A stretch of DNA of 64,000 nt from Bifidobacterium gallicum DSM 20093 = LMG 11596 (lineage in GTDB: Bacteria; Actinomycetota; Actinomycetes; Actinomycetales; Bifidobacteriaceae). Shown one piece after another: positions 1 through 64,000 of this stretch. Each line of letters opens with the position of its first letter. Position 1 is the first letter of the stretch. Location of the stretch: positions 1 to 64,000 of the forward strand of contig NZ_JGYW01000008.1 of assembly GCF_000741205.1 (NCBI RefSeq), in the 5' to 3' direction. The position numbers were made by a program, and so were the translations under genes. The notes beneath the pieces were generated by a model. It was not told the origin of the DNA. It worked only from the letters and a program-made list of their open reading frames with translations, and did no database searches.

Positions 1-62
1 GCCCTCGTGAGAGCCGCTTGCTGGGCCGTGGTGGGGTGAAGCTCCGTTCTAAACGCTTTCAC
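1..62 (-). CDS. tnpB: TnpB (IS607-associated RNA-guided nuclease), N-terminal fragment
   Basis: A GTG codon at 62-60 is preceded by a strong AGGAGG at 76-71 with 8-nt spacing. It opens a frame reading V-K-A-F-R-T-E-L-H-P-T-T-A-Q-Q-A-A-L-T-R before the window ends. That start (K-x-F/Y-x-x-x-L-x-P-T-x-x-Q) is typical of TnpB proteins, the transposon-encoded, omega-RNA-guided DNA nucleases related to Cas12. The start lies 14 nt inside the end of tnpA, so the two are translationally coupled. Only about 20 residues are visible, so the RuvC catalytic residues and the omega-RNA cannot be judged here. Confidence 0.75.
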   Translation of the reverse strand, partial: MKAFRTELHPTTAQQAALTR

Positions 63-684
63 TGCGCTCACCTCCTGTACTGGCCTCGCATGTGAGCTGC
101 GGGTCATGTTCGACCTGCTTCTTGTATTTCCTCAACCCATATACGCGGCATGAGAACACGTGGATGATGGAAATGAGGTCTTCTACGAGTTCCTGCTGTG
201 GGCTGGTGTCGGGATTGTTCACCACGACAATCTCACACCCATACCGGTTCGCCAGCTCCTCGAACCAGTCGAACCCGAACCGGACGAACCGGTCTTTGAA
301 CGTGATGTACACGGTTTCGGCCTGACCTTGCAGTATGAGGTCGAAGATGAGGTGGTTCCAGTTCTTGCGTTTGTAGTTCAAACCGCTGCCAACGTCGGTG
401 AACACGTCGTCGAGTATCACGCCTTTCGCGTTCACGTAGTCGCGCAAGAACGCGACCTGCGATGCGAGATCGCCTTTCTGCCCGGCCGAGGACACACGCG
501 CGTAGGCGACGTGCAGTCGCTGGGGTTTTTGTATTTTCCCCAGATACGCGAGCACTTGCTCTTCAGTGTAGTAGCGGCGTCCCTGCGGGTTGCGTGCTGC
601 GGGGAAGATACCCGCTTTGTCCCAACGTTGGAGGGTTTTCACGCTCACCCCGAGACGGGCCGCTACATCTTTAGGCTTCAACAT
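49..684 (-). CDS. tnpA: IS607-family serine recombinase (transposase TnpA)
   Basis: 211 residues, the usual IS607 TnpA length. Residues 1-50 are a MerR-type helix-turn-helix (KDVAARLGVSVKTLQRWDKAG). From about 58 comes a resolvase-type catalytic domain with the active-site serine in YARVSSAGQ, then the DRFVRFGFDWFEE segment and the family-typical tail IIHVFSCRVYGLRKYKK. No stop or frameshift is seen, so the enzyme looks intact. IS607 transposases carry out transposition through a circular intermediate with little target specificity. The stop codon lies inside tnpB, and the gene points away from fhs. Confidence 0.93.
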   Translation of the reverse strand: MLKPKDVAARLGVSVKTLQRWDKAGIFPAARNPQGRRYYTEEQVLAYLGKIQKPQRLHVAYARVSSAGQKGDLASQVAFLRDYVNAKGVILDDVFTDVGSGLNYKRKNWNHLIFDLILQGQAETVYITFKDRFVRFGFDWFEELANRYGCEIVVVNNPDTSPQQELVEDLISIIHVFSCRVYGLRKYKKQVEHDPQLTCEASTGGERSESV

Positions 685-870
685 GACACCATAATAGATG
701 AAATGACCACGAGTGTCAATTTAATTAACAACAGATGATTGCTCACTGAGCGTGGGCTGGTTCAGATTTTGTATTTCCCATTTTGCATCGCGGCCCGTTT
801 GACCCCCGTTGCCGCCACGTGGCCTACACTGGGCTTCGACAACATTGCCGTCAGCCCGAAAGGATGTTCC

Positions 871-2388
871 GTGACCGGAATCGAAGACTTCACCAAGCCC
901 TATGGCCTTGTGGACAAGATTGATGCATTTGGATATTTGGACTATCTCAAGTCCAATCCTGATGCGCCTCGCAAGCACGGTAAGGTCGTGCTGGTCACGG
1001 CCGACACCCCGCTCAAGGCAAGCCGTGGCGAAGGCAAGACGACCACGACGATCGCGATGATCGACGCGTTGCGTGAACGCGGCATTGACGCCGCCGCCGT
1101 GCTGCGCCAGCCCAGCATGGGTATTACGGCCGCCGGTTCCAAGGGCGGTGCTTCCGGTGGCGGCAAAGCGTCGCTGACGCATCCCGAACTGATCGACTGG
1201 GGTCTGTGCGGCGAAATGGGCGCAATCGAAGCAGCACAGAACCTGCTCGTTTCTTTTGCTGAAAAGGCCATTGACGAAGGCAAGCTCGATACGGTGCTCG
1301 TACCGCGCGTCAGCGAAGTGCCGTCGCGCTCGCTGCGCAGCACGATTGTGGATGCGGGCAAGAACAATGTGGCCGAGCGCGTCGTGCTCACACCGACTTG
1401 CGAACTCATGCAGATTGTCGTGCTGTCGCGTTCGATGGATGAACTGGCCGAGCGCGTCGGCAACATGACGGCAGGCACGAAGGACGGCAAGGGCGTCAAG
1501 TTCAACGAGTTCGTGGACCTGTGGCGCATCACGAACATCCTGACCGACGCCGTCAAGCCGGCCCGCACCGAAACGGTCAACGGTTCTCCCGTGTACGTGC
1601 ATGGCGGCCCGTTCGCGAACGTGTCGCTCGGCATCCCGACGTTGGCCAGCGTCGAAATGGCCACGGCACTGCATGACGTCGTCATCGTCGAAGCCGGCTA
1701 TGGCGCCGATGCGGGCGCCCAGAAGTGGCTTGACATCGCCTGCCGCGAGTTCGGCGCCCAGTGGCCGAGCGCAGCCATCGTCGTGACGCGCGCCACGACC
1801 TGGCGTGACGACCCCGATCTGCAATGGCGTTATCCATTCCACGTGGAGCGTCTTGAAAACCTTGGCATTCCAACGTTCCCGCTGATTAACCTGTGGGAAG
1901 GCGAAGACGAACTCGTCGACGGGCTCAAGGCCACGGCCAACGAATTGGGCTTCCGTACGCCAATCATTGGCAACCTCTACCGTGATGGCGGCGAAGCGTT
2001 GGCTCCGCAGCTCGACGGTTTCGCCGAGGCCGTCAGCGTTGAAGACATTCCGGCCACACCTGAAAGCCATCGTGGCACGCCACTGCGCGACAATCTGAAC
2101 TGGGTGTCCGAGCATGCCTATGGCGTGCCTGCTGAGCGCGTCGTGGAGAAGGCCGGTTTTGAAGCCTCGCTTGCTGAGGCTCAAGAATTGTGCGAGTCGG
2201 TCGGTATGAACCTTGACGACCTGGCGCTCGTCGCTGTCAAGTCGCCGGCCACGATGACCGACAATGATGCGTTGCCGGTTCAAGAGCGCACGGTCACGCT
2301 CAAGAAAGTCGAGCCGCATACGGGCGCCGGTGTGGTGCATGTCAACTTGACAACATCGCTGACCACGCCTATGCCGAAGATCGTCTGA
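871..2388 (+). CDS. fhs: Formate--tetrahydrofolate ligase
   Basis: Joins formate to tetrahydrofolate with ATP to give 10-formyl-THF for purine and fMet synthesis; cytosolic. The P-loop-like GEGKTTTT is near residue 50 and is followed by the family hallmarks QPSMG, GGKAS and DWGLCGEMGAIEAAQN. I start at GTG 871, preceded by GAAAGGA with 8-nt spacing, giving 505 residues. That is at the short end of the family (often about 555) and matches what I remember of bifidobacterial versions. The frame is open upstream to 739, but that part has no family similarity. The gene stands alone, between the IS607 element and a strong hairpin terminator. Confidence 0.93.
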   Translation: MTGIEDFTKPYGLVDKIDAFGYLDYLKSNPDAPRKHGKVVLVTADTPLKASRGEGKTTTTIAMIDALRERGIDAAAVLRQPSMGITAAGSKGGASGGGKASLTHPELIDWGLCGEMGAIEAAQNLLVSFAEKAIDEGKLDTVLVPRVSEVPSRSLRSTIVDAGKNNVAERVVLTPTCELMQIVVLSRSMDELAERVGNMTAGTKDGKGVKFNEFVDLWRITNILTDAVKPARTETVNGSPVYVHGGPFANVSLGIPTLASVEMATALHDVVIVEAGYGADAGAQKWLDIACREFGAQWPSAAIVVTRATTWRDDPDLQWRYPFHVERLENLGIPTFPLINLWEGEDELVDGLKATANELGFRTPIIGNLYRDGGEALAPQLDGFAEAVSVEDIPATPESHRGTPLRDNLNWVSEHAYGVPAERVVEKAGFEASLAEAQELCESVGMNLDDLALVAVKSPATMTDNDALPVQERTVTLKKVEPHTGAGVVHVNLTTSLTTPMPKIV

Positions 2389-2409
2389 TGCGATCATTGT
2401 GCGCATAAT

Positions 2410-2449
2410 CAAAGCCCGGATGCTTGGGATTGCAAGCATCCGGGCTTTG
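2410..2449. terminator. Bidirectional hairpin terminator between fhs and tautomerase gene
   Basis: A perfect 17-bp inverted repeat (arms 2410-2426 and 2433-2449, 6-nt loop) starts with CAAAGCCCGG. It lies between the convergent ends of fhs and the MIF-like gene. The flanking A and T runs on both strands suit a terminator used from both sides. Confidence 0.85.
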
Positions 2450-2510
2450 GTATGCATGGTGTTGGCTGGGATCCGGCAGCGGCCATGGACCCCAAGCAGA
2501 AATAAAAAAA

Positions 2511-2855
2511 CTAGAAATTCGAGCCGTTCCAGCCCCAGTCGAGTGTGGCTGTGTAACGGATGTAGGTGCGGTCCTCGTTGATGCCGAGCACGTCGTGCAG
2601 GCCTTGCATGATCTCGGCCGTGAGCTTTTCCCAAGCCGAACGGTCGACCTTGTTGCCGAACACGTTGACCTCGATGTACGCGGCCGGAGCGTCGTCGCCC
2701 GCGAAATAGATCGGCATCTCATCTTCAAACGGGCACATGAGCCAGCTTTCGGACTTGCCGGGCACGGCCGTGATGGCCTGGCCGTAAATGGACTTGAGCG
2801 CCTCGCGCTGCTCCTTCGTCGTCTTGACGGAAACGTGCGTATGGATGACGGGCAT
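2511..2855 (-). CDS. MIF-like tautomerase (phenylpyruvate tautomerase family)
   Basis: 114 residues, the standard length of macrophage migration inhibitory factor (MIF) and D-dopachrome tautomerase. The mature protein would start with the catalytic Pro (M-P-V-I-H-T-H) after Met removal. A lysine in AVPGKSESWL fits the second conserved active-site residue, and the later stretch AAYIEVNVFG matches the MIF beta strand. The family forms trimers with keto-enol tautomerase activity; the natural substrate in bacteria is usually unknown. Start ATG 2855 is set by GGAGG just upstream and by the need for Pro at position 2. It is a single-gene unit, convergent with fhs. Confidence 0.8.
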   Translation of the reverse strand: MPVIHTHVSVKTTKEQREALKSIYGQAITAVPGKSESWLMCPFEDEMPIYFAGDDAPAAYIEVNVFGNKVDRSAWEKLTAEIMQGLHDVLGINEDRTYIRYTATLDWGWNGSNF

Positions 2856-3152
2856 GGATCCTCCTTGAAGAACGTTTGGTCGAGCTTGCGCCCACATAAC
2901 GGAGCGCAAGTGTTCATCGTCAAGTCTAGTCAGCGGATGCCAAGTGTGCTGGAAGTTGGTGCTGCGAGAGGAGTGCGCGGGCGTGCACGGCGTAAATGGG
3001 CGGCAGCCGGGCGAATACGGGAAATGGGGATGGAGAGGCGCGTGTAGAGGATGTGAGAGATGTGGAAGATGGCGGGTGAATAGGGATGAAGGGGGGTGAG
3101 GTGTGAAGTTGTGGACGGTCTCGTGGTTCGTGGGCGCGTGTTAAATGGATGT

Positions 3153-3710
3153 GTGCGCAAACTCATAGAACAGATCCTGAAATTCGGTGTCGTCGGCGTT
3201 ATCGCGGCACTGTTGGATTTTGGCATCCTGAACCTGCTCGTGATTTTCCTCCACATGCATAACGTGATCGCGAGCACGATTTCGTTCACGCTGTCGTTTA
3301 TTTTCAACTACTTGGCCAGCATGAAATATGTGTTCAAGCACAGGCCCGACATGGCACGTTGGATGGAAGTGCTGATCTTCCTGCTGTCTGCCGTGATCGG
3401 CCTGATGATGAACAACGGCATCATCTGGTTGTCAACCTACGGCATGAACCGTGATGCGTTCATCACCCAACATGTGGAATACGTGCTGCGCACGAACGTC
3501 GGCAAGATTATCGCCACATTCATCGTGGCCGTGTGGAACTTTGTGATCCGCAAGATCTTCCTTGACGACACGCATACGGCGATGATGGCCAAACTGCAGC
3601 GCAAGGGCAACATCTATACGGAAGAAGAGCTCGAAGCCAAGTGGGAGCGCAGCCTCGCGCACCGCATCGGCATGTGGTCGATTGAACACACGCCGAAGGG
3701 CTGGCACTGA
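3153..3710 (+). CDS. GtrA-like four-helix membrane protein
   Basis: About 186 residues with four hydrophobic helices, beginning KLIEQILKFGVVGVIAALLDFGILNLL, which is the GtrA/DPMS type. GtrA-like proteins are thought to help move or modify undecaprenyl-linked sugars for cell-envelope decoration; no partner glycosyltransferase gene lies next door. The charged tail (KLQRKGNIYTEEELEAKWERS) is cytosolic. The start is uncertain: the frame is open from 3096, but the GTG at 3153 sits right before the conserved segment. The N-terminal stretch from the earlier start looks non-native. Confidence 0.75.
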   Translation: MRKLIEQILKFGVVGVIAALLDFGILNLLVIFLHMHNVIASTISFTLSFIFNYLASMKYVFKHRPDMARWMEVLIFLLSAVIGLMMNNGIIWLSTYGMNRDAFITQHVEYVLRTNVGKIIATFIVAVWNFVIRKIFLDDTHTAMMAKLQRKGNIYTEEELEAKWERSLAHRIGMWSIEHTPKGWH

Positions 3711-3811
3711 AATCAACGCCGCGTGAAGCGACACGAGCGTGAGCAACGTGAGGGTGCCGCTGGGCTGCTGATTGTTTGACCCGCTGATCTGCTGATCTGC
3801 TGGCACTGCAA

Positions 3812-5353
3812 TTAGCGCTGTTCAACGTGACGCGGGTCGAAACTCGTGTCGGGATTGTTGGCCTGCACGGCCGGATCGATGGCCGCAACTTCACGCAACT
3901 CCTCACGCTCGGGCTCGTCGAGAGCAATCTCGGTCAGCACGGGCGTTTGTGTACTGATCTTGATCTGGCGGAAGCCGATGAGCGCAACGGCCAGCGACGC
4001 GAGAGCGAGCGTCGTGACCACAGCGAAACCGCCCTGCGACCCGTTGCGGTCGATGAACATGCCGGCCACAGCCGAACCGGCCGAACCGCCGATGCTGTTC
4101 ATAGCGCCCATCCAAGCCATGCCTTCCGTCAAACGTGATTGCGGCACCAAATGCAGCATGATCTGGTTGCCGTTGATCCACGTGGGCGCCTGGCATACGC
4201 CAATGATCAAATAAATGATCATGATGACCCACAAATGCTTGGCGAACAGGAACGTGCCAATACCGAGATTGACTACGGCAAGGCAGAAATAGAACCGCTT
4301 GTAGAGTGCGATTTGCCAATTTTTGGCGCCATAAATCAGCGCGCCTGTCAGCGAGCTGATCGAAAAACAGGCGAACACAAAGCCCGTCAGCTGTTTTTGG
4401 CCGCTTTCCGTGGCGAACGCAATGATTGAGATGCCCGCAGCCGATTGGAATGCGCCCAAACCGAACCATGTGACGCATACGGCCAGCAAACCGGGACCAA
4501 AAATCGACTCCTTGCGGCCGCTGTGCGATTGTTCACGCGATTGCTGCCATGCTTGCTCGCCGGCGGCTGTGACCGCAGCCTCGTCCAAACCTTGGGCCCG
4601 CGCCTGCGCTTCAGCATCTTGGCGGGCCGTGTCGGCCTTGAGTTGTTCAGCTTTCTCGTTTTCGTGCTCGCGGAACGTTTTGCGCGTCATACCTTCGGCA
4701 CGTGCGAGTTCGGTCTGACTGGCGGGTTCGGTCGACACGCATGTCAAAAACATCAGCGCGCCAATGATCACGCACACCCCCGTGAACGAGAACGCGAGCA
4801 AGCCGGAAATCACAGCCAGAATCGAGGCGAGCGGATTGCCGATGACCCACATCGCCTCATCGGCCACGCTGCACAAGCTCATCGCGCGGTTGATGCCTTC
4901 ACGGTCATGTTTGAGCAGGTTCGTCCAACGTGCGCGGCTCATCGCTCCCCACGGTGGCACGCAAGCCAGGAACGGCACGATGCAGAACAGTATCCAAGGC
5001 GCCACATGCGCTTTGATGCATGTAATGATCGACATGGCCGCAATCAGCCAGATGATCACGAGCGGAATCGACACACGCCGTTGGCCAAACCGGTCCACGA
5101 GAATGCCGAGCACAGGACTCAAAATGGCGCCTGCAATGGCTTGCACGGCCGTCAGCGAGCCGGCCAGCGTGTAGTTGTGGTAATAGAACTGCACGCAAAT
5201 CGTGATCGTCATGCCGACCATCGGGTAGGGCATGCAGGCGATGACAGCGCCGAACGTGAAACGCGCCGTGTGCGGCATGCGCAGCAGTTTGGCGTAACCG
5301 CCAAACAGACGGTTGCCAACGTCCTTGATTCCTGAAACGAATGAGTTGCTCAC
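3812..5353 (-). CDS. Major facilitator superfamily transporter
   Basis: 513 residues from GTG 5353, which has GAGG six bases upstream; the frame runs on to 5413 without a ribosome site. Multiple membrane helices are visible in two halves, with the MFS loop signature VDRFGQRRVS between helices 2 and 3. A long charged cytosolic linker of about 75 residues (rich in E, A, Q, K) joins the halves. The substrate cannot be read from sequence; sugar or drug export are both possible. It runs convergent with the gtrA-like gene, with short CTGATCTG repeats in the gap. Confidence 0.85.
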   Translation of the reverse strand: MSNSFVSGIKDVGNRLFGGYAKLLRMPHTARFTFGAVIACMPYPMVGMTITICVQFYYHNYTLAGSLTAVQAIAGAILSPVLGILVDRFGQRRVSIPLVIIWLIAAMSIITCIKAHVAPWILFCIVPFLACVPPWGAMSRARWTNLLKHDREGINRAMSLCSVADEAMWVIGNPLASILAVISGLLAFSFTGVCVIIGALMFLTCVSTEPASQTELARAEGMTRKTFREHENEKAEQLKADTARQDAEAQARAQGLDEAAVTAAGEQAWQQSREQSHSGRKESIFGPGLLAVCVTWFGLGAFQSAAGISIIAFATESGQKQLTGFVFACFSISSLTGALIYGAKNWQIALYKRFYFCLAVVNLGIGTFLFAKHLWVIMIIYLIIGVCQAPTWINGNQIMLHLVPQSRLTEGMAWMGAMNSIGGSAGSAVAGMFIDRNGSQGGFAVVTTLALASLAVALIGFRQIKISTQTPVLTEIALDEPEREELREVAAIDPAVQANNPDTSFDPRHVEQR

Positions 5354-5574
5354 GAGCGGCCTCGAATTGGGAAAGTGGGGTAGGGGATTCTTGAAGATTG
5401 TCACCGGTGCCACGAGTGTTGTGTGGCCAGCTTGAGCTTAGCCTAGCACTTTGGTAAATCATGATACAAATGGCATGTTCGCAGAGTTGTGTAAGGGGGT
5501 CGTGTGTTTTGGGCTGGGTGGTGAACCAAGATTCAGCCACGTTGGCTAAGGTGGTGGGCAGATCAGCATGACCG

Positions 5575-5632
5575 ATTGCCAAGTTGGCAGATAGCCAGAT
5601 TGTCAAATTGGCAGATTGTCAAATTGCCAAAG
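5575..5632 (+). repeat. Short tandem repeats upstream of the histidine phosphatase gene
   Basis: The 16-mer AGATTGTCAAATTGGC and close variants repeat here, mixed with the palindrome GCCAAGTTGGC, ending next to the AAGGAG ribosome site at 5630. The AT content is far higher than in the flanking genes. It may be promoter or operator DNA, or slippage-born sequence. Confidence 0.5.
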
Positions 5633-5640
5633 GAGCGCAT

Positions 5641-6300
5641 ATGACAGCCACCACAATCAACTTTGTTCGGCACGGCAAGGTGGAGAACCCCGACCATCTG
5701 CTCTATGAGCGGCTCCCAGGGTTCCATTTGTCGAAAGTCGGCAAGCGCATGGCCCAAGCCACCGGCCGTTTCATCGCCGACAGCCCGCAACTGAACACGT
5801 CGGTCGCCGTATTCTCTTCGCCGCTCGAACGCACGCGCGAAACTGCCGCGGAAATCCTTGCGCCATTGAACACCGTGCGCGAGGCGCGCGGCGAACAAGC
5901 GCTTGAACTCGTGACCGATGAACGCATCATCGAAGCGCGCAACGAGTTCCGGGGCAAGCGCATCGGCTACGGTGAAGGGGCGCTCTGGCGCAAAGACAAT
6001 CTCAAACTCGTGCGCAACCTGTGGAAACCAAGCTGGGGAGAAACCTACCGCGAAATCGCGGCGCGCGTGCATGCGTTCGCCATGGAAAAGGTCGACGAGT
6101 TCGCGGGGCAGCAAATCATCGTCGTCTCACATGAATCCCCAATTTGGTCGTACCGGCACATGCTCGAAACGGGGCGTCCGGAACACAACATGTTGTTGCG
6201 CAAAACGGCGCTCGCCTCAATCACGTCGATCACATTCGATGCGCGTTCGCATGCCGTGCTCGGCATCGCCTATTTCGATCCGGCCAAGGACGTTCGCTGA
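5641..6300 (+). CDS. Histidine phosphatase (phosphoglycerate mutase-like)
   Basis: 219 residues. The catalytic RHG motif is near the N-terminus (NFVRHGKVE), followed by the arginine in SSPLERTRETA and the second histidine in VVSHESPIWSYRH. These mark the branch 1 histidine phosphatase fold, which forms a phospho-histidine intermediate. Substrate is unknown: it could be a phosphatase or a mutase-like enzyme. ATG 5641 is preceded by AAAGGAG. The next gene follows after about 95 bp and is likely its own unit. Confidence 0.85.
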   Translation: MTATTINFVRHGKVENPDHLLYERLPGFHLSKVGKRMAQATGRFIADSPQLNTSVAVFSSPLERTRETAAEILAPLNTVREARGEQALELVTDERIIEARNEFRGKRIGYGEGALWRKDNLKLVRNLWKPSWGETYREIAARVHAFAMEKVDEFAGQQIIVVSHESPIWSYRHMLETGRPEHNMLLRKTALASITSITFDARSHAVLGIAYFDPAKDVR

Positions 6301-6395
6301 ACGAATGGTGGCCTGATACCGCACGAAGACCGTTAGAATAGGCGTTGATTGTGCTGATTGTGCATGCGCATGGGATGTGCGGCAGGAGGATGATT

Positions 6396-7376
6396 ATGAC
6401 ACAGTTGTCAGATGGCTCAGTAGAGCAGATTGCCGCAATTCCAGCGCTGCGAGAGGCTGCGCATGCCGCGGCCGAGCTGATGGCGTTGTGGCCGTTGACG
6501 AAGGCCGAACAGCTCGATAACGACGCCAAATACGGCGAAGACCTGCAAGTGCGCATCACGCAAATGATTGCGCAAGTGCTGTGCGGGCAACAGATTTCGC
6601 GCGCCGACGCCGACTTCGTGTATGAAGGTGCCGATTCGATCCCCGGTGTGGACCAAAGCGTGGTGGAAGCGTTGGCCGCGGCCAATGACGCCTATGACCA
6701 GATGGCGTCATACTCCGACGACCATGACGTGCAACTGCTGTTCGACGCCGACGACATGCTGGCGCACAGCGACGCCGCCCATGCGGCCGAAGTGGCCTGG
6801 GATGACGATACACGCCAAGTCATCGCCGACTTCCTTAGCGACGCGCAAACCTATGTGCAAACACGCGTTGAAGCGGACGGCCATTGGCTGATCAGCCTCG
6901 AACAATCCGTGGTGGCGCAGCGGTTCGCACTGCTCGTGATTGTCGCCGACATGCTGCTGCATGCCGTCAGCGGCATTGGCAAGCATCTGACTGCCGAAAT
7001 TGGCGGCGCTGACGACCAACGCATCACAACACTCGCGCGCCATGCCGTGCCGCTCGTGCTCGTGGTCAACGAATTCGCCGAGCAGCTGGGCCTGCCGCGA
7101 CTGTGCTGCAAGCCCGAACGCTTGCATGGCGTGCTTGCCGCGTACGCCACGCCCAACTCCGATACGTTGGCATCCGATTCCTCGCGCGTGCTGGCCGAAG
7201 AGCTCGCGCCATTGGCTGTGGCGGAATGGCATCGCCATCGCGACGACGTGCTGTGGGATGCGGCTGAAGCCAAAAAGCGCTCGCGTGAGGAAGATGAGGC
7301 CAAGAGCAAGGCCGCGTTGGCGGCGAAGTTCGCGCATGTCAAAGATGATCCGACGAAGAAGACTGTGGAACTGTAG
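6396..7376 (+). CDS. Uncharacterised Ala/Asp-rich protein
   Basis: I do not recognise this 326-residue protein. It is acidic and mainly helical, with no signal peptide and no clear transmembrane run; the one more hydrophobic stretch is VAQRFALLVIVADMLLHAVSG near the middle. The C-terminus is a charged helix (KKRSREEDEAKSKAALAAKF). The codon use is like its neighbours, so it is a resident gene. ATG 6396 is preceded by AGGAGGA; an ATG six bases earlier is too close to that site. It sits between the histidine phosphatase gene and gltX, with about 165 bp before gltX. Confidence 0.6.
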   Translation: MTQLSDGSVEQIAAIPALREAAHAAAELMALWPLTKAEQLDNDAKYGEDLQVRITQMIAQVLCGQQISRADADFVYEGADSIPGVDQSVVEALAAANDAYDQMASYSDDHDVQLLFDADDMLAHSDAAHAAEVAWDDDTRQVIADFLSDAQTYVQTRVEADGHWLISLEQSVVAQRFALLVIVADMLLHAVSGIGKHLTAEIGGADDQRITTLARHAVPLVLVVNEFAEQLGLPRLCCKPERLHGVLAAYATPNSDTLASDSSRVLAEELAPLAVAEWHRHRDDVLWDAAEAKKRSREEDEAKSKAALAAKFAHVKDDPTKKTVEL

Positions 7377-7541
7377 CCGCATGCCCCCTATGGTGCTGTG
7401 CGCGCGATGTCGTGCAGCGGCGTCGCGCAGAAGCATCGTGCGCGGTGCCATGCACTGTGCGGCGCACACCGCAAACACGCGTGGCAAACGTGTGTGCCAA
7501 CCCGCCGCTGCACGTCCTCATGGGGCGCAACAATGGGGCGT

Positions 7542-9116
7542 ATGAGCGACGCTGAAATGGCCGATACGGCCAACATCACAACAACAGAACCTTCCACCGA
7601 CAAGCCCGCACTGCCCCAGAACGTGCGTGTGCGTTTCTGCCCTTCACCAACGGGCATCCCGCACGTGGGCATGGTGCGTACGGCATTGTTCAACTGGGCT
7701 GAAGCACGTCACACCGATGGCACGTTCGTGTTCCGCATTGAAGACACCGATGCGCAGCGCGATTCCGAAGAAAGCTTCAACCAGATCATTGACGCCTTGA
7801 CATGGTTGGGCATCGACTGGGATGAGGGCATCAACGTGGGCGGCCCTGACGGCCCATACCGCCAGTCGGAACGCGGTGAAATCTACCAGAAAGTCGCCCA
7901 GCAGCTGCTGGATGCTGGCTATGCGTATGAATCGTTCTCGACGCCGGAGGAAATCGCCGAGCGCAACGTGGCTGCGGGCCGTCCCAAGGAGTTCGGCTAC
8001 GACGGCTACGACCGCAATCTGACCGAGGAGCAGAAGGAAGCGTTCCGCAAGGAAGGCCGTCTGCCCGCGATCCGCATCAAGATGCCTGACGAAGACATCG
8101 TGTTCGACGACCTGATCCGCGGCCGCATCGAATTCAAGGCCGGTTCCGTGCCTGATTATGTGATCGTGCGTCCGAACGGTGATCCGCTGTATACGCTGAC
8201 GAACCCTGTGGATGATGCGATGATGCGCATCAACGTTGTGCTGCGCGGCGAGGACCTGCTGAGCTCCACGCCACGCCAGATTGTGCTCTACCGTTATCTG
8301 ATGGACCTTGGTGTGGCCAAGGAAATGCCCGTGTTCGGCCACATGCCGTATGTGATGGGCCAGGGCAACAAGAAGCTGTCCAAGCGCGATCCGGAATCGA
8401 ACCTGTTCCTGCATCGCGACCACGGTTTCATCAAGGAAGGCCTGCTCAACTATCTGGCGTTGCTCGGCTGGTCGATCGCTCCCGACAACGACATCTTCTC
8501 GATGGACGAGATGGTCAAGGCGTTCGATGTGCGCGACGTGAAGGCCAACCCGGGCCGTTTCGACATTGACAAGGCCATTGCGATCAACGCCGAGCATATC
8601 CGCATGCTTGAGCCGCAGGACTTCCTGAACCGTTCGGTGCCGTACCTGTTCCGCGACGGCGTCGTTTCGGCCGCCACGTGGGATGAGCTGACCGACCGCG
8701 AGCGCGAAGTGCTCACGGCTTCGGCCGAGCTCGTGCAGACGCGTGTGCGCTTGCTCGGTGAGGTGTCTGGCATGGTGGGTTCGCTGCTGTCGGATGCCGA
8801 GTACATTGCGCCTGAGGATGACGCCAAGAAGCAGCTCAAGGCCACGGCCGGCGAGGTGCTGACGGCTGCGATCGCCGCGCTCGATGCTGTGCCTGAAGAC
8901 CAGTGGCTGACCGACAACCTGCATGAGACGCTGAACAAGACGCTGATTGAGGAGGCCGGGTACAAGCCGCGTCTCGCATTCGGCCCGATTCGTGTGGCCA
9001 TGAGCGGACGTCGCGTGTCTCCGCCGCTGTTCGAGTCGATGGAGATTATTGGCAAGCCCGTCTCAATGGCTCGCTTGAAGAACCTGCTCGAGCACTTGCC
9101 TGAAATCCAGGGCTGA
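7542..9116 (+). CDS. gltX: Glutamyl-tRNA synthetase
   Basis: Class I synthetase that charges tRNA-Glu; without a GlnRS seen here it may also feed the GatCAB transamidation route. The HIGH-type motif is in [12 protein letters not shown] and the KMSKS-type motif is [10 protein letters not shown]. About 524 residues from ATG 7542, with a short acidic N-terminal extension before the catalytic domain; an ATG at 7557 is an alternative. The frame is open further upstream (7398) but that part is unlike the family. tRNA-Glu and tRNA-Gln genes follow within 350 bp, so enzyme and substrate are clustered. Confidence 0.95.
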
Positions 9117-9226
9117 AGATTTCAGGACTGAAGATTTCAGGCTGAGAGCGGTACTGTTCCGTTTATTGATTGCCTAACGACCGGTGAAGCTGCGCGGCGT
9201 ATGCCGCAATGCTCGCCGGTCGTTGG
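9113..9226 (+). terminator. Repeats and large stem-loop after gltX
   Basis: Two direct copies of CTGAAGATTTCAGG, each itself a small palindrome, follow the gltX stop. A larger structure comes next: arms 9174-9191 and 9211-9226 (core AACGACCGG / CCGGTCGTT), with an inner hairpin GCGGC-GTAT-GCCGC. There is no strong T-run, so the terminator role is likely but not certain. Confidence 0.5.
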
Positions 9227-9264
9227 CGTTCCGACCCGCTGAAAACAGCGCGACACGCCGGGAT

Positions 9265-9293
9265 TTGCGCTCACATAAGGAACCGCGTATATT
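9265..9293 (+). promoter_or_regulatory. Promoter of the tRNA-Glu/tRNA-Gln unit
   Basis: TTGCGC at 9265-9270 and TATATT at 9288-9293 are separated by 17 bp, close to the housekeeping sigma consensus. The tRNA-Glu gene starts 33 bp downstream. Confidence 0.6.
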
Positions 9294-9325
9294 ACTTACT
9301 CGTTGCCCCACGGAGCAACGAAGAT

Positions 9326-9398
9326 GCCTCCATCGTCTAGCGGTCTAGGACTACGCCCTCTCACGGCGCCAACACCGGTTCAAATCCGGTTGGAGGTA
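9326..9398 (+). tRNA. tRNA-Glu (anticodon CTC)
   Basis: A cloverleaf can be drawn. Acceptor arms are GCCTCCA and TGGAGGT with a G-U closing pair, as is normal for bacterial tRNA-Glu. The anticodon loop is CTCTCAC, giving CTC (reads GAG). The T arm is CCGG-TTCAAAT-CCGG. CCA is not encoded. Confidence 0.93.
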
Positions 9399-9449
9399 CT
9401 CGTTCACCACACGGTTCCATATGGCTCCGCGTTGATGGACATGCCAAAT

Positions 9450-9524
9450 TGGGATGTGGTGTAATTGGCAACACAGCTGATTCTGGTTCAGCCATTCTTG
9501 GTTCGAGTCCAGGCATCCCAGCCA
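9450..9524 (+). tRNA. tRNA-Gln (anticodon CTG)
   Basis: Acceptor arms are TGGGATG and CATCCCA, the anticodon loop is TTCTGGT giving CTG (reads CAG), and the T loop is GTTCGAGTC. The U1-A72 pair fits tRNA-Gln. The terminal CCA is encoded at 9522-9524, unlike the neighbouring tRNA-Glu. Confidence 0.93.
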
Positions 9525-9527
9525 ATG

Positions 9528-9557
9528 ACCCTCGCAGTTGCGAGGGTTTTTTGTTTT
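9528..9557 (+). terminator. Terminator of the tRNA unit
   Basis: Stem ACCCTCGC/GCGAGGGT with a four-base loop, followed directly by a T-rich run (TTTTTTGTTTT). Confidence 0.88.
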
Positions 9558-9697
9558 CCGCTGCCACCCGGCTTGCAAGGTTACCAACTCCAGCTGCCTG
9601 CCCCTACCACCCACGGGTCCATCCAGCGCAACCGCGGTGCAGACCATCAGGTTTCCCCACGTTTCTTTCCCTCCACACCCCCTATATATGCCGTGTT

Positions 9698-9792
9698 TTG
9701 TACCAGCGTGGTACAACCACAACACACCTGCGCTCCCCAACAACCCGATCCGTACCGTTTTCGTACCACCGTGGTACACAAACGATACGGTT
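9698..9792. repeat. Two GTACCANNNTGGTAC palindromes, relatives of the 53-bp arrays
   Basis: Cores are centred at 9707 and 9770. The second is flanked by matching outer arms (CCGTACCGTTT to the left, AAACGATACGG to the right), as in the last unit of the array at 24674. The gap between tRNA-Gln and the metallophosphoesterase gene (9558-9885) holds nothing else I can recognise. Confidence 0.75.
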
Positions 9793-9885
9793 CCGGGGAC
9801 CACGACGTAGATGTGCGCCATAACCATCCCCGTCGCGTAGCTCCCGTGCTGTGACATGCGCGCGCTTGCACTACAGTAGGGGACT

Positions 9886-11247
9886 ATGACCGAACATATT
9901 GCTGAACCACAACCGGGTGTGCTGTCTGTCTCCGCACGCTTGGGGCGTCTGCAATTCCACCATTCCGGCAAGTTTCGCGTGCTGCAGCTCGCCGATGTGC
10001 AAGACGGTCCGAAGGTTTCCAAAGACACGATCCGGCTGATTGAAGTGGCTGTCAAGACGAGCCGTCCCGACATTGTCATTTTCACGGGCAACCAGATCGC
10101 CGGTTATGATCCGGCTTATGCCGCCACCTACCGTCAGCGCCGCTGGCCCACGCGCCGCAATGCCCGCGTGCCCCGCGATCCGAACGTGCGGCAGGCCGAT
10201 TTGGATTTGACGATCACTCACGTGCGCGACACAATCAGCCAGTTCACGGCCCCGCTCGCCCAATATGGCATTCCGTGGGCCGTCACCTATGGCAACCACG
10301 ACTTCCAATGCGGCCTGTCGAACGCGCAAATGGACGCGATCTACCGCGAGTTTCCAGGCTGCATCAACCCCGAACCTCCCGCGCTCGACGGCGAAGGCGC
10401 CGCACAGTCCGCAGCACAGTCCTCTGCCCAGTCTGCCGCCACTGATCCGTCGTTGCAGCCGCGTCTCGTCCCGGCGCTGCCCAAGCAGGTCGCCTACGCG
10501 TGTGAGGCCGGCACGTTCGCGCTGCCTGTGTCGTCCGCTGATCCCGACCACAAGACCGTGTTCGGCTTGGTGCTGCTTGATTCAGGCGATTACGCGCGTG
10601 CAGGCGGGTACGGTTCGCCATCCAAAGCTGCGCTCGAGTTTCTCAACAACGTACCCTCGCGGTTTGGTAATTCCGCGCGCTCGATGGTGTTCCAGCATCT
10701 GCCCGTGCCGCAATATTATGAGCTGCTTGAGCCTTCCACGCGCACGGCCGCGCACGCTGTGGAGGGCTACCGTAATTTTTCGGGTCAATATTATGTACTC
10801 GACGAGGCCGCTGTGGAGCCCGGCTGTTTTGTGGGGGAGGGCATCAGCTGTCCCGACGTGGACTGCGGTGAGTTTGATTTGCTTGTTGATTCCCGCTCCT
10901 ACTTCGCGATGGCCGCTGGTCACGACCATCGCAATGCCATTGACGGTCTGGTGCATGGCATCAGACTGATTGCCACACCCACATGCGGATTTGGCTCGTA
11001 TGGTCCCGTTCCAGCCAAACGTGCGGCGCGTCTGCTCGAATTCGACATCCGTCACCCGTTCAGCCCCAGGTCGCAGCTGCTGGAGTTTGGCGAGCTCGTC
11101 GGCAAACCGTCGTCAAAGAAGGCCTATGCCTATGGCATGACGAGTGCGTCGAAGCCTGAGAGCGAAGGCATTGACCTGTTGCATAAGCCCGGCCTGTTCG
11201 CGCGGTTGCGCCGCCTGTTCATCCCATCCGAAACCAAAGGCCGTTAA
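9886..11247 (+). CDS. Calcineurin-like metallophosphoesterase (Dcr2-like)
   Basis: 453 residues. The fold is shown by FRVLQLADVQDG near residue 30, IVIFTGNQIAG near 65, VTYGNHDFQ near 130, and AGHDHRNA near 345. These correspond to the metal-ligand blocks of the family. Two positions are unusual: the first block has D-x-Q rather than D-x-H, and the second has G-N in place of the metal-bridging Asp of G-D. Dcr2-type enzymes often share the Q but normally keep the Asp. An Ala/Ser/Gln-rich insert lies near residues 165-195. ATG 9886 follows AGGGGA. Substrate unknown; cytosolic. Confidence 0.75.
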   Translation: MTEHIAEPQPGVLSVSARLGRLQFHHSGKFRVLQLADVQDGPKVSKDTIRLIEVAVKTSRPDIVIFTGNQIAGYDPAYAATYRQRRWPTRRNARVPRDPNVRQADLDLTITHVRDTISQFTAPLAQYGIPWAVTYGNHDFQCGLSNAQMDAIYREFPGCINPEPPALDGEGAAQSAAQSSAQSAATDPSLQPRLVPALPKQVAYACEAGTFALPVSSADPDHKTVFGLVLLDSGDYARAGGYGSPSKAALEFLNNVPSRFGNSARSMVFQHLPVPQYYELLEPSTRTAAHAVEGYRNFSGQYYVLDEAAVEPGCFVGEGISCPDVDCGEFDLLVDSRSYFAMAAGHDHRNAIDGLVHGIRLIATPTCGFGSYGPVPAKRAARLLEFDIRHPFSPRSQLLEFGELVGKPSSKKAYAYGMTSASKPESEGIDLLHKPGLFARLRRLFIPSETKGR

Positions 11248-11255
11248 CGCCTGCA

Positions 11256-11346
11256 CACACTGATCCTCAATACACACTGATCCTCAATACACACTGGCCC
11301 CCAATACACACTGATGCCACGCCTCGGCAATGAGGCGTGGCATCAG
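11256..11346 (+). terminator. Tandem repeats and perfect terminator hairpin
   Basis: Four close copies of a 17-bp unit (CAATACACACTGATCCT) follow the stop. They run into a perfect 15-bp hairpin (arms 11311-11325 and 11332-11346, loop GGCAAT) between two convergent genes. Confidence 0.75.
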
Positions 11347-11405
11347 TGATGTTGAGAGGACTACACGCTCTAGCGGCTCGCGCTCAGGCGATCCGCTGAG
11401 AAGGG

Positions 11406-12170
11406 TCAGCGCGCGGCACTGGCCTTGACGAGCGCGTCGGTCAAATACTTGCCGGCGGCCATCACGAGCGGTGCGTAGCGGCGTCCTGGATTGGCGCCCA
11501 TGCGGCCCGAAGGGCCCGAGATCGAGATAGCGGCGATAACCTGGCCCGACGCATTGCGAATCGGAGCGGAAATCGAGCACACACCCTCGTCGCGTTCGTT
11601 GATCGATTCAGCCCAGCCGCGCTTGCGCACAGCGGCGAGCTTCGTGGCCGTGAACTTGGCGTGGCGCAGTCCCTGGTGGATGCGTTCGGCATCTTCCCAA
11701 GCCAACAGGATCTGGGCGGCCGAACCGGCTTCCATCGAGAGCATCGCGCCAACAGGTATCGAGTCGCGCAGACCGCTGGCACGTTCCACAGCGGCGATGC
11801 AGACGCGCTGCTCGCCTTGGCGGCGGTAAATTTGCGCCGATTCACCGGTACGGTCCAGCAGTGTCTGCAGGATCGGGCCGGCGGCGCCGAGCAGACGGTC
11901 CTCGCCGGCGGCGGCTGCCAGCTCGGCGAAGCGTGAGCCGAGCACAAAACGTCCGTGCTGGTCACGCAATACAAAACGGTGACGTTCAAGGGCGATGGCC
12001 AGACGATGGGCTGTGGGCCGAGCCAGGCCCGTGGTCGTCACGAGCTGGCCAAGCGTGGCCGGTCCTGATTCCAGCGCGTCAAGAATCTTGACAGTCTTGT
12101 CAAGCACGCCGACGCCCGAATGGATTTCGCTGTCGGGAACGATGGAAGCAGGTTCATTGGTTTTAGTCAT
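11406..12170 (-). CDS. IclR-family transcription regulator, probable regulator of leuCD
   Basis: 254 residues. The N-terminal winged helix has LGQLVTTTGLARPTAHRLAIAL around residues 40-60; the C-terminal effector domain includes CIAAVERASG, the EGVCSISAPIRNASG segment and the IAAISISGPSGRM strand. Actinobacterial IclR proteins divergent from leuCD (LtbR, NdgR) control leucine and sometimes tryptophan genes; that role is inferred here from the same arrangement. ATG 12170 follows AGAGGGA; the open frame runs 18 codons further without a good site. Confidence 0.88.
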   Translation of the reverse strand: MTKTNEPASIVPDSEIHSGVGVLDKTVKILDALESGPATLGQLVTTTGLARPTAHRLAIALERHRFVLRDQHGRFVLGSRFAELAAAAGEDRLLGAAGPILQTLLDRTGESAQIYRRQGEQRVCIAAVERASGLRDSIPVGAMLSMEAGSAAQILLAWEDAERIHQGLRHAKFTATKLAAVRKRGWAESINERDEGVCSISAPIRNASGQVIAAISISGPSGRMGANPGRRYAPLVMAAGKYLTDALVKASAAR

Positions 12171-12645
12171 GGTCGCATCCCTCTGAACAGGTGATTGAGT
12201 CTTCGCGTTGAGCGTAGTAGTCATGGTTCCAGATTATTGCATCTCACATAATGAAATGCAAAGTCGTCGGAACGTCGATGTGCGATATTTACCCCCTAAA
12301 ACGTTGGAATAGAGCGGCTGCAACTGTTTCTGCAAAGAATTTGCGCAGATTGCCAGCCTTCACGCTTTCTTTACGAATCCCCCGTGTCTCACATGTCGGC
12401 GCTTTTATGGGACCCTCTCGGCTCGCCTCATACTCTAGACAATCAGCATGAGACACACCGTTGCGCAAGGCTCGTGACGATTCCCTCGTCAGGGCTTGGC
12501 GAACGGCTCTGGTGCGCCACTGCGTGGGGGTGGCCGCATCCAATGAAATTTGTCAATCACGTGCTGCACCACGGCTGCACAACCGACGTTGACACGTCAC
12601 TACAAGTCGTCAGGGTATCAAGAGGGTATCAAGGAGGTTCCCGTC
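12171..12645. promoter_or_regulatory. Divergent control region between iclR-type gene and leuC
   Basis: 475 bp without a gene. An inverted repeat TTGCAT-N13-ATGCAA at 12237-12261 lies near the regulator start and is a candidate operator. A TTGACA at 12589-12594 is the best -35 for leuC, with only a poor -10 after it. GGGTATCAAGA repeats twice just before the leuC ribosome site. I saw no T-box and no leucine-rich leader peptide. Confidence 0.45.
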
Positions 12646-14049
<1,404 letters not shown>

Positions 14050-14075
14050 GTTCTTCAACGGCATGGAGGGTGCTG

Positions 14076-14101
14076 CAGAAATAACAATATTGTTATTTCT
14101 G
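14076..14101. repeat. Perfect 26-bp palindrome between leuC and leuD
   Basis: CAGAAATAACAAT is followed at once by its exact reverse complement, centred between 14088 and 14089, with no loop. It is AT-rich in a GC-rich setting and lies 27 bp after the leuC stop and 69 bp before leuD. It could be an operator, a processing site or a weak attenuator. Confidence 0.8.
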
Positions 14102-14170
14102 TAGATGCTCCGTGACCATTCCTACCGACGTTAGCCCCACCAGACTGTATAACCCACCCAAGGAACCATT

Positions 14171-14851
14171 ATGGACAAACTCACCACGTTGACGGGCACG
14201 GGCGTTCCGCTGCGCCGTTCGAATGTCGATACAGACCAAATCATCCCAGCTGTGTTTTTGAAGCGCGTTTCGCGTACGGGATTTGACGACGCACTGTTTT
14301 ATGCGTGGCGCCGTGACCCGAATTTTGTGCTGAACCAGCCTGAATATGCCGACGGCAGCATCCTTGTGGCCGGACCGGACTTCGGCATCGGCTCGTCGCG
14401 CGAACATGCCGTGTGGGCGCTGCACGACTACGGATTCCGCGTCGTGATCGCCTCGCGTTTCGCCGACATTTTCTACGGCAACACGGCGAAGAACGGCGTG
14501 CTGGCGGCGATCATGCCGCAAGAATCGGTGGAACTGCTCTGGAAGCTGCTTGAGGAAGAACCGGGCCGTCAGATGACCGTCGATCTTGAAGCGCGTACGG
14601 TGACGTGCGGTGACGTGACGCTGCCGTTCGAAGTCAACGATTACGTGCGCTGGCGTCTGATGAACGGCTATGACGACATTGACCTGACGTTGCAGCATGA
14701 GGACGAAATCGCCGCATACGAGCGTATGCGCGCCGAACGTTTCCCGTTCAAACCCAAGACGATCCCGGTATTGAGCGAGCCTGGCGAGAAGATCGAGTCG
14801 GCACGCGAACCTGAGCCCCAGGAGTGGGCCGGACCGCTGTCCGAACGCTGA
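14171..14851 (+). CDS. leuD: 3-isopropylmalate dehydratase small subunit
   Basis: 226 residues, slightly longer than many LeuD. It supplies the swivelling domain of the isopropylmalate isomerase. The signature [14 protein letters not shown] is near residue 75, and the N-terminal [13 protein letters not shown] is typical. ATG 14171 follows AAGGA. A Pro/Glu-rich tail of about 20 residues extends past the family core. Confidence 0.96.
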
Positions 14852-14889
14852 AATGAGCTGGGCCACGCAGTGAGACGTGGCTGATGCAC

Positions 14890-14924
14890 TGAGGGGCTGT
14901 ACCTATTGCAGGTACAGCCCCTCA
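14890..14924. terminator. Terminator between leuD and NADH oxidase gene
   Basis: Perfect 15-bp inverted repeat (arms 14890-14904 and 14910-14924, loop ATTGC) between convergent genes. Confidence 0.85.
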
Positions 14925-14969
14925 ACTGTTGGTAGTGCGGTCACGCGAGCACGCCTGGCACGTCGGAAA

Positions 14970-16304
14970 TCACATAGCGCAAGCCTTCATGGCCACAGCG
15001 CCGACGAAATAGATCGGCTGGTCGAAGTTGGGCTGGAACAGGAAGTCGACGTTGGCCAGGTCGTCAATCGTGAACTTCGACTGGATCGCCATCGATGTGA
15101 CGTTCGCAGCACCCGAAATGTCGACGGTCGAGCAGAACTGGCCGCCCTTGACTTCGCGCGTCTTGGGATCCCACGTCAGGATCGACGTGACGGGAGCTGT
15201 TGAAAGCATGAACGCGGGGCGGTAATCCTCAACGAGCTCGGTCGAGACGGTGTCGACGCCGCGCACAGCCGCGCCGCCTTGCGTCAAACCGGACGCGGCG
15301 AGTGACAAATCGTAGAGCTGCACGGCGCTTGTGGCCTGCGTGCCCATGTATTTGCGCGTGGGCGTTTCAATGTTCGCGCCAACGAGCAGACCCTGACGCA
15401 CGGCGTTGGTGGCCAGCGGAATATAGTCCTCGCGGCCCGTCGGATTGTAGAACACAGCGGCCGAGTCACCGGCGGCGAACACGTCGGGGTTCGACGCGCG
15501 CATGTATTCGTCGGTCACGATCGCACCATTGGGCAGCGTGTCAATCTGGTCGCGCACAAGATCAGTGTTCGGACGGAACCCCACGGCCATGATCGCATAA
15601 TCGGCCGTATACTCGCCCTTCTCAGTGACAACGGTGACGGAATCCTCAGTCTCGGTAAACTTCGTAATCTTCTGGCCGAGCGCAAGTTTCACGCCATGCT
15701 GGCGATACTTGGCCTCAACCTGGTCGGTGATCAGCTTGTCGAAATTGTTCGACAGCACACGATCAGCGCCGTCAACGAGCGTCGTGTGAATATTGATCGT
15801 GCTGAACTGCTCGGCCAGTTCGGCACCGATATAGCCCGCGCCAATCACGACGACAGACTTGCCTTGTGAAGCCGTTTCCTTGATGCGCACAGCATCATCC
15901 CACGTCTTGCACAGCAGCACGCGCTTGCCGTTGACACCCTCAATCGGCGGAATCACGGGGCGTGAACCCGTGGTCACGACGAGCTTGTCGAATTGCAAGG
16001 CTTGCGTGTCGCCCGTTTCAAGGTCCTTGTATTCGAGCTGCTTGGCGTTCACGTCGACGTAGGTCACGTCAGTGCGCATATGCATGGACGCGCCAAGCTG
16101 CTCAAGCTGCTCAGGCGACGAATAGAACATTTTCTTCGGGTCCGACACATGGCCGCCAGCCCACAATGCGATGCCGCACGACAGAAACGACAATGTGGCG
16201 TTGCGTTCAAACACGTGGACTTGCCAATCAGGGTGGTGCTGCAAAATCGAAGTGGTGGCGAATGTTCCTGCGTGAGTGCAGCCAATAACAGCGACAGTGG
16301 TCAT
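14970..16304 (-). CDS. nox: NADH oxidase / CoA-disulfide reductase family flavoprotein
   Basis: 444 residues. N-terminal FAD site is VAVIGCTHAG, the redox-active cysteine is in FLSCGIALW near residue 42, the NADH site is VVVIGAGYIGAELAEQ near 155, and the second FAD motif is VFAAGDSAAV near 285. The single cysteine matches water-forming NADH oxidases and CoA-disulfide reductases; in an anaerobe an oxygen-scavenging role is likely. ATG 16304 follows AAGGAGGG; the longer open frame upstream is unlikely. Monocistronic, convergent with leuD. Confidence 0.88.
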   Translation of the reverse strand: MTTVAVIGCTHAGTFATTSILQHHPDWQVHVFERNATLSFLSCGIALWAGGHVSDPKKMFYSSPEQLEQLGASMHMRTDVTYVDVNAKQLEYKDLETGDTQALQFDKLVVTTGSRPVIPPIEGVNGKRVLLCKTWDDAVRIKETASQGKSVVVIGAGYIGAELAEQFSTINIHTTLVDGADRVLSNNFDKLITDQVEAKYRQHGVKLALGQKITKFTETEDSVTVVTEKGEYTADYAIMAVGFRPNTDLVRDQIDTLPNGAIVTDEYMRASNPDVFAAGDSAAVFYNPTGREDYIPLATNAVRQGLLVGANIETPTRKYMGTQATSAVQLYDLSLAASGLTQGGAAVRGVDTVSTELVEDYRPAFMLSTAPVTSILTWDPKTREVKGGQFCSTVDISGAANVTSMAIQSKFTIDDLANVDFLFQPNFDQPIYFVGAVAMKACAM

Positions 16305-16612
16305 GCTTTGCCCTCCTTGCCAAAGGCTTGTCAAATGGTCTGGGGCGGCTTGGCGCGGCGTGAATGCGACCCCGCGCATCCCACCCCATAGGGTGTTCTT
16401 TACGGGCATCGTAGAAAACGAATCCTGAAGGAACCATGAAGAAACCAGTTGTTTAGCCGCAAGGAAAGTGCATAGGCAATGGGTGCCGGCGCAGCCGCCT
16501 TGGCATTGGCCTGCATGACGGGCGTTGTGGCATGCCTTGAGCATGGCATGGAATAGAATTGGGTCTTTGGCTGTAAGGCATAGTGGAACTCGCTTGCTTG
16601 TGAAAGAGGTAC
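16305..16612. other. Divergent promoter region nox / murA
   Basis: 308 bp with the nox ribosome site at its left end and the murA site (AGAGG at about 16606) at its right. Short repeats of GGCATTGGCCTGCATGACGG type occur near 16500. No clear RNA gene or operator. Confidence 0.4.
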
Positions 16613-17938
16613 GTGGTGGAAAACAAGGATGATGTGTTGCATGTTGAGGGTGGAATCCCGCTCAACGGCTCCATCAAGGTGCGCGGCGCCAAGAACTTCG
16701 TCAGCAAAGCCATGGTGGCGGCCCTGCTTGCGCCAGGCACATCAGTGCTCAAAAACGTGCCGGAAATCCGCGATGTGCACGTTGTTTCCGATTTGCTGCG
16801 TTTGCATGGCGTCAACGTCAACGTGGATGGCGATGCCGGCATTGTGACGATTGACGCGTCGAACGTGCAACTGGCCGACGTGGCCGACGTCGACACGCTG
16901 TCGGGGTCGTCACGCATCCCGATCCTGTTCTCGGGCCCGCTGCTGCACCGCCTGGGGGAAGCGTTCATTCCGGCGCTCGGCGGCTGCAACATTGGCGGAC
17001 GCCCAATCGACTTCCATCTTGAAACGCTGCGCAAACTCGGCGCCAAAGTCGACAAAGACCATGAAGACGGCATCCACATCACCGCGCCCAACGGTTTGCA
17101 TGGCGCCAAAATCCATCTACCCTACCCGTCTGTCGGCGCCACTGAACAAACACTGCTGGCCGCTGTGCAAGCCGAAGGCAAGACGGAACTGTCGGGTGCG
17201 GCCACCGAACCCGAAATCATGGACCTTGTCAACGTGCTGCAAAAAATGGGCGCGATCATCTCGATCGACGTCGACCGCACGTTCCGCATCGAAGGCGTCA
17301 AAGAACTCAAGGGCTACACGCATACGGCGCTGACCGACCGCATCGAAGCCGCATCCTGGGCTTCAGCCGCGTTGGCCACGCATGGCGACGTGTTCGTCAA
17401 AGGCGCCACACAGCCCGAAATGGTCACGTTCCTGAACGTGTTCCGCAAAATCGGCGGCGAATTCGACATCACCGACGAGGGCATCCGCTTCTGGCATCCA
17501 GGCGGCGATTTGAAGCCTGTGGCCATTGAAACCGACGTGCACCCGGGCTTCATGACCGACTGGCAGCAGCCGCTCGTCGTCGCATTGACACAAGCCAAAG
17601 GCTTGTCAATCGTGCACGAAACCGTGTACGAGAACCGCTTCGGCTTCACGAAACCGCTCGTGCAAATGGGCGCCACGATCCAGCTGTACAAAGAATGCCT
17701 GGGCTCGCTCGAATGCCGATTCAAGCAAAAGAACTACGAGCATTCAGCCGTGATCTTCGGCCAAACGCCGCTGGAAGGCCGCGACATTGACGTGCCCGAT
17801 CTGCGTGGCGGATTCAGCCATCTGATTGCCGCGCTCGCAGCCAGCGGACCATCGAACGTGCATGGCATTTCGCTGATCGACCGTGGCTATGCCGATTTCC
17901 GTGGCAAGCTTGAAGCGCTTGGCGCTCGCGTCGACTGA
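16613..17938 (+). CDS. murA: UDP-N-acetylglucosamine 1-carboxyvinyltransferase
   Basis: First committed step of peptidoglycan synthesis: enolpyruvyl transfer from PEP to UDP-GlcNAc. About 441 residues. The N-terminal GGIPLNGSIKVRGAKNFVSKA holds the conserved Lys-Asn region, and the catalytic cysteine, target of fosfomycin, is in PALGGCNIGG near residue 124. GTG 16613 (or GTG 16616) follows AGAGG. A terminator separates it from the plsC-like gene. Confidence 0.95.
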   Translation: MVENKDDVLHVEGGIPLNGSIKVRGAKNFVSKAMVAALLAPGTSVLKNVPEIRDVHVVSDLLRLHGVNVNVDGDAGIVTIDASNVQLADVADVDTLSGSSRIPILFSGPLLHRLGEAFIPALGGCNIGGRPIDFHLETLRKLGAKVDKDHEDGIHITAPNGLHGAKIHLPYPSVGATEQTLLAAVQAEGKTELSGAATEPEIMDLVNVLQKMGAIISIDVDRTFRIEGVKELKGYTHTALTDRIEAASWASAALATHGDVFVKGATQPEMVTFLNVFRKIGGEFDITDEGIRFWHPGGDLKPVAIETDVHPGFMTDWQQPLVVALTQAKGLSIVHETVYENRFGFTKPLVQMGATIQLYKECLGSLECRFKQKNYEHSAVIFGQTPLEGRDIDVPDLRGGFSHLIAALAASGPSNVHGISLIDRGYADFRGKLEALGARVD

Positions 17939-17956
17939 AATTCGCGTGAATCTTGC

Positions 17957-17996
17957 AACCCGGTGCACACTGTTGTTGGTGTACACCGGGTTTTTG
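17957..17996 (+). terminator. Terminator after murA
   Basis: AACCCGGTGCACAC pairs with GTGTACACCGGGTT with one mismatch, followed by TTTTT. Confidence 0.85.
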
Positions 17997-18052
17997 TATG
18001 CGTGTGGCTGTTGCTGAACGCCGCTGAACACGGGTTGCGGCACAATGGGGGT

Positions 18053-19003
18053 ATGAGTTCCAAAGGTAAACCGTCGCCGCGCAAGGCCGTCAAGCCGTTA
18101 AGTGATGAGCAGGTCGCTCGTCTGGCCAAAGAACATGTGCTCGTCGATCCGACGCGTGCGCTGCCGACCGGTCCGCATCGCCAAATCCATCCCACTGAAA
18201 TCCAGGCGCAGCATCCGCGTGCCACGCAGATGCTGCTTGACGCATGTTCGTGGGTGATCCGCCGTAGCTGCAAGCCGCTCGCGTGGGGATTGGACAACAT
18301 TCCCGAAGAGGGCGTCTACATTTGCGCGGCCACGCATGTGACCGAGTTCGACGTGTTTATGCCAATGTGCGCACAGTTCCATTTGGGACGCCGCCCGCGC
18401 TATATGGCCAAAGCTGAAATGGCCAAATGGCCGATTATTGGCAAATGGTTCCAACTCGTGGGCATGCAGCCCGTCAAACGTCGCGCAGGCCAGGCGCGCG
18501 CGATTGAAGAGACGTCGATTGAAATCCTGACGTCGGGCCGGCCTTTGACCGTGTGGCCTGAGGGCACGGTGACGCGTGACCCGAAGAAATGGCCGATGAG
18601 CATGAAGAACGGTGTGGGCTTCATTGCGCTTGAGGCTTCGCGCCGTTTGGGCAAAACGATTCCGCTGTACTGCGCCGTGACATGGGGAGCGGCCAGCATC
18701 AACCATTGGTTCCCATGGCCCAAGAAGAACGTGGTCATGTGCATCGACACGCAGCTCGATTACTCGGATTTGCTGGCCGATGCAGACACGTGGGGTGATG
18801 AGCCGCCTGTCGCATACGCCGACGAGCTGACGCGTCGTGTGCGCGTGCGCATGACCGACATCATGGCCGACATCCGTGGCGTTGAACGTCCTGCGGGGTT
18901 CTTCGACTACCGCTCGATGAGTGAAGTGCCCGAAGAACAGCCGTTCGTGACCGATGCGCAGATTGCCGCGCGCGAAGAACAGGGTGCGCAAAACCAGCAG
19001 TGA
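18053..19003 (+). CDS. plsC: 1-acyl-sn-glycerol-3-phosphate acyltransferase family protein
   Basis: 316 residues. Acyltransferase block I (HX4D) is HVTEFD near residue 100, and block III is WPEGTVTRD near 165. The family moves a fatty acyl chain to lysophosphatidic acid at the membrane. The N-terminal 65 residues and the C-terminal acidic tail are extra. No clear transmembrane helix, so it may be a peripheral protein. ATG 18053 follows a weak GGGGG. gpsA lies 166 bp downstream, which puts two glycerolipid steps next to each other. Confidence 0.85.
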   Translation: MSSKGKPSPRKAVKPLSDEQVARLAKEHVLVDPTRALPTGPHRQIHPTEIQAQHPRATQMLLDACSWVIRRSCKPLAWGLDNIPEEGVYICAATHVTEFDVFMPMCAQFHLGRRPRYMAKAEMAKWPIIGKWFQLVGMQPVKRRAGQARAIEETSIEILTSGRPLTVWPEGTVTRDPKKWPMSMKNGVGFIALEASRRLGKTIPLYCAVTWGAASINHWFPWPKKNVVMCIDTQLDYSDLLADADTWGDEPPVAYADELTRRVRVRMTDIMADIRGVERPAGFFDYRSMSEVPEEQPFVTDAQIAAREEQGAQNQQ

Positions 19004-19169
19004 GGCGTGGGCATGCGGGTTAGGAAAGCCCGTGTGGCATGAGCGGAAATACAGATTAATCTCAATTCAAGGATGCCAGCAGCGCAAAAGCCGGAAACGG
19101 CCGTGGCGCGCCATAGAATGCTGGAAGTGGCAATGCCAACAAGGGCGTGCGGCCCGAAAAGGAGTGAAC

Positions 19170-20168
19170 ATGGCGAAAGTGACGGTGCTCGGAGCCGGTG
19201 CATGGGGAACGGCGTTCGGGCAGGTATTGGCCGACGCGGGCAACGATGTGATGATGTGGGCCATTGAACCCGAAATTGTGGAAGCCATCGCGACCCAGCA
19301 CACGAATCCTGTGCGTTTGCCGTCGGTCAAGCAGCTGCCGGCCAACATGACGGCCACGGGCGATCGTGCCGAAGCTGTGAAGGGAGCCGACTACGTCGTC
19401 GTGGCGATCGCGGCCCAGCATGCGCGCGAGGCCCTCGAACCGTTCAAGGACCTGATTGAAGAGACGTCGGGCGTGGTGAGCCTGATGAAAGGCATTGAAC
19501 AGAGCACGGGCAAGCGCATGGACCAGGTTGTCAGCGAGGTGCTCGACCTACCGGCCAACCGCTTCCTGGCCGTGTCGGGACCGAACCTGAGCAAGCAGGT
19601 GGCCGCGCGCGAACCTGCGGCAACCGTTGTGGCGTGCGAAGAAATCGAAAACGCCAAAGCGTTCGCCAAGCTGTGCACGACCGACTATTTCCATGCGTTC
19701 GCAACGTACGACGTGATCGGGCTGGAACTGTGCGGATCGTTGAAGAACGTCGTGGCGCTGGCCGTCGGCATGGTGCACGGCGCGGGCTTTGGCGAGAACA
19801 CGGCGGCCATGGTCGAAACGCGTGGCCTGGCCGAAATCAAGGCCGTGGGCACGGCTGCGGGCGCAATGCCCGAAACGTTCAACGGGCTGGCCGGCGTGGG
19901 CGACCTGATCGCCACCTGCGGCTCGCCGCTGAGCCGCAACTATACGTTCGGCGCCAACCTTGGCAAGGGCTTGAGCGTCGAGGAAGCCACGAAGGTGTCG
20001 AACGGCGTGGCCGAGGGTGTGGCCACGGCGTCGGCTGTGGTGGAGCTCGGCAAGAAGTACCACGTGGACACGCCGCTGGCCAAGGCGATGCAGCATGTGC
20101 TGAACGACGGCATTTCGTGCGAACAGATGTTGGCGGAAATGCTGCCGAAGACGATGCTGACGGAGTAA
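19170..20168 (+). CDS. gpsA: Glycerol-3-phosphate dehydrogenase [NAD(P)+]
   Basis: 332 residues, family length. It makes sn-glycerol-3-phosphate for phospholipids from dihydroxyacetone phosphate. NAD(P) site VLGAGAWGTAFGQVLA is at the N-terminus, SGPNLSKQVA in the middle, and the substrate-domain signature FNGLAGVGDLIATC is near 245. ATG 19170 follows AAAAGGAG. The upstream open frame overlaps the previous gene and is not used. Confidence 0.96.
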   Translation: MAKVTVLGAGAWGTAFGQVLADAGNDVMMWAIEPEIVEAIATQHTNPVRLPSVKQLPANMTATGDRAEAVKGADYVVVAIAAQHAREALEPFKDLIEETSGVVSLMKGIEQSTGKRMDQVVSEVLDLPANRFLAVSGPNLSKQVAAREPAATVVACEEIENAKAFAKLCTTDYFHAFATYDVIGLELCGSLKNVVALAVGMVHGAGFGENTAAMVETRGLAEIKAVGTAAGAMPETFNGLAGVGDLIATCGSPLSRNYTFGANLGKGLSVEEATKVSNGVAEGVATASAVVELGKKYHVDTPLAKAMQHVLNDGISCEQMLAEMLPKTMLTE

Positions 20169-20226
20169 GGCCGGACGGGGTGCGGCGGCCGGTGCTGGCT
20201 GGGGCGGCCCTGTGAACAGCGTGACG

Positions 20227-20275
20227 GCGAGGCCCGTGGCTGCACGCCATAATGGTGTGTGGTTACGGGCCTCGC
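20227..20275 (+). terminator. Terminator after gpsA
   Basis: GCGAGGCCCGT pairs with ACGGGCCTCGC (11 bp) around a partly paired inner loop. No T-run. Confidence 0.6.
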
Positions 20276-20481
20276 GCTAGTGTAGTGCCTGAAGTTCGTT
20301 CCCGACCCGACCGGACGAACGGCCGGCGGAATTGAGCCGTTGACGGAGCTGAGCCGTTGATGGAGCCGAGCTGTAGGCGGAGCTGAGCCGTTGATGGAAT
20401 GCAACTGGTCGCGGAACGCAACTGTTGACGGAACTGAACTGTTGACGGAACCTAATCCCCAAATGGAGCAGTGAGCAGAGT
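20276..20481 (+). repeat. Degenerate tandem repeats upstream of ddl
   Basis: Between 20320 and 20460 a unit of about 18-20 bp recurs with drift, around GGAGCTGAGCCGTTGATGG and later GGAACTGAACTGTTGACGG. The 313-bp gap before ddl holds this and the gpsA terminator only. Confidence 0.55.
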
Positions 20482-21651
20482 ATGACCCAGACAAAGCAGC
20501 GTGTGGCGATCATGTATGGCGGCAAGGCCGATGAGCATTCAATTTCCTGCATTTCCACAGCGAGCGTGCTGCGTGCGTTGGATGCCGAACGATTCGAGCC
20601 CGTGCTGATCGGCATCACGCGCGATGGCGTGTGGATTGTGGATGGCGAGGACCCGCGTGCATGGGACCTGGCTGCCGGACTGCCGAGCGTGGAGCAGGTG
20701 CCGGGGTCCCGTCCGGTGGTGCTTGACATGAGCCAGGGCGGCGACGGATTCTACGCGCGCAATGCTGACGGCACGCTGGAATCGTTGGGCCATATCGATG
20801 TGGTGTTCCCCGTGCTGCATGGTCCCAATGGTGAGGACGGCACGATCCAGGGATTGTTCGAGATGCTCGGCGTGCCGTATGTGGGGTGTGGTGTGCTCGC
20901 GTCGGCTGCGAGTATGGACAAGCATTATACGAAAGTGCTGCTTGACAATGCGGGCATTGCCGTGGCCAACGGCATCACGCTCGACACGCGTGCGTTTGAT
21001 GCCGACACGCAGTTTGCCGCCCAAGGTGAGACGCTGCTGAACATGGTCGAGGAAGCCGGACTGCAGTATCCGCTGTTTGTCAAGCCGTCGCGCGCCGGAT
21101 CGAGTTTCGGTGTGACGAAGGTGGACCGTGCGGGCGATGCCGTGTCCGGGGCCGCGCAATTGGCCGCCGCCGTGTATGAGGCCGCGCAGCATGATTGGCG
21201 AGTGCTTGTTGAGCAAGGTGTGGACGCGCGCGAAATTGAATGCGCCGTACTGTGCCCTGTGGCCGGACAGCCTGTGCAAGCGAGTCTGCCTGGCGAAATT
21301 GTGCTCGACCGCCGTGCCGAGGGTGACGACCAGTTCTACGATTTTGACAGCAAATACATGGATAAGCAGGCCAGCCATGTGGAAGTGCCCGCGCATTTGC
21401 CCGAGGACGTGCTTGAACGCGTGCGCGAAACGGCGATCAAGGCGTTCAAGGCAGTCGACGGTATGGGCTTGAGCCGTGTGGATTCGTTTGTGACGGCTGA
21501 TGGCGATGTGATTGTCAACGAAATCAACACGATGCCGGGCTTCACGTCGATCAGCATGTATCCCAAGGCGTGGGAGGCCAGCGGTTTGCCGTATGGCGAG
21601 CTGATCACGACGCTGATTGAAGGTGCAATCGAGAGTGGGGCGCAGCGCTGA
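20482..21651 (+). CDS. ddl: D-alanine--D-alanine ligase
   Basis: 389 residues, at the upper end of the family. Makes the D-Ala-D-Ala dipeptide of peptidoglycan with ATP. Start VAIMYGGKADEHSISCISTASVL is the family N-terminus; ATP-grasp motifs include PLFVKPSRAGSSFGVTKV near 195 and the metal-binding VNEINTMPGFTSISMYPK near 345. The ribosome site before ATG 20482 is weak (GAGCAGAG). It follows gpsA as in other actinobacteria. Confidence 0.95.
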   Translation: MTQTKQRVAIMYGGKADEHSISCISTASVLRALDAERFEPVLIGITRDGVWIVDGEDPRAWDLAAGLPSVEQVPGSRPVVLDMSQGGDGFYARNADGTLESLGHIDVVFPVLHGPNGEDGTIQGLFEMLGVPYVGCGVLASAASMDKHYTKVLLDNAGIAVANGITLDTRAFDADTQFAAQGETLLNMVEEAGLQYPLFVKPSRAGSSFGVTKVDRAGDAVSGAAQLAAAVYEAAQHDWRVLVEQGVDAREIECAVLCPVAGQPVQASLPGEIVLDRRAEGDDQFYDFDSKYMDKQASHVEVPAHLPEDVLERVRETAIKAFKAVDGMGLSRVDSFVTADGDVIVNEINTMPGFTSISMYPKAWEASGLPYGELITTLIEGAIESGAQR

Positions 21652-21872
21652 AGCTGAGTGAGGCTGTACTGCGGCTGTAGTGAGAAAGTTTCGTAAGTTT
21701 CGGGGGCGTGCGCGTAAACTGGCACGGTATTGCTGTTGATGGGGCAGTGGCGTGACGCTGTATTGGTGATGAATCGGCGACGGACCGGTGACGGGGCGTC
21801 GTGAGTATTGTCACTGTCCACAACGGCTGGGCAATCATACAGTTGATTGCAGATACTGTGAAGGAGCAGAAC

Positions 21873-22304
21873 GTGACCGCACCAAATTACAACCCGAACA
21901 ATGGACCCTCCTACGGCCAACCGCAGCAGCCTCAGCCGCAGTATGGTGAGCAGCCGGCGTATGGCGCACCAGCGCCGCAGGCCCCGAACCCGTATGCACA
22001 GAACGCCTACCAGCAGCAGCCGGCAGGGCAGACGGGCTATTACAATCAATCGGCCTATCAGCAGTCCTATACGCAAGAGAAGTACAACGGTTTGGCCATT
22101 GCCGGATTCGTGTGCTCGTTCCTGTTCCCGCTCATTGGTCTGATCCTGAGCATCATTGGTTTGAACCAGATCAACAAGAACGGCGGCAAGGGCAAGGGCC
22201 TGGCCATTGCAGGCATCATCATCTCGATTGTATTTATGGTGCTCAGCGTGATTGGGACCATGTCGGGCTTCAGTTATGCCCTTCTTAGTTCATTGAATAG
22301 CTGA
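21873..22304 (+). CDS. DUF4190-type membrane protein with Gln/Pro/Tyr-rich N-terminus
   Basis: 143 residues. The first 65 are rich in Q, P, Y and N (PNNGPSYGQPQQPQPQYGEQ), then come two transmembrane helices (LAIAGFVCSFLFPLIGLILSI and LAIAGIIISIVFMVLSVIG) around a GLNQINKNGGKGKG loop, typical of DUF4190. Function is unknown. GTG 21873 follows AAGGAGC. It is directly upstream of another membrane protein with the same kind of N-terminal tail. Confidence 0.75.
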   Translation: MTAPNYNPNNGPSYGQPQQPQPQYGEQPAYGAPAPQAPNPYAQNAYQQQPAGQTGYYNQSAYQQSYTQEKYNGLAIAGFVCSFLFPLIGLILSIIGLNQINKNGGKGKGLAIAGIIISIVFMVLSVIGTMSGFSYALLSSLNS

Positions 22305-22349
22305 CAATTACCGGACCACTTCAGGTTTTTAGGATTACCCAAGGTTTAT

Positions 22350-24056
22350 ATGATGGCACAGCCCACGCCGCAGCAACCTATGCCTCAGCCCACGCCGCAG
22401 CAAAGTCTGCCTGCGGCGTCCGGCGCTGGACAACCCCTTCAGCCAGCTCAGGGCCCGCAGCCCACGCAACCAGCCCAGCCTTTCCAGCCGGCTCAACCTG
22501 TGCAATTTGGGCAGCCAACCCAATTTGGGCAGCCAACCCAATTTGGCCAGCCAATGCAGACTCAGCAGCCGATGCCCGAGCAGTTCCCAGCTCAACCGAT
22601 AGCTACGCAACCCATGCCAGCAGCCCAGTTTGCCCAGCCTTACGGAACTTCCCAGCAGTGTAATCCGGCTCAGTCTTACGGAATTTCTCAGCCATTCGGC
22701 CACGCTCAGCAATTTGGCCCGGCTCAGCAGTTTGACGCTGCTCAGCAGTTCAGTCAAGCTCAGCAGGTCGGCCAACCATTGCCGAACCAACCGATGGCTC
22801 CAATCTCGCCGTCAATCTCACCCTCAGTAGATGCGATGGACGCTGGCATGCCACCGGTCTCCTACGGGCAACCGCAGCTGACCTATCAGCCCCAGTTCCA
22901 GCCTCAATCTCAATCTCAGCCAGTTTGCCAACCCCAGCCTCAACTCCGGCCGTCCGCGCAATTCGCGCCCCAAAGCACGCCCCAATTCGCGCACGCATAC
23001 CCCCAGACAGCTCCGGCTGTCCAGGTTCCAGCGGCTCAGGGTGCTCCGGTTGTTCCATCCGCTCCGGCCATTCAGACCGCTGCACCCGCCCAACTTCCGC
23101 CCGGCCCGCAGGTCGCCTATCCCGCGTGGGTCGACCCGCTGCGGCTCGTGGCGGCCAAAGCATGCTACAACCGTGTGGCCTTGGGTGCCGTGGTCATGCT
23201 GCTGACGTTCCAGGTTATCGTCACGGGCGCCATCCTGGCTTTGAACGCCGCGCACGCGGATCTTGACAATATTTGGCTGACAATGTTCCTGCAGGACTTT
23301 GTGCTGTATTTGATCGCGATGCCGCTGGGTTTGCTGACGATGCGCTCTGCCAAACCCGTGCCGACGCAACAATTTTCCATGACTCCGGGCCGTTTTTGCC
23401 TATTGTTGCTCATGTGTTTGCCGATCATGTACGGCGGCAATATCATCGGCATTGTGCTTGCCGGGCTCGTCTCGGGCGGCAAGGCATCGAACTCATTGGA
23501 GACCACGTTCTCGCAAAGCGTCTGGGCCAATCTTGTGTTCACTGTGATTGCCGCGCCTCTGATGGAGGAGTGGTTCTTCCGCAAGCAGGTCATCTCGCGT
23601 TTGCGCCGGTTTGGCGAGAAACCCGCGATTTTGATTTCCGCGATTATTTTTGGTATGGGCCACGCCAACATCTATCAGTTCTTCTACGCGTTCGGTCTGG
23701 GACTGTTGTGGGGCTGGATTTACATGCGCACGAGCCGTTTGCGCTACACAATCGCGATGCACATGTTCGTCAACCTCAACGGCAGCATCCTCAGTTCGTG
23801 GGCTGCCGAGGCCACGGAACGCAAGGACGTGTGGGCGGCCATCGGCACGATGTATCTGCTGCTCATGATGGGTGGCGCAATCGCCGGTTTGGTATTGCTC
23901 ATCGTCAAACGCAGCATGTTCATTTTCTACACGGCTCCTGAACAGCTGCCGAAGGGTCAAGCCGGTCCCGTCGCGTTCGGCAACGTCGGCATGATCATGT
24001 TCATTGTGGTCGCCGTGCTGTTGACGGCACTTTCAATCATCTCTCAAATGAGTTAA
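22350..24056 (+). CDS. CPBP-family intramembrane metalloprotease with long Gln/Pro-rich tail
   Basis: 568 residues. About 250 N-terminal residues are Q/P/F-rich and disordered, with repeats such as QFGQPTQFGQPTQFGQPMQ. The rest is a polytopic membrane domain with the CPBP/Abi (Rce1-like) motifs EEWFFRKQ, FGMGHANIYQF and HMFVNLNG, the glutamate and histidine metal ligands. Such proteins process membrane proteins or peptides, often for bacteriocin immunity. Start ATG 22350 or 22353 after AAGG. It lies 45 bp after the DUF4190 gene, so they are probably one operon. Confidence 0.85.
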   Translation: MMAQPTPQQPMPQPTPQQSLPAASGAGQPLQPAQGPQPTQPAQPFQPAQPVQFGQPTQFGQPTQFGQPMQTQQPMPEQFPAQPIATQPMPAAQFAQPYGTSQQCNPAQSYGISQPFGHAQQFGPAQQFDAAQQFSQAQQVGQPLPNQPMAPISPSISPSVDAMDAGMPPVSYGQPQLTYQPQFQPQSQSQPVCQPQPQLRPSAQFAPQSTPQFAHAYPQTAPAVQVPAAQGAPVVPSAPAIQTAAPAQLPPGPQVAYPAWVDPLRLVAAKACYNRVALGAVVMLLTFQVIVTGAILALNAAHADLDNIWLTMFLQDFVLYLIAMPLGLLTMRSAKPVPTQQFSMTPGRFCLLLLMCLPIMYGGNIIGIVLAGLVSGGKASNSLETTFSQSVWANLVFTVIAAPLMEEWFFRKQVISRLRRFGEKPAILISAIIFGMGHANIYQFFYAFGLGLLWGWIYMRTSRLRYTIAMHMFVNLNGSILSSWAAEATERKDVWAAIGTMYLLLMMGGAIAGLVLLIVKRSMFIFYTAPEQLPKGQAGPVAFGNVGMIMFIVVAVLLTALSIISQMS

Positions 24057-24086
24057 TTATTATTTCCGCAGCAGCACCCAATCCTC

Positions 24087-24145
24087 CAACCACTTCGCCC
24101 CGTCTGACACGAATCTACGGGTCGAAGTGGTTGTTATTTTTCTTG
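24087..24145 (+). terminator. Terminator after CPBP protease gene
   Basis: CAACCACTTCG (24087-24097) pairs with CGAAGTGGTTG (24123-24133), with inner CCCGT/ACGGG pairing, followed by TTATTTTTCTT. Confidence 0.82.
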
Positions 24146-24460
24146 GCCTGTTCAGCAAGCCAGTTCAATCTGTTCACGGCGGCTTTCTTCGCGGTGTATT
24201 ACGTGTTCGTCGTGCGCATGCTGAACATGGATGCCGCGCAGGTCGGCCGAGCGCATCATGGCGTTGGCTGCCGAACCTGCCGGCGCACTTGTGGGCGGTT
24301 GGCTCGCCGACGTCATCAACCCCGGCTAGGTATTGGCCGGCTGCGCGCTAGGCATGGCCGTCTCCGTCCTCTGGACCCTAGGCCCCGCCTCCCGCTCCCT
24401 CCTCACCTCCGACACCCCCGAATGGCATCGATTCCGCGCGAATATCCCCCTGTTTCGGTC
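24131..24460 (+). pseudogene. Decayed MFS-transporter remnant
   Basis: The first frame reads FFLACSASQFNLFTAAFFAV and on to MLNMDAAQVG. Near 24248 similarity moves to another frame, ALAAEPAGALVGGWLADVIN, which meets a TAG, and then continues as VLAGCALGMAVSVLWTLGP. Two hydrophobic helices with a loop of G-G-x-x-A-D-x-x type look like the start of an MFS protein. One frameshift, one nonsense codon and the missing C-terminal part mean it cannot be expressed as a transporter. The terminator hairpin of the previous gene runs into its start. Confidence 0.6.
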
Positions 24461-24498
24461 CGGGACGTGCCGCCCCAACCATCAACTTCGGCGAAGGT

Positions 24499-24695
24499 GT
24501 ATCTTTCCTGACCAGCTTGGTTAGGAAAGATACGGTTCTGGGCTGGAAGTTGCGTCTTTCCGGACCGGCCTGGTCAGGAAAACCGCATTTTTGGGCTGGA
24601 AACTGCGTTTCTTCTAACCAGAGTGGTCAGGAAAACTGCAGTTTTGCTCAAACCCGTATCGTCGTTGTACCTGCGTGGTACAGAAAACGATACGG
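24499..24695 (+). repeat. 53-bp palindromic array, four units
   Basis: Cores TGACCANNNTGGTCA or variants are centred at 24516, 24569, 24622 and 24674 (steps 53, 53, 52). The last unit carries the GTACC/GGTAC version with outer arms CCGTATCG/CGATACGG. Lies between the MFS remnant and the convergent mscS gene. Confidence 0.9.
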
Positions 24696-24798
24696 ATTCG
24701 CCGGCATCAACCGTTGCGCTCGCCGATCGCCCCGTTCGAAGCCCATCGACTGACTGCTGACCCCACCTTGGGTGGGGTCGGTTCAGGTGTAAGGATTG

Positions 24799-25611
24799 TT
24801 ATTTCTGGGGTTGCGCGGTGGCCGTTGTGTCGGCTTGGATGTTTTGCTCAATAAGGCTGCAATGCGCGATGGCGCGCGTTACGCTGTCGGCCAGTGAGCT
24901 CAGTTGCACGCCTTGCTTGGCCAATGCGTAAATCTCGCCGGTGATGCCGTAGGGCGACAATCCCGTGAACTTTACAATTGGAGCCATCGCCATATCGAGA
25001 TATTGCGCGCTGCGCTGCTCCACAAGATCGGCTAATTCCTTGCTGAGCTTGTCGGGATCGGTGCCTGATTTGGCCGTGAATGGCACTTTCACCAAGCCTT
25101 CGGTGGTGGGATTGAGCTTCTCGATCGCCGATGTGCTAAGCACGGAGTTCGGTACGAGCACCGTATTGCCCGATCGCGAGCGCACAATCGTTTGACGCCA
25201 TGTGATGTCTTCCACAACGCCTGTGGTGCCCGAAATCGTGACCACGTCTCCAGGCTGGATCACGTGGCCGACCATCAGGTCGAAGCCGGACACAATGTTC
25301 GCAATCCAGTCTTTGAGGCCGAGTGACAGTGCCAAACCGCCGATTCCCAACGCGGTGAACACGGTGGTCGGGCTAACGCCGAACACGGGTTGCAGTACGG
25401 CTGTGGCTGCTAACGTCCAGATTAGGATGCGTACAATGTTGACGAACAACGAGACGTTGGGCACACCCGTTTTGGCCAATGCTCGCTGCATGATGCGCGT
25501 AATGGTACGCGCAAGCAGCAATGCGAGCAAAAATACGACGACAAGCCAAATGATCTTGCCCGTATTGTTATGGAAGAAATCGGAAACGTTGTGCAGCAGC
25601 GCGTCAGGCAT
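24799..25611 (-). CDS. mscS: Small-conductance mechanosensitive channel (MscS family)
   Basis: 270 residues with one N-terminal helix (IIWLVVVFLLALLLARTI), a second (VSLFVNIVRILIWTLAATAVL) and the pore-lining helix region TALGIGGLALSLGLKDWIANIVSG, followed by the beta domain (IQPGDVVTISGTTGVVEDI). It would release solutes on osmotic down-shock. ATG 25611 overlaps the end of the TetR gene by 8 nt (ATGCCTGA), so translation is coupled; the frame further upstream is only the other gene's shadow. Confidence 0.93.
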   Translation of the reverse strand: MPDALLHNVSDFFHNNTGKIIWLVVVFLLALLLARTITRIMQRALAKTGVPNVSLFVNIVRILIWTLAATAVLQPVFGVSPTTVFTALGIGGLALSLGLKDWIANIVSGFDLMVGHVIQPGDVVTISGTTGVVEDITWRQTIVRSRSGNTVLVPNSVLSTSAIEKLNPTTEGLVKVPFTAKSGTDPDKLSKELADLVEQRSAQYLDMAMAPIVKFTGLSPYGITGEIYALAKQGVQLSSLADSVTRAIAHCSLIEQNIQADTTATAQPQK

Positions 25612-26287
25612 AGGCGGGGGCGGCCAGTGAGGCGGTGATGTAGTTGGGCAGCGGGCGTTCCGTGGCGAATGCGCGACGCCAGTATGTGCGCAGGCTCTCT
25701 TTGGACATGGCCATGTACAAGCCCATGACGAGCATTGCCGTGTCTTCGTCCATGAGTTCCTCAACGCTGATATCGCCGTCGATCGCCGCCCAATCCTGCA
25801 GGATCGAGATCAGGCCGCCGACTGAGAAATTGATCAGCATGCTGGTGCGCTTGTCGATCGTTTCGGGGTCGAGGTCGAGCAGGCTTATGAATGTCAGGCG
25901 CATGAAGTCGCGCAGCGACTCGCGCAATTCAGGCGCGCTGTTCGATCCTGTCAACAAGGCCAAACGGTCGATGCGGCGGCGTTGTTCGGGCTGTTCGAGC
26001 AGGCTGGTGCAGTAGAAGCGCCATTCGGTTTCGGGGCGCAAATGCATGTGGGCCTGTGGTGTGGCTGGACGGGGTATGTTCTCTACTTCGCGCAAAATGG
26101 CGGCGTCGGCCAGTTCGGGCAGTCCAGAGAAGTGGTAATAGAACGAATTGCGGTTCACGTCGGCCATGCGCACCACATCGGTTACGGTAATCCTATGGTA
26201 TTCGCGGTCGGCCAACAGCTCCCAGAAAGCGTTCTCCATCCTCTCCTTGGCAGGGAGCATGTGGGAATCGCGACGTGGTCTTGGCAT
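25604..26287 (-). CDS. TetR-family transcription regulator
   Basis: 227 residues. Helix-turn-helix near residues 25-60 (ITVTDVVRMADVNRNSFYYHFSG), then a helical ligand domain. ATG 26287 follows AAAAGGAG. It overlaps mscS, so it probably controls its own operon including the channel; a TetR-mscS pair is uncommon for osmotic channels and suggests a ligand-controlled expression (inference). Confidence 0.88.
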   Translation of the reverse strand: MPRPRRDSHMLPAKERMENAFWELLADREYHRITVTDVVRMADVNRNSFYYHFSGLPELADAAILREVENIPRPATPQAHMHLRPETEWRFYCTSLLEQPEQRRRIDRLALLTGSNSAPELRESLRDFMRLTFISLLDLDPETIDKRTSMLINFSVGGLISILQDWAAIDGDISVEELMDEDTAMLVMGLYMAMSKESLRTYWRRAFATERPLPNYITASLAAPAYA

Positions 26288-26391
26288 CAGTTTCTCCTTT
26301 TGAGACCAGTTTACTGGGCAATGTGCTATCAGCTGTTGGCGATGCTATGCGACTGTGAGCCAACCTGTTGACAAGCGTTGTTTCATCGTGG

Positions 26392-26435
26392 CATCATGCA
26401 TGGCTATGCAAATTATTGCATAGCCATGCATGATG
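26392..26435. terminator. Perfect 20-bp-arm inverted repeat
   Basis: Arms 26392-26411 and 26416-26435 are exact reverse complements (CATCATGCATGGCTATGCAA with loop ATTA). It lies after the stop of the hydrolase gene and upstream of the TetR gene, both on the minus strand. There is no T-run, so it may be terminator, operator or both. Confidence 0.7.
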
Positions 26436-26451
26436 GTGTGTAAGGCACTGA

Positions 26452-27672
26452 TTACTCTGCGCCAGCTGATCGGTTCACGTCGGGATTGTGGGAGAGCGCA
26501 GCGCCCATGATCATGCCCATGACTTGCATAATTACCTTGCGTTGATCGCTATCCAACCCCACGAATTCCGAGAGCATGTCGGGTATCTGACCCAATCCGC
26601 TTGTGGCGATTTGTGATGGTCGCTCATGGCCTGAAGCTTCCAATACGCGGAACAATGCGGCGACTCCGCGCTCGATGCGTTCGGGCGGATTGGTGTCGAG
26701 CCAATGGTTCATGTCTGCATAAAACTGCTGGGATTTGGGGGAGAGCTCAGGTACTGTGTCAAATTGGTCTCCCTTGGTCAGCCAATTGAATCCGGAATGC
26801 TGCATGATGCCATCCACATTTGATTTGACGATGATGTGGTGTTCGCGTTGTGGCATTGTCATCAGCAGGCCAATGATTGACGAGTCAGGCATGACCTTCG
26901 TGATGCGGTCGACGATTGCGGCATACTCTTTGCTCGATGCCACACCTGAGGGGAATCCTGGGCCGTCCATCGAGAAAATGCGTTGGATGCGGTCCTGGAT
27001 GCGTTCTTCCACATTCATCGCCGCATACACGGCCAGGTTGCCGCCTTTGGAATGGCCCGTGAGCATGATTGGACCGTCCCACAATTGCGCCACACGACGT
27101 AAATAGTCGGCCGCCATGCGTTGCGCCGGCACGGGATAGGCGTAGGACATGTCAAAATCTTCGCGCCATCCCACGAGCGTGTCATCAGTGCCACGGTATC
27201 CGATCACCAACGTCCCGTCAGGAAGCTTGTAGGTGATTGCCGCGAATTGTGTGGCCTGGTCGGTGCGGAATCGCACTTGGGCCGCATTGAGTTCAGAAGA
27301 GCTGAACCGTGGATTGCCTGCGAGTGTGCGATAAAACGCTTCGGTCACTTTCCCAGGCACGAACGACGGTTCGGTGGTCGGCGCTTCCTCACCGTCGGCA
27401 ACAGGGTGGAATTGCGCCATGTCGCGGATCTTGACGCCGTTGTAAGGCACTTGGGCTATGGCGTGGGTGGAAGCCAGCGGATGCTTCCAATCAAACTGTT
27501 TGAGACGCTTGGCCAACGTGCCATAACGTTCTTCGAGCTCGTCGAGTGTGGGGATTTCGTCGGGAATCGGACAATAGGCCAACATGGCGTATACGAGCGC
27601 GTCCACTTCATTGAACGGTACGACGCTGAAATCCTGGGTTTCCGTCTGCACGTAATCCGTGACGGTCCCCAT
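26452..27672 (-). CDS. DUF2974/Mbeg1-like alpha/beta hydrolase
   Basis: 406 residues. The nucleophile elbow is LTGHSKGGNLAVYAAM, and IFSMDGPGFP a little later is typical of the Mbeg1-like lipase family. The N-terminal part has VIGYRGTDDTLVGWREDFDMSY, the region seen in class 3 lipases. No signal peptide, so it acts inside the cell; substrate unknown. ATG 27672 follows AAGGAGGCG. Divergent from the CmpB-like gene. Confidence 0.82.
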   Translation of the reverse strand: MGTVTDYVQTETQDFSVVPFNEVDALVYAMLAYCPIPDEIPTLDELEERYGTLAKRLKQFDWKHPLASTHAIAQVPYNGVKIRDMAQFHPVADGEEAPTTEPSFVPGKVTEAFYRTLAGNPRFSSSELNAAQVRFRTDQATQFAAITYKLPDGTLVIGYRGTDDTLVGWREDFDMSYAYPVPAQRMAADYLRRVAQLWDGPIMLTGHSKGGNLAVYAAMNVEERIQDRIQRIFSMDGPGFPSGVASSKEYAAIVDRITKVMPDSSIIGLLMTMPQREHHIIVKSNVDGIMQHSGFNWLTKGDQFDTVPELSPKSQQFYADMNHWLDTNPPERIERGVAALFRVLEASGHERPSQIATSGLGQIPDMLSEFVGLDSDQRKVIMQVMGMIMGAALSHNPDVNRSAGAE

Positions 27673-27877
27673 AACGCCTCCTTCTCGTGCCATACGAATG
27701 CAAGTCATGGTAAAAGAACAAGCTTGGAATATAGGCAAAGAATTGTCTAACAAACTGATGATTCACCATCTGCGAAATGATGTGTTCTTGACCAATCGAA
27801 CAAGACGCATCGGGTCGTGTGTCGCCCGATACAGCCCAGGTTGGCGCGATGTCGGACGTGTCAGTCACAGTGGTCAA

Positions 27878-28687
27878 ATGCCAGCTATGCTCATTGCCTT
27901 GGAAAAAGTGTTCCTGTGGTTCCTGTTCTACTCATTTGTGGGGTGGCTCTGGGAAACCTGCCTGAACATCGTCATGAAGAAACGCTTCGTCGATCGCGGT
28001 ATGCTCAACGGACCGTTATGCCCGATTTACGGATTTGGCGCGATGATCGTGATCTTCGCGCTGGCCGATGAACACGTGTGGTACGTTGTGTTCCTGTCGA
28101 GCGGCGTACTCGCCTGCACACTCGAATACGTGACCTCATGGGGCATAGAAAAACTGTTCCATGTGCGCTTCTGGGACTACACGAACAAACCGTTCAACAT
28201 CAACGGCCGCGTCTACCTCAACGGATTCCTGTTCTTCGGTCTTGGCGCCACCGTCGTCAAAGAATGGGTGCAGCCGCAAGTCATGCATGTGCTAGACATG
28301 TGGACGCCACTGGCATTGACGATCACCAGCGGCATTCTGCTGGCGATCTTGCTCGTCGACTTCACGATCACACTGGCCGGCCTGATCAACATGAACAGCC
28401 GACTCGGCCATGTGGAACAAGACATCAAAAACCTCAAGAAACAAGAAATCAGCGTGCTCGACGTGGGCATCAACGACACGGACGCGCGACTGGCCGCACT
28501 CGAACAAACCGTCAAACACACGTTCTCGTATCAGCAGCGCCGCCTGATCCGCGCCTACCCGAAATTGCAAAGCACACAGCATTCGTTGCAACTCATTGAA
28601 CAAACACGCGACTTGCTGATGAAGAAAATCCCTAAAAACATTGCCCCCAGCGCTCATCGCAACGCCAAGGGCAACGCAACCAAATAA
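27878..28687 (+). CDS. CmpB-type putative ABC-transporter permease (membrane protein)
   Basis: 269 residues. Starts LEKVFLWFLFYSFVGWLWETCLNI, then RGMLNGPLCPIYGFGAM, the signature of the ABC_trans_CmpB family (PF06541), with five or so membrane helices and a coiled-coil C-terminal tail (HVEQDIKNLKKQEISVL). No ATPase or binding protein gene is nearby, so a transport role is unproven. The start is either ATG 27878 or ATG 27887; neither has a clear ribosome site. Confidence 0.75.
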   Translation: MPAMLIALEKVFLWFLFYSFVGWLWETCLNIVMKKRFVDRGMLNGPLCPIYGFGAMIVIFALADEHVWYVVFLSSGVLACTLEYVTSWGIEKLFHVRFWDYTNKPFNINGRVYLNGFLFFGLGATVVKEWVQPQVMHVLDMWTPLALTITSGILLAILLVDFTITLAGLINMNSRLGHVEQDIKNLKKQEISVLDVGINDTDARLAALEQTVKHTFSYQQRRLIRAYPKLQSTQHSLQLIEQTRDLLMKKIPKNIAPSAHRNAKGNATK

Positions 28688-28701
28688 GCTCCGATCGGTA
28701 A

Positions 28702-29892
28702 TCAGCGGCCATAGACTTCGGTCACAAACCTGCGCAATGCAGGAATGGCCGCTTCCACCTTGGACGTATCAAGGCAGAACGACATGCGCACATAGCCAGG
28801 CATGCCAAACGAATCGCTCGGCACCATGAACAAGTCATAATGCATGGCCTTTTCACAGAACGCATTCGCATCGTCTTCAAGCGCCTTGGGGAACATGTAG
28901 AACGTGCCACCAGGACGCACCACTTCAAAACCAAGCTCAATCAACGTGTCGTACAGCAGCTCCATGTTCTTGCCATACACAGCCAAATCAGCCGTTTCAT
29001 CAATCACACGGGCTACAGCGCGCTGAATCGACGCACCCGGGCAATTATGCCCAGTGCAACGTGAAATTTGCGTGAACATCGGGCCGAAAATGTCAGCCTG
29101 CTCAGCCTTGGGATTCACAGCCACATAACCGATGCGCTCGCCTGGCAGCGACAACGACTTCGAGAACGAATAGCAGCTCAACGTGTTGTCGTAGAACTTG
29201 CTCGGATACGGCTGCTCGGCACCATCGAACGTGATCTCGCGATACGGTTCATCAGAAATCAAGAAGATCGCATGCCCGTATTCCTCTTGCTTGGCACGCA
29301 TCAAATCAGCCAAACGCTGCAATGTGGCAGCCGAATACACAGCGCCCGACGGATTGTTCGGCGTATTAATCAGGATGGCCTGCACGTTCGGATTCATCGC
29401 CTGCTCAAGTGCCGCAAAATCAATCTGGAAATCCTTGGGATCGCAAGGCAACACGGTCAACGTCAGCCCGGCGGCCTCGCTGTATGGGCGGTATTCGGGG
29501 AAATACGGCGCAAACGTGATCATCTCGTCACCGGGCTTCGTCACAGCGCGGAACGCATGCGCCAACGCAGCCGTGGCACCCGAAGTGGGATAGATGTGGC
29601 TGGGCTCATAATCCATCCCAAACCGGCGGTTCAACGAATCAGCCACCGCCTGCGTGAACACGGGAAGGCCAGTGGACGGGCTGTAGCCATGCAACGCGAT
29701 CGGTGACTCGGTTTCATACAAGTCAATCATCGCTTCGGTAAAGTCATGGGTGGTCGGAACGCTCGGGTTGCCAATCGAGAAATCAAACACATGCTGCTCG
29801 CCAACCTCAGCACGACGGGCCGCAGCGCGCTCGCTGATCGCGCGAATGACGGAACGTTCCTTCAGCATGTCTACATAATGCTCGTTAATCAT
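28702..29892 (-). CDS. PLP-dependent class I/II aminotransferase
   Basis: 396 residues. The PLP lysine is in YSFSKSLSLPGERIGY near residue 240, with NTPNNPSG near 170 and the C-terminal arginine in GYVRMSFC. These fit aspartate-aminotransferase-like enzymes (subgroup I gamma type). The amino donor cannot be told. ATG 29892 follows GAAGGAGAG. Ends 14 bp from the end of the convergent CmpB-like gene. Confidence 0.88.
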   Translation of the reverse strand: MINEHYVDMLKERSVIRAISERAAARRAEVGEQHVFDFSIGNPSVPTTHDFTEAMIDLYETESPIALHGYSPSTGLPVFTQAVADSLNRRFGMDYEPSHIYPTSGATAALAHAFRAVTKPGDEMITFAPYFPEYRPYSEAAGLTLTVLPCDPKDFQIDFAALEQAMNPNVQAILINTPNNPSGAVYSAATLQRLADLMRAKQEEYGHAIFLISDEPYREITFDGAEQPYPSKFYDNTLSCYSFSKSLSLPGERIGYVAVNPKAEQADIFGPMFTQISRCTGHNCPGASIQRAVARVIDETADLAVYGKNMELLYDTLIELGFEVVRPGGTFYMFPKALEDDANAFCEKAMHYDLFMVPSDSFGMPGYVRMSFCLDTSKVEAAIPALRRFVTEVYGR

Positions 29893-30599
29893 GGCTCTCC
29901 TTCGCGGACGGCGGGACTTGCTACCTCCATCTTGGCGCAAACGCGGGCACAAGTCCACGGCACTATTCACGAACGTAAACGTACAGCGGCCACGTCACTG
30001 GAGTGTGAACGGGCGGCGCCGCGTTGCGCGGGGTTAATGGGCGTGGCACGGCATAGGTGGGCTGGAATGGACGGGTGACATGGGTGGGCGGATGGACGGG
30101 CTGGTCAGGAAGCGGGGAGAGTGGAGGGGCGGTGTCGTGTGGGGGTGCGGGGACTTGCGGGCGTGGGAGAGAAGGGCGTTGATGATGGTGACGAAAGTGG
30201 GGGTGAAGGCATGAAGGAGCGGGTGTGCGGGACTGGTAAAGAAGCAGGTGTGATGTGGGACTGCGGGGGGCGCGGGAATTTGCGTGAGGGGGGGCGTGGG
30301 GGGAAGGGAGTTGATGATGGGACGAAAGCGGGGTGTGGGCGTGAACTGGCGTGGGTGCGGGTTCGGGAAGGAGTGGGGGTGGCGCAGTGCAGGGTTGCGG
30401 GGGCTTGCGTGCGCAGTTTTGAGGAGTTGATGATCGTGAAGAAAACGAGGGACGGGTGTGTGCATGTGGGCGAGCGTACGGACTCGTGAAATCTCTGTGC
30501 AAGCTGTGAGATAGAGGCGGACACCCCCTTGACATTCCACTAGGATGCTGAACCCTGGGGTCCACGCGAGTTCACAATGACGCAGACTCGTGGGGCGTA
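29893..30599 (+). repeat. Gene-free G-rich region with degenerate long repeats
   Basis: About 700 bp with no credible gene. From 30060 to 30490 the + strand is strongly G-rich with many GGGG runs. GTTGATGATGGTGACGAAAG near 30177, GTTGATGATGGGACGAAAG near 30309 and GTTGATGATCGTGAAGAAAA near 30425 mark three diverged copies of a unit of about 115-132 bp. Open frames here are low-complexity artefacts of the base bias. Confidence 0.6.
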
Positions 30600-30635
30600 A
30601 TGAATGAGAATGTATGCAGACGGAAGGCGAAGAGG

Positions 30636-33128
30636 ATGTTCAATAAGCCAGACAACAGCCAGGCGACCGAGTTGTTCCCGCTACCTGAGCAGGATGAGGG
30701 TGCGAAATATGTGGTGATTCCGGGTCCGCAGAAAGGATATGTGGCGCTGCAGCTGCCCAACGGCGGCCTGCAAATTCTGGCATGGATGAGCGATGACCTG
30801 CGCGTGTATGGCACAGACCAGCCCATTTCCGGCGTTGATGAGGATACGCTGCCGCAGCTGCGCATCGATCCGTGGAGCGGCATCCCGGACACGGGTTCGA
30901 TCCGCGTCTATGATCCCAAGCAGCCCGGGCGCGTGATGACAATCGGCGAATACGCGATCAATGGCGGCAACTATGAGTTCCGCAGCCTCAATGCTGACCT
31001 GGGCGGCGCGATTCAGCGTTCGTTCCCGGTCGCGGAATTCCTGGCGCTCGCGTGGCTGTCGTCGTACTACATTCCGACGCTGCACAACAAGCCTGTTGGC
31101 ATGGGTGCGGGCCGTATGACCGAAGTCTTTGAAGAAATGATGGGCATGCCGCTGCCCGACGCCATTGACATGATGATCTGGAAAGGCGCGACGAACAATC
31201 CCGACGCCACCGACTTCGACCGTTATGTGGCTCGACAGCTCGTGGAAGCCGGTGCAGGCCAGCTGCGCCAGATCGCATCCGAACATGATCTGGGCTTCAC
31301 GCGTCTGGGCACAAAGATGTTCTGGATTTTCAACATCGACGAGCTCGAAGGGCTGCAGCGCGACGTGGCATTGGCCACGGAAGCCGCGATGAACCGGTTG
31401 TCGTTCGTGGATTTGGACGCGCGTGACATTGATGACGAGATGGGCCTGGTCGGCACGGTGAACGAACGTATGGCGTGGAAGTCCACGAGCGACGCGTTGC
31501 ACATGTTCGCCAAGCATGCCAAGTATGTGGAGGGCGCTTCAAAGAGGCCGAACCAGTATTTGTCGGTGTGTGGCGCTGAAGGCATGACGGGTGGCCCGTG
31601 GGATATCAGCACGCGGTTTGCGAACCTGTGCGAGAGCCTCATGTTGATGTTCCGTCTCGAATACCGTTTCGATATTGATCTTGATAACGGTGCGATGGTT
31701 ATCAACTGCACGGTGCCGACGCCGCTGATGTTCCCCGGCAGTGGTCTGACCGACCAAGGCTGGGTGGACCTGCGTGCGCAGCGTCCGGCCCACGCCGCGT
31801 CGTACGCGATGCGTTTGGCCGCGTTGATGGCGCAGATGGCGTTTATGTCAAGCGTGCGTTTGACGAAGGTGACCGTGAACTGCTTGTCGGCCAGCTTGTC
31901 GGGAGACTGCGTGCTGTCGCTTGATTTTGACCGCATGCCGTTCCAGATGGCTACGTTGCATGCGTTGACTTCGGGCGCGCTCGACAATCCTGCGCTCGAC
32001 ACTGATCCGTTGGCCATTTACAACCTGATCAAGCCAAGCAAATACTCGTTGCAGTTCACATCTGACCGTGGACTGGCCCCATGTGAGCCGCTGCCGGTGA
32101 GCCCCACATTCGCGAGCAAGCATCTGCCCGTGTGGGCTGATGAGCGCGAGTTGCCTGCTGCTCTGGCTCGGCTGCTGAGCGCCAAGCGCGTGTGTGAGCT
32201 TGACGTGATGAAGGATGAAGGTTCGGTCTCCGGCAAGGAAATCTGGGATATTTACGAGCAGGCCGAGGATTCGCCAATGACGGCCCAGATGGAACTCGAA
32301 TCAGTGGCGATGCAGCTGGAAAGCGAAGAGATGGATCACACTGATCCCAACGTCAAGCCGCTGTTCTGCGAGCGCCCGCTGATGCGTGCCCTCGTGGCGT
32401 TGGACAATCCGCCGGCCGGCACCACGTATCGCAAGGTGCCTGATGCGTTGTATAACGTGCATTTGCTGCTGGCGCGCATCTACCGTGATACGGGCAATTT
32501 CGAGGCGTCGATTAAGCATTCGCGCCAGGCTCAGGCGCTGTCGCCGACCACTCCGCAGGCGCTTGTGGAAGAAGCTGTGACGCATGTGGATGTGAATGAT
32601 GATTTCTCGACGGCGATTGATTGCTTGATCCGCGCATTGCAGATCGCGTCGATTCCGGCGGATGTGTCGTTCATCTACTATCGTCTGGCGTTTGCCAATT
32701 GGCAGCAGGGCAACCAGAAGGTGGCGTTGGCGTGCTACACGCAGGTGTTGCAGAACAAGAACATGCCGCTCTACCAGTCGGCTGCCCGTGAGGTCAGCCA
32801 GTTGCTTGATGAGATGCATGACTACGACGAGATCATGTCGGTTGCCGAGTCCACGCATGTGCTCAAGAACGCTGGCATTCCGGTGGCTCCGACCTCGCAG
32901 GTGCGTGAGCTGATCGCCAAGTCGGCCATTGGTTTGGTGGATGCGGGCTTCCCGCGTGCAGCCGACGATATGGTCTGGCTGCTGGGCCGCTTCACCGAGG
33001 GTGATGTGATCGCCGCTATCGCCACGTCATTGCGTTGGGGCTGCGGTGAGGAAGTGGCGCCGACCGAGTTCCAGAGCGGTTCGCAAGAGGCTATGCTCGA
33101 TGAGCTCAAGCGCGCGCTTGATCAGTGA
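30636..33128 (+). CDS. Large uncharacterised protein with C-terminal TPR region
   Basis: 830 residues from ATG 30636, where GGAAGG lies upstream; ATG 30600 is an alternative start adding 12 residues. The first 500 residues match no family I know. From about 595 come helical repeats of TPR type (NVHLLLARIYRDTGNFEASIKHSRQAQALSP, then FIYYRLAFANWQQGNQKVALACYTQVLQ). No signal peptide or membrane helix. TPRs point to protein-protein contact. A bidirectional terminator follows. Confidence 0.65.
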   Translation: MFNKPDNSQATELFPLPEQDEGAKYVVIPGPQKGYVALQLPNGGLQILAWMSDDLRVYGTDQPISGVDEDTLPQLRIDPWSGIPDTGSIRVYDPKQPGRVMTIGEYAINGGNYEFRSLNADLGGAIQRSFPVAEFLALAWLSSYYIPTLHNKPVGMGAGRMTEVFEEMMGMPLPDAIDMMIWKGATNNPDATDFDRYVARQLVEAGAGQLRQIASEHDLGFTRLGTKMFWIFNIDELEGLQRDVALATEAAMNRLSFVDLDARDIDDEMGLVGTVNERMAWKSTSDALHMFAKHAKYVEGASKRPNQYLSVCGAEGMTGGPWDISTRFANLCESLMLMFRLEYRFDIDLDNGAMVINCTVPTPLMFPGSGLTDQGWVDLRAQRPAHAASYAMRLAALMAQMAFMSSVRLTKVTVNCLSASLSGDCVLSLDFDRMPFQMATLHALTSGALDNPALDTDPLAIYNLIKPSKYSLQFTSDRGLAPCEPLPVSPTFASKHLPVWADERELPAALARLLSAKRVCELDVMKDEGSVSGKEIWDIYEQAEDSPMTAQMELESVAMQLESEEMDHTDPNVKPLFCERPLMRALVALDNPPAGTTYRKVPDALYNVHLLLARIYRDTGNFEASIKHSRQAQALSPTTPQALVEEAVTHVDVNDDFSTAIDCLIRALQIASIPADVSFIYYRLAFANWQQGNQKVALACYTQVLQNKNMPLYQSAAREVSQLLDEMHDYDEIMSVAESTHVLKNAGIPVAPTSQVRELIAKSAIGLVDAGFPRAADDMVWLLGRFTEGDVIAAIATSLRWGCGEEVAPTEFQSGSQEAMLDELKRALDQ

Positions 33129-33186
33129 GGTGACGCGAATGAGGGTTTGGGCCGTTATGCGGCTTGAGCGGAAATAAATAAAAATG

Positions 33187-33222
33187 AAGGTGGGTACTGC
33201 TTGCTGAAGCGGTACCCACCTT
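33187..33222. terminator. Bidirectional terminator between TPR gene and pfkB-like gene
   Basis: AAGGTGGGTAC pairs with GTACCCACCTT, with inner GCTT/AAGC pairing and loop GCTG. Placed between convergent genes. Confidence 0.85.
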
Positions 33223-33244
33223 TGTTGTTGATGCTGGTGATGGA

Positions 33245-34369
33245 TCAGGCGTGCGATTCGTTGCGGTCGGTGACGAGCGCGTCGGCCTCCTCGAACGTGG
33301 GACAGATCGGGATGCCGTGACGGTTGTGCTGGATCGCGAGCGAGGCGGCGGCGTTCGCGAGCTGGGCGGCCTGCTGCAAGTCCATGCCGTGGGCCAGCGC
33401 CGCGCACAGCGCGCCCGTGTGGCACGGACCAGCCGAGCGGATGTGCGTGCCTTTTGTCTCAAAACCGGGGACGTGCTGGACGTCGTGGCCCACATGCTTG
33501 ATCCACACGCCGTGGCTGCCGCCGCGCAACACGAGCGACGAGCCGAGCGCGTTGCCGAGCTGCTCGCACAGGCTGAACATGCGATCGTCGAAGCCGCCGG
33601 AAATGCGCATGCCGAGCGTCTCGTCGATCGTGATGCCCAGATTGTCGGCCAGTGTTGTGGCCTCCTGACGGTTCATTGACCAGATCGGTTTGGCTGCGGC
33701 GAGCGCGCGCACGGTGTCGATGTCGGCGTCCCCAAGGCGGCTCGTGGGCGTGATGATCAGGCGGAACTGGCGAGCGTCGGGCTGGCTTTCGGGACGGTCG
33801 AGGAAACGGCGGATGCCTTGGGCCGTGCTGTGCAGCAGCGCGACGCCGAGGATGTGGACCACGTCGCCGGTCTCGGGGCGCACGGGATCGTATAGGTGGG
33901 CGTCGGCGATCGTTTCGGCGCCGAAATGCTTGATGTATGTTTTCTTTTCGCCGTCGTTGAGGATGACGCGGTAGCCGTTGTCTTGCTGCGTGCTGACGGG
34001 ACCGATGTGACGGATGCCGGATTCGTGCATGAGTGTGGTGATGTTGTGCGCGAACGGCCCGTCACCCATTGGCGTGGCGATGACGGCCTGCGCGCCCATG
34101 CGCGTGGCCGCTTTGGCGACGGGGAAGCTGCCGCTGATCGCGTTGACGGCCTGCTCGGCGACGGTGAAGTCGCCCGGATGCGGGAACGAGTCGAGCGTGA
34201 GCATTTCGTCAACCCAGATTTGGCCCAGACTGTAGACGGTCGGGACGTGAGGTGCTGGTGCGGGCTGTGCTGGTGCGGGTTGTGTTGTTGCTGCGGCTGC
34301 GGTGGGTTGTGTTGTTGCGGCCTGTGCTGCGGCAGTCTGTTCGGCTGCGCTCGGCTGTGTGTGGTCCAT
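33245..34369 (-). CDS. PfkB-family sugar kinase homologue with altered active site
   Basis: 374 residues. After an Ala/Gln/Pro-rich N-terminal tail of about 40 residues comes a ribokinase-like domain (VTVAEQAVNAISGSFPVAKAATRMGA region and an ADAHLYDP block). In PfkB kinases the second signature is D-T-x-G-A-G-D with a catalytic Asp. Here the matching stretch is R-S-A-G-P-C-H-T-G, so the Asp is His317 and the anion hole is changed. It may be a weak kinase or a non-kinase sugar-binding protein. ATG 34369 follows AGGGA. Confidence 0.72.
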   Translation of the reverse strand: MDHTQPSAAEQTAAAQAATTQPTAAAATTQPAPAQPAPAPHVPTVYSLGQIWVDEMLTLDSFPHPGDFTVAEQAVNAISGSFPVAKAATRMGAQAVIATPMGDGPFAHNITTLMHESGIRHIGPVSTQQDNGYRVILNDGEKKTYIKHFGAETIADAHLYDPVRPETGDVVHILGVALLHSTAQGIRRFLDRPESQPDARQFRLIITPTSRLGDADIDTVRALAAAKPIWSMNRQEATTLADNLGITIDETLGMRISGGFDDRMFSLCEQLGNALGSSLVLRGGSHGVWIKHVGHDVQHVPGFETKGTHIRSAGPCHTGALCAALAHGMDLQQAAQLANAAASLAIQHNRHGIPICPTFEEADALVTDRNESHA

Positions 34370-34849
34370 AATCGTTCCCTTCTGACGATGGTGCACCTGG
34401 CTGGTTCCGTGTCTTGAATCTGCTGGGCGGATTCAAAGAGGTGGAGATGGACGATTCGTCACACCTGTTACGCCACGGACATCCGCGTCACGACGTCTGT
34501 GTTTACCCAAAACCCCTAATTCGAGGATTCATTGCTGAATCTGCACGCAATTGTACTGCATGCGGGGGTGAAGGGGGTAGGAAATTGGGGAATGTTGAAA
34601 TGGAGAAATGGTGAAGCGCGCGGGTGGGGTGGTTGGGGCATGCGGGCTGAGCGTGGTTGGGTGCCTGAGAAACCGTGTCGGGGGCGGTGATGAAGTGCGT
34701 GAAAACCGTTGGCGGATAACGGTTTTTGCGTTTATCCGAGCTGAATTGTACACTTGTGTAGTTGTGTGTTCGCCCATAACCGTGCTTCGTCTTGGTTATC
34801 GGTGTAATGCGCAGACTTGCAAGTCAATAGTAAATGTAGGGAGACCATA
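34370..34849 (+). other. Gene-free control region upstream of rpmB
   Basis: 480 bp. 34540-34700 is G-rich on the + strand, like the 30060-30490 tract. A stem CGGATAA/TTATCCG is at about 34713-34738. Nearer rpmB are short AT-rich segments (TGTACACTTGTGTAG) that may be its promoter, but no confident -10/-35 pair. Confidence 0.4.
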
Positions 34850-35044
34850 ATGTCTGCTCGTTGCGCAGTGTGTGGCAAGGGACCCAAGAGCGGTTTTTCT
34901 GTTACCCACTCTCATATCCGCAATAAGCGCCTCTTCCGCCCGAACCTGCAGCCGGTTCGCACCACGATCGAAGGTGAGAACGTCCGCATTCGCGTGTGCG
35001 CGAAATGCCTCAAGGCTGGCAAGGTCGCTCGCGTGAAGGCCTGA
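34850..35044 (+). CDS. rpmB: Ribosomal protein L28 (zinc-binding type)
   Basis: 64 residues. Four cysteines in two C-x-x-C pairs (CAVCG and CAKC) form a zinc site, the C+ form of L28. [17 protein letters not shown] is the family core. ATG 34850 follows AGGGAGA. Followed by its own terminator. In other bacteria C+ and C- L28 paralogues are used under zinc-rich or zinc-poor conditions; no Zur box was recognised here. Confidence 0.95.
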
Positions 35045-35057
35045 TTGCTAAGCGATA

Positions 35058-35090
35058 AACCCCGGAAGCGATTCGCCTCCGGGGTTCTTT
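35058..35090 (+). terminator. Terminator after rpmB
   Basis: AACCCCGGA...TCCGGGGTT stem with inner GCG/CGC, followed by CTTTC. Confidence 0.85.
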
Positions 35091-35471
35091 CGTATTCGCC
35101 TCCCTTTATCTAGGATGCGTCTCCTCTCTGCAATCCGCCTCCCTTCATCCGTAATCCGTCTCCCAATCCGGCCCAATCCGTTCCTCCAAGTCACCTCACA
35201 ATCTATTTCTTAGAGCTAGTCACATTCCCATAACCTGGCCCACTCCCATAAGCCACCTCCGCAATCCTCTCCTGCGCGCAACGCAACTCCATTTATCCGC
35301 AATCTTTCCCTCCCCACAGTTCAGTCCCGCAGTTCAGCCCGATAATCTGACTTTGCAGCTCATCCCCATAATCCGTACCTCCCATCCGATTCCCGTGATT
35401 TTCCTCAATCCAACCCCAACGTGCCCCACAATCCGCCCCCACGGTTAGCCCCTGGCAATCCGCTCCCCTCC
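35091..35471 (+). repeat. Pyrimidine-rich spacer with CAATCCG repeats
   Basis: About 380 bp with no gene. A degenerate unit like CAATCCGYYYCC recurs about eight times (for example near 35130, 35150, 35166, 35262, 35368, 35428 and 35455). The + strand is rich in C and T. It leads straight into the 53-bp array. Confidence 0.55.
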
Positions 35472-35898
35472 AAACTGCATCTTTCCTGACCAGGTTGGTC
35501 AGGAAAGTAGCGGTTTGGGGGCGAGAATTGCAGTTTTCCTGACCACGCTGGTCAGGAAAGTAGCGGTTTGGGGCTGGAAAGTGCAGTTATTCTTACCAGC
35601 CTGGTCAGGGGAGGTGCATTTTGGGCCGGGGAAGTGCAGTTTTGCTTACCAGCCTGGTAAGGGGAGATGCAGTTTCGGCCTAAAAGTTGCGTTTTTCTTG
35701 ACCGGCCTGGTCAGGAGGGATGCGGTTTCGGGTGGTGAAGTGCGTTTTTCCTGACCGGTCTGGTCAGGTGGGACACAGTTTTGGGTGGGAAAGTGCAGTT
35801 TTGCTGACCAGTTTGGTCAGCAGGGATGCAGTTTTGTCCCGGAAATTGCGTCTTCTCTGACCGCGCTGGTCAGGAGGGACGCGTTTTCGCTTGGAAAC
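35472..35898 (+). repeat. 53-bp palindromic array, eight units
   Basis: Palindrome centres are at 35494, 35547, 35600, 35653, 35706, 35759, 35812 and 35865: seven steps, each exactly 53 bp. Core is TGACCANNNTGGTCA, with variants TTACCA/TGGTAA and an extra G/C change on both flanks in the unit at 35812. Between cores is a second dyad around GATGCAGTTT and AAAGTTGCGT. It fills the gap between rpmB and recG. Confidence 0.95.
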
Positions 35899-36130
35899 TG
35901 TGGCTGGGCTGGCTGGGGTCCGACGCAACGGGATTGCAGTTTGGGTCCACTACTCGCCCTTCCAACGCAACGGACCCCGGCTCGTCCCTCCAACTCACCT
36001 CGTCAGCCGGCTCTCCGGTTCGCCGCTCTTGCCCGCGCTCCAACTTGCCCGCCCCCACCGGTCGGCTCCCGGCTGGACCCCATTCCTGGAGGGCGTGATT
36101 CAGCGGCGTCCAGTGGCTAAGATGGAGCGC

Positions 36131-38680
36131 ATGGTTGCCGTCACGCTGAACACCCCGCTCGCTTCGCTGCTCACGAACAAACGCCGCGTGAGTGCGCTCA
36201 AATCATTGGGTTTGACCACCGTCTCCGACGCGCTGACCTACTACCCGTTCCGCGTGACCGACCCCGTGCCCGTGCGCGCGCTCAAGGAAGCCCGTTTCGG
36301 CGAAAAAATGGCGTGCGTCGCGCAAGTGCGCTACTGCCGCACCGTGCCCATGGCTGCCCGCCGCGGCTCGCGCCTCGAAGTCATCGTCGACGACTCGCCG
36401 TCCGCCGCCAGCCGCCAGATGCCGCCCTCGCAGTGCTCGCTCGTATTTTTCTCACATCGCCCGTCCTACGTGGACTGGATGGCCTCGCGTTTGCAGCCCG
36501 GCCAACTCATCGTGCTCGCCGGCGACCCGAGTTCGTTCAACGACCGCCTGCAGTTCACGCATCCTGAGATTTTAACTATTTCCCCGCCAGCCACACTAGC
36601 ATCCTCAGCACTCACATACGACTGCGATTCTGTGCCCGAGGCGCTTGCTCGTGTATGCCGACCACGGCCCGTGTACCATGCTTCATCGCGCATTTCAACC
36701 GAGCACATTCACGAGACGATCCTCGGATTGTTGCGCCTGCTTGCAGGCCTTGACATGACGGTGCCCGATCCACAGCAAGGGCCGAGCAACGACGTATCAG
36801 TCGCGGCAACCACGTTGTTCGACGCTTCGGAGCACACGCGAACCGCGCTATTGCAAGCCATTCCCGACGTTCTGCCCGAACCCGTGCGCGTGCACAACCA
36901 TCTGATGCATCGCGCCCAGGCATTCAGCCAGATTCATGATCCGCAGACCGTGCATGCGTTCAAAGACGCGATTGGCACGATGCGGTTTGAAGAGGCGTTC
37001 ATTTGTCAAACAGCATTGCTGATGAGTCGCGCGGCGGCCAAACAGGGCAACGCGTGGAGCTGCACCGATCAGGTGTTGCGCGAGCAATTCATTGAGCAGC
37101 TGCCGTTCTCGCTGACCGCCGGCCAGCAACTCGTGATTGACGCGATCGCGCACGACATGGAACAGGACCATCCGATGCAACGCCTGCTGCAAGGCGAGGT
37201 GGGCTCAGGCAAGACTGTGGTGGCTGTGGCCGCAATGCTGCAAGCCGTGGGGTCAGGGCATCAGGCCGTGCTCGTGGCGCCAACACAGGTATTAGCCGAA
37301 CAGCATGCCGCCTCGATTGCAAAGATGGTCAAGGATTTGGACAGCCAAGACTTTTGTAGCCAATCCGGCTTGAAAAAACCGGACGGCCATGCTAGTGCCA
37401 AGGCCCAAGACGATGCATCGGACGCACAGGAAGCACGCAGCGATGATGCGGCTGACGGTGGCAGTGAGGGGGCGCGAGAGGAGCCGGCGACGGCGAAGTC
37501 GGTGTCACGAAAACAACAAATCAATATGAACCTGGGCACCCCCCAAGTGCCCGTGTATCTGCTGACGGGCGGCATGAAACTCGCCGAGCGCAGGCGTGTG
37601 CTGGCGGCGGCCGCGGGAGGCGAGCCGTGCATTGTGATCGCGACGCACGCCGCGTTTTCCAAAACGTTCCAAGCGCCGAACCTAGCGCTGGCCGTGGTGG
37701 ACGAGCAGCACCGGTTCGGCGTGGAACAGCGTGAAACGTTGCGCGCCAAAGGCGAGCGTGACCCGCACCTGCTCGTCATGACGGCCACGCCGATCCCGCG
37801 CACGGCCGCGATGACATGGTTCGGTGACCTTGACATTTCTGAACTGACGGAACTGCCGGGCGGACGCAAACCAATCCGCACGTTCATTGTTCAGGAAGCG
37901 GACGCGACGCGCATGGGGTCGATGTTTGCGTTGATTCGCCAGCGTATTGATGCGGGGGAGCGCGCGTATGTGATTTGCCCGCGCATTGATGCCGATGAAG
38001 AGCAGCCGGACCAGGGTGAGGGCGACGGGCCGCAACTGTTTGATGATGGCGAGGAGTCGACACCCAAACCGCCGTTGCATTCTGTGGAGGAGATGTTCAC
38101 ACGGCTGCAGCATTTGCCGCAGTTTGCTGGCGTTGCGTTTGCGCGGTTGACAGGACGAGACGATGATGCTACCAAGAACGCCGTGATGGCCGATTTTTCG
38201 TCGGGACGCACGCCGGTGCTCGTGGCGACGACCGTGGTCGAAGTGGGCGTGGATGTGCCGCAAGCCAGTTGCATTGTGATTTTTGATGCGGACCGCTATG
38301 GGCTCTCGCAGTTGCACCAGCTGCGCGGGCGTGTGGGCCGAGGAGGCACGAATTCGTGGGCATTCCTGATTTCGCGCGCTGAGGACGGCACGGTGGCCCA
38401 GGAGCGGTTGATGGCGATTGAAGGCACGTTGGACGGCGCGCAGATCGCGCAGAAAGACTTGGAATTGCGCGGCGCAGGTGACGTGCTGGGCGATGCGCAG
38501 TCGGGTGGCAAGAGCTCGCTCAAACTGTTGCGCGTCGTCAAGGATGCCGGTCTGATTGCGCAAGCGCGTGACGAAAGCGCCGAATTGTTGGAAGCGGATC
38601 ACGATTTGCACCAATGGCCGCAGCTGGCCGGTGCCGTGCTCGACTTCACGCGAGGCAATGAAGCGTTCTTGCATAGTTGA
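36131..38680 (+). CDS. recG: ATP-dependent DNA helicase RecG
   Basis: 849 residues from ATG 36131, or 36122. Restores stalled replication forks and processes Holliday junctions. Wedge domain lies in the first 300 residues; Walker A is GEVGSGKT near 355, the DEAD-box variant is DEQHRFGVEQ near 525, TATPIPRT near 555, and motif VI is QLRGRVGRG near 730. A charged low-complexity insert (Asp/Ala/Glu/Ser, residues 410-472) lies between helicase motifs Ia and Ib. rsmD lies 216 bp downstream. Confidence 0.95.
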   Translation: MVAVTLNTPLASLLTNKRRVSALKSLGLTTVSDALTYYPFRVTDPVPVRALKEARFGEKMACVAQVRYCRTVPMAARRGSRLEVIVDDSPSAASRQMPPSQCSLVFFSHRPSYVDWMASRLQPGQLIVLAGDPSSFNDRLQFTHPEILTISPPATLASSALTYDCDSVPEALARVCRPRPVYHASSRISTEHIHETILGLLRLLAGLDMTVPDPQQGPSNDVSVAATTLFDASEHTRTALLQAIPDVLPEPVRVHNHLMHRAQAFSQIHDPQTVHAFKDAIGTMRFEEAFICQTALLMSRAAAKQGNAWSCTDQVLREQFIEQLPFSLTAGQQLVIDAIAHDMEQDHPMQRLLQGEVGSGKTVVAVAAMLQAVGSGHQAVLVAPTQVLAEQHAASIAKMVKDLDSQDFCSQSGLKKPDGHASAKAQDDASDAQEARSDDAADGGSEGAREEPATAKSVSRKQQINMNLGTPQVPVYLLTGGMKLAERRRVLAAAAGGEPCIVIATHAAFSKTFQAPNLALAVVDEQHRFGVEQRETLRAKGERDPHLLVMTATPIPRTAAMTWFGDLDISELTELPGGRKPIRTFIVQEADATRMGSMFALIRQRIDAGERAYVICPRIDADEEQPDQGEGDGPQLFDDGEESTPKPPLHSVEEMFTRLQHLPQFAGVAFARLTGRDDDATKNAVMADFSSGRTPVLVATTVVEVGVDVPQASCIVIFDADRYGLSQLHQLRGRVGRGGTNSWAFLISRAEDGTVAQERLMAIEGTLDGAQIAQKDLELRGAGDVLGDAQSGGKSSLKLLRVVKDAGLIAQARDESAELLEADHDLHQWPQLAGAVLDFTRGNEAFLHS

Positions 38681-38896
38681 TGGCGCACGTGACTGATGGC
38701 GCACGTGGCTGACGTGCCGTGCATCTGACGTGCTGCACGCAGTGTGACGGGGCGCGCAAGTGGGCACCGCAGGGCGCGTCATGAACGCAAGACTCGATGC
38801 GAGGCTGGAGGCAGGGTTGAACGCGAGCGCCGCTCGTGAGACTGGAAACGCGTGCCACTCGCGGAACTCGACGCGAGGCTTGCGTAGAGTGAACGT
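38681..38896 (+). other. Short repeats between recG and rsmD
   Basis: GATGGCGCACGTG occurs twice just after the recG stop (38680 and 38695), then GACGTGC-type repeats. No gene is seen. Confidence 0.4.
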
Positions 38897-39568
38897 ATGC
38901 GCATCATTGCAGGACGATTCAAAGGAGTGCCGCTGACCACGCCGCGGTCGGGCACGAGGCCAACGACCGATAGGACTAAAGAAGCCATTTTCTCGCGTTT
39001 GGATGCGCGACAGCGTGTGGATGGCGCTCGCGTGCTCGACTTGTATGCGGGCACTGGAGCGTTGGGATTTGAAGCGTTGAGCCGTGGCGCGCAATCCTGC
39101 GTATTCGTTGAGTATTCGGCGCCGGCCGCCAAGCTGATCGCACAAACAGCCACGGCACTCAAGGCGCAGCGTGCGTGGGAGCCTTCAATGAGCGTGCACG
39201 TGGTCAAGGCCAAAGCTGAACGGTATGTCGAAAAAATGGCCGGCCATCATGAAGATGGTTTGTTTGATCTGGTCCTGATCGACCCGCCGTACGCTGTGAC
39301 GACCGACGACTGCAATGCGCTGCTCGAACGTCTGGTATCTGGCGAGCTCGTGCACACGCCCCAAGCTGGGCATGATGAAGATCGTCAGGATGAAGCTAGT
39401 CATGATGGCCCCGAACAGTACGGCCCGCTGCCGCTGATCATGCTGGAACGCTCCACCCGCTCCAAAGCCCCGACCGCCCCGACAGGTTGGACACTCGCCG
39501 ACCGCCGCGACTACGGCGAGACAGCCGTGTTCTATTTCTCGCCTGATTGCTCACCCGCGCAAGCCTGA
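38897..39568 (+). CDS. rsmD: 16S rRNA (guanine(966)-N2)-methyltransferase
   Basis: 223 residues. N-terminal MRIIAGRFKGVPLTTP is the family opening; SAM site is VLDLYAGTGALGFEAL near 45, and the N-methyltransferase motif DPPY is near 133. A linker rich in His, Asp and Glu (AGHDEDRQDEASHDG) interrupts the C-terminal part. Methylates G966 of 16S rRNA in the 30S subunit. Follows recG as in many actinobacteria. Confidence 0.92.
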   Translation: MRIIAGRFKGVPLTTPRSGTRPTTDRTKEAIFSRLDARQRVDGARVLDLYAGTGALGFEALSRGAQSCVFVEYSAPAAKLIAQTATALKAQRAWEPSMSVHVVKAKAERYVEKMAGHHEDGLFDLVLIDPPYAVTTDDCNALLERLVSGELVHTPQAGHDEDRQDEASHDGPEQYGPLPLIMLERSTRSKAPTAPTGWTLADRRDYGETAVFYFSPDCSPAQA

Positions 39569-39633
39569 GCAGTCCTGTCCGCGCTCCATGCCGGGCAGGA
39601 CTCGCTATCTGTCTTGTGGCGCCATCTCGAACT

Positions 39634-43383
<3,750 letters not shown>

Positions 43384-43401
43384 CTACTGGGCGGACGCGC
43401 C

Positions 43402-43480
43402 TTGAAAATTGTAGAGGAGTGTGTTGTATAGTTGCTAGGTTATTTACACACGCGGGACCCTCTCTTACCCGCGGGGTGTA
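43402..43480 (+). promoter_or_regulatory. Promoter and leader hairpin of the rpsP operon
   Basis: TTGAAA at 43402-43407 and TATAGT at 43427-43432 have a 19-bp spacer. Downstream, CGCGGG (43451-43456) pairs with CCCGCG (43468-43473) and flanking ACA/TGT, giving a leader stem-loop that could be an attenuator or a ribosomal-protein target. Confidence 0.5.
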
Positions 43481-43557
43481 AGGAACACGTGGGTACGCCG
43501 ATCTTTGCCCCACACTGAAAGGCGCACGCCCACCCCTAACTACCAAGGAGAGCCATT

Positions 43558-44019
43558 TTGGCAACCAAGATTCGCCTGAAGCGCATGGGCAAGAAGTTCT
43601 ACGCCATCTACCGTGTGGTCATCATGGATTCGCGCAAGAAGCGCGACGGCAAGGCCATTGAGGAGATCGGTCTGTACAACCCGAACACCCAGCCTTCCAC
43701 CATCGAGATCGATTCCGAGCGCGCTCAGTACTGGCTCGGCGTTGGCGCTCAGCCGACCGACCAGGTGAAGAACCTGCTCAAGATCACGGGTGATTGGCAG
43801 AAGTTCAAGGGCCTCAAGGGCGCTGAAGGTCACCTCAAGACCGTCGCCCCGAAGCCGGAAGCTGAAGTCCTCGTGGCTGAAGCCGAGAACGCAGCCCAGA
43901 AGCTCAAGGCCGCCAAGTCGGAAGCCGATGCCAAGGCCAAGGCCGAGGCTGAAGCCGCCGTTGAGGCCGCTGATGAAAAGGTCGAGGCCGCAGAGGCCGC
44001 AGAAGCCGTTCAGGAGTGA
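43558..44019 (+). CDS. rpsP: Ribosomal protein S16 with long acidic-Ala tail
   Basis: 153 residues; core S16 is the first 85 ([35 protein letters not shown]). The rest is a helix rich in Ala, Glu and Lys ([20 protein letters not shown]), longer than in most bacteria though actinobacterial S16 often has such tails. The start is TTG 43558 after AAGGAG with 7-nt spacing. First gene of the rpsP-KH-rimM-trmD cluster. Confidence 0.95.
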
Positions 44020-44025
44020 TGCATC

Positions 44026-44259
44026 ATGCTTGCACAAGCCGTGGAACATTTGATCAAGAACATCGTTGATTTTCCAGATGATGTTTCCGTCAAGTCCCAT
44101 GAGAACGCCCGTGGCGAGCTCATTCGCGTTCGTGTCAACCCCGAAGATATCGGTCGTGTGATCGGCCGTTCGGGTCGTACTGCCAATGCCGTGCGCACCG
44201 TGGTGCAGGCCATGGCGGACCACAAGGTTCGCGTGGACATCATGGACGTGCGCCGGTAA
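44026..44259 (+). CDS. khpA: KH-domain RNA-binding protein (KhpA family)
   Basis: 77 residues, a single KH domain with the GXXG loop in IGRSGRTANAVRTVVQA. KhpA-type proteins bind RNA and sit between rpsP and rimM in many Gram-positives. Starts at ATG 44026, 6 nt after the rpsP stop, with GGAG inside the end of rpsP, so it is coupled. Confidence 0.93.
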   Translation: MLAQAVEHLIKNIVDFPDDVSVKSHENARGELIRVRVNPEDIGRVIGRSGRTANAVRTVVQAMADHKVRVDIMDVRR

Positions 44260-44510
44260 CGGAAACAAACCCGTTGCCGGGAACGGCAGTTGTATGCCAG
44301 TGATGGTGACGGCAGTTGGCCAACGTTGGACGTGGGCAGTGACAGGCTTGCGGTACCGTGGGGTGCCGCGAAGTGCCGTGCTGCCGGAAAGTGCGTCGAA
44401 CGGTTGAACGGCGCAACGGTTGAACGGAAGCGGTGCGACTGTTGATAGTGCAGCTGGGAGTGGTGTAATTGCGAACAGCTTGACCGTAACAGTTGACGAG
44501 TGAATGGGTG
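44260..44510 (+). other. Gap with short repeats between khpA and rimM
   Basis: About 250 bp. GGTTGAACGG occurs twice near 44400-44424, and GACGGCAGTTG-type words recur. No promoter or terminator is clear. Confidence 0.4.
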
Positions 44511-45158
44511 ATGGCTATGCAGCAGCAAGTGCAAGCAGCAAGCAATCCCAACGACGACCCTCAGCAGATGGATCTGCTGAGGGTCGCTCGCGTTGGGCGT
44601 GCGCAAGGATTAAAGGGTGAAGTGACCGTGCAGTCGTTCACGGATGAACCCGAATACCGGTTTGAGCCAGGGTCTGAGCTCTATACCAAAGATGGCGAGC
44701 AGACGTTCGTGGTGGAACGCTCGCGCAGTATGAAAAATCGTTGGATTCTCAAGTTTGAGGGCGTGGACGACCGTACAGCGGCCGAAGCGATCAACGGCAC
44801 CGTGCTCTACGGCGAGGCTGATGATGCTGAAGACATGCTCGAAGAAGACGTGTGGTACGCCAAGGATCTGGTGGGCCTTGAAGTGCGCATGGCACCGGAC
44901 AACCTGCTGGGTCTTGAAGAAGACCGCCTGATCGGCAAGGTTGTGGACGTGATTGACGGTCCGCAGTGGCTGCTCAAAGTGCGTTTGGCCGAACCTGTGC
45001 GTGATGCTGACGGTGTGGTCGTGGAAAAGACGGCATTGGTGCCGTTTGTGGAGCAGATTGTGACGGAAATTGACCCCGAACAGCAGGTGGCTCTGATTAA
45101 TCCTCCCGGCGGGCTGATTCCGGGACTCGGCGTGATGGATGTGAGCGAGGAGAACTGA
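44511..45158 (+). CDS. rimM: Ribosome maturation factor RimM
   Basis: About 215 residues. N-terminal RimM domain begins DLLRVARVGRAQGLKGEVTV; PRC-barrel half includes LIGKVVDVIDGPQWLLKV and LVPFVEQIVTEID. Helps assemble the head of the 30S subunit with S19. The start is uncertain (ATG 44511, ATG 44517 or an upstream TTG); ribosome site is poor. trmD follows after 3 nt. Confidence 0.92.
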   Translation: MAMQQQVQAASNPNDDPQQMDLLRVARVGRAQGLKGEVTVQSFTDEPEYRFEPGSELYTKDGEQTFVVERSRSMKNRWILKFEGVDDRTAAEAINGTVLYGEADDAEDMLEEDVWYAKDLVGLEVRMAPDNLLGLEEDRLIGKVVDVIDGPQWLLKVRLAEPVRDADGVVVEKTALVPFVEQIVTEIDPEQQVALINPPGGLIPGLGVMDVSEEN

Positions 45159-45161
45159 ACC

Positions 45162-46277
45162 GTGGCGGACATGGAAATCGACATCGTATCGGTGTTTCCC
45201 GAATATTTTGACGTGTTGAACCTGTCGCTGCTGGGCAAGGCGCAGCACAACGGATTGGTTGAAGTGCGCACGCACAATCTGCGTGATTGGACGCATGACG
45301 TGCACCAGTCCGTGGATGATACGCCTGTTGGTGGCGGTGCCGGCATGGTCATGAAGCCCGAAGTGTGGGCCGAATGCCTTGACGAGCTGCTCGGGCTCGA
45401 TCCCGTGGACGATGTGTTGGGCGCAGCGGCGGATGCGGCTGGTGTCGGAGTTGCGGACGTGGTCGATGCTGCCGGGGATTCGCTGACGGGGCCGGTGCTC
45501 GAAGAGGGCAATGACGGCAGTGAGTCGCTGGCGTTCGGATCCGTGGTGGCGCAGGTGCTGCAAGATTCGGTGGCCGACCGTGAGGCGGCTGCGGCAGCAG
45601 AAGCGGCTGCGGCAGGAGAAGCGGCTGCGGCAGGAGAAGCGGCTGCGGCAGGAGAAACGGCTGGAGAGAGGGTTGAAGAGACGACTGGTCAGCCTGTCGG
45701 CGACGGGATGCCTGATCATGGTGCGCAGGGTACGGTACTGATTTTCCCGAATCCGTCAGCGCCATTGTTCACGCAAGCCGACGCGACCGAGCTGTCCACA
45801 AAGCGCCATCTGGTGTTCGGTTGTGGACGTTATGAAGGCTATGATGCGCGCATTCCCGAGTACTACCGTGCGCAGGGTGTGGATGTGCGCGAGTATTCGA
45901 TTGGCGACTATGTGCTCAACGGCGGTGAAGTGGCTGTTTCAGCCATGATCGAGGCGATCACACGCCTGATGCCGGGGTTCATGGGCAACCACGAGTCGAT
46001 TGTGGAGGAGTCCTATACGGGCTCCAATGCGTTGCTTGAGCATTTCCAATACACGAAGCCGGCCCGCTGGCGTGGCATCGATGTGCCGGCAGTGCTGCTG
46101 TCGGGCGACCACGGCAAAGTCGACCGGTTCCGTCGTGATGAGGCCTTGGCCAAAACCGCGCGATTGCGCCCCGATCTGATCGAAGCGCTCAACTGCCATG
46201 ACCTCGACAAAGCCGACCGCAAAATGCTGATGGCCCTAGGCTGGAACGTCTGCGGCAACCACCCCCGCCGCAGCTAA
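45162..46277 (+). CDS. trmD: tRNA (guanine-37-N1)-methyltransferase with large insert
   Basis: 371 residues; typical TrmD is 230-280. N-terminal [15 protein letters not shown] and [14 protein letters not shown], and C-terminal [26 protein letters not shown] and the tRNA-binding tail are all there. Between them about residues 76-190 form an acidic, Ala-rich insert with four 18-bp repeats at 45585-45656 coding A-A-A-A-G/A-E. It is in frame, so the enzyme should still work on G37 of tRNAs. GTG 45162 follows GAGGAG. Confidence 0.93.
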
Positions 46278-46332
46278 CCATCTGCCCCTCTCCTTGCTGC
46301 GGCTACTGCGGAGGCGCGAATCGCCGGAAAAC

Positions 46333-46690
46333 GCATCTTTTCGTACCAGCCCGGTCAGGAGGGATACATTTATGGCCTCGAAACTGCCATTCCCCTGACC
46401 GGCCTGGTAAGCGGAGATACATTTATGGCCTCGAAACTGCGGTTTCCCTGACCAGCCGGGTCAGGGGAGATGCAGTTAGGGCACGGAAACTGCAGTTTTC
46501 CTGACCGGCCTGGTCAGTGGGGATGCAGTTATGCCGTGAAATGCGGTGGTTCTGACCAGGCTGGTACGGAGAGATGTACTTATGGCCGCGAAAGTGCAGT
46601 TTACCTGACCAACTTGGTCAGGGGAGATGCAGTTAGGATCGCAAAAGCGCACATCCCCTGACCAGCCCGGTCAGGAAAACTACATTTATG
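46333..46690 (+). repeat. 53-bp palindromic array, seven units
   Basis: Centres are at 46350, 46403, 46456, 46509, 46560, 46613 and 46666 (steps 53, 53, 53, 51, 53, 53). Spacers read like GGAGATGCAGTTATGGCCTC and AAACTGCAGTTTCC. It fills the gap between trmD and the ABC-F gene. Confidence 0.95.
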
Positions 46691-46761
46691 GCCACCAGCC
46701 CACTCGCCGCCATCCCGTGAGTTTCCCCTGAATTATGGCCATCTGATTAGAGTTGGAGCTT

Positions 46762-48837
46762 ATGCCTACGTTTGATCTGGGGCTCGAGCATGTCTCGCTC
46801 GCCTTTGCTACGAAAACCGTGTTCACCGACGTCACCCAAGGCGTGTTCGAGGGGGACCGCATTGGCATCGTTGGCCGCAATGGCGACGGCAAATCCACGT
46901 TGTTGCGCATGTTCAAAGGCCTGCAGGACCCTGATTCGGGCAAAGTTACCGTGCGCAACGGCCTGACGTTTGGCATGCTCGAACAGCGTGACCCGCTCGA
47001 CGACAACGCCACAATCCGCCAGGCTGCGCTACACGGCATGGAGGATTATGAATGGGCCAGTCAGCAGCGTTCGCGTGAGATCGTTGAGGCATTGCTCGGC
47101 GGCATGAATCTCGACGCCAAGGTTGGCACGTTGTCGGGCGGCCAGCGTCGCCGCGCCGACCTCGCGCGTTTGCTGCTGCAAGAGTGGGATATTCTCGCGC
47201 TCGACGAGCCGACGAATCACTTGGACGTGGTCACGATTCACTGGTTGGCTGAACATTTGAAGAATCGCTGGCCCAAGGGGCAGGGCGCGCTGCTGCTCGT
47301 CACGCACGACCGCTGGTTCCTCGACGAGGTGTGCGAGTCCATGTGGGAGGTCCACGACGGCGAGATTGAGCCGTTTGAAGGCGGCTACAGTGCGTACATG
47401 CTGCAGCGTGTGGAGCGCGATCGTCAAGCCGACGTGCGCGAGACTAAACGCCGCAATCTCGCGCGCAAGGAGTTGGCTTGGCTTTCGCGTGGCGCCCGCG
47501 CGCGTTCGACCAAGCAGAAGTTCCACGTCAAGGCCGCTCGCGAGCTCATCGCCGACGTGCCGCCCATGCGCAACACGCTCGAACTTAAGCAGATGGCCAC
47601 GTCTCGCTTGGGTAAGCAGGTAGTTGACTTGATTGACGTCACGCAGATTTACAACCATCCGCAAGGCGAACTGTCGGCCGCACCCGCCGACAGCTCCACA
47701 AACAGCTCCGCCACCAACGCGGCCCCCGTTTCCGCCTCGCACGTCGACATTGTGCTGCCGATGGTCGAAGAGCCGCAAGTGTTCGGTTCGGTCACGATTT
47801 CCGTGGATTCCGCCGACGATCCGCGCCTGCACAATGGCGTTGCCCCCGAATCCTCGGCTTCAGCCACCCCCGACGCGCCCGCTGATGCTCAGGAAATCAC
47901 GGCCGCCCGTGAGGTCACGGTCACGGGTCGCAAGCTGCTCGACGACGTCACGTGGCTCATCGGCCCCGGCGACCGTTTCGGTATCGTCGGCGCGAACGGC
48001 GCCGGCAAGTCCACGCTGCTCAAGATTCTCGACGGCACGTTGACGCCGACTCAAGGCCACGTCAACATCGGCAAAACTGTCAAGTTCGCCGTGTTGTCAC
48101 AGCGGCTTGACGAACTTGAGAAACTCGGCAAATACAAGATCAAGGAAGTATTGAGCCGTTACAAGCCCAGCTACATCGTGGACGGCAAGGAAGTTACGCC
48201 GGGCCAGCTGATGGAGCGTCTCGGCTTTGACGCGGCGCAGCTCATGACGCCGATCCGTGACCTTTCGGGTGGTCAGAAACGCCGCATGCAGCTGCTGCTG
48301 ATCCTGCTCGACGAGCCCAACGTGCTGATCATGGACGAGCCTGGCAACGACCTCGACACCGACATGCTCGCCGTCATGGAAGACCTGCTCGACACCTGGC
48401 CCGGCACGCTCATCGTCGTTTCGCACGACCGTTACTTGCTCGAACGCGTCACCGATCAGCAGTTCGCGCTTGTCGGCGGCCAAATCCGTCACCTTCCGGG
48501 CGGCGTTCAGGATTATCTCGACATGGTTGAGCAGTTCCGCGCTTCCACCGGTTCCAACAACAATATTGATTCCTCTGGCACCGAAGAGGCCGCTGCACCC
48601 TCGAAGCCCAAACTTTCCGGAAAGGCGTTCAACGATGCGCGTCGTCGCGTCTCAGCCATTGAACGCAAACTGTCCAAACTCAGTGGCATGAAGCAGGAAT
48701 TGGAGCAGCGCATGGCGTCTGCTGATCCAAGTGACTATGAGAGTTTGAACGCGATGAATCGCGAGCTGCAAGACCTCAACAACGAATCAAACGCGTTGGA
48801 AGAGGAATGGCTCGAATTGGGCGAACAAATGGAATAA
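46762..48837 (+). CDS. ABC-F ATPase, Uup-like
   Basis: 691 residues with two nucleotide-binding domains and no membrane helices. NBD1: Walker A GRNGDGKST (note Asp in place of the usual Ala/Ser), signature LSGGQRRRAD, Walker B LALDEPTNHLD. NBD2: GANGAGKST, LSGGQKRRM, LIMDEPGNDLDTDML, the last typical of Uup. A C-terminal coiled coil (RRVSAIERKLSKL...) follows. A Ser/Ala/Pro-rich linker of about 70 residues separates the NBDs. ABC-F proteins act on ribosomes. ATG 46762 is preceded by GGAG. Confidence 0.9.
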   Translation: MPTFDLGLEHVSLAFATKTVFTDVTQGVFEGDRIGIVGRNGDGKSTLLRMFKGLQDPDSGKVTVRNGLTFGMLEQRDPLDDNATIRQAALHGMEDYEWASQQRSREIVEALLGGMNLDAKVGTLSGGQRRRADLARLLLQEWDILALDEPTNHLDVVTIHWLAEHLKNRWPKGQGALLLVTHDRWFLDEVCESMWEVHDGEIEPFEGGYSAYMLQRVERDRQADVRETKRRNLARKELAWLSRGARARSTKQKFHVKAARELIADVPPMRNTLELKQMATSRLGKQVVDLIDVTQIYNHPQGELSAAPADSSTNSSATNAAPVSASHVDIVLPMVEEPQVFGSVTISVDSADDPRLHNGVAPESSASATPDAPADAQEITAAREVTVTGRKLLDDVTWLIGPGDRFGIVGANGAGKSTLLKILDGTLTPTQGHVNIGKTVKFAVLSQRLDELEKLGKYKIKEVLSRYKPSYIVDGKEVTPGQLMERLGFDAAQLMTPIRDLSGGQKRRMQLLLILLDEPNVLIMDEPGNDLDTDMLAVMEDLLDTWPGTLIVVSHDRYLLERVTDQQFALVGGQIRHLPGGVQDYLDMVEQFRASTGSNNNIDSSGTEEAAAPSKPKLSGKAFNDARRRVSAIERKLSKLSGMKQELEQRMASADPSDYESLNAMNRELQDLNNESNALEEEWLELGEQME

Positions 48838-49115
48838 CCCCACCATACAATGGCTGCGCTGCCTGCGTGAGGAGGCACCAATCAGCCTGCAGCAGCGTGC
48901 GGTAGTGTGTGGGCGGCGTGCGCTGCGCAGCTTACGGCAGTCCGCAGTAGTGTGTGGCATGCGGCTTACATCGGTCTGCAACCTATAGCACAGTGCAGTA
49001 GTGTGCACTGTACATCCGGCTATGTCAATGCCATAGTGGACCGGGTCTTGCTGCCGACGCCTTCTGCCGGTTGGGCAGCACCATGCATCTGCCAGATTAT
49101 AGGTACCTGATGCGC
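48838..49115 (+). other. Intergenic region with GCAGTAGTGTG repeats
   Basis: The word GYRGTAGTGTG occurs three times (near 48899, 48943 and 48992), within longer degenerate units of about 45-50 bp. No gene seen. Confidence 0.45.
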
Positions 49116-49850
49116 TTAGCGCGACAGCGCTTTGGCGTAGGTGGCGCAGCGGGCTGCGAATCCGGAGAACACGGATTCGGCCAGCGGGCTCAGTTGTCCG
49201 TTGACTTCGGCATAGGCTTCGCGCAGCTGTGATTTGGAGCTGTGTGCGGCTTTGAGCTGCTTGACCATGACCGGTTCGTCAAGCCATTCTTCAAGCAGTT
49301 GGGGAGTGACCTCAAGATGGAATTGCAATCCGAGCGCTGATCCGAAACGGAACGCTTCCACCTTGGTGTTGGCCGAGCGTGCCAACAATTGCGCGCTATC
49401 AGGTAGTGTGACCGTGTCGGCATGCCAGTTGAGCACGGGCAAGCTCTTCGACCACATGTCAAAGTAATCATGGGATTCCACGCGTTTGATTGGCGCCACA
49501 CCGATTTGCGGTTCACCACGCTTGAGTTTGGCGCCCAACGCCGTGGCGATCAGCTGATGGCCCAAACATACGCCCAACACGGGTTTGCCCACGCTGACGG
49601 CGGCGCGGATCAACTTGGTTTCGGCCTTGAGACCTGGGTATTCGTCGAAATCCGTTGCGCCCATGGGACCGCCCATTACCACAATGCCGGCGACTTCATC
49701 AAAATCCGGCAGGTCAGGTTTCTTGGCGCCTGCAATGGTCAGCGTTTGCACGGGCAGCTCGCATTCCTCCACATAGGTCCGGATGCGGCCGGGTTTTTCC
49801 CATGGCACATGCTGCAGCACAAGAACTTCGGGTTTGCTCATACTGCCCAT
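49116..49850 (-). CDS. Class I glutamine amidotransferase (GMP-synthase-like)
   Basis: About 244 residues. Catalytic cysteine in VLGVCLGHQLIA and the histidine in GLQFHLEVTP complete the class I triad; GIVVMGGPMGA forms the oxyanion part. A stand-alone amidotransferase domain like those annotated as GMP synthase-like, whose acceptor is unknown. Start is ATG 49850 or ATG 49841, with no clear ribosome site. Divergent from cysS. Confidence 0.82.
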   Translation of the reverse strand: MGSMSKPEVLVLQHVPWEKPGRIRTYVEECELPVQTLTIAGAKKPDLPDFDEVAGIVVMGGPMGATDFDEYPGLKAETKLIRAAVSVGKPVLGVCLGHQLIATALGAKLKRGEPQIGVAPIKRVESHDYFDMWSKSLPVLNWHADTVTLPDSAQLLARSANTKVEAFRFGSALGLQFHLEVTPQLLEEWLDEPVMVKQLKAAHSSKSQLREAYAEVNGQLSPLAESVFSGFAARCATYAKALSR

Positions 49851-49953
49851 CTTAGCGAGAAGCCCATGAGCTCACCCCCGTGACCAGAGTGTGGATAGAC
49901 GATTCATGGGTGGCGCGTGCCATATTGTCATGTAATGCCAATACGCTGGAACC

Positions 49954-51606
<1,653 letters not shown>

Positions 51607-51636
51607 TGCCGTGTGCCGGCGTCCACGGACGCCGGC

Positions 51637-52542
51637 TCAAGCGAACACGAAGTCCACGTGGACCAGATGCATGCGCTTGCGCATCTCGTGCTCCATATGG
51701 TCGCGCGCTTGGACCAAATCCTCGATCAAGATGCTATTGCCTTGCGGTACGAGAGTGATGTCAACATCGAAGTTCATACCCGTTTTGAAGATATGGATAG
51801 ATGAAAATCCAATTCCGGAAGGCATGTATTTCGCAACGATTTGCTCAACGAACCGTTCCATCTCCTCATCCTGATGCACGCCGCCAACGAGCTCGACGAA
51901 CGCGTCACGCAACACAAGAATCGGCTCCTTGATTGTGAGCAGCACAATGATCGTCGTGATGAAAAAATCGCCAGTGTACCGCAGGAAGTCGAGCGGGGAG
52001 TCAGCCGGAAGCAGCCACACGATGACGGCGATGATGCCGATGCCGAGCGAAATCATGCCGTCAATCCACGTACCGTTCGCCTCGGCACGCAACATTGTTG
52101 AGACGTTGCCGATCTGCCGGTTGCGGTGGCGGTAGTAGCCCACGAGCACCAGGCAGACGGCGACGGCCGCAATCTGGTAGATCACGACGGGACCAAACTC
52201 GGCCGGAGCGCCGACGTGCCGCACAAAATAGTCAATCGCGACCTGCAGCACGTCAAGGAACGAATATACGAGCAGCGTCAGCGTAAACAGCGCCTTGCAG
52301 ATCGCGTAAATCGGCTCGAGCGCGAACTTGCCGTTCGGATAGCGGTCCGAGGTGCGCACGCTCTGCGAACTCAGCAGCGCGGCGACAGCGCCCGAGACGA
52401 CAGAAATGAACGTGAACGCCGCGTCGAGGAACATGGCCTTGAGGCCCGTGATGAAGAAGACGACAAAACCGGCGATGACCATGACGATGTTGACGACGAT
52501 GCCAACCACCAAAGCTTGTTTCTCAATACGTTTCTGATCCAT
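51637..52542 (-). CDS. Cation diffusion facilitator family transporter
   Basis: 301 residues, six helices, then a cytosolic CDF C-terminal domain with the VHVDFVFA end. Segment DRYPNGKFALEP is the loop after helix 2. The usual metal site has H/D-x-x-x-D pairs in helices 2 and 5; helix 5 here reads EANGTWIDG, with no histidine, so metal choice may differ. ATG 52542 follows AGGGGGA. Runs convergent with cysS, 30 bp apart. Confidence 0.83.
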   Translation of the reverse strand: MDQKRIEKQALVVGIVVNIVMVIAGFVVFFITGLKAMFLDAAFTFISVVSGAVAALLSSQSVRTSDRYPNGKFALEPIYAICKALFTLTLLVYSFLDVLQVAIDYFVRHVGAPAEFGPVVIYQIAAVAVCLVLVGYYRHRNRQIGNVSTMLRAEANGTWIDGMISLGIGIIAVIVWLLPADSPLDFLRYTGDFFITTIIVLLTIKEPILVLRDAFVELVGGVHQDEEMERFVEQIVAKYMPSGIGFSSIHIFKTGMNFDVDITLVPQGNSILIEDLVQARDHMEHEMRKRMHLVHVDFVFA

Positions 52543-53298
52543 GGTTCCCCCTGGGGTGCTGACCGTGCGGCTGCTGCTGTGCTCTATTCCAGCCTAACCG
52601 TTTCCGTCCGGCAGTTTTGCTCAAGGGAAAGGGCGCGTCGCCGCGCTCGCGGTGGTGGGGGAGAAAGGGAGGAGGAGAAAAGAGAGGGGAGGAAGGAGAG
52701 GGGGTGCCAAGGAGGCGAGAGAAAGGGAAAAGAAAGGGAAAAGAGAAGAAGAGGCGGAGGCCAGATGGTTGACGCGAGGGGGAGGAAAAGGAAAAGAGAG
52801 GGACGGCAGCGTTTGGGGGGAGGCGCTAAACGCGCGCGGAGCGGACTCCATGGTTGCGGGTAAGGCACGCTCAGGTCGAGAAGGCGCTAAACGCGCGCGG
52901 AGCGGACACAAGTCCCGCCACTGCAAGCAGTGGAAGGCAGACCGTGGTGAAACGCGAACCAAACAGCCATGAGCGTGGCGCAAGGCTTGGAGCTGGAAGC
53001 CGCAAGGCTCCCATGTCAACTAGAACAAACTAGCTGACAACGGAAGGTTGGAGAAGGAAAAAGGAAGGGGATGGCGGAACGGCTTCCCCCAAAGGCCCCG
53101 CAACGGCAACGCAAGAGGAACACAGCCCGCGAGCGCAGCGACCGCAACCGCACTTCGGGTAGGGCGGCTTGGCGCCAGGAAACGCGCCCACCCACTTTCA
53201 CCCCACTCGCTTGCATCTGTTCCTCTCTTACCCCACTGTCACCCGCGTTGGAAAATGCTTCCGGTTTTTCTCCGAGTGCGGCTAAACTTGTGGGCATT
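52543..53298 (+). other. Gene-free region: purine tract and direct repeat before ffh
   Basis: About 755 bp. From about 52653 to 52815 the + strand is almost all purine (GGGAGGAGGAGAAAAGAGAG style). A perfect 26-bp direct repeat beginning AGGCGCTAAACGCGCGCGG lies at 52821-52846 and 52882-52907. Further on are ordinary GC-rich segments. The frame of ffh stays open back to 53071 but without similarity. TAAACT at 53283-53288 lies 10 bp before the ffh ATG. Confidence 0.6.
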
Positions 53299-54927
53299 AT
53301 GGCAGCATTTAGTTCTTTGACAGATAGGCTCTCGAACGCGTTCAAGCATCTCAAGAGCAAGGGTAAGCTTTCCGAAACCGATATTGACGGCACGATCCGT
53401 GAGATTCGCCGTGCGTTGCTCGACGCTGACGTCTCGCTCGAAGTCGTGCGTTCGTTCACGGGCCGCGTGCGTGAACGTGCGCTCGGAGCTGAGGTTTCCG
53501 AGGCGCTGAACCCGGCGCAGCAGGTCGTCAAGATTGTCAACGACGAGCTGACCGATATCCTGGGTCAGGGTGTCGATCGCCCGATTAACTTCGCCAAGCA
53601 GCCGCCAACGATTATCATGCTTGCGGGTCTGCAGGGCGCCGGCAAGACGACGCTTGCTGGCAAGCTCGGCTACTGGCTCAAGGATTCGGGTCACACGCCG
53701 CTGCTGGTGGCCGCTGATTTGCAGCGTCCGAACGCCGTCACACAGCTTGAAGTGGTGGGCGAGCGCGCGGGTGTGCCCGTCTACGCGCCGGAACGCGGCG
53801 TGCAGTCGGATGGCGGCGAGGCTGTGGCCGCACCCGGTCAGACGAGCGGCGATCCTGTCAAGGTGGCGCGTGATTCGATTGAGTATGCGCGCCGCAAGCT
53901 CTACGACACAGTCATCATCGATACGGCCGGCCGTTTGGGTGTGGACGAGGAGCTCATGCAGCAGGCTCGTGACATCCGTGACGCTGTGCAGCCGCAGGAA
54001 GTGCTGTTCGTAATTGACGCAATGATCGGCCAGGACGCTGTGCGCACGGCCCAGGCGTTCAATGAGGGTGTTGATTTTACGGGCGTCGTGCTGTCCAAGC
54101 TTGACGGTGACGCTCGTGGTGGCGCCGCGTTGTCGGTGGCGAGCGTGACGGGCAAGCCGATTTTGTTCGCGTCCAACGGCGAGGGGCTCAAGGATTTCGA
54201 GGTGTTCCACCCGGATCGTATGGCCTCGCGCATCCTCGACATGGGCGATATTTTGACGCTGATTGAGCAGGCTCAGCGCCAGTTTGACGAGGAGGAGAGC
54301 CGCAAGGCCGCCGAGAAGCTCGCGGAGGGCAGTTTCGGTCTCGACGATTTCCTTGACCAGCTGCAGCAGGTGCGCAAGCTGGGTTCAATGAAGTCGCTGC
54401 TCGGCATGATTCCCGGCATGGCTCAGCATCGTAAGGAACTTGAGCAGTTTGATGAGCGCGAGATTGACCGTACGGAGGCGATCATTCGTTCGATGACGCC
54501 TGAGGAACGCCGCAACCCGAGCATTATTGACGGCTCGCGTCGCGCTCGTATCGCGTATGGTTCGGGCGTGACGGTGAGCGCTGTGAACGCGCTGCTGCAG
54601 CGTTTTGACCAGGCCGCCAAGATGATGAAGCGCATGAGCAACAAGATGGGTATGGGCGCCGGTTTCGGCGGCGGCTCGTCAAAGAAGGGCAAGAAAGGTA
54701 AGAAGGGCAAGAAGGGCGGCTCGCGTTCGGGCAATCCGATGAAGCGTGAGGCTGAAGACAAAGCGTTGCGCGCCAAGCTTGCCGGCGGCGCTTCCGGTTC
54801 GGCGGGCGGTTCTGCGTTCGTCAAGAAGCCGCAGAATCCCGCGCTTCCGGCCGGTTTGCAAGACATGCTCGACAAGAACGGCGGCATGCCGAACCTTGGC
54901 GGCGGCTTGAGCGGTCTGCTGGGCTGA
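53299..54927 (+). CDS. ffh: Signal recognition particle protein Ffh
   Basis: 542 residues. N domain, then GTPase G domain with GLQGAGKTTLAGKLG near 110, DTAGRLGVDEEL near 205, and the M domain with the SRP-RNA binding RRNPSIIDGSRRARIA near 420. The tail is Lys/Gly-rich (KKGKKGKKGKKGG) and low complexity. Guides inner-membrane proteins co-translationally. ATG 53299 has no ribosome site; a possible -10 (TAAACT) 10 bp upstream fits a leaderless mRNA. Confidence 0.95.
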   Translation: MAAFSSLTDRLSNAFKHLKSKGKLSETDIDGTIREIRRALLDADVSLEVVRSFTGRVRERALGAEVSEALNPAQQVVKIVNDELTDILGQGVDRPINFAKQPPTIIMLAGLQGAGKTTLAGKLGYWLKDSGHTPLLVAADLQRPNAVTQLEVVGERAGVPVYAPERGVQSDGGEAVAAPGQTSGDPVKVARDSIEYARRKLYDTVIIDTAGRLGVDEELMQQARDIRDAVQPQEVLFVIDAMIGQDAVRTAQAFNEGVDFTGVVLSKLDGDARGGAALSVASVTGKPILFASNGEGLKDFEVFHPDRMASRILDMGDILTLIEQAQRQFDEEESRKAAEKLAEGSFGLDDFLDQLQQVRKLGSMKSLLGMIPGMAQHRKELEQFDEREIDRTEAIIRSMTPEERRNPSIIDGSRRARIAYGSGVTVSAVNALLQRFDQAAKMMKRMSNKMGMGAGFGGGSSKKGKKGKKGKKGGSRSGNPMKREAEDKALRAKLAGGASGSAGGSAFVKKPQNPALPAGLQDMLDKNGGMPNLGGGLSGLLG

Positions 54928-54947
54928 GTTCGGTTCCGCATCGAACG

Positions 54948-54990
54948 TTGGCTGGTTTGTGCACGTTTCGGCCGTGTGCAAGCCAGCCAA
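54948..54990 (+). terminator. Terminator after ffh
   Basis: An 18-bp stem with a few wobble or mismatched pairs (arms 54948-54965 and 54973-54990, outer TTGGCTGG/CCAGCCAA). Confidence 0.75.
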
Positions 54991-55120
54991 GTTCATATTA
55001 TGTATTTTGATTTCTGCTGATTCATGGTGGGGCATTGCAGGGCAACATGCCTGGTGGAATCGGCTTGAAGACATGCGATGAAGCCTGATGAAACGTGGCT
55101 GAACGGGGAGATTACACGCC

Positions 55121-56554
55121 ATGATGGTCGTACTTTGGATCCTGCTCATCATCTGTGTGCTCTGGTTGGCATTGACAGAAGTTCCTGCGGGCTGGGATGG
55201 GCATTGGCAACTGCCGTATGTGATTGCGTTGTCGCAGTTCCTGTGGATTCCGGCGCTGGTGCTCGTGGTCTTGGGCGTGGTTACGCACGAGTGGGGGTAT
55301 GCGCTGTGTGCGCTGGGCTTGTTTGTGGGTACGATGGCGCGCAAAAGCGAGTATGTGCTCAATGATCTGAAGTCACCCAACACGGCTCAGGCCGTGGCTG
55401 ACCATTTGGCGCGCAACAAGGCCAAACAGCAGCGCAAACAGCAGGCGGCTGCCGTTAAGACTGATGCGGGAGTGCGTGCTGCAGAAACGGACCAGACTGC
55501 GGGGGAGCCGGATGCGAAGGGGGAATCGCGGAAATCAACATCGTCTCAAGTGCAGGGACGTGTGCACGGGCAGTTCAATGTGATGACGCTCAACTGCAGG
55601 TACGGCCGGGCTGATGCCGCGCAGATCGTGCGGGAAGTGCGCGAGCGTGACATTGCCGTACTCGCGCTGCAGGAGGTGTCCACGGATCTTGTGACGCGGC
55701 TGCGCGCGCAGGGGCTCGACGAGCTGCTGCCGTTCCACGAGCTCGGCGTCAAGCATCCGGAAGATAACGGCGGGTTCAATGGCGTGTGGATCCGCGTGGA
55801 ACCGAGCTGTTCCGAACCGGAAGCCTGCGATATTCCGGCCGCGGACGTGCCGGCCGTGACAATGCCCGTCAGCAGCCAGCAAAGCATCACATTCGCGAGC
55901 GCGCACACGAAGTCGCCGATGCGCGGCTGCAAACAGTGGTCGCAAGGGTGCATCGGATTGGGTGCACTGGTGAACGGCGTACAGGAGCGCGGTGTGCAGG
56001 GGGAGCTGGCGGCGCCGCGGGAGATGGTTGCGCAGGAGACGGTGGCGCAGAGTGAGATGATGCAGAGCGAGATGGTGCAGAGCCGCGAGACAGTGCAGGA
56101 AACGGTGCGGAGCGGGGATTCGGTGCGTGGGCAGACGACCGAGCAGACGACCGAGCAGGCCACTGAGCAAACGACCGAAACCGTGCGGACGCAAGCTTCG
56201 ATGGCCGCGTCACCCCACGATATCGTTGTGCTGATGGGAGACCTGAACTCGAGTATTGTGCACCCAAGTTTCCGCAAGCTGCTGGCGTCGGGATTCCGTG
56301 ACGCGGCGCTGAGCGAGGCGAAGGGGATGCACGCCACGTACCCAAGTTGGCTGCCGTGGCCGCGCATGGTGCTCGACCACATCCTGTTCACGGGGCACGT
56401 GCAGGCGTCGGGCGTCGAGTCGTTCGTGGTGACGGGAACGGACCATCTCGCGCTGACAGCTACGCTGACGCTGCCTGCACCCCACAGCATCAATCCGACG
56501 TTGCTGGAGGAAGAGGTCAACGCTCACCGCGCCGCTTCGGAAACGTTGCGGTGA
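55121..56554 (+). CDS. Membrane-anchored endonuclease/exonuclease/phosphatase family protein
   Basis: 477 residues. Three N-terminal helices (VVLWILLIICVLWLALT; IALSQFLWIPALVLVVLGVV; WGYALCALGLFVG), a charged linker, then an EEP domain with NVMTLNCRYG, VLALQEVS, MGDLNSS and the catalytic GTDHLALTATL. A low-complexity insert at about residues 277-363 (repeats of T-T-E-Q and M-V-Q-S) breaks the domain. Could be a DNase or phosphoesterase outside or inside the membrane. ATG 55121; ribosome site GGGGA is 10-13 bases upstream. Confidence 0.8.
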   Translation: MMVVLWILLIICVLWLALTEVPAGWDGHWQLPYVIALSQFLWIPALVLVVLGVVTHEWGYALCALGLFVGTMARKSEYVLNDLKSPNTAQAVADHLARNKAKQQRKQQAAAVKTDAGVRAAETDQTAGEPDAKGESRKSTSSQVQGRVHGQFNVMTLNCRYGRADAAQIVREVRERDIAVLALQEVSTDLVTRLRAQGLDELLPFHELGVKHPEDNGGFNGVWIRVEPSCSEPEACDIPAADVPAVTMPVSSQQSITFASAHTKSPMRGCKQWSQGCIGLGALVNGVQERGVQGELAAPREMVAQETVAQSEMMQSEMVQSRETVQETVRSGDSVRGQTTEQTTEQATEQTTETVRTQASMAASPHDIVVLMGDLNSSIVHPSFRKLLASGFRDAALSEAKGMHATYPSWLPWPRMVLDHILFTGHVQASGVESFVVTGTDHLALTATLTLPAPHSINPTLLEEEVNAHRAASETLR

Positions 56555-56628
56555 ATAGGTGAGTTGGTGGGCGGCTGAACGAGCGAGAGCGTGAGAGTCC
56601 GAGAAGCGCTGCCATAAACCGCACGAAA

Positions 56629-56678
56629 CAACAAAACATGCCGTGCTTGCCTTCCGGCTTGCACGGCATGTTTTGTTG
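56629..56678. terminator. Terminator between EEP gene and ilvN
   Basis: Perfect 18-bp arms (56629-56646 and 56661-56678, CAACAAAACATGCCGTGC) with T/A runs on either side; serves two convergent units. Confidence 0.88.
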
Positions 56679-56801
56679 TAGTTGCACTGAACTGGGAGTC
56701 AGGCCGGCCTTCAACTGGCCTTCAACAGGTCCTCAACTGAGCTGCCAACTGAGCTGCAGAAAACTCGAGCAGACCGGCTATCGGCCCAGCGAGCGGCCTG
56801 T

Positions 56802-57356
56802 CTAGCGTCCCGTGATTTCGGAACCCACGACCTTCTCGCTCAGGGCCTTCGGGCCGCGCGTCATGGCGACCGCACCCGAGCGCACGAGTTCGATGATGCC
56901 GTAGTTGTCGAGCAGACTCAGCAGCGCGTCGATCTTGCCCGACGCACCCGTCGCCTCAATCGTGAGCGATTCGGGATTCACGTCGACCACGCGCACACGG
57001 AACAGGCGCACGATCTCAAGCACGTCCGAGCGGTTCGTCTGGTTGGCCGCGACCTTGATCAGCACAAGCTCGCGCTCCACAGTGGTCGCCTCATCCAGAT
57101 CCACAATCTTGAGCACGTGCAGCAGTTTGTTGAGCTGCTTGATGATCTGGTCGAGCGGTACTTCGTCAACGGCCGCCGTCACCGTGATGCGCGAAATATC
57201 AGGACGTTCCGTCGGCGAGACCGACAGCGAGTTGATATTGAACGCGCGCCGTGCGAACAGTCCTGAGACGCGCGCGAGCACGCCCGGACGGTTCTCCACG
57301 AGCACCGACAGCGTATGCAAAGGTGAGCCTGAGTGGGAGGCCGGATAGTTCGTCAT
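56802..57356 (-). CDS. ilvN: Acetolactate synthase small (regulatory) subunit
   Basis: 184 residues. ACT domain HTLSVLVENRPGVLARVSGLFARRAFNINSLSV is typical, followed by the second ACT-like domain. Gives valine feedback and stability to IlvB. ATG 57356 follows AAGGAG. Lies 18 nt downstream of ilvB, one operon. Confidence 0.95.
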   Translation of the reverse strand: MTNYPASHSGSPLHTLSVLVENRPGVLARVSGLFARRAFNINSLSVSPTERPDISRITVTAAVDEVPLDQIIKQLNKLLHVLKIVDLDEATTVERELVLIKVAANQTNRSDVLEIVRLFRVRVVDVNPESLTIEATGASGKIDALLSLLDNYGIIELVRSGAVAMTRGPKALSEKVVGSEITGR

Positions 57357-57374
57357 GGTTACTCCTTACTCGTT

Positions 57375-59309
57375 TTACTCGTTCGCTTGAGCTGCGTTGG
57401 CGGAAGCGTTGGCGTTGTCGGCGGCGTCAGCTTCGTCGGAAGCGTCGGACGAAAGTCCCGCCACGCGCTGCAGCGGACGCACGCCCGGCTTGTAAATCAC
57501 GTTGTCGTTTGACTCGCCGGCCGGCACCATCGGGAACACCATCGCGTCTTTCCACACGCGGAAATCGATCAGGACCGGATGGTCGTTCACGCTGTTCGCA
57601 TACTCGATGGCCTTCTCGGCTTCTTCCTTCGTCGTCACACGGATTGCCTCACATCCGTACGCTTCCGCGAGTTTTACGAAGTCCGGCACGCCCACGAGGT
57701 GCGTCTTCTCTTCCTCGTGCAAAATGGTGGCCGAGTAATGCTTGTCATAGAACAGCGTCTGGCACTGGCGCACCATGCCGTAAACGGAATTATTAAGCAG
57801 CGCAATTTTCACGGGCAGTCCCTCAAGGAATGCCACGGCCAGCTCTTCGCTCGTCATTTGGGACGAACCGTCTCCATCAATGAGCCACACGGGTCGTTTG
57901 CCGTCAAAGCAGCGCTGTGAACCCACGGCCGCGCCGATGGCTGCCGGCAGACCGTAGCCCATCGTGCCCAGGCCGCCCGACGAAATCCAGCTGTGCGGGT
58001 GCTCGAACTTGAGCAGCTGCGTGGCCCACATCTGGTGCTGGCCCACGCCCGACACCCAGATCGCGTTCGGATCGGCCTGCTGGGACAGCTGCTCCACGAC
58101 CCACTGCGGTGCCAACGTGCCGTCATCAGGCTCGTCATACGTCACGGGATAGTTCTGACGCCATTCGTCAATCAGCTTCCACCACGTTGTCAAGTTCGGC
58201 GTGCCCGACTCGTCGTGCAGACGCTCAATTTCGGGGATCAGCGCGTTCAATACCGTCTTCACGTCACCGACAATCGGCACGTCAACTTCACGGTTTTTTC
58301 CTATTTCTGCAGGATCGATATCAATGTGCACCACCCTTGCGCCCGGTGCAAACGCTTCTAACTTGCCCGTCACGCGGTCATCAAAACGTGTGCCGATCGC
58401 GACCAGCAAATCACAGCGCTGCACGGCGCCCGTCGCGGCGACCGTGCCATGCATGCCGAGCATACCGAGCACCTTGGGGTCGGAGTCGGCCACGATGCCG
58501 CGGGCCGGCAGAGTCGTGACAATCGGGGCGCCCGTCAAATCGGCAAGCGCCTTGATTTCCTCACCCGCATCAGAACGCATGGCGCCGCCGCCCACATACA
58601 GCACAGGACGGTACGAACGCTGGAACATGCGCGCGGCTTCGCCGAGCACACGACCGTGCGGCTTCGTAGTGGGGTTGTAACCGGGCAGAATCATGCGCTG
58701 CGGCCACGTGTACTGCATCACGCCGTTCTGTGCCGTTTTCGTCAAATCCACCACCACAGGACCTGGGCGGCCTGAACCGGCAATATGGAACGCCTCAGTC
58801 AGCACGCGCGGAATATCCTGGGCGTCGGTCACAAGATACGAATGCTTGACGACGGGGTAGGTGGCACCCACGATGTCGGCCTCTTGGAAGGCGTCGGTGC
58901 CTATTGCGTCAGCTCCGACCTGGCCCGTGATCACGACCATTGGCACCGAATCCATGTTGGCATCGGCAATGGCGGTGATTACATTCGTGGCGCCTGGGCC
59001 TGAAGTCACAATGCACACGCCCACGCGACCCGTTGCGAGGGCGTATCCTTCGGCTGCATGGCCTGCAGCCTGCTCGTGACGCATCAACACAAAGCGGAAC
59101 TTCGTGTCTTCGCTGATTGCGTCGTATACGGGTAGAATCGCGCCACCTGGAATACCGAATACATCCTGGACACCCAGATCCTCGAGCGAACGGACCAGCG
59201 CTTGGGCGCCTGTCATTTGCTCACCGTTCTTTGTGGTGTTGGCGCGCTTGGTGTGCTCGGGTGTGGCCCGAGCGATACCGCTGAATGCCTGCAGAGGTGT
59301 AGGTGACAC
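57375..59309 (-). CDS. ilvB: Acetolactate synthase large subunit
   Basis: 644 residues. ThDP- and FAD-dependent first step of valine and isoleucine synthesis. Glutamate in the RHEQAAGHAAEGYA segment is the cofactor activator; GDGSSQMTSEEL and NNSVYGMVRQ bind ThDP and Mg. GTG 59309 follows AGAGGGG with 7-nt spacing; the open frame upstream (to 59405) is less likely to be translated as this protein. Downstream ilvN is coupled in the operon. Confidence 0.94.
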   Translation of the reverse strand: MSPTPLQAFSGIARATPEHTKRANTTKNGEQMTGAQALVRSLEDLGVQDVFGIPGGAILPVYDAISEDTKFRFVLMRHEQAAGHAAEGYALATGRVGVCIVTSGPGATNVITAIADANMDSVPMVVITGQVGADAIGTDAFQEADIVGATYPVVKHSYLVTDAQDIPRVLTEAFHIAGSGRPGPVVVDLTKTAQNGVMQYTWPQRMILPGYNPTTKPHGRVLGEAARMFQRSYRPVLYVGGGAMRSDAGEEIKALADLTGAPIVTTLPARGIVADSDPKVLGMLGMHGTVAATGAVQRCDLLVAIGTRFDDRVTGKLEAFAPGARVVHIDIDPAEIGKNREVDVPIVGDVKTVLNALIPEIERLHDESGTPNLTTWWKLIDEWRQNYPVTYDEPDDGTLAPQWVVEQLSQQADPNAIWVSGVGQHQMWATQLLKFEHPHSWISSGGLGTMGYGLPAAIGAAVGSQRCFDGKRPVWLIDGDGSSQMTSEELAVAFLEGLPVKIALLNNSVYGMVRQCQTLFYDKHYSATILHEEEKTHLVGVPDFVKLAEAYGCEAIRVTTKEEAEKAIEYANSVNDHPVLIDFRVWKDAMVFPMVPAGESNDNVIYKPGVRPLQRVAGLSSDASDEADAADNANASANAAQANE

Positions 59310-59443
59310 CGTGCATCCCCTCTCGTCGACGTTGATCTTTTCTGGACGTGGCATAGCTGTTGCAACAGGTCCGTTGCGCCGTATTGCGTTCACTGTCCGT
59401 TGCAATGCTGGTTGCCGGATTGCTGACGGTCACTGCGCCAGCC

Positions 59444-59465
59444 GTTCGCGCCATCTTACGCGAAC
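59444..59465. promoter_or_regulatory. Inverted repeat overlapping the likely ilvB promoter
   Basis: GTTCGCG (59444-59450) and CGCGAAC (59459-59465) are perfect 7-bp arms around CCATCTTA. On the minus strand the loop reads TAAGAT, a good -10 for ilvB about 145 bp upstream of its start. The pair looks like an operator (inference). Confidence 0.5.
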
Positions 59466-59671
59466 CTCGACGGGGGTACTGGCCATTGTTCGCATGCTGA
59501 CCGCCCCCATGGACACCCCCAAATCCGCGGCTGCCGTCCCGTAGGCCACCCCACAACTTAAGCCCCATCCCCACAACTGGCGCCCCCATCACTGGCGCCA
59601 GTCCCATAACCAGGCTCACCCCACAGGTTCATCACTCCACCCCAGTAAGCCAATACCGCATCCCCGCCCCA

Positions 59672-60244
59672 AACCGCGTCTCTCCTGACCACGCTGGTCA
59701 GGAGGTTTACCGTTTGGAGCCCGTAACTGCGTCTTTCCTGACCAGTCTGGTAAGAGGTTTTACCGTTCTAAGTACCAAACTGCATCTTCCCTGACCACGC
59801 TGGTCAGGAAGTTTACCTTTTGGAGTCCGTAACTGCGTCTTTGCGTACCAGCCTGGTCAAGAGGTTTACCGTTTCCGCTCCGCAACTGCGTCTTCTCTTA
59901 CCACGCTGGTCAGGGGGTTTACCGCAAGCCGGATCCAATCGCAGGCTCGTTGCTACGCCTGTTGGCGTCCTCCCCGCACTTCAGCCCCAAACTGCATCTT
60001 TTCTGACCAGTCTGGTCAGGAGGTTTACCGTTCCCAAACCGAAACTGCATCTTCTCTTACCACGCTGGTCAGGGGGTTTACCGTTTGGAGCCCAGAACTG
60101 CATCCTTCCTGACCAGCCTGGTCAGAGGGTTTACCGCTTGAGGCCCGTAACTGCGTCTTTGCGTACCAGCCTGGTCAAGAGGTTTACCGTTTCCGCTCCG
60201 CAACTGCGTCTCTCCTTACCGGCTTGGTAAGAAAAGACGCAGTT
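59672..60244 (+). repeat. 53-bp palindromic array, ten units plus one decayed
   Basis: Centres at 59693, 59746, 59799, 59852, 59905, 60011, 60064, 60117, 60170 and 60223. All steps are 53 bp except one of 106 bp (2 x 53), where the expected core at 59958 is unrecognisable. Spacers here are of the GGTTTACCGTTTGGAGCCCG type. The segment around 59852-59905 is repeated at 60170-60223, six periods later. It fills the gap between ilvB and rnc. Confidence 0.95.
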
Positions 60245-60278
60245 TGCTGTGGATCTTCGGCACAGCCGCAGCCGTCCG

Positions 60279-61022
60279 TTATTGCTCAGGCTTGTTCAAC
60301 TCCAGCCAGGCTTCATGAGCCGCGGCCAGTTGGGCTTTGCGTTTGCTGGAGCCGTCGCCCGTACCCCACACGCGGTCGTCATCGCCAATCAGCACCTGGG
60401 CATGGTATTCGGGTGCGTATTCCGGACCTCCGACGGCCATGCGGAAGTGCGGTTCGTCCATGCCAAGCTCATGTGCCTTGATCACGAGCGACGTCTTCCA
60501 ATCCAACGCCGGCCCCTCGGTCATCATCTCCGCCAACACGTCATCGATCAGATGGTGCACCACAGGCCGTGCGCCTTCAATGCCATGCTCCACGAAGGTC
60601 GCCCCGATCAGCGACTCCACAATGTCGCACAGAATCGAATCCTTGTCTGCTCCACCTTGCGCAGCTTCACCATTGCCGAGCAAAATGTATGGTCCCACGT
60701 GCAGCTTCTCGCGTGCCACACGGCTCAGCTCCTCTTCCGACACAGCTTTGGCGCGCATTTTGGCAAGTTCACCCTCGCTTAAATCAGGATGGTCGGTGAA
60801 CAGCGATTCCGTCGCGACGAGTTCCAGCACGGCGTCACCAAGGAATTCAAGGCGCTCGTAGTTGCGCGTGCCTGGGTTCTCGTGAGAGAACGAACGATGC
60901 GTCAGCGCTTCCACGAGCAAGTCGGGAGTGAGAGTGGTGCCGAGCGCTTCAAGCAACGGCTTGGCTGCGTCATGCTCGGCGATTTGATTCGTGACTTCCT
61001 TTACATCGATATGCTTTGCCAT
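60279..61022 (-). CDS. rnc: Ribonuclease III
   Basis: 247 residues. Catalytic signature NYERLEFLGDAVLELVATE near 55 and the second acidic patch DIVESLIGATF near 125, then a double-stranded-RNA-binding domain ending GSSKRKAQLAAAHEAWLEL. Processes rRNA precursors and some mRNAs. ATG 61022 follows GAGGAG; the frame upstream lacks similarity. Part of rnc-rpmF-YceD order seen across actinobacteria. Confidence 0.95.
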   Translation of the reverse strand: MAKHIDVKEVTNQIAEHDAAKPLLEALGTTLTPDLLVEALTHRSFSHENPGTRNYERLEFLGDAVLELVATESLFTDHPDLSEGELAKMRAKAVSEEELSRVAREKLHVGPYILLGNGEAAQGGADKDSILCDIVESLIGATFVEHGIEGARPVVHHLIDDVLAEMMTEGPALDWKTSLVIKAHELGMDEPHFRMAVGGPEYAPEYHAQVLIGDDDRVWGTGDGSSKRKAQLAAAHEAWLELNKPEQ

Positions 61023-61429
61023 GGCGTGGTTACTCCTCTGGGTGCGTTGCCCAGTCTGCTGATCGTCCTCAGGGTAATGGGGGTTGGGGGATTGGACGAT
61101 CCTACGTTCATACTGTTGCGCAAGTGCACACCAGCACGCCCATATTTCTCGGTTCGAGCCTACGCCCACCGCGTCACCAATTGTGGAGATGGACTCGCAA
61201 GAAACCGGTCACTTTCGCACTCAATTGTCTAACAACTATTCGTGCTCGTGGCGTCCCGCCTCGCGTCCGCCGCTCTCTTCACCCGTATATGCGAAGACCC
61301 TGCCACCCGTCGATGGCAGGGTCTTCCATGCTGGTACCGATCACTCTCGGTTCATCGCATCATCTCAACTGTGCAATCACTCGCTGCGATCACTCACTGC
61401 AATCACGCGCGGCGGCTGCACAGCACCAA
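61023..61429 (-). other. Gap between rpmF and rnc
   Basis: 407 bp. Holds the terminator at 61293-61326 and degenerate 12-bp repeats (CTGCAATCACT type) near 61370-61410. Nothing else recognised. Confidence 0.4.
61293..61326 (-). terminator. Terminator after rpmF
   Basis: Perfect 13-bp stem GAAGACCCTGCCA/TGGCAGGGTCTTC with an 8-base loop, about 100 bp past the rpmF stop. Confidence 0.75.
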
Positions 61430-61624
61430 TCACTTGGTGAAGGACGAGCGGATAGCTGCGCGGTACACGCGGCCACGGTACATGCCGCAGCTCGGGCATG
61501 CCACGTGGGCGAGCGTCGGAGCGCCGCAGTTCGTGCAGGTGATCGTCTGGGCGGCCTTGGCCTTCCAGTTGGCGCGACGCGAGTGCGTGTTAGCGCGCGA
61601 GGTCTTGTACTTAGGCAGTGCCAT
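61430..61624 (-). CDS. rpmF: Ribosomal protein L32
   Basis: 64 residues. Zinc ribbon C-x-x-C (CTNC) and C-x-x-C (CPSC) are both present; [20 protein letters not shown] is the family start. ATG 61624 follows GAGGAA. Lies downstream of the YceD-family gene as in most bacteria. Confidence 0.95.
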
Positions 61625-61746
61625 TTTGCATTCCTCTATTTCGTTCGAACAATAATGAGCTTAAGCGTTCAGAAGTCTACGCGCGCCCCAGTACAAACGT
61701 CAATTCAAACGTCAGCCCGCTTCCGCCAGCAACCACCCGGCGTCCG

Positions 61747-62409
61747 CTACTCCTCGGCTTTAAGCTGCGCTTTGAGCGCGGCCAGACCCGCGAACCGCGT
61801 GTCCACTTTCTCATGATGATGCTCGGGATTTTCGTTCAAATCCTCACCGCACTGCGGACACAACCCCTTGCAGTCGGGCCTGCACAGTGGTTGCAACGGC
61901 AGCGCGTCCACGAACGTATCGCGGATCAACGCTTCCATGTCGGCGAACGCTCCGTTATCAAGCAACGGATAGAGGTCTTCGGACTCCTCCTCGCCCGCCA
62001 CAATCTCAACTTCCTGCTCTTTTTTGGACTTGCGCCCCTTCGACCCGCGCCCGTCGCGCCCGTCACGCCCGTCGCCATCGCGCGAACCGCCGTTCATTTC
62101 GGCCAGCCGCCCCGACTCATACGGGAAAAACGCCGTCACTTGGCAGTGCAAATCCTCGTCGATCGTATCGTCGCAGCGCGCGCAGACGGCATGCATCGGC
62201 GCCGTCAACGTGCCCATGAAAATCAGGCCGTCCACAATCGAATCGAACCGTCCATCCACCTGCACGGGGGCCCCTTGCGTCACGCCCACATATGAGTCGC
62301 CGATGCCGCTCGGCGCCGGAAACTCCTTGTTCAGCTCCATCGTCTGCCCCGGACGCGATCCAACTTGCGCCACGGGCACTGTCCAATCCGTATATTCCAC
62401 GCGCGCCAT
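61747..62409 (-). CDS. YceD/DUF177 family protein
   Basis: 220 residues. C-terminal LCRPDCKGLCPQCGEDLN with four cysteines and the following DTRFAGLAALKAQL are the hallmarks of YceD/DUF177, linked with 23S rRNA and L32 accumulation in other organisms. A Gly/Arg/Asp linker (GSRDGDGRDGRDGRGSKGR) is inserted near residue 105. ATG 62409 follows AAGGAG. Confidence 0.9.
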   Translation of the reverse strand: MARVEYTDWTVPVAQVGSRPGQTMELNKEFPAPSGIGDSYVGVTQGAPVQVDGRFDSIVDGLIFMGTLTAPMHAVCARCDDTIDEDLHCQVTAFFPYESGRLAEMNGGSRDGDGRDGRDGRGSKGRKSKKEQEVEIVAGEEESEDLYPLLDNGAFADMEALIRDTFVDALPLQPLCRPDCKGLCPQCGEDLNENPEHHHEKVDTRFAGLAALKAQLKAEE

Positions 62410-62500
62410 GCGCACTCCTTCCCGATAATTCCATTACTTATTTATCCGCGATTCTCGCGTTACGCATCCGCAGCGTGCCCCAGCGCTGCGCCGTCAGGGT

Positions 62501-63142
62501 TCACTCGTCCTGCTCGTCGTCGCGCTGTTCGTTCTCCAGCTGCTCGCCCGCCTGCTTCTGCCGCTCTTCGAGCACGCGCATTCCATTGGTCACGTCGCGG
62601 CTTGCTTTGGTGAGCTGTTTGTGCAGTTCCTCCATCACGCGCAGGCTGTACCGGTCCGCGCCCTGCGTTAGATGCTCGGCTTTGCGCTGCGCCTGCTCAA
62701 TGATCTGCCGCGCCTTCTGCCGCGCAAGCTCCGTCACGTTCTCCTGACCCGCCAGATACTGCGCCTGCTCGCCAGCCTCGCGCACCATGTCGGCGGCCCG
62801 GCTCTGCGCGCTCGTCACAATCACATTGGCTTGCGTTTGCGCCGATTCGAGCCGATGCTCGGACTCGCGCATCAACGCCGACGCGCGCTCCAGCTGCACG
62901 GGCAGCATCGACTTGAGCTGTTCGAGCTGGTCGAGCATGTCGTCGCGATCGACCTTCACGAGCGACGGCTGGAACATCGTGCCCTTGGCCTCCCGCAGCT
63001 GCTCCTCAAGCTGGTCAATCACGTCGTAGACCGTCGTGAATTCCTGCCGGCTCTGCAAAATTTCGTCACTTTCACGCTCCTGCAGGTCGGGCAAGTCAGC
63101 CATCGTCACGCGCTGCTGCACGCCGTCATCCGTGTCATTCAT
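62501..63142 (-). CDS. DivIVA-like coiled-coil protein, likely SepIVA orthologue
   Basis: 213 residues, almost all helical coiled coil (YDVIDQLEEQLREAKG, EHRLESAQTQANVIVTSAQSRA). In mycobacteria the coiled-coil septation factor SepIVA lies next to coaD and near rnc/DUF177; position and shape match. It would help in septation or polar growth. ATG 63142 follows AAGGAG. Function is by analogy. Confidence 0.72.
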   Translation of the reverse strand: MNDTDDGVQQRVTMADLPDLQERESDEILQSRQEFTTVYDVIDQLEEQLREAKGTMFQPSLVKVDRDDMLDQLEQLKSMLPVQLERASALMRESEHRLESAQTQANVIVTSAQSRAADMVREAGEQAQYLAGQENVTELARQKARQIIEQAQRKAEHLTQGADRYSLRVMEELHKQLTKASRDVTNGMRVLEERQKQAGEQLENEQRDDEQDE

Positions 63143-63177
63143 GCGGTTCTCCTTACGCTGCACCCTTTATATTATGT

Positions 63178-63681
63178 TTATTTTTCATCCAGCGACGTGG
63201 ATTTTCCGAGCGCCTTGAGCAACGTGACGCGTACGCAAGGTGGCACCATGTCGGTGATATCACCGTCGTGGCGTGCCACATCTTTGACCACCGAGCTGGA
63301 AATGTGTTCAAGCACGGGGTCGGCGGGCAGGAACAACGTTTCAATGCCTGCAAGTTTACGGTTGACGAGCGCCATGCCGAGTTCGGCTTCGTAATCGCCG
63401 TTTTGCCGCAATCCCTTGACAATCACGGGAGCGCCCACCTGGCGGCAATAGTCGATGATGAGCCCGTCCGTGGCGGCTACCGTGTAGTTTGTGCAACCGG
63501 CATCATGGAGTGCCTGGTCTACCAGTCGCACACGTTGCTCTTCAGTGAACATCGGTTGTTTGTTCGCGTTGACGGCCACCACAACGTGGACTTCGTCAAA
63601 CAATTGCGAACAACGCAAAATTACATCGAGGTGTCCGTTAGTCAACGGATCAAACGATCCTGGACATACTGCTATGGTCAT
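63178..63681 (-). CDS. coaD: Phosphopantetheine adenylyltransferase
   Basis: 167 residues, family length. Nucleotidyltransferase motif [15 protein letters not shown] at the N-terminus and [16 protein letters not shown] near 130. Penultimate step of CoA synthesis. First gene of the minus-strand run coaD - SepIVA-like - YceD - rpmF - rnc. ATG 63681 with a poor ribosome site. Confidence 0.95.
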
Positions 63682-63738
63682 GGCTTCCAGAGTACCGGTT
63701 TACAAGGAATTACGGGCGGCGAACGTTGCCTGATTGCA

Positions 63739-63774
63739 ATGTGGCCTGCGCATGTCATCATGCGCAGGCCACAT
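63739..63774 (-). terminator. Perfect hairpin upstream of coaD
   Basis: 16-bp arms ATGTGGCCTGCGCATG (63739-63754) and its reverse complement (63759-63774), loop TCAT. It should end the DUF3039 gene transcript. Confidence 0.8.
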
Positions 63775-63875
63775 CATAAACGTTTTCACTCACTGACTGC
63801 CGTGTTGTAGCGCGGTTTGAAGACGTCTCATGTCGGCATTCAGGCACGCGCCCAAACGGTCGGCGAACCGCACTA

Positions 63876-64000
63876 TCAGCCGTTGTTGCCGTTCATCATT
63901 TCGTTGAAGATGCGCTTGCAATCAGGGCAGATCGGATACTGTGACGGGTCGTGTTTTGGCACCCAGACCTTGCCGCACAACGCCACCACCGGGCGTCCCG
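63876..64000 (-). CDS. DUF3039-type protein, C-terminal fragment
   Basis: The minus strand from the right edge reads R-P-V-V-A-L-C-G-K-V-W-V-P-K-H-D and then YPICPDCKRIFNEMMNG before TGA at 63878-63876. A single Cys followed by a C-x-x-C with this spacing is typical of the small actinobacterial DUF3039 family, probably zinc-binding. The start lies outside the window. Confidence 0.75.
   Translation of the reverse strand, partial: GRPVVALCGKVWVPKHDPSQYPICPDCKRIFNEMMNGNNG

What the first reader, a model, noticed from the sequence alone, without database searches (positions are those of the whole stretch)
35472..35898. Eight-unit palindromic array at exactly 53-bp pitch between rpmB and recG
Seen directly: eight cores of type TGACCANNNTGGTCA have centres exactly 53 bp apart (35494 to 35865, seven equal steps). 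53 is not a multiple of 3, so the frame rotates and it is not coding. Units are similar but not identical, so spacing is better kept than sequence. 53 bp is about five helical turns, which would put every palindrome on the same DNA face. Inference: binding platform for a dimeric protein that cooperates along the helix, or a chromosome-organising element.
Basis: partly seen in the sequence, partly recalled or inferred. Interest (0 to 1): 0.9.

Follow-up and report, generated by a model that had tools for sequence, protein, structure and literature searches.

The report
Chromosome-wide phased palindrome arrays
One bacterial genome carries roughly 300 mirror-image DNA sites in about 46 clusters, mostly 53 letters apart, which looks like a landing platform for an unknown protein that lines up along one face of the DNA, although the protein has not been found.

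Summary
Confirmed: eight palindromes, centres 35494-35865, seven steps of exactly 53 bp. It is one of 46 clusters found (about 305 units) in this 2.0-Mb genome. Of 194 A-A steps under 60 bp, 167 are exactly 53 though neighbours differ at 27% of positions. A second family (B, GTACC-N5-GGTAC) keeps the pitch with arms placed differently; of 49 B-B steps 38 are 51-53 and 11 are 62-63, one helical turn more. The five A/B junctions seen are in phase. B spreads as a block. Core changes on the two sides are independent, which suits half-sites, not hairpins. None of 111 congeners exceeds chance. One of 46 clusters lies on contig C5, 22% of the genome, which maps opposite ParB.

Best explanation: a mobile, lineage-specific platform for a dimeric DNA-binding protein stacking on one DNA face, probably in chromosome organisation. 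Phasing and distribution are shown; protein, binding and function are inferred, no candidate found. It fails tests for ParB centromeres and REP/BIME.

The parts
35472..35887 (+). A-type array of the finding, 8 units, pitch 53 exactly
24494..24644 (+). A-type array, 3 units (24516, 24569, 24622), pitch 53
24652..24696 (.). single B-type palindrome centred 24674, 52 bp after the last A unit
46328..46688 (+). A-type array, 7 units, steps 53 53 53 51 53 53
59671..60245 (+). A-type array, 10 recognised units, steps 53 except one of 106
9685..9792 (.). two B-type palindromes (9707, 9770), step 63, after two tRNA genes (9326-9398, 9450-9521)
34817..35044 (+).

Best explanation
The array is one copy of a lineage-specific, mobile family of intergenic protein-binding platforms. 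Each 53-bp unit is a dyad of two ~20-bp half-sites that would hold one dimer (or two) of a sequence-specific DNA-binding protein. The five-turn pitch puts successive complexes on the same DNA face, so that they can touch and bind cooperatively. Two sequence families (A, open-ended tandem arrays; B, compact modules, typically of five palindromes) keep the same register. They are spread over the origin-side and middle parts of the chromosome and are almost missing from the contig that maps opposite ParB. The most likely role is chromosome-scale (nucleoid organisation, or timing of division as with Noc and SlmA sites) rather than control of particular genes. Shown: arrays, pitch, phase, two families, spread of B as a block, distribution by contig. 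Inferred: the protein, cooperative binding, function.
For: Pitch: 167 of 194 A-A steps under 60 bp are exactly 53 and 26 of the other 27 lie within 2 bp, while adjacent units differ at 26.6% of positions (about 17 substitutions per unit after correction, the 42 clusters). Helical turn: of 49 B-B steps (44, 5) 38 are 51-53, 11 are 62-63, none between. Over 263 steps listed, 238 are 51-54, 12 are 61.5-63, 12 are near two or three pitches and 1 is 56; of six periods tried, 10.5 bp gives the 25 steps outside 51-55 their best phase (R 0.84). Same pitch although B arms lie about 1 bp further out. The five A/B junctions seen measure 52, 52, 52, 53 and about 62. Core positions 6-7 vary independently on the two sides (940 of 2000 permutations as high), and on 40 units covariation equals the shuffles. 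C5 holds 1 of 46 clusters with 21.7% of the genome (P 1.8e-4; all eight large contigs, chi-square P 5.6e-5), and its landmarks lie opposite ParB in G004, G015 and G024. Unit orientation agrees with flanking GC skew in 26 of 31 A clusters. Named flanking genes are mixed housekeeping genes (17 of 40 proteins had no family).
Against: No binding protein was identified, and the genome shows one ParB ORF. Tandem duplication keeps a period by itself; B copies share ancestry, so the 62-63 steps may be one or a few events. The phase figure leans on steps that are multiples of the pitch, and one interval (C1:29195-29351) was entered both whole and split. I have no internal neutral indel rate; that indels are scarce against 27% substitutions rests on recalled ratios. 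C5 was singled out after the counts were seen; the bias was judged by contig and ParB as a marker of the origin is recalled. It could come from replication dosage or insertion preference. A half-sites without partner exceed the control (10 against 4; five score above the control's best), though four of those five lie within about 110 bp of an array. Arms 8-22 show a small excess of self-complementarity (A 0.546 against 0.538, 22/2000; B 0.541 against 0.511, 37/2000), and a few units have divergent arms that are perfectly complementary (C4:332458, C3:52100, C2:25109), which half-site selection alone does not explain.
Confidence: 0.5

Rival explanations
1. A selfish or neutral interspersed repeat family of the BOX kind: non-autonomous modules copied by a transposase or recombinase, tandem units multiplied by slippage or unequal exchange. 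The pitch is a relic of duplication, or a need of the mobilising complex, and the arrays do nothing for the host.
For: Restricted to this genome among 112 of the genus; no gene theme. The closest B copies are 84-93% identical over 197-262 bp with the match ending at the element. Recognised A units per cluster run from 3 to 22. The L28-RecG gap is about 1 kb longer than in 7 congeners.
Against: No target-site duplication seen by eye. No autonomous relative found: the three Y1 transposase loci have no unit within about 1.5 kb; other transposase families were not searched genome-wide. Two families at one pitch and one-turn steps are not expected of a relic, and near-absence from C5 needs a further assumption.
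Confidence: 0.33
2. RNA or single-strand hairpins: each unit is a stem-loop acting in transcripts (terminator, stabiliser, processing signal).
For: Units are near palindromes; with G-U pairs 84.1% of cells pair in the oriented strand, far above the slid controls of 41-54% (expected of any palindrome). A few units have perfectly complementary divergent arms.
Against: Paired cells (84.1 against 84.5%) and covariation (0.207 against 0.211) do not exceed the shuffles; core changes do not pair up. No terminator-like site in 35000-36200 (0 found, 1.9 expected in shuffles) and no Rfam match at the array. Unit orientation agrees with the flanking genes in 7 of 13 co-directional A clusters (my count, rpmB taken as left gene at 35 kb). 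Exact pitch and one-turn steps have no evident use in RNA.
Confidence: 0.08
3. Operator arrays of an ordinary transcription regulator that controls the neighbouring genes.
For: Palindromic half-sites of a size bound by dimeric helix-turn-helix proteins (inference).
Against: Named neighbours are unrelated housekeeping genes. By my rough ORF calls the 42 clusters lie between convergent (13), divergent (10) and co-directional (16) ORFs, 3 undetermined. About 305 sites is many for one regulon.
Confidence: 0.06

Closest known systems
sopC (parS of the F plasmid), ParABS type Ia centromere
   Same: Tandem units of fixed length (twelve of 43 bp), each with a 16-bp inverted repeat bound by a ParB dimer (PMC9178275, passages read).
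   Different: One plasmid locus beside sopA and sopB; here 46 chromosomal clusters, 53 bp, two sequence families, and one ParB ORF in the genome, about 20 kb from the nearest cluster found.
Noc and SlmA binding sites
   Same: Palindromic sites scattered on the chromosome and not uniformly distributed, noticeably under-represented in part of it; arrays placed in the terminus delay division (PMC4726725, passages read; that the gap is the terminus is partly recalled).
   Different: About 70 and 24-52 sites, 14-bp palindrome for Noc; here long phased arrays, about 305 units, other sequences, protein unknown.
BOX elements of Streptococcus pneumoniae
   Same: Interspersed modular repeats with tandem internal boxB modules of varying number (PMC3049150, passages read).
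   Different: No boxA/boxC-like end modules recognised; palindromic units in helical phase.
REP/BIME elements with RAYT transposases
   Same: Abundant short palindromes, species-specific, regularly spaced in clusters (PMC2817692, start of abstract, passages).
   Different: REPs there keep complementary mutations and flank a RAYT gene; neither was found here.

Membership tests
sopC-type ParB centromere | tandem fixed-length units with a palindrome | tested here: met
sopC-type ParB centromere | cognate ParB/SopB gene beside the array | tested here: not met
   the two PF02195 matches of the genome are pieces of one ORF at C1:182 kb; the nearest cluster found starts at C1:202.4 kb
REP/BIME | RAYT (Y1 transposase) flanked by the repeats | tested here: not met
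   3 Y1_Tnp loci in the genome; no unit in the ~3.4 kb held for each
REP/BIME | stem kept by complementary mutations | tested here: not met
   core changes independent, no covariation above shuffles on 40 units; arms show only a small excess
REP/BIME | GTAG or CGTC tag at one end | not tested
   no fixed tag seen by eye in the consensus; not counted
BOX element | distinct end modules (boxA, boxC) round the tandem modules | tested here: inconclusive
   matches between the closest B copies end at the palindromes; some A-array matches run 20-56 bp past the last recognised unit, where degenerate half-sites lie
MITE | target-site duplication | tested here: inconclusive
   none seen by eye at the ends of 15 B elements and fragments; not counted by program
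Noc/SlmA-type site set | chromosome-wide sites depleted near the terminus | tested here: met
   C5 1 of 46 clusters; C5 maps opposite ParB in three congeners; judged by contig only
Noc/SlmA-type site set | bound by a division inhibitor | not testable with these tools
   needs pull-down or ChIP
CRISPR array | near-identical repeats with long unique spacers | tested here: not met
   adjacent units differ at 26.6% of positions and the stretch between dyads is about 10 bp

The most novel reading that the evidence does not exclude
A previously undescribed chromosome-organising system: an unknown dimeric protein forms short straight filaments on about 46 helically phased palindrome arrays that avoid the terminus, giving this species its own Noc/SlmA-like or macrodomain-like address code, spread by mobile five-palindrome modules and written in two interchangeable half-site dialects at one pitch.
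Probability: 0.25. Interest if true: 0.93.

Novelty: new variant of a known kind. Interest (0 to 1): 0.78.

Why it matters
If the platform reading is right, one lineage evolved several hundred phased binding sites (about 305 units x 53 bp, some 0.8% of the genome) on a scale and regularity unlike sopC, Noc, SlmA, BOX or BIME as described in the papers cited. It makes testable how a chromosome-wide address code can arise through mobile elements, and the natural steps of 53 and 63 bp offer a ready test of helical phasing in cells. If it is only a selfish repeat, it is still an unusual one whose pitch is kept better than its sequence.

Tried and rejected
Rfam: no family at the array. BLAST of the array in 39 genomes: only the own genome. 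Plasmid and phage records: no blastn match. IMG/VR: 0 for both exact patterns. GTDB r220 contigs: 0 for A; for B one isolated pair in a Candidimonas record, near chance; the window's own genome may be hidden in those scans. Sequence model R1 (52 candidates scored per genome, so an undercount): 95 matches in the own genome, 3 weak partial ones elsewhere (E 0.005-0.008), taken as chance. Third family of near-perfect dyads at such pitches: none in 444,691 bases. An IS with matching ends: not seen in the fetched stretches; one A half-site, C1:3435, stands alone without explanation. Local neutral indel rate from the C4/C3 duplication: failed, it is an rRNA operon. Periodicity in 35045-35470: none clear. 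Papers: titles and abstract starts (20 of 29 listed; 5; 12 of 22; 8 of 9; 5 of 6; 8) showed none on such arrays in Bifidobacterium; PMC2788695 was listed and not opened; PMC3733652 passages do not name the genus. Subscription journals are not covered. Not looked for: other transposase or DNA-binding families genome-wide.

Full report
Observation. The eight cores at 35494-35865 stand exactly 53 bp apart. Tandem Repeats Finder reports the same 53-bp period at 24535-24646, 35482-35887, 46345-46675 and 59672-60220. The window has 22 core pairs at 53 bp against a mean of 0.03 in 30 Markov-1 sequences.

Anatomy. Each A unit is a dyad of about 43 bp: inner TGACC-N5-GGTCA, T-rich blocks about 10-12 and AA..TG about 17-21 from the centre, then roughly 10 bp to the next dyad. 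Half-site consensus: AAACTGCATCTTTCCTGACC for A, ATATGTATCGTGTTTGTACC for B; by eye both hold TGYATC and ACC, with one base more between them in B.

Census. Searches of the own genome, then a matrix scan of fetched stretches, gave 42 clusters with 292 units, 235 A and 57 B, and 4 more clusters with 13 units, one of them a single site. Three single B sites (window 24674, C1:29248, C1:118481) stand beside or inside A arrays and are outside these numbers. The scan covered 444,691 bases; clusters too weak for the genome searches may be missing.

Pitch. Of 194 A-A steps under 60 bp, 167 are 53, 11 are 52, 11 are 54, 4 are 51 and 1 is 56; adjacent units differ at 26.6% of positions. Ten longer A-A steps are 103, 104, 106, 156 or 157, near two or three pitches. 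Over the 263 steps listed, 25 lie outside 51-55; their phase is best at 10.5 bp (R 0.84; 0.46 at 10.0, 0.70 at 10.2, 0.83 at 10.4, 0.82 at 10.6, 0.44 at 11.0). Many of these are multiples of the pitch, and one interval is entered twice, so this is supporting evidence only.

Family B. The core is GTACC-N5-GGTAC: 31 places at 53 bp in the own genome, one each in 3 of 111 congeners at 3 mismatches, no more than in the reversed control. Most full elements have five palindromes with steps [52, 62 or 63]-53-53-[52, 62 or 63] and a recognisable central unit; in the alignment of 11, three have four palindromes and one has six. Of 49 B-B steps 38 are 51-53 and 11 are 62-63. Pairs c42/x11 (88.6% over 262 bp), c41/x11 (92.9% over 197), c41/c42 (90.6% over 213) and c10/c17 (84.3% over 248) match up to the element edge and no further: B moves as a block. 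A and B sites abut at 52 (window 24622-24674; C3:20212-20264; C4:187161-187213), 53 (C1:29195-29248) and about 62 (C1:118420-118481, core with 4 instead of 5 central bases); these are the five junctions I saw.

Not hairpins. Within arrays, changes at core positions 6-7 are independent on the two sides (0.734 against 0.732, 940 of 2000). On 40 A units paired cells are 84.1% against 84.5% shuffled. Arms 8-22 show a slight excess of self-complementarity (22 and 37 of 2000), and the units at C4:332458, C3:52100 and C2:25109 have divergent but perfectly complementary arms. These are unexplained; palindrome-templated repair is one possibility.

Distribution. Clusters per contig: C1 10, C2 4, C3 10, C4 8, C5 1, C7 1, C8 6, C9 4, C11 1, C12 1, C6 and C10 none found (chi-square over eight contigs P 5.6e-5). 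The ParB ORF lies on C1. Landmark fragments put C5 at 0.88-1.23 Mb in G015 (2.1 Mb, ParB 2.09; 5 of 7 landmarks, one of them 44% identical with a stop), 1.04-1.41 in G004 (2.3 Mb, ParB 0.21; 5 of 7) and 0.86-1.44 in G024 (2.6 Mb, ParB 2.63; 7 of 7, two of them apart from the rest), opposite ParB in each. In G057, in four contigs, ParB and C5 fall on different contigs, so it says nothing on this. Other landmarks were weak or conflicting in part (for example C9, C11), so only the C5 statement is firm. Unit orientation agrees with flanking GC skew in 26 of 31 A clusters (P 1.9e-4, Spearman 0.55; clusters sharing a stretch are not independent, and the disagreeing five are on C1, C2, C5, C7 and C8). 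Strand-biased mutation toward G and T would give this (inference).

Context. The L28-RecG gap is about 1,090 bp here and about 70-130 bp in the 7 of 18 congeners whose loci held both by tblastn. Of 40 flanking proteins scanned, 17 had no NCBIfam match at 1e-8; the named ones include purA, a PknB-type kinase, purL, rplQ, nusG, rplK, an aroF-type synthase, pdxT, chorismate mutase and a pilin above their cut-offs, and ppc-, acpS- and metA-like proteins below theirs. Two A arrays follow 5S rRNA genes. That clusters are intergenic rests on my rough ORF calls.

Taxonomic range. Near pattern (3 of 20 mismatches): 162 places in the own genome; 15 of the 111 other genomes had 16 places in all, at 2 or 3 mismatches, against 8 places of the reversed control in 7 of them. 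Variable pitch 38-68, exact cores: 54 places in the own genome, 0 in the 111 others, 0 in the control.

Interpretation. What is shown is a phased palindrome family, with B mobile, that is nearly missing from the contig opposite ParB. That it is a protein platform is inferred from independent half-sites, kept pitch and one-turn steps. That it organises the chromosome is inferred from distribution and by analogy with Noc and SlmA sites (PMC4726725, passages) and sopC (PMC9178275, passages). It is not filed as a member of any of these.

Noticed in passing
window 52949-53017 (+): Rfam Transposase-2 RNA (RF03015) match, 62.5 bits.
   Followed up: no
window 35045-35470: Pyrimidine-rich intergenic stretch with many ATCCG words before the array; no clear period.
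   Followed up: partly
L064:1186-2100 (C4) and L110 (C3:60039-60303): A arrays directly downstream of 5S rRNA in two rRNA operons, sharing an end unit but with 14 and 5 recognised units.
   Followed up: partly
L068, C4:332458: Perfectly complementary palindrome (about 43 bp) with unrelated arms exactly 53 bp after the last A unit.
   Followed up: partly
L092, C3:142249-142481: B five-palindrome element between nusG and rplK, genes usually close together ('usually' is recalled).
   Followed up: no
C1:3435 (L050): A-type half-site (score 19.2) standing alone about 3 kb from the nearest array.
   Followed up: no
C5:408573, C3:31835, C3:138907: Three Y1 transposase loci of the IS200/IS605 kind, one beside a TnpB-like gene by eye.
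   Followed up: partly
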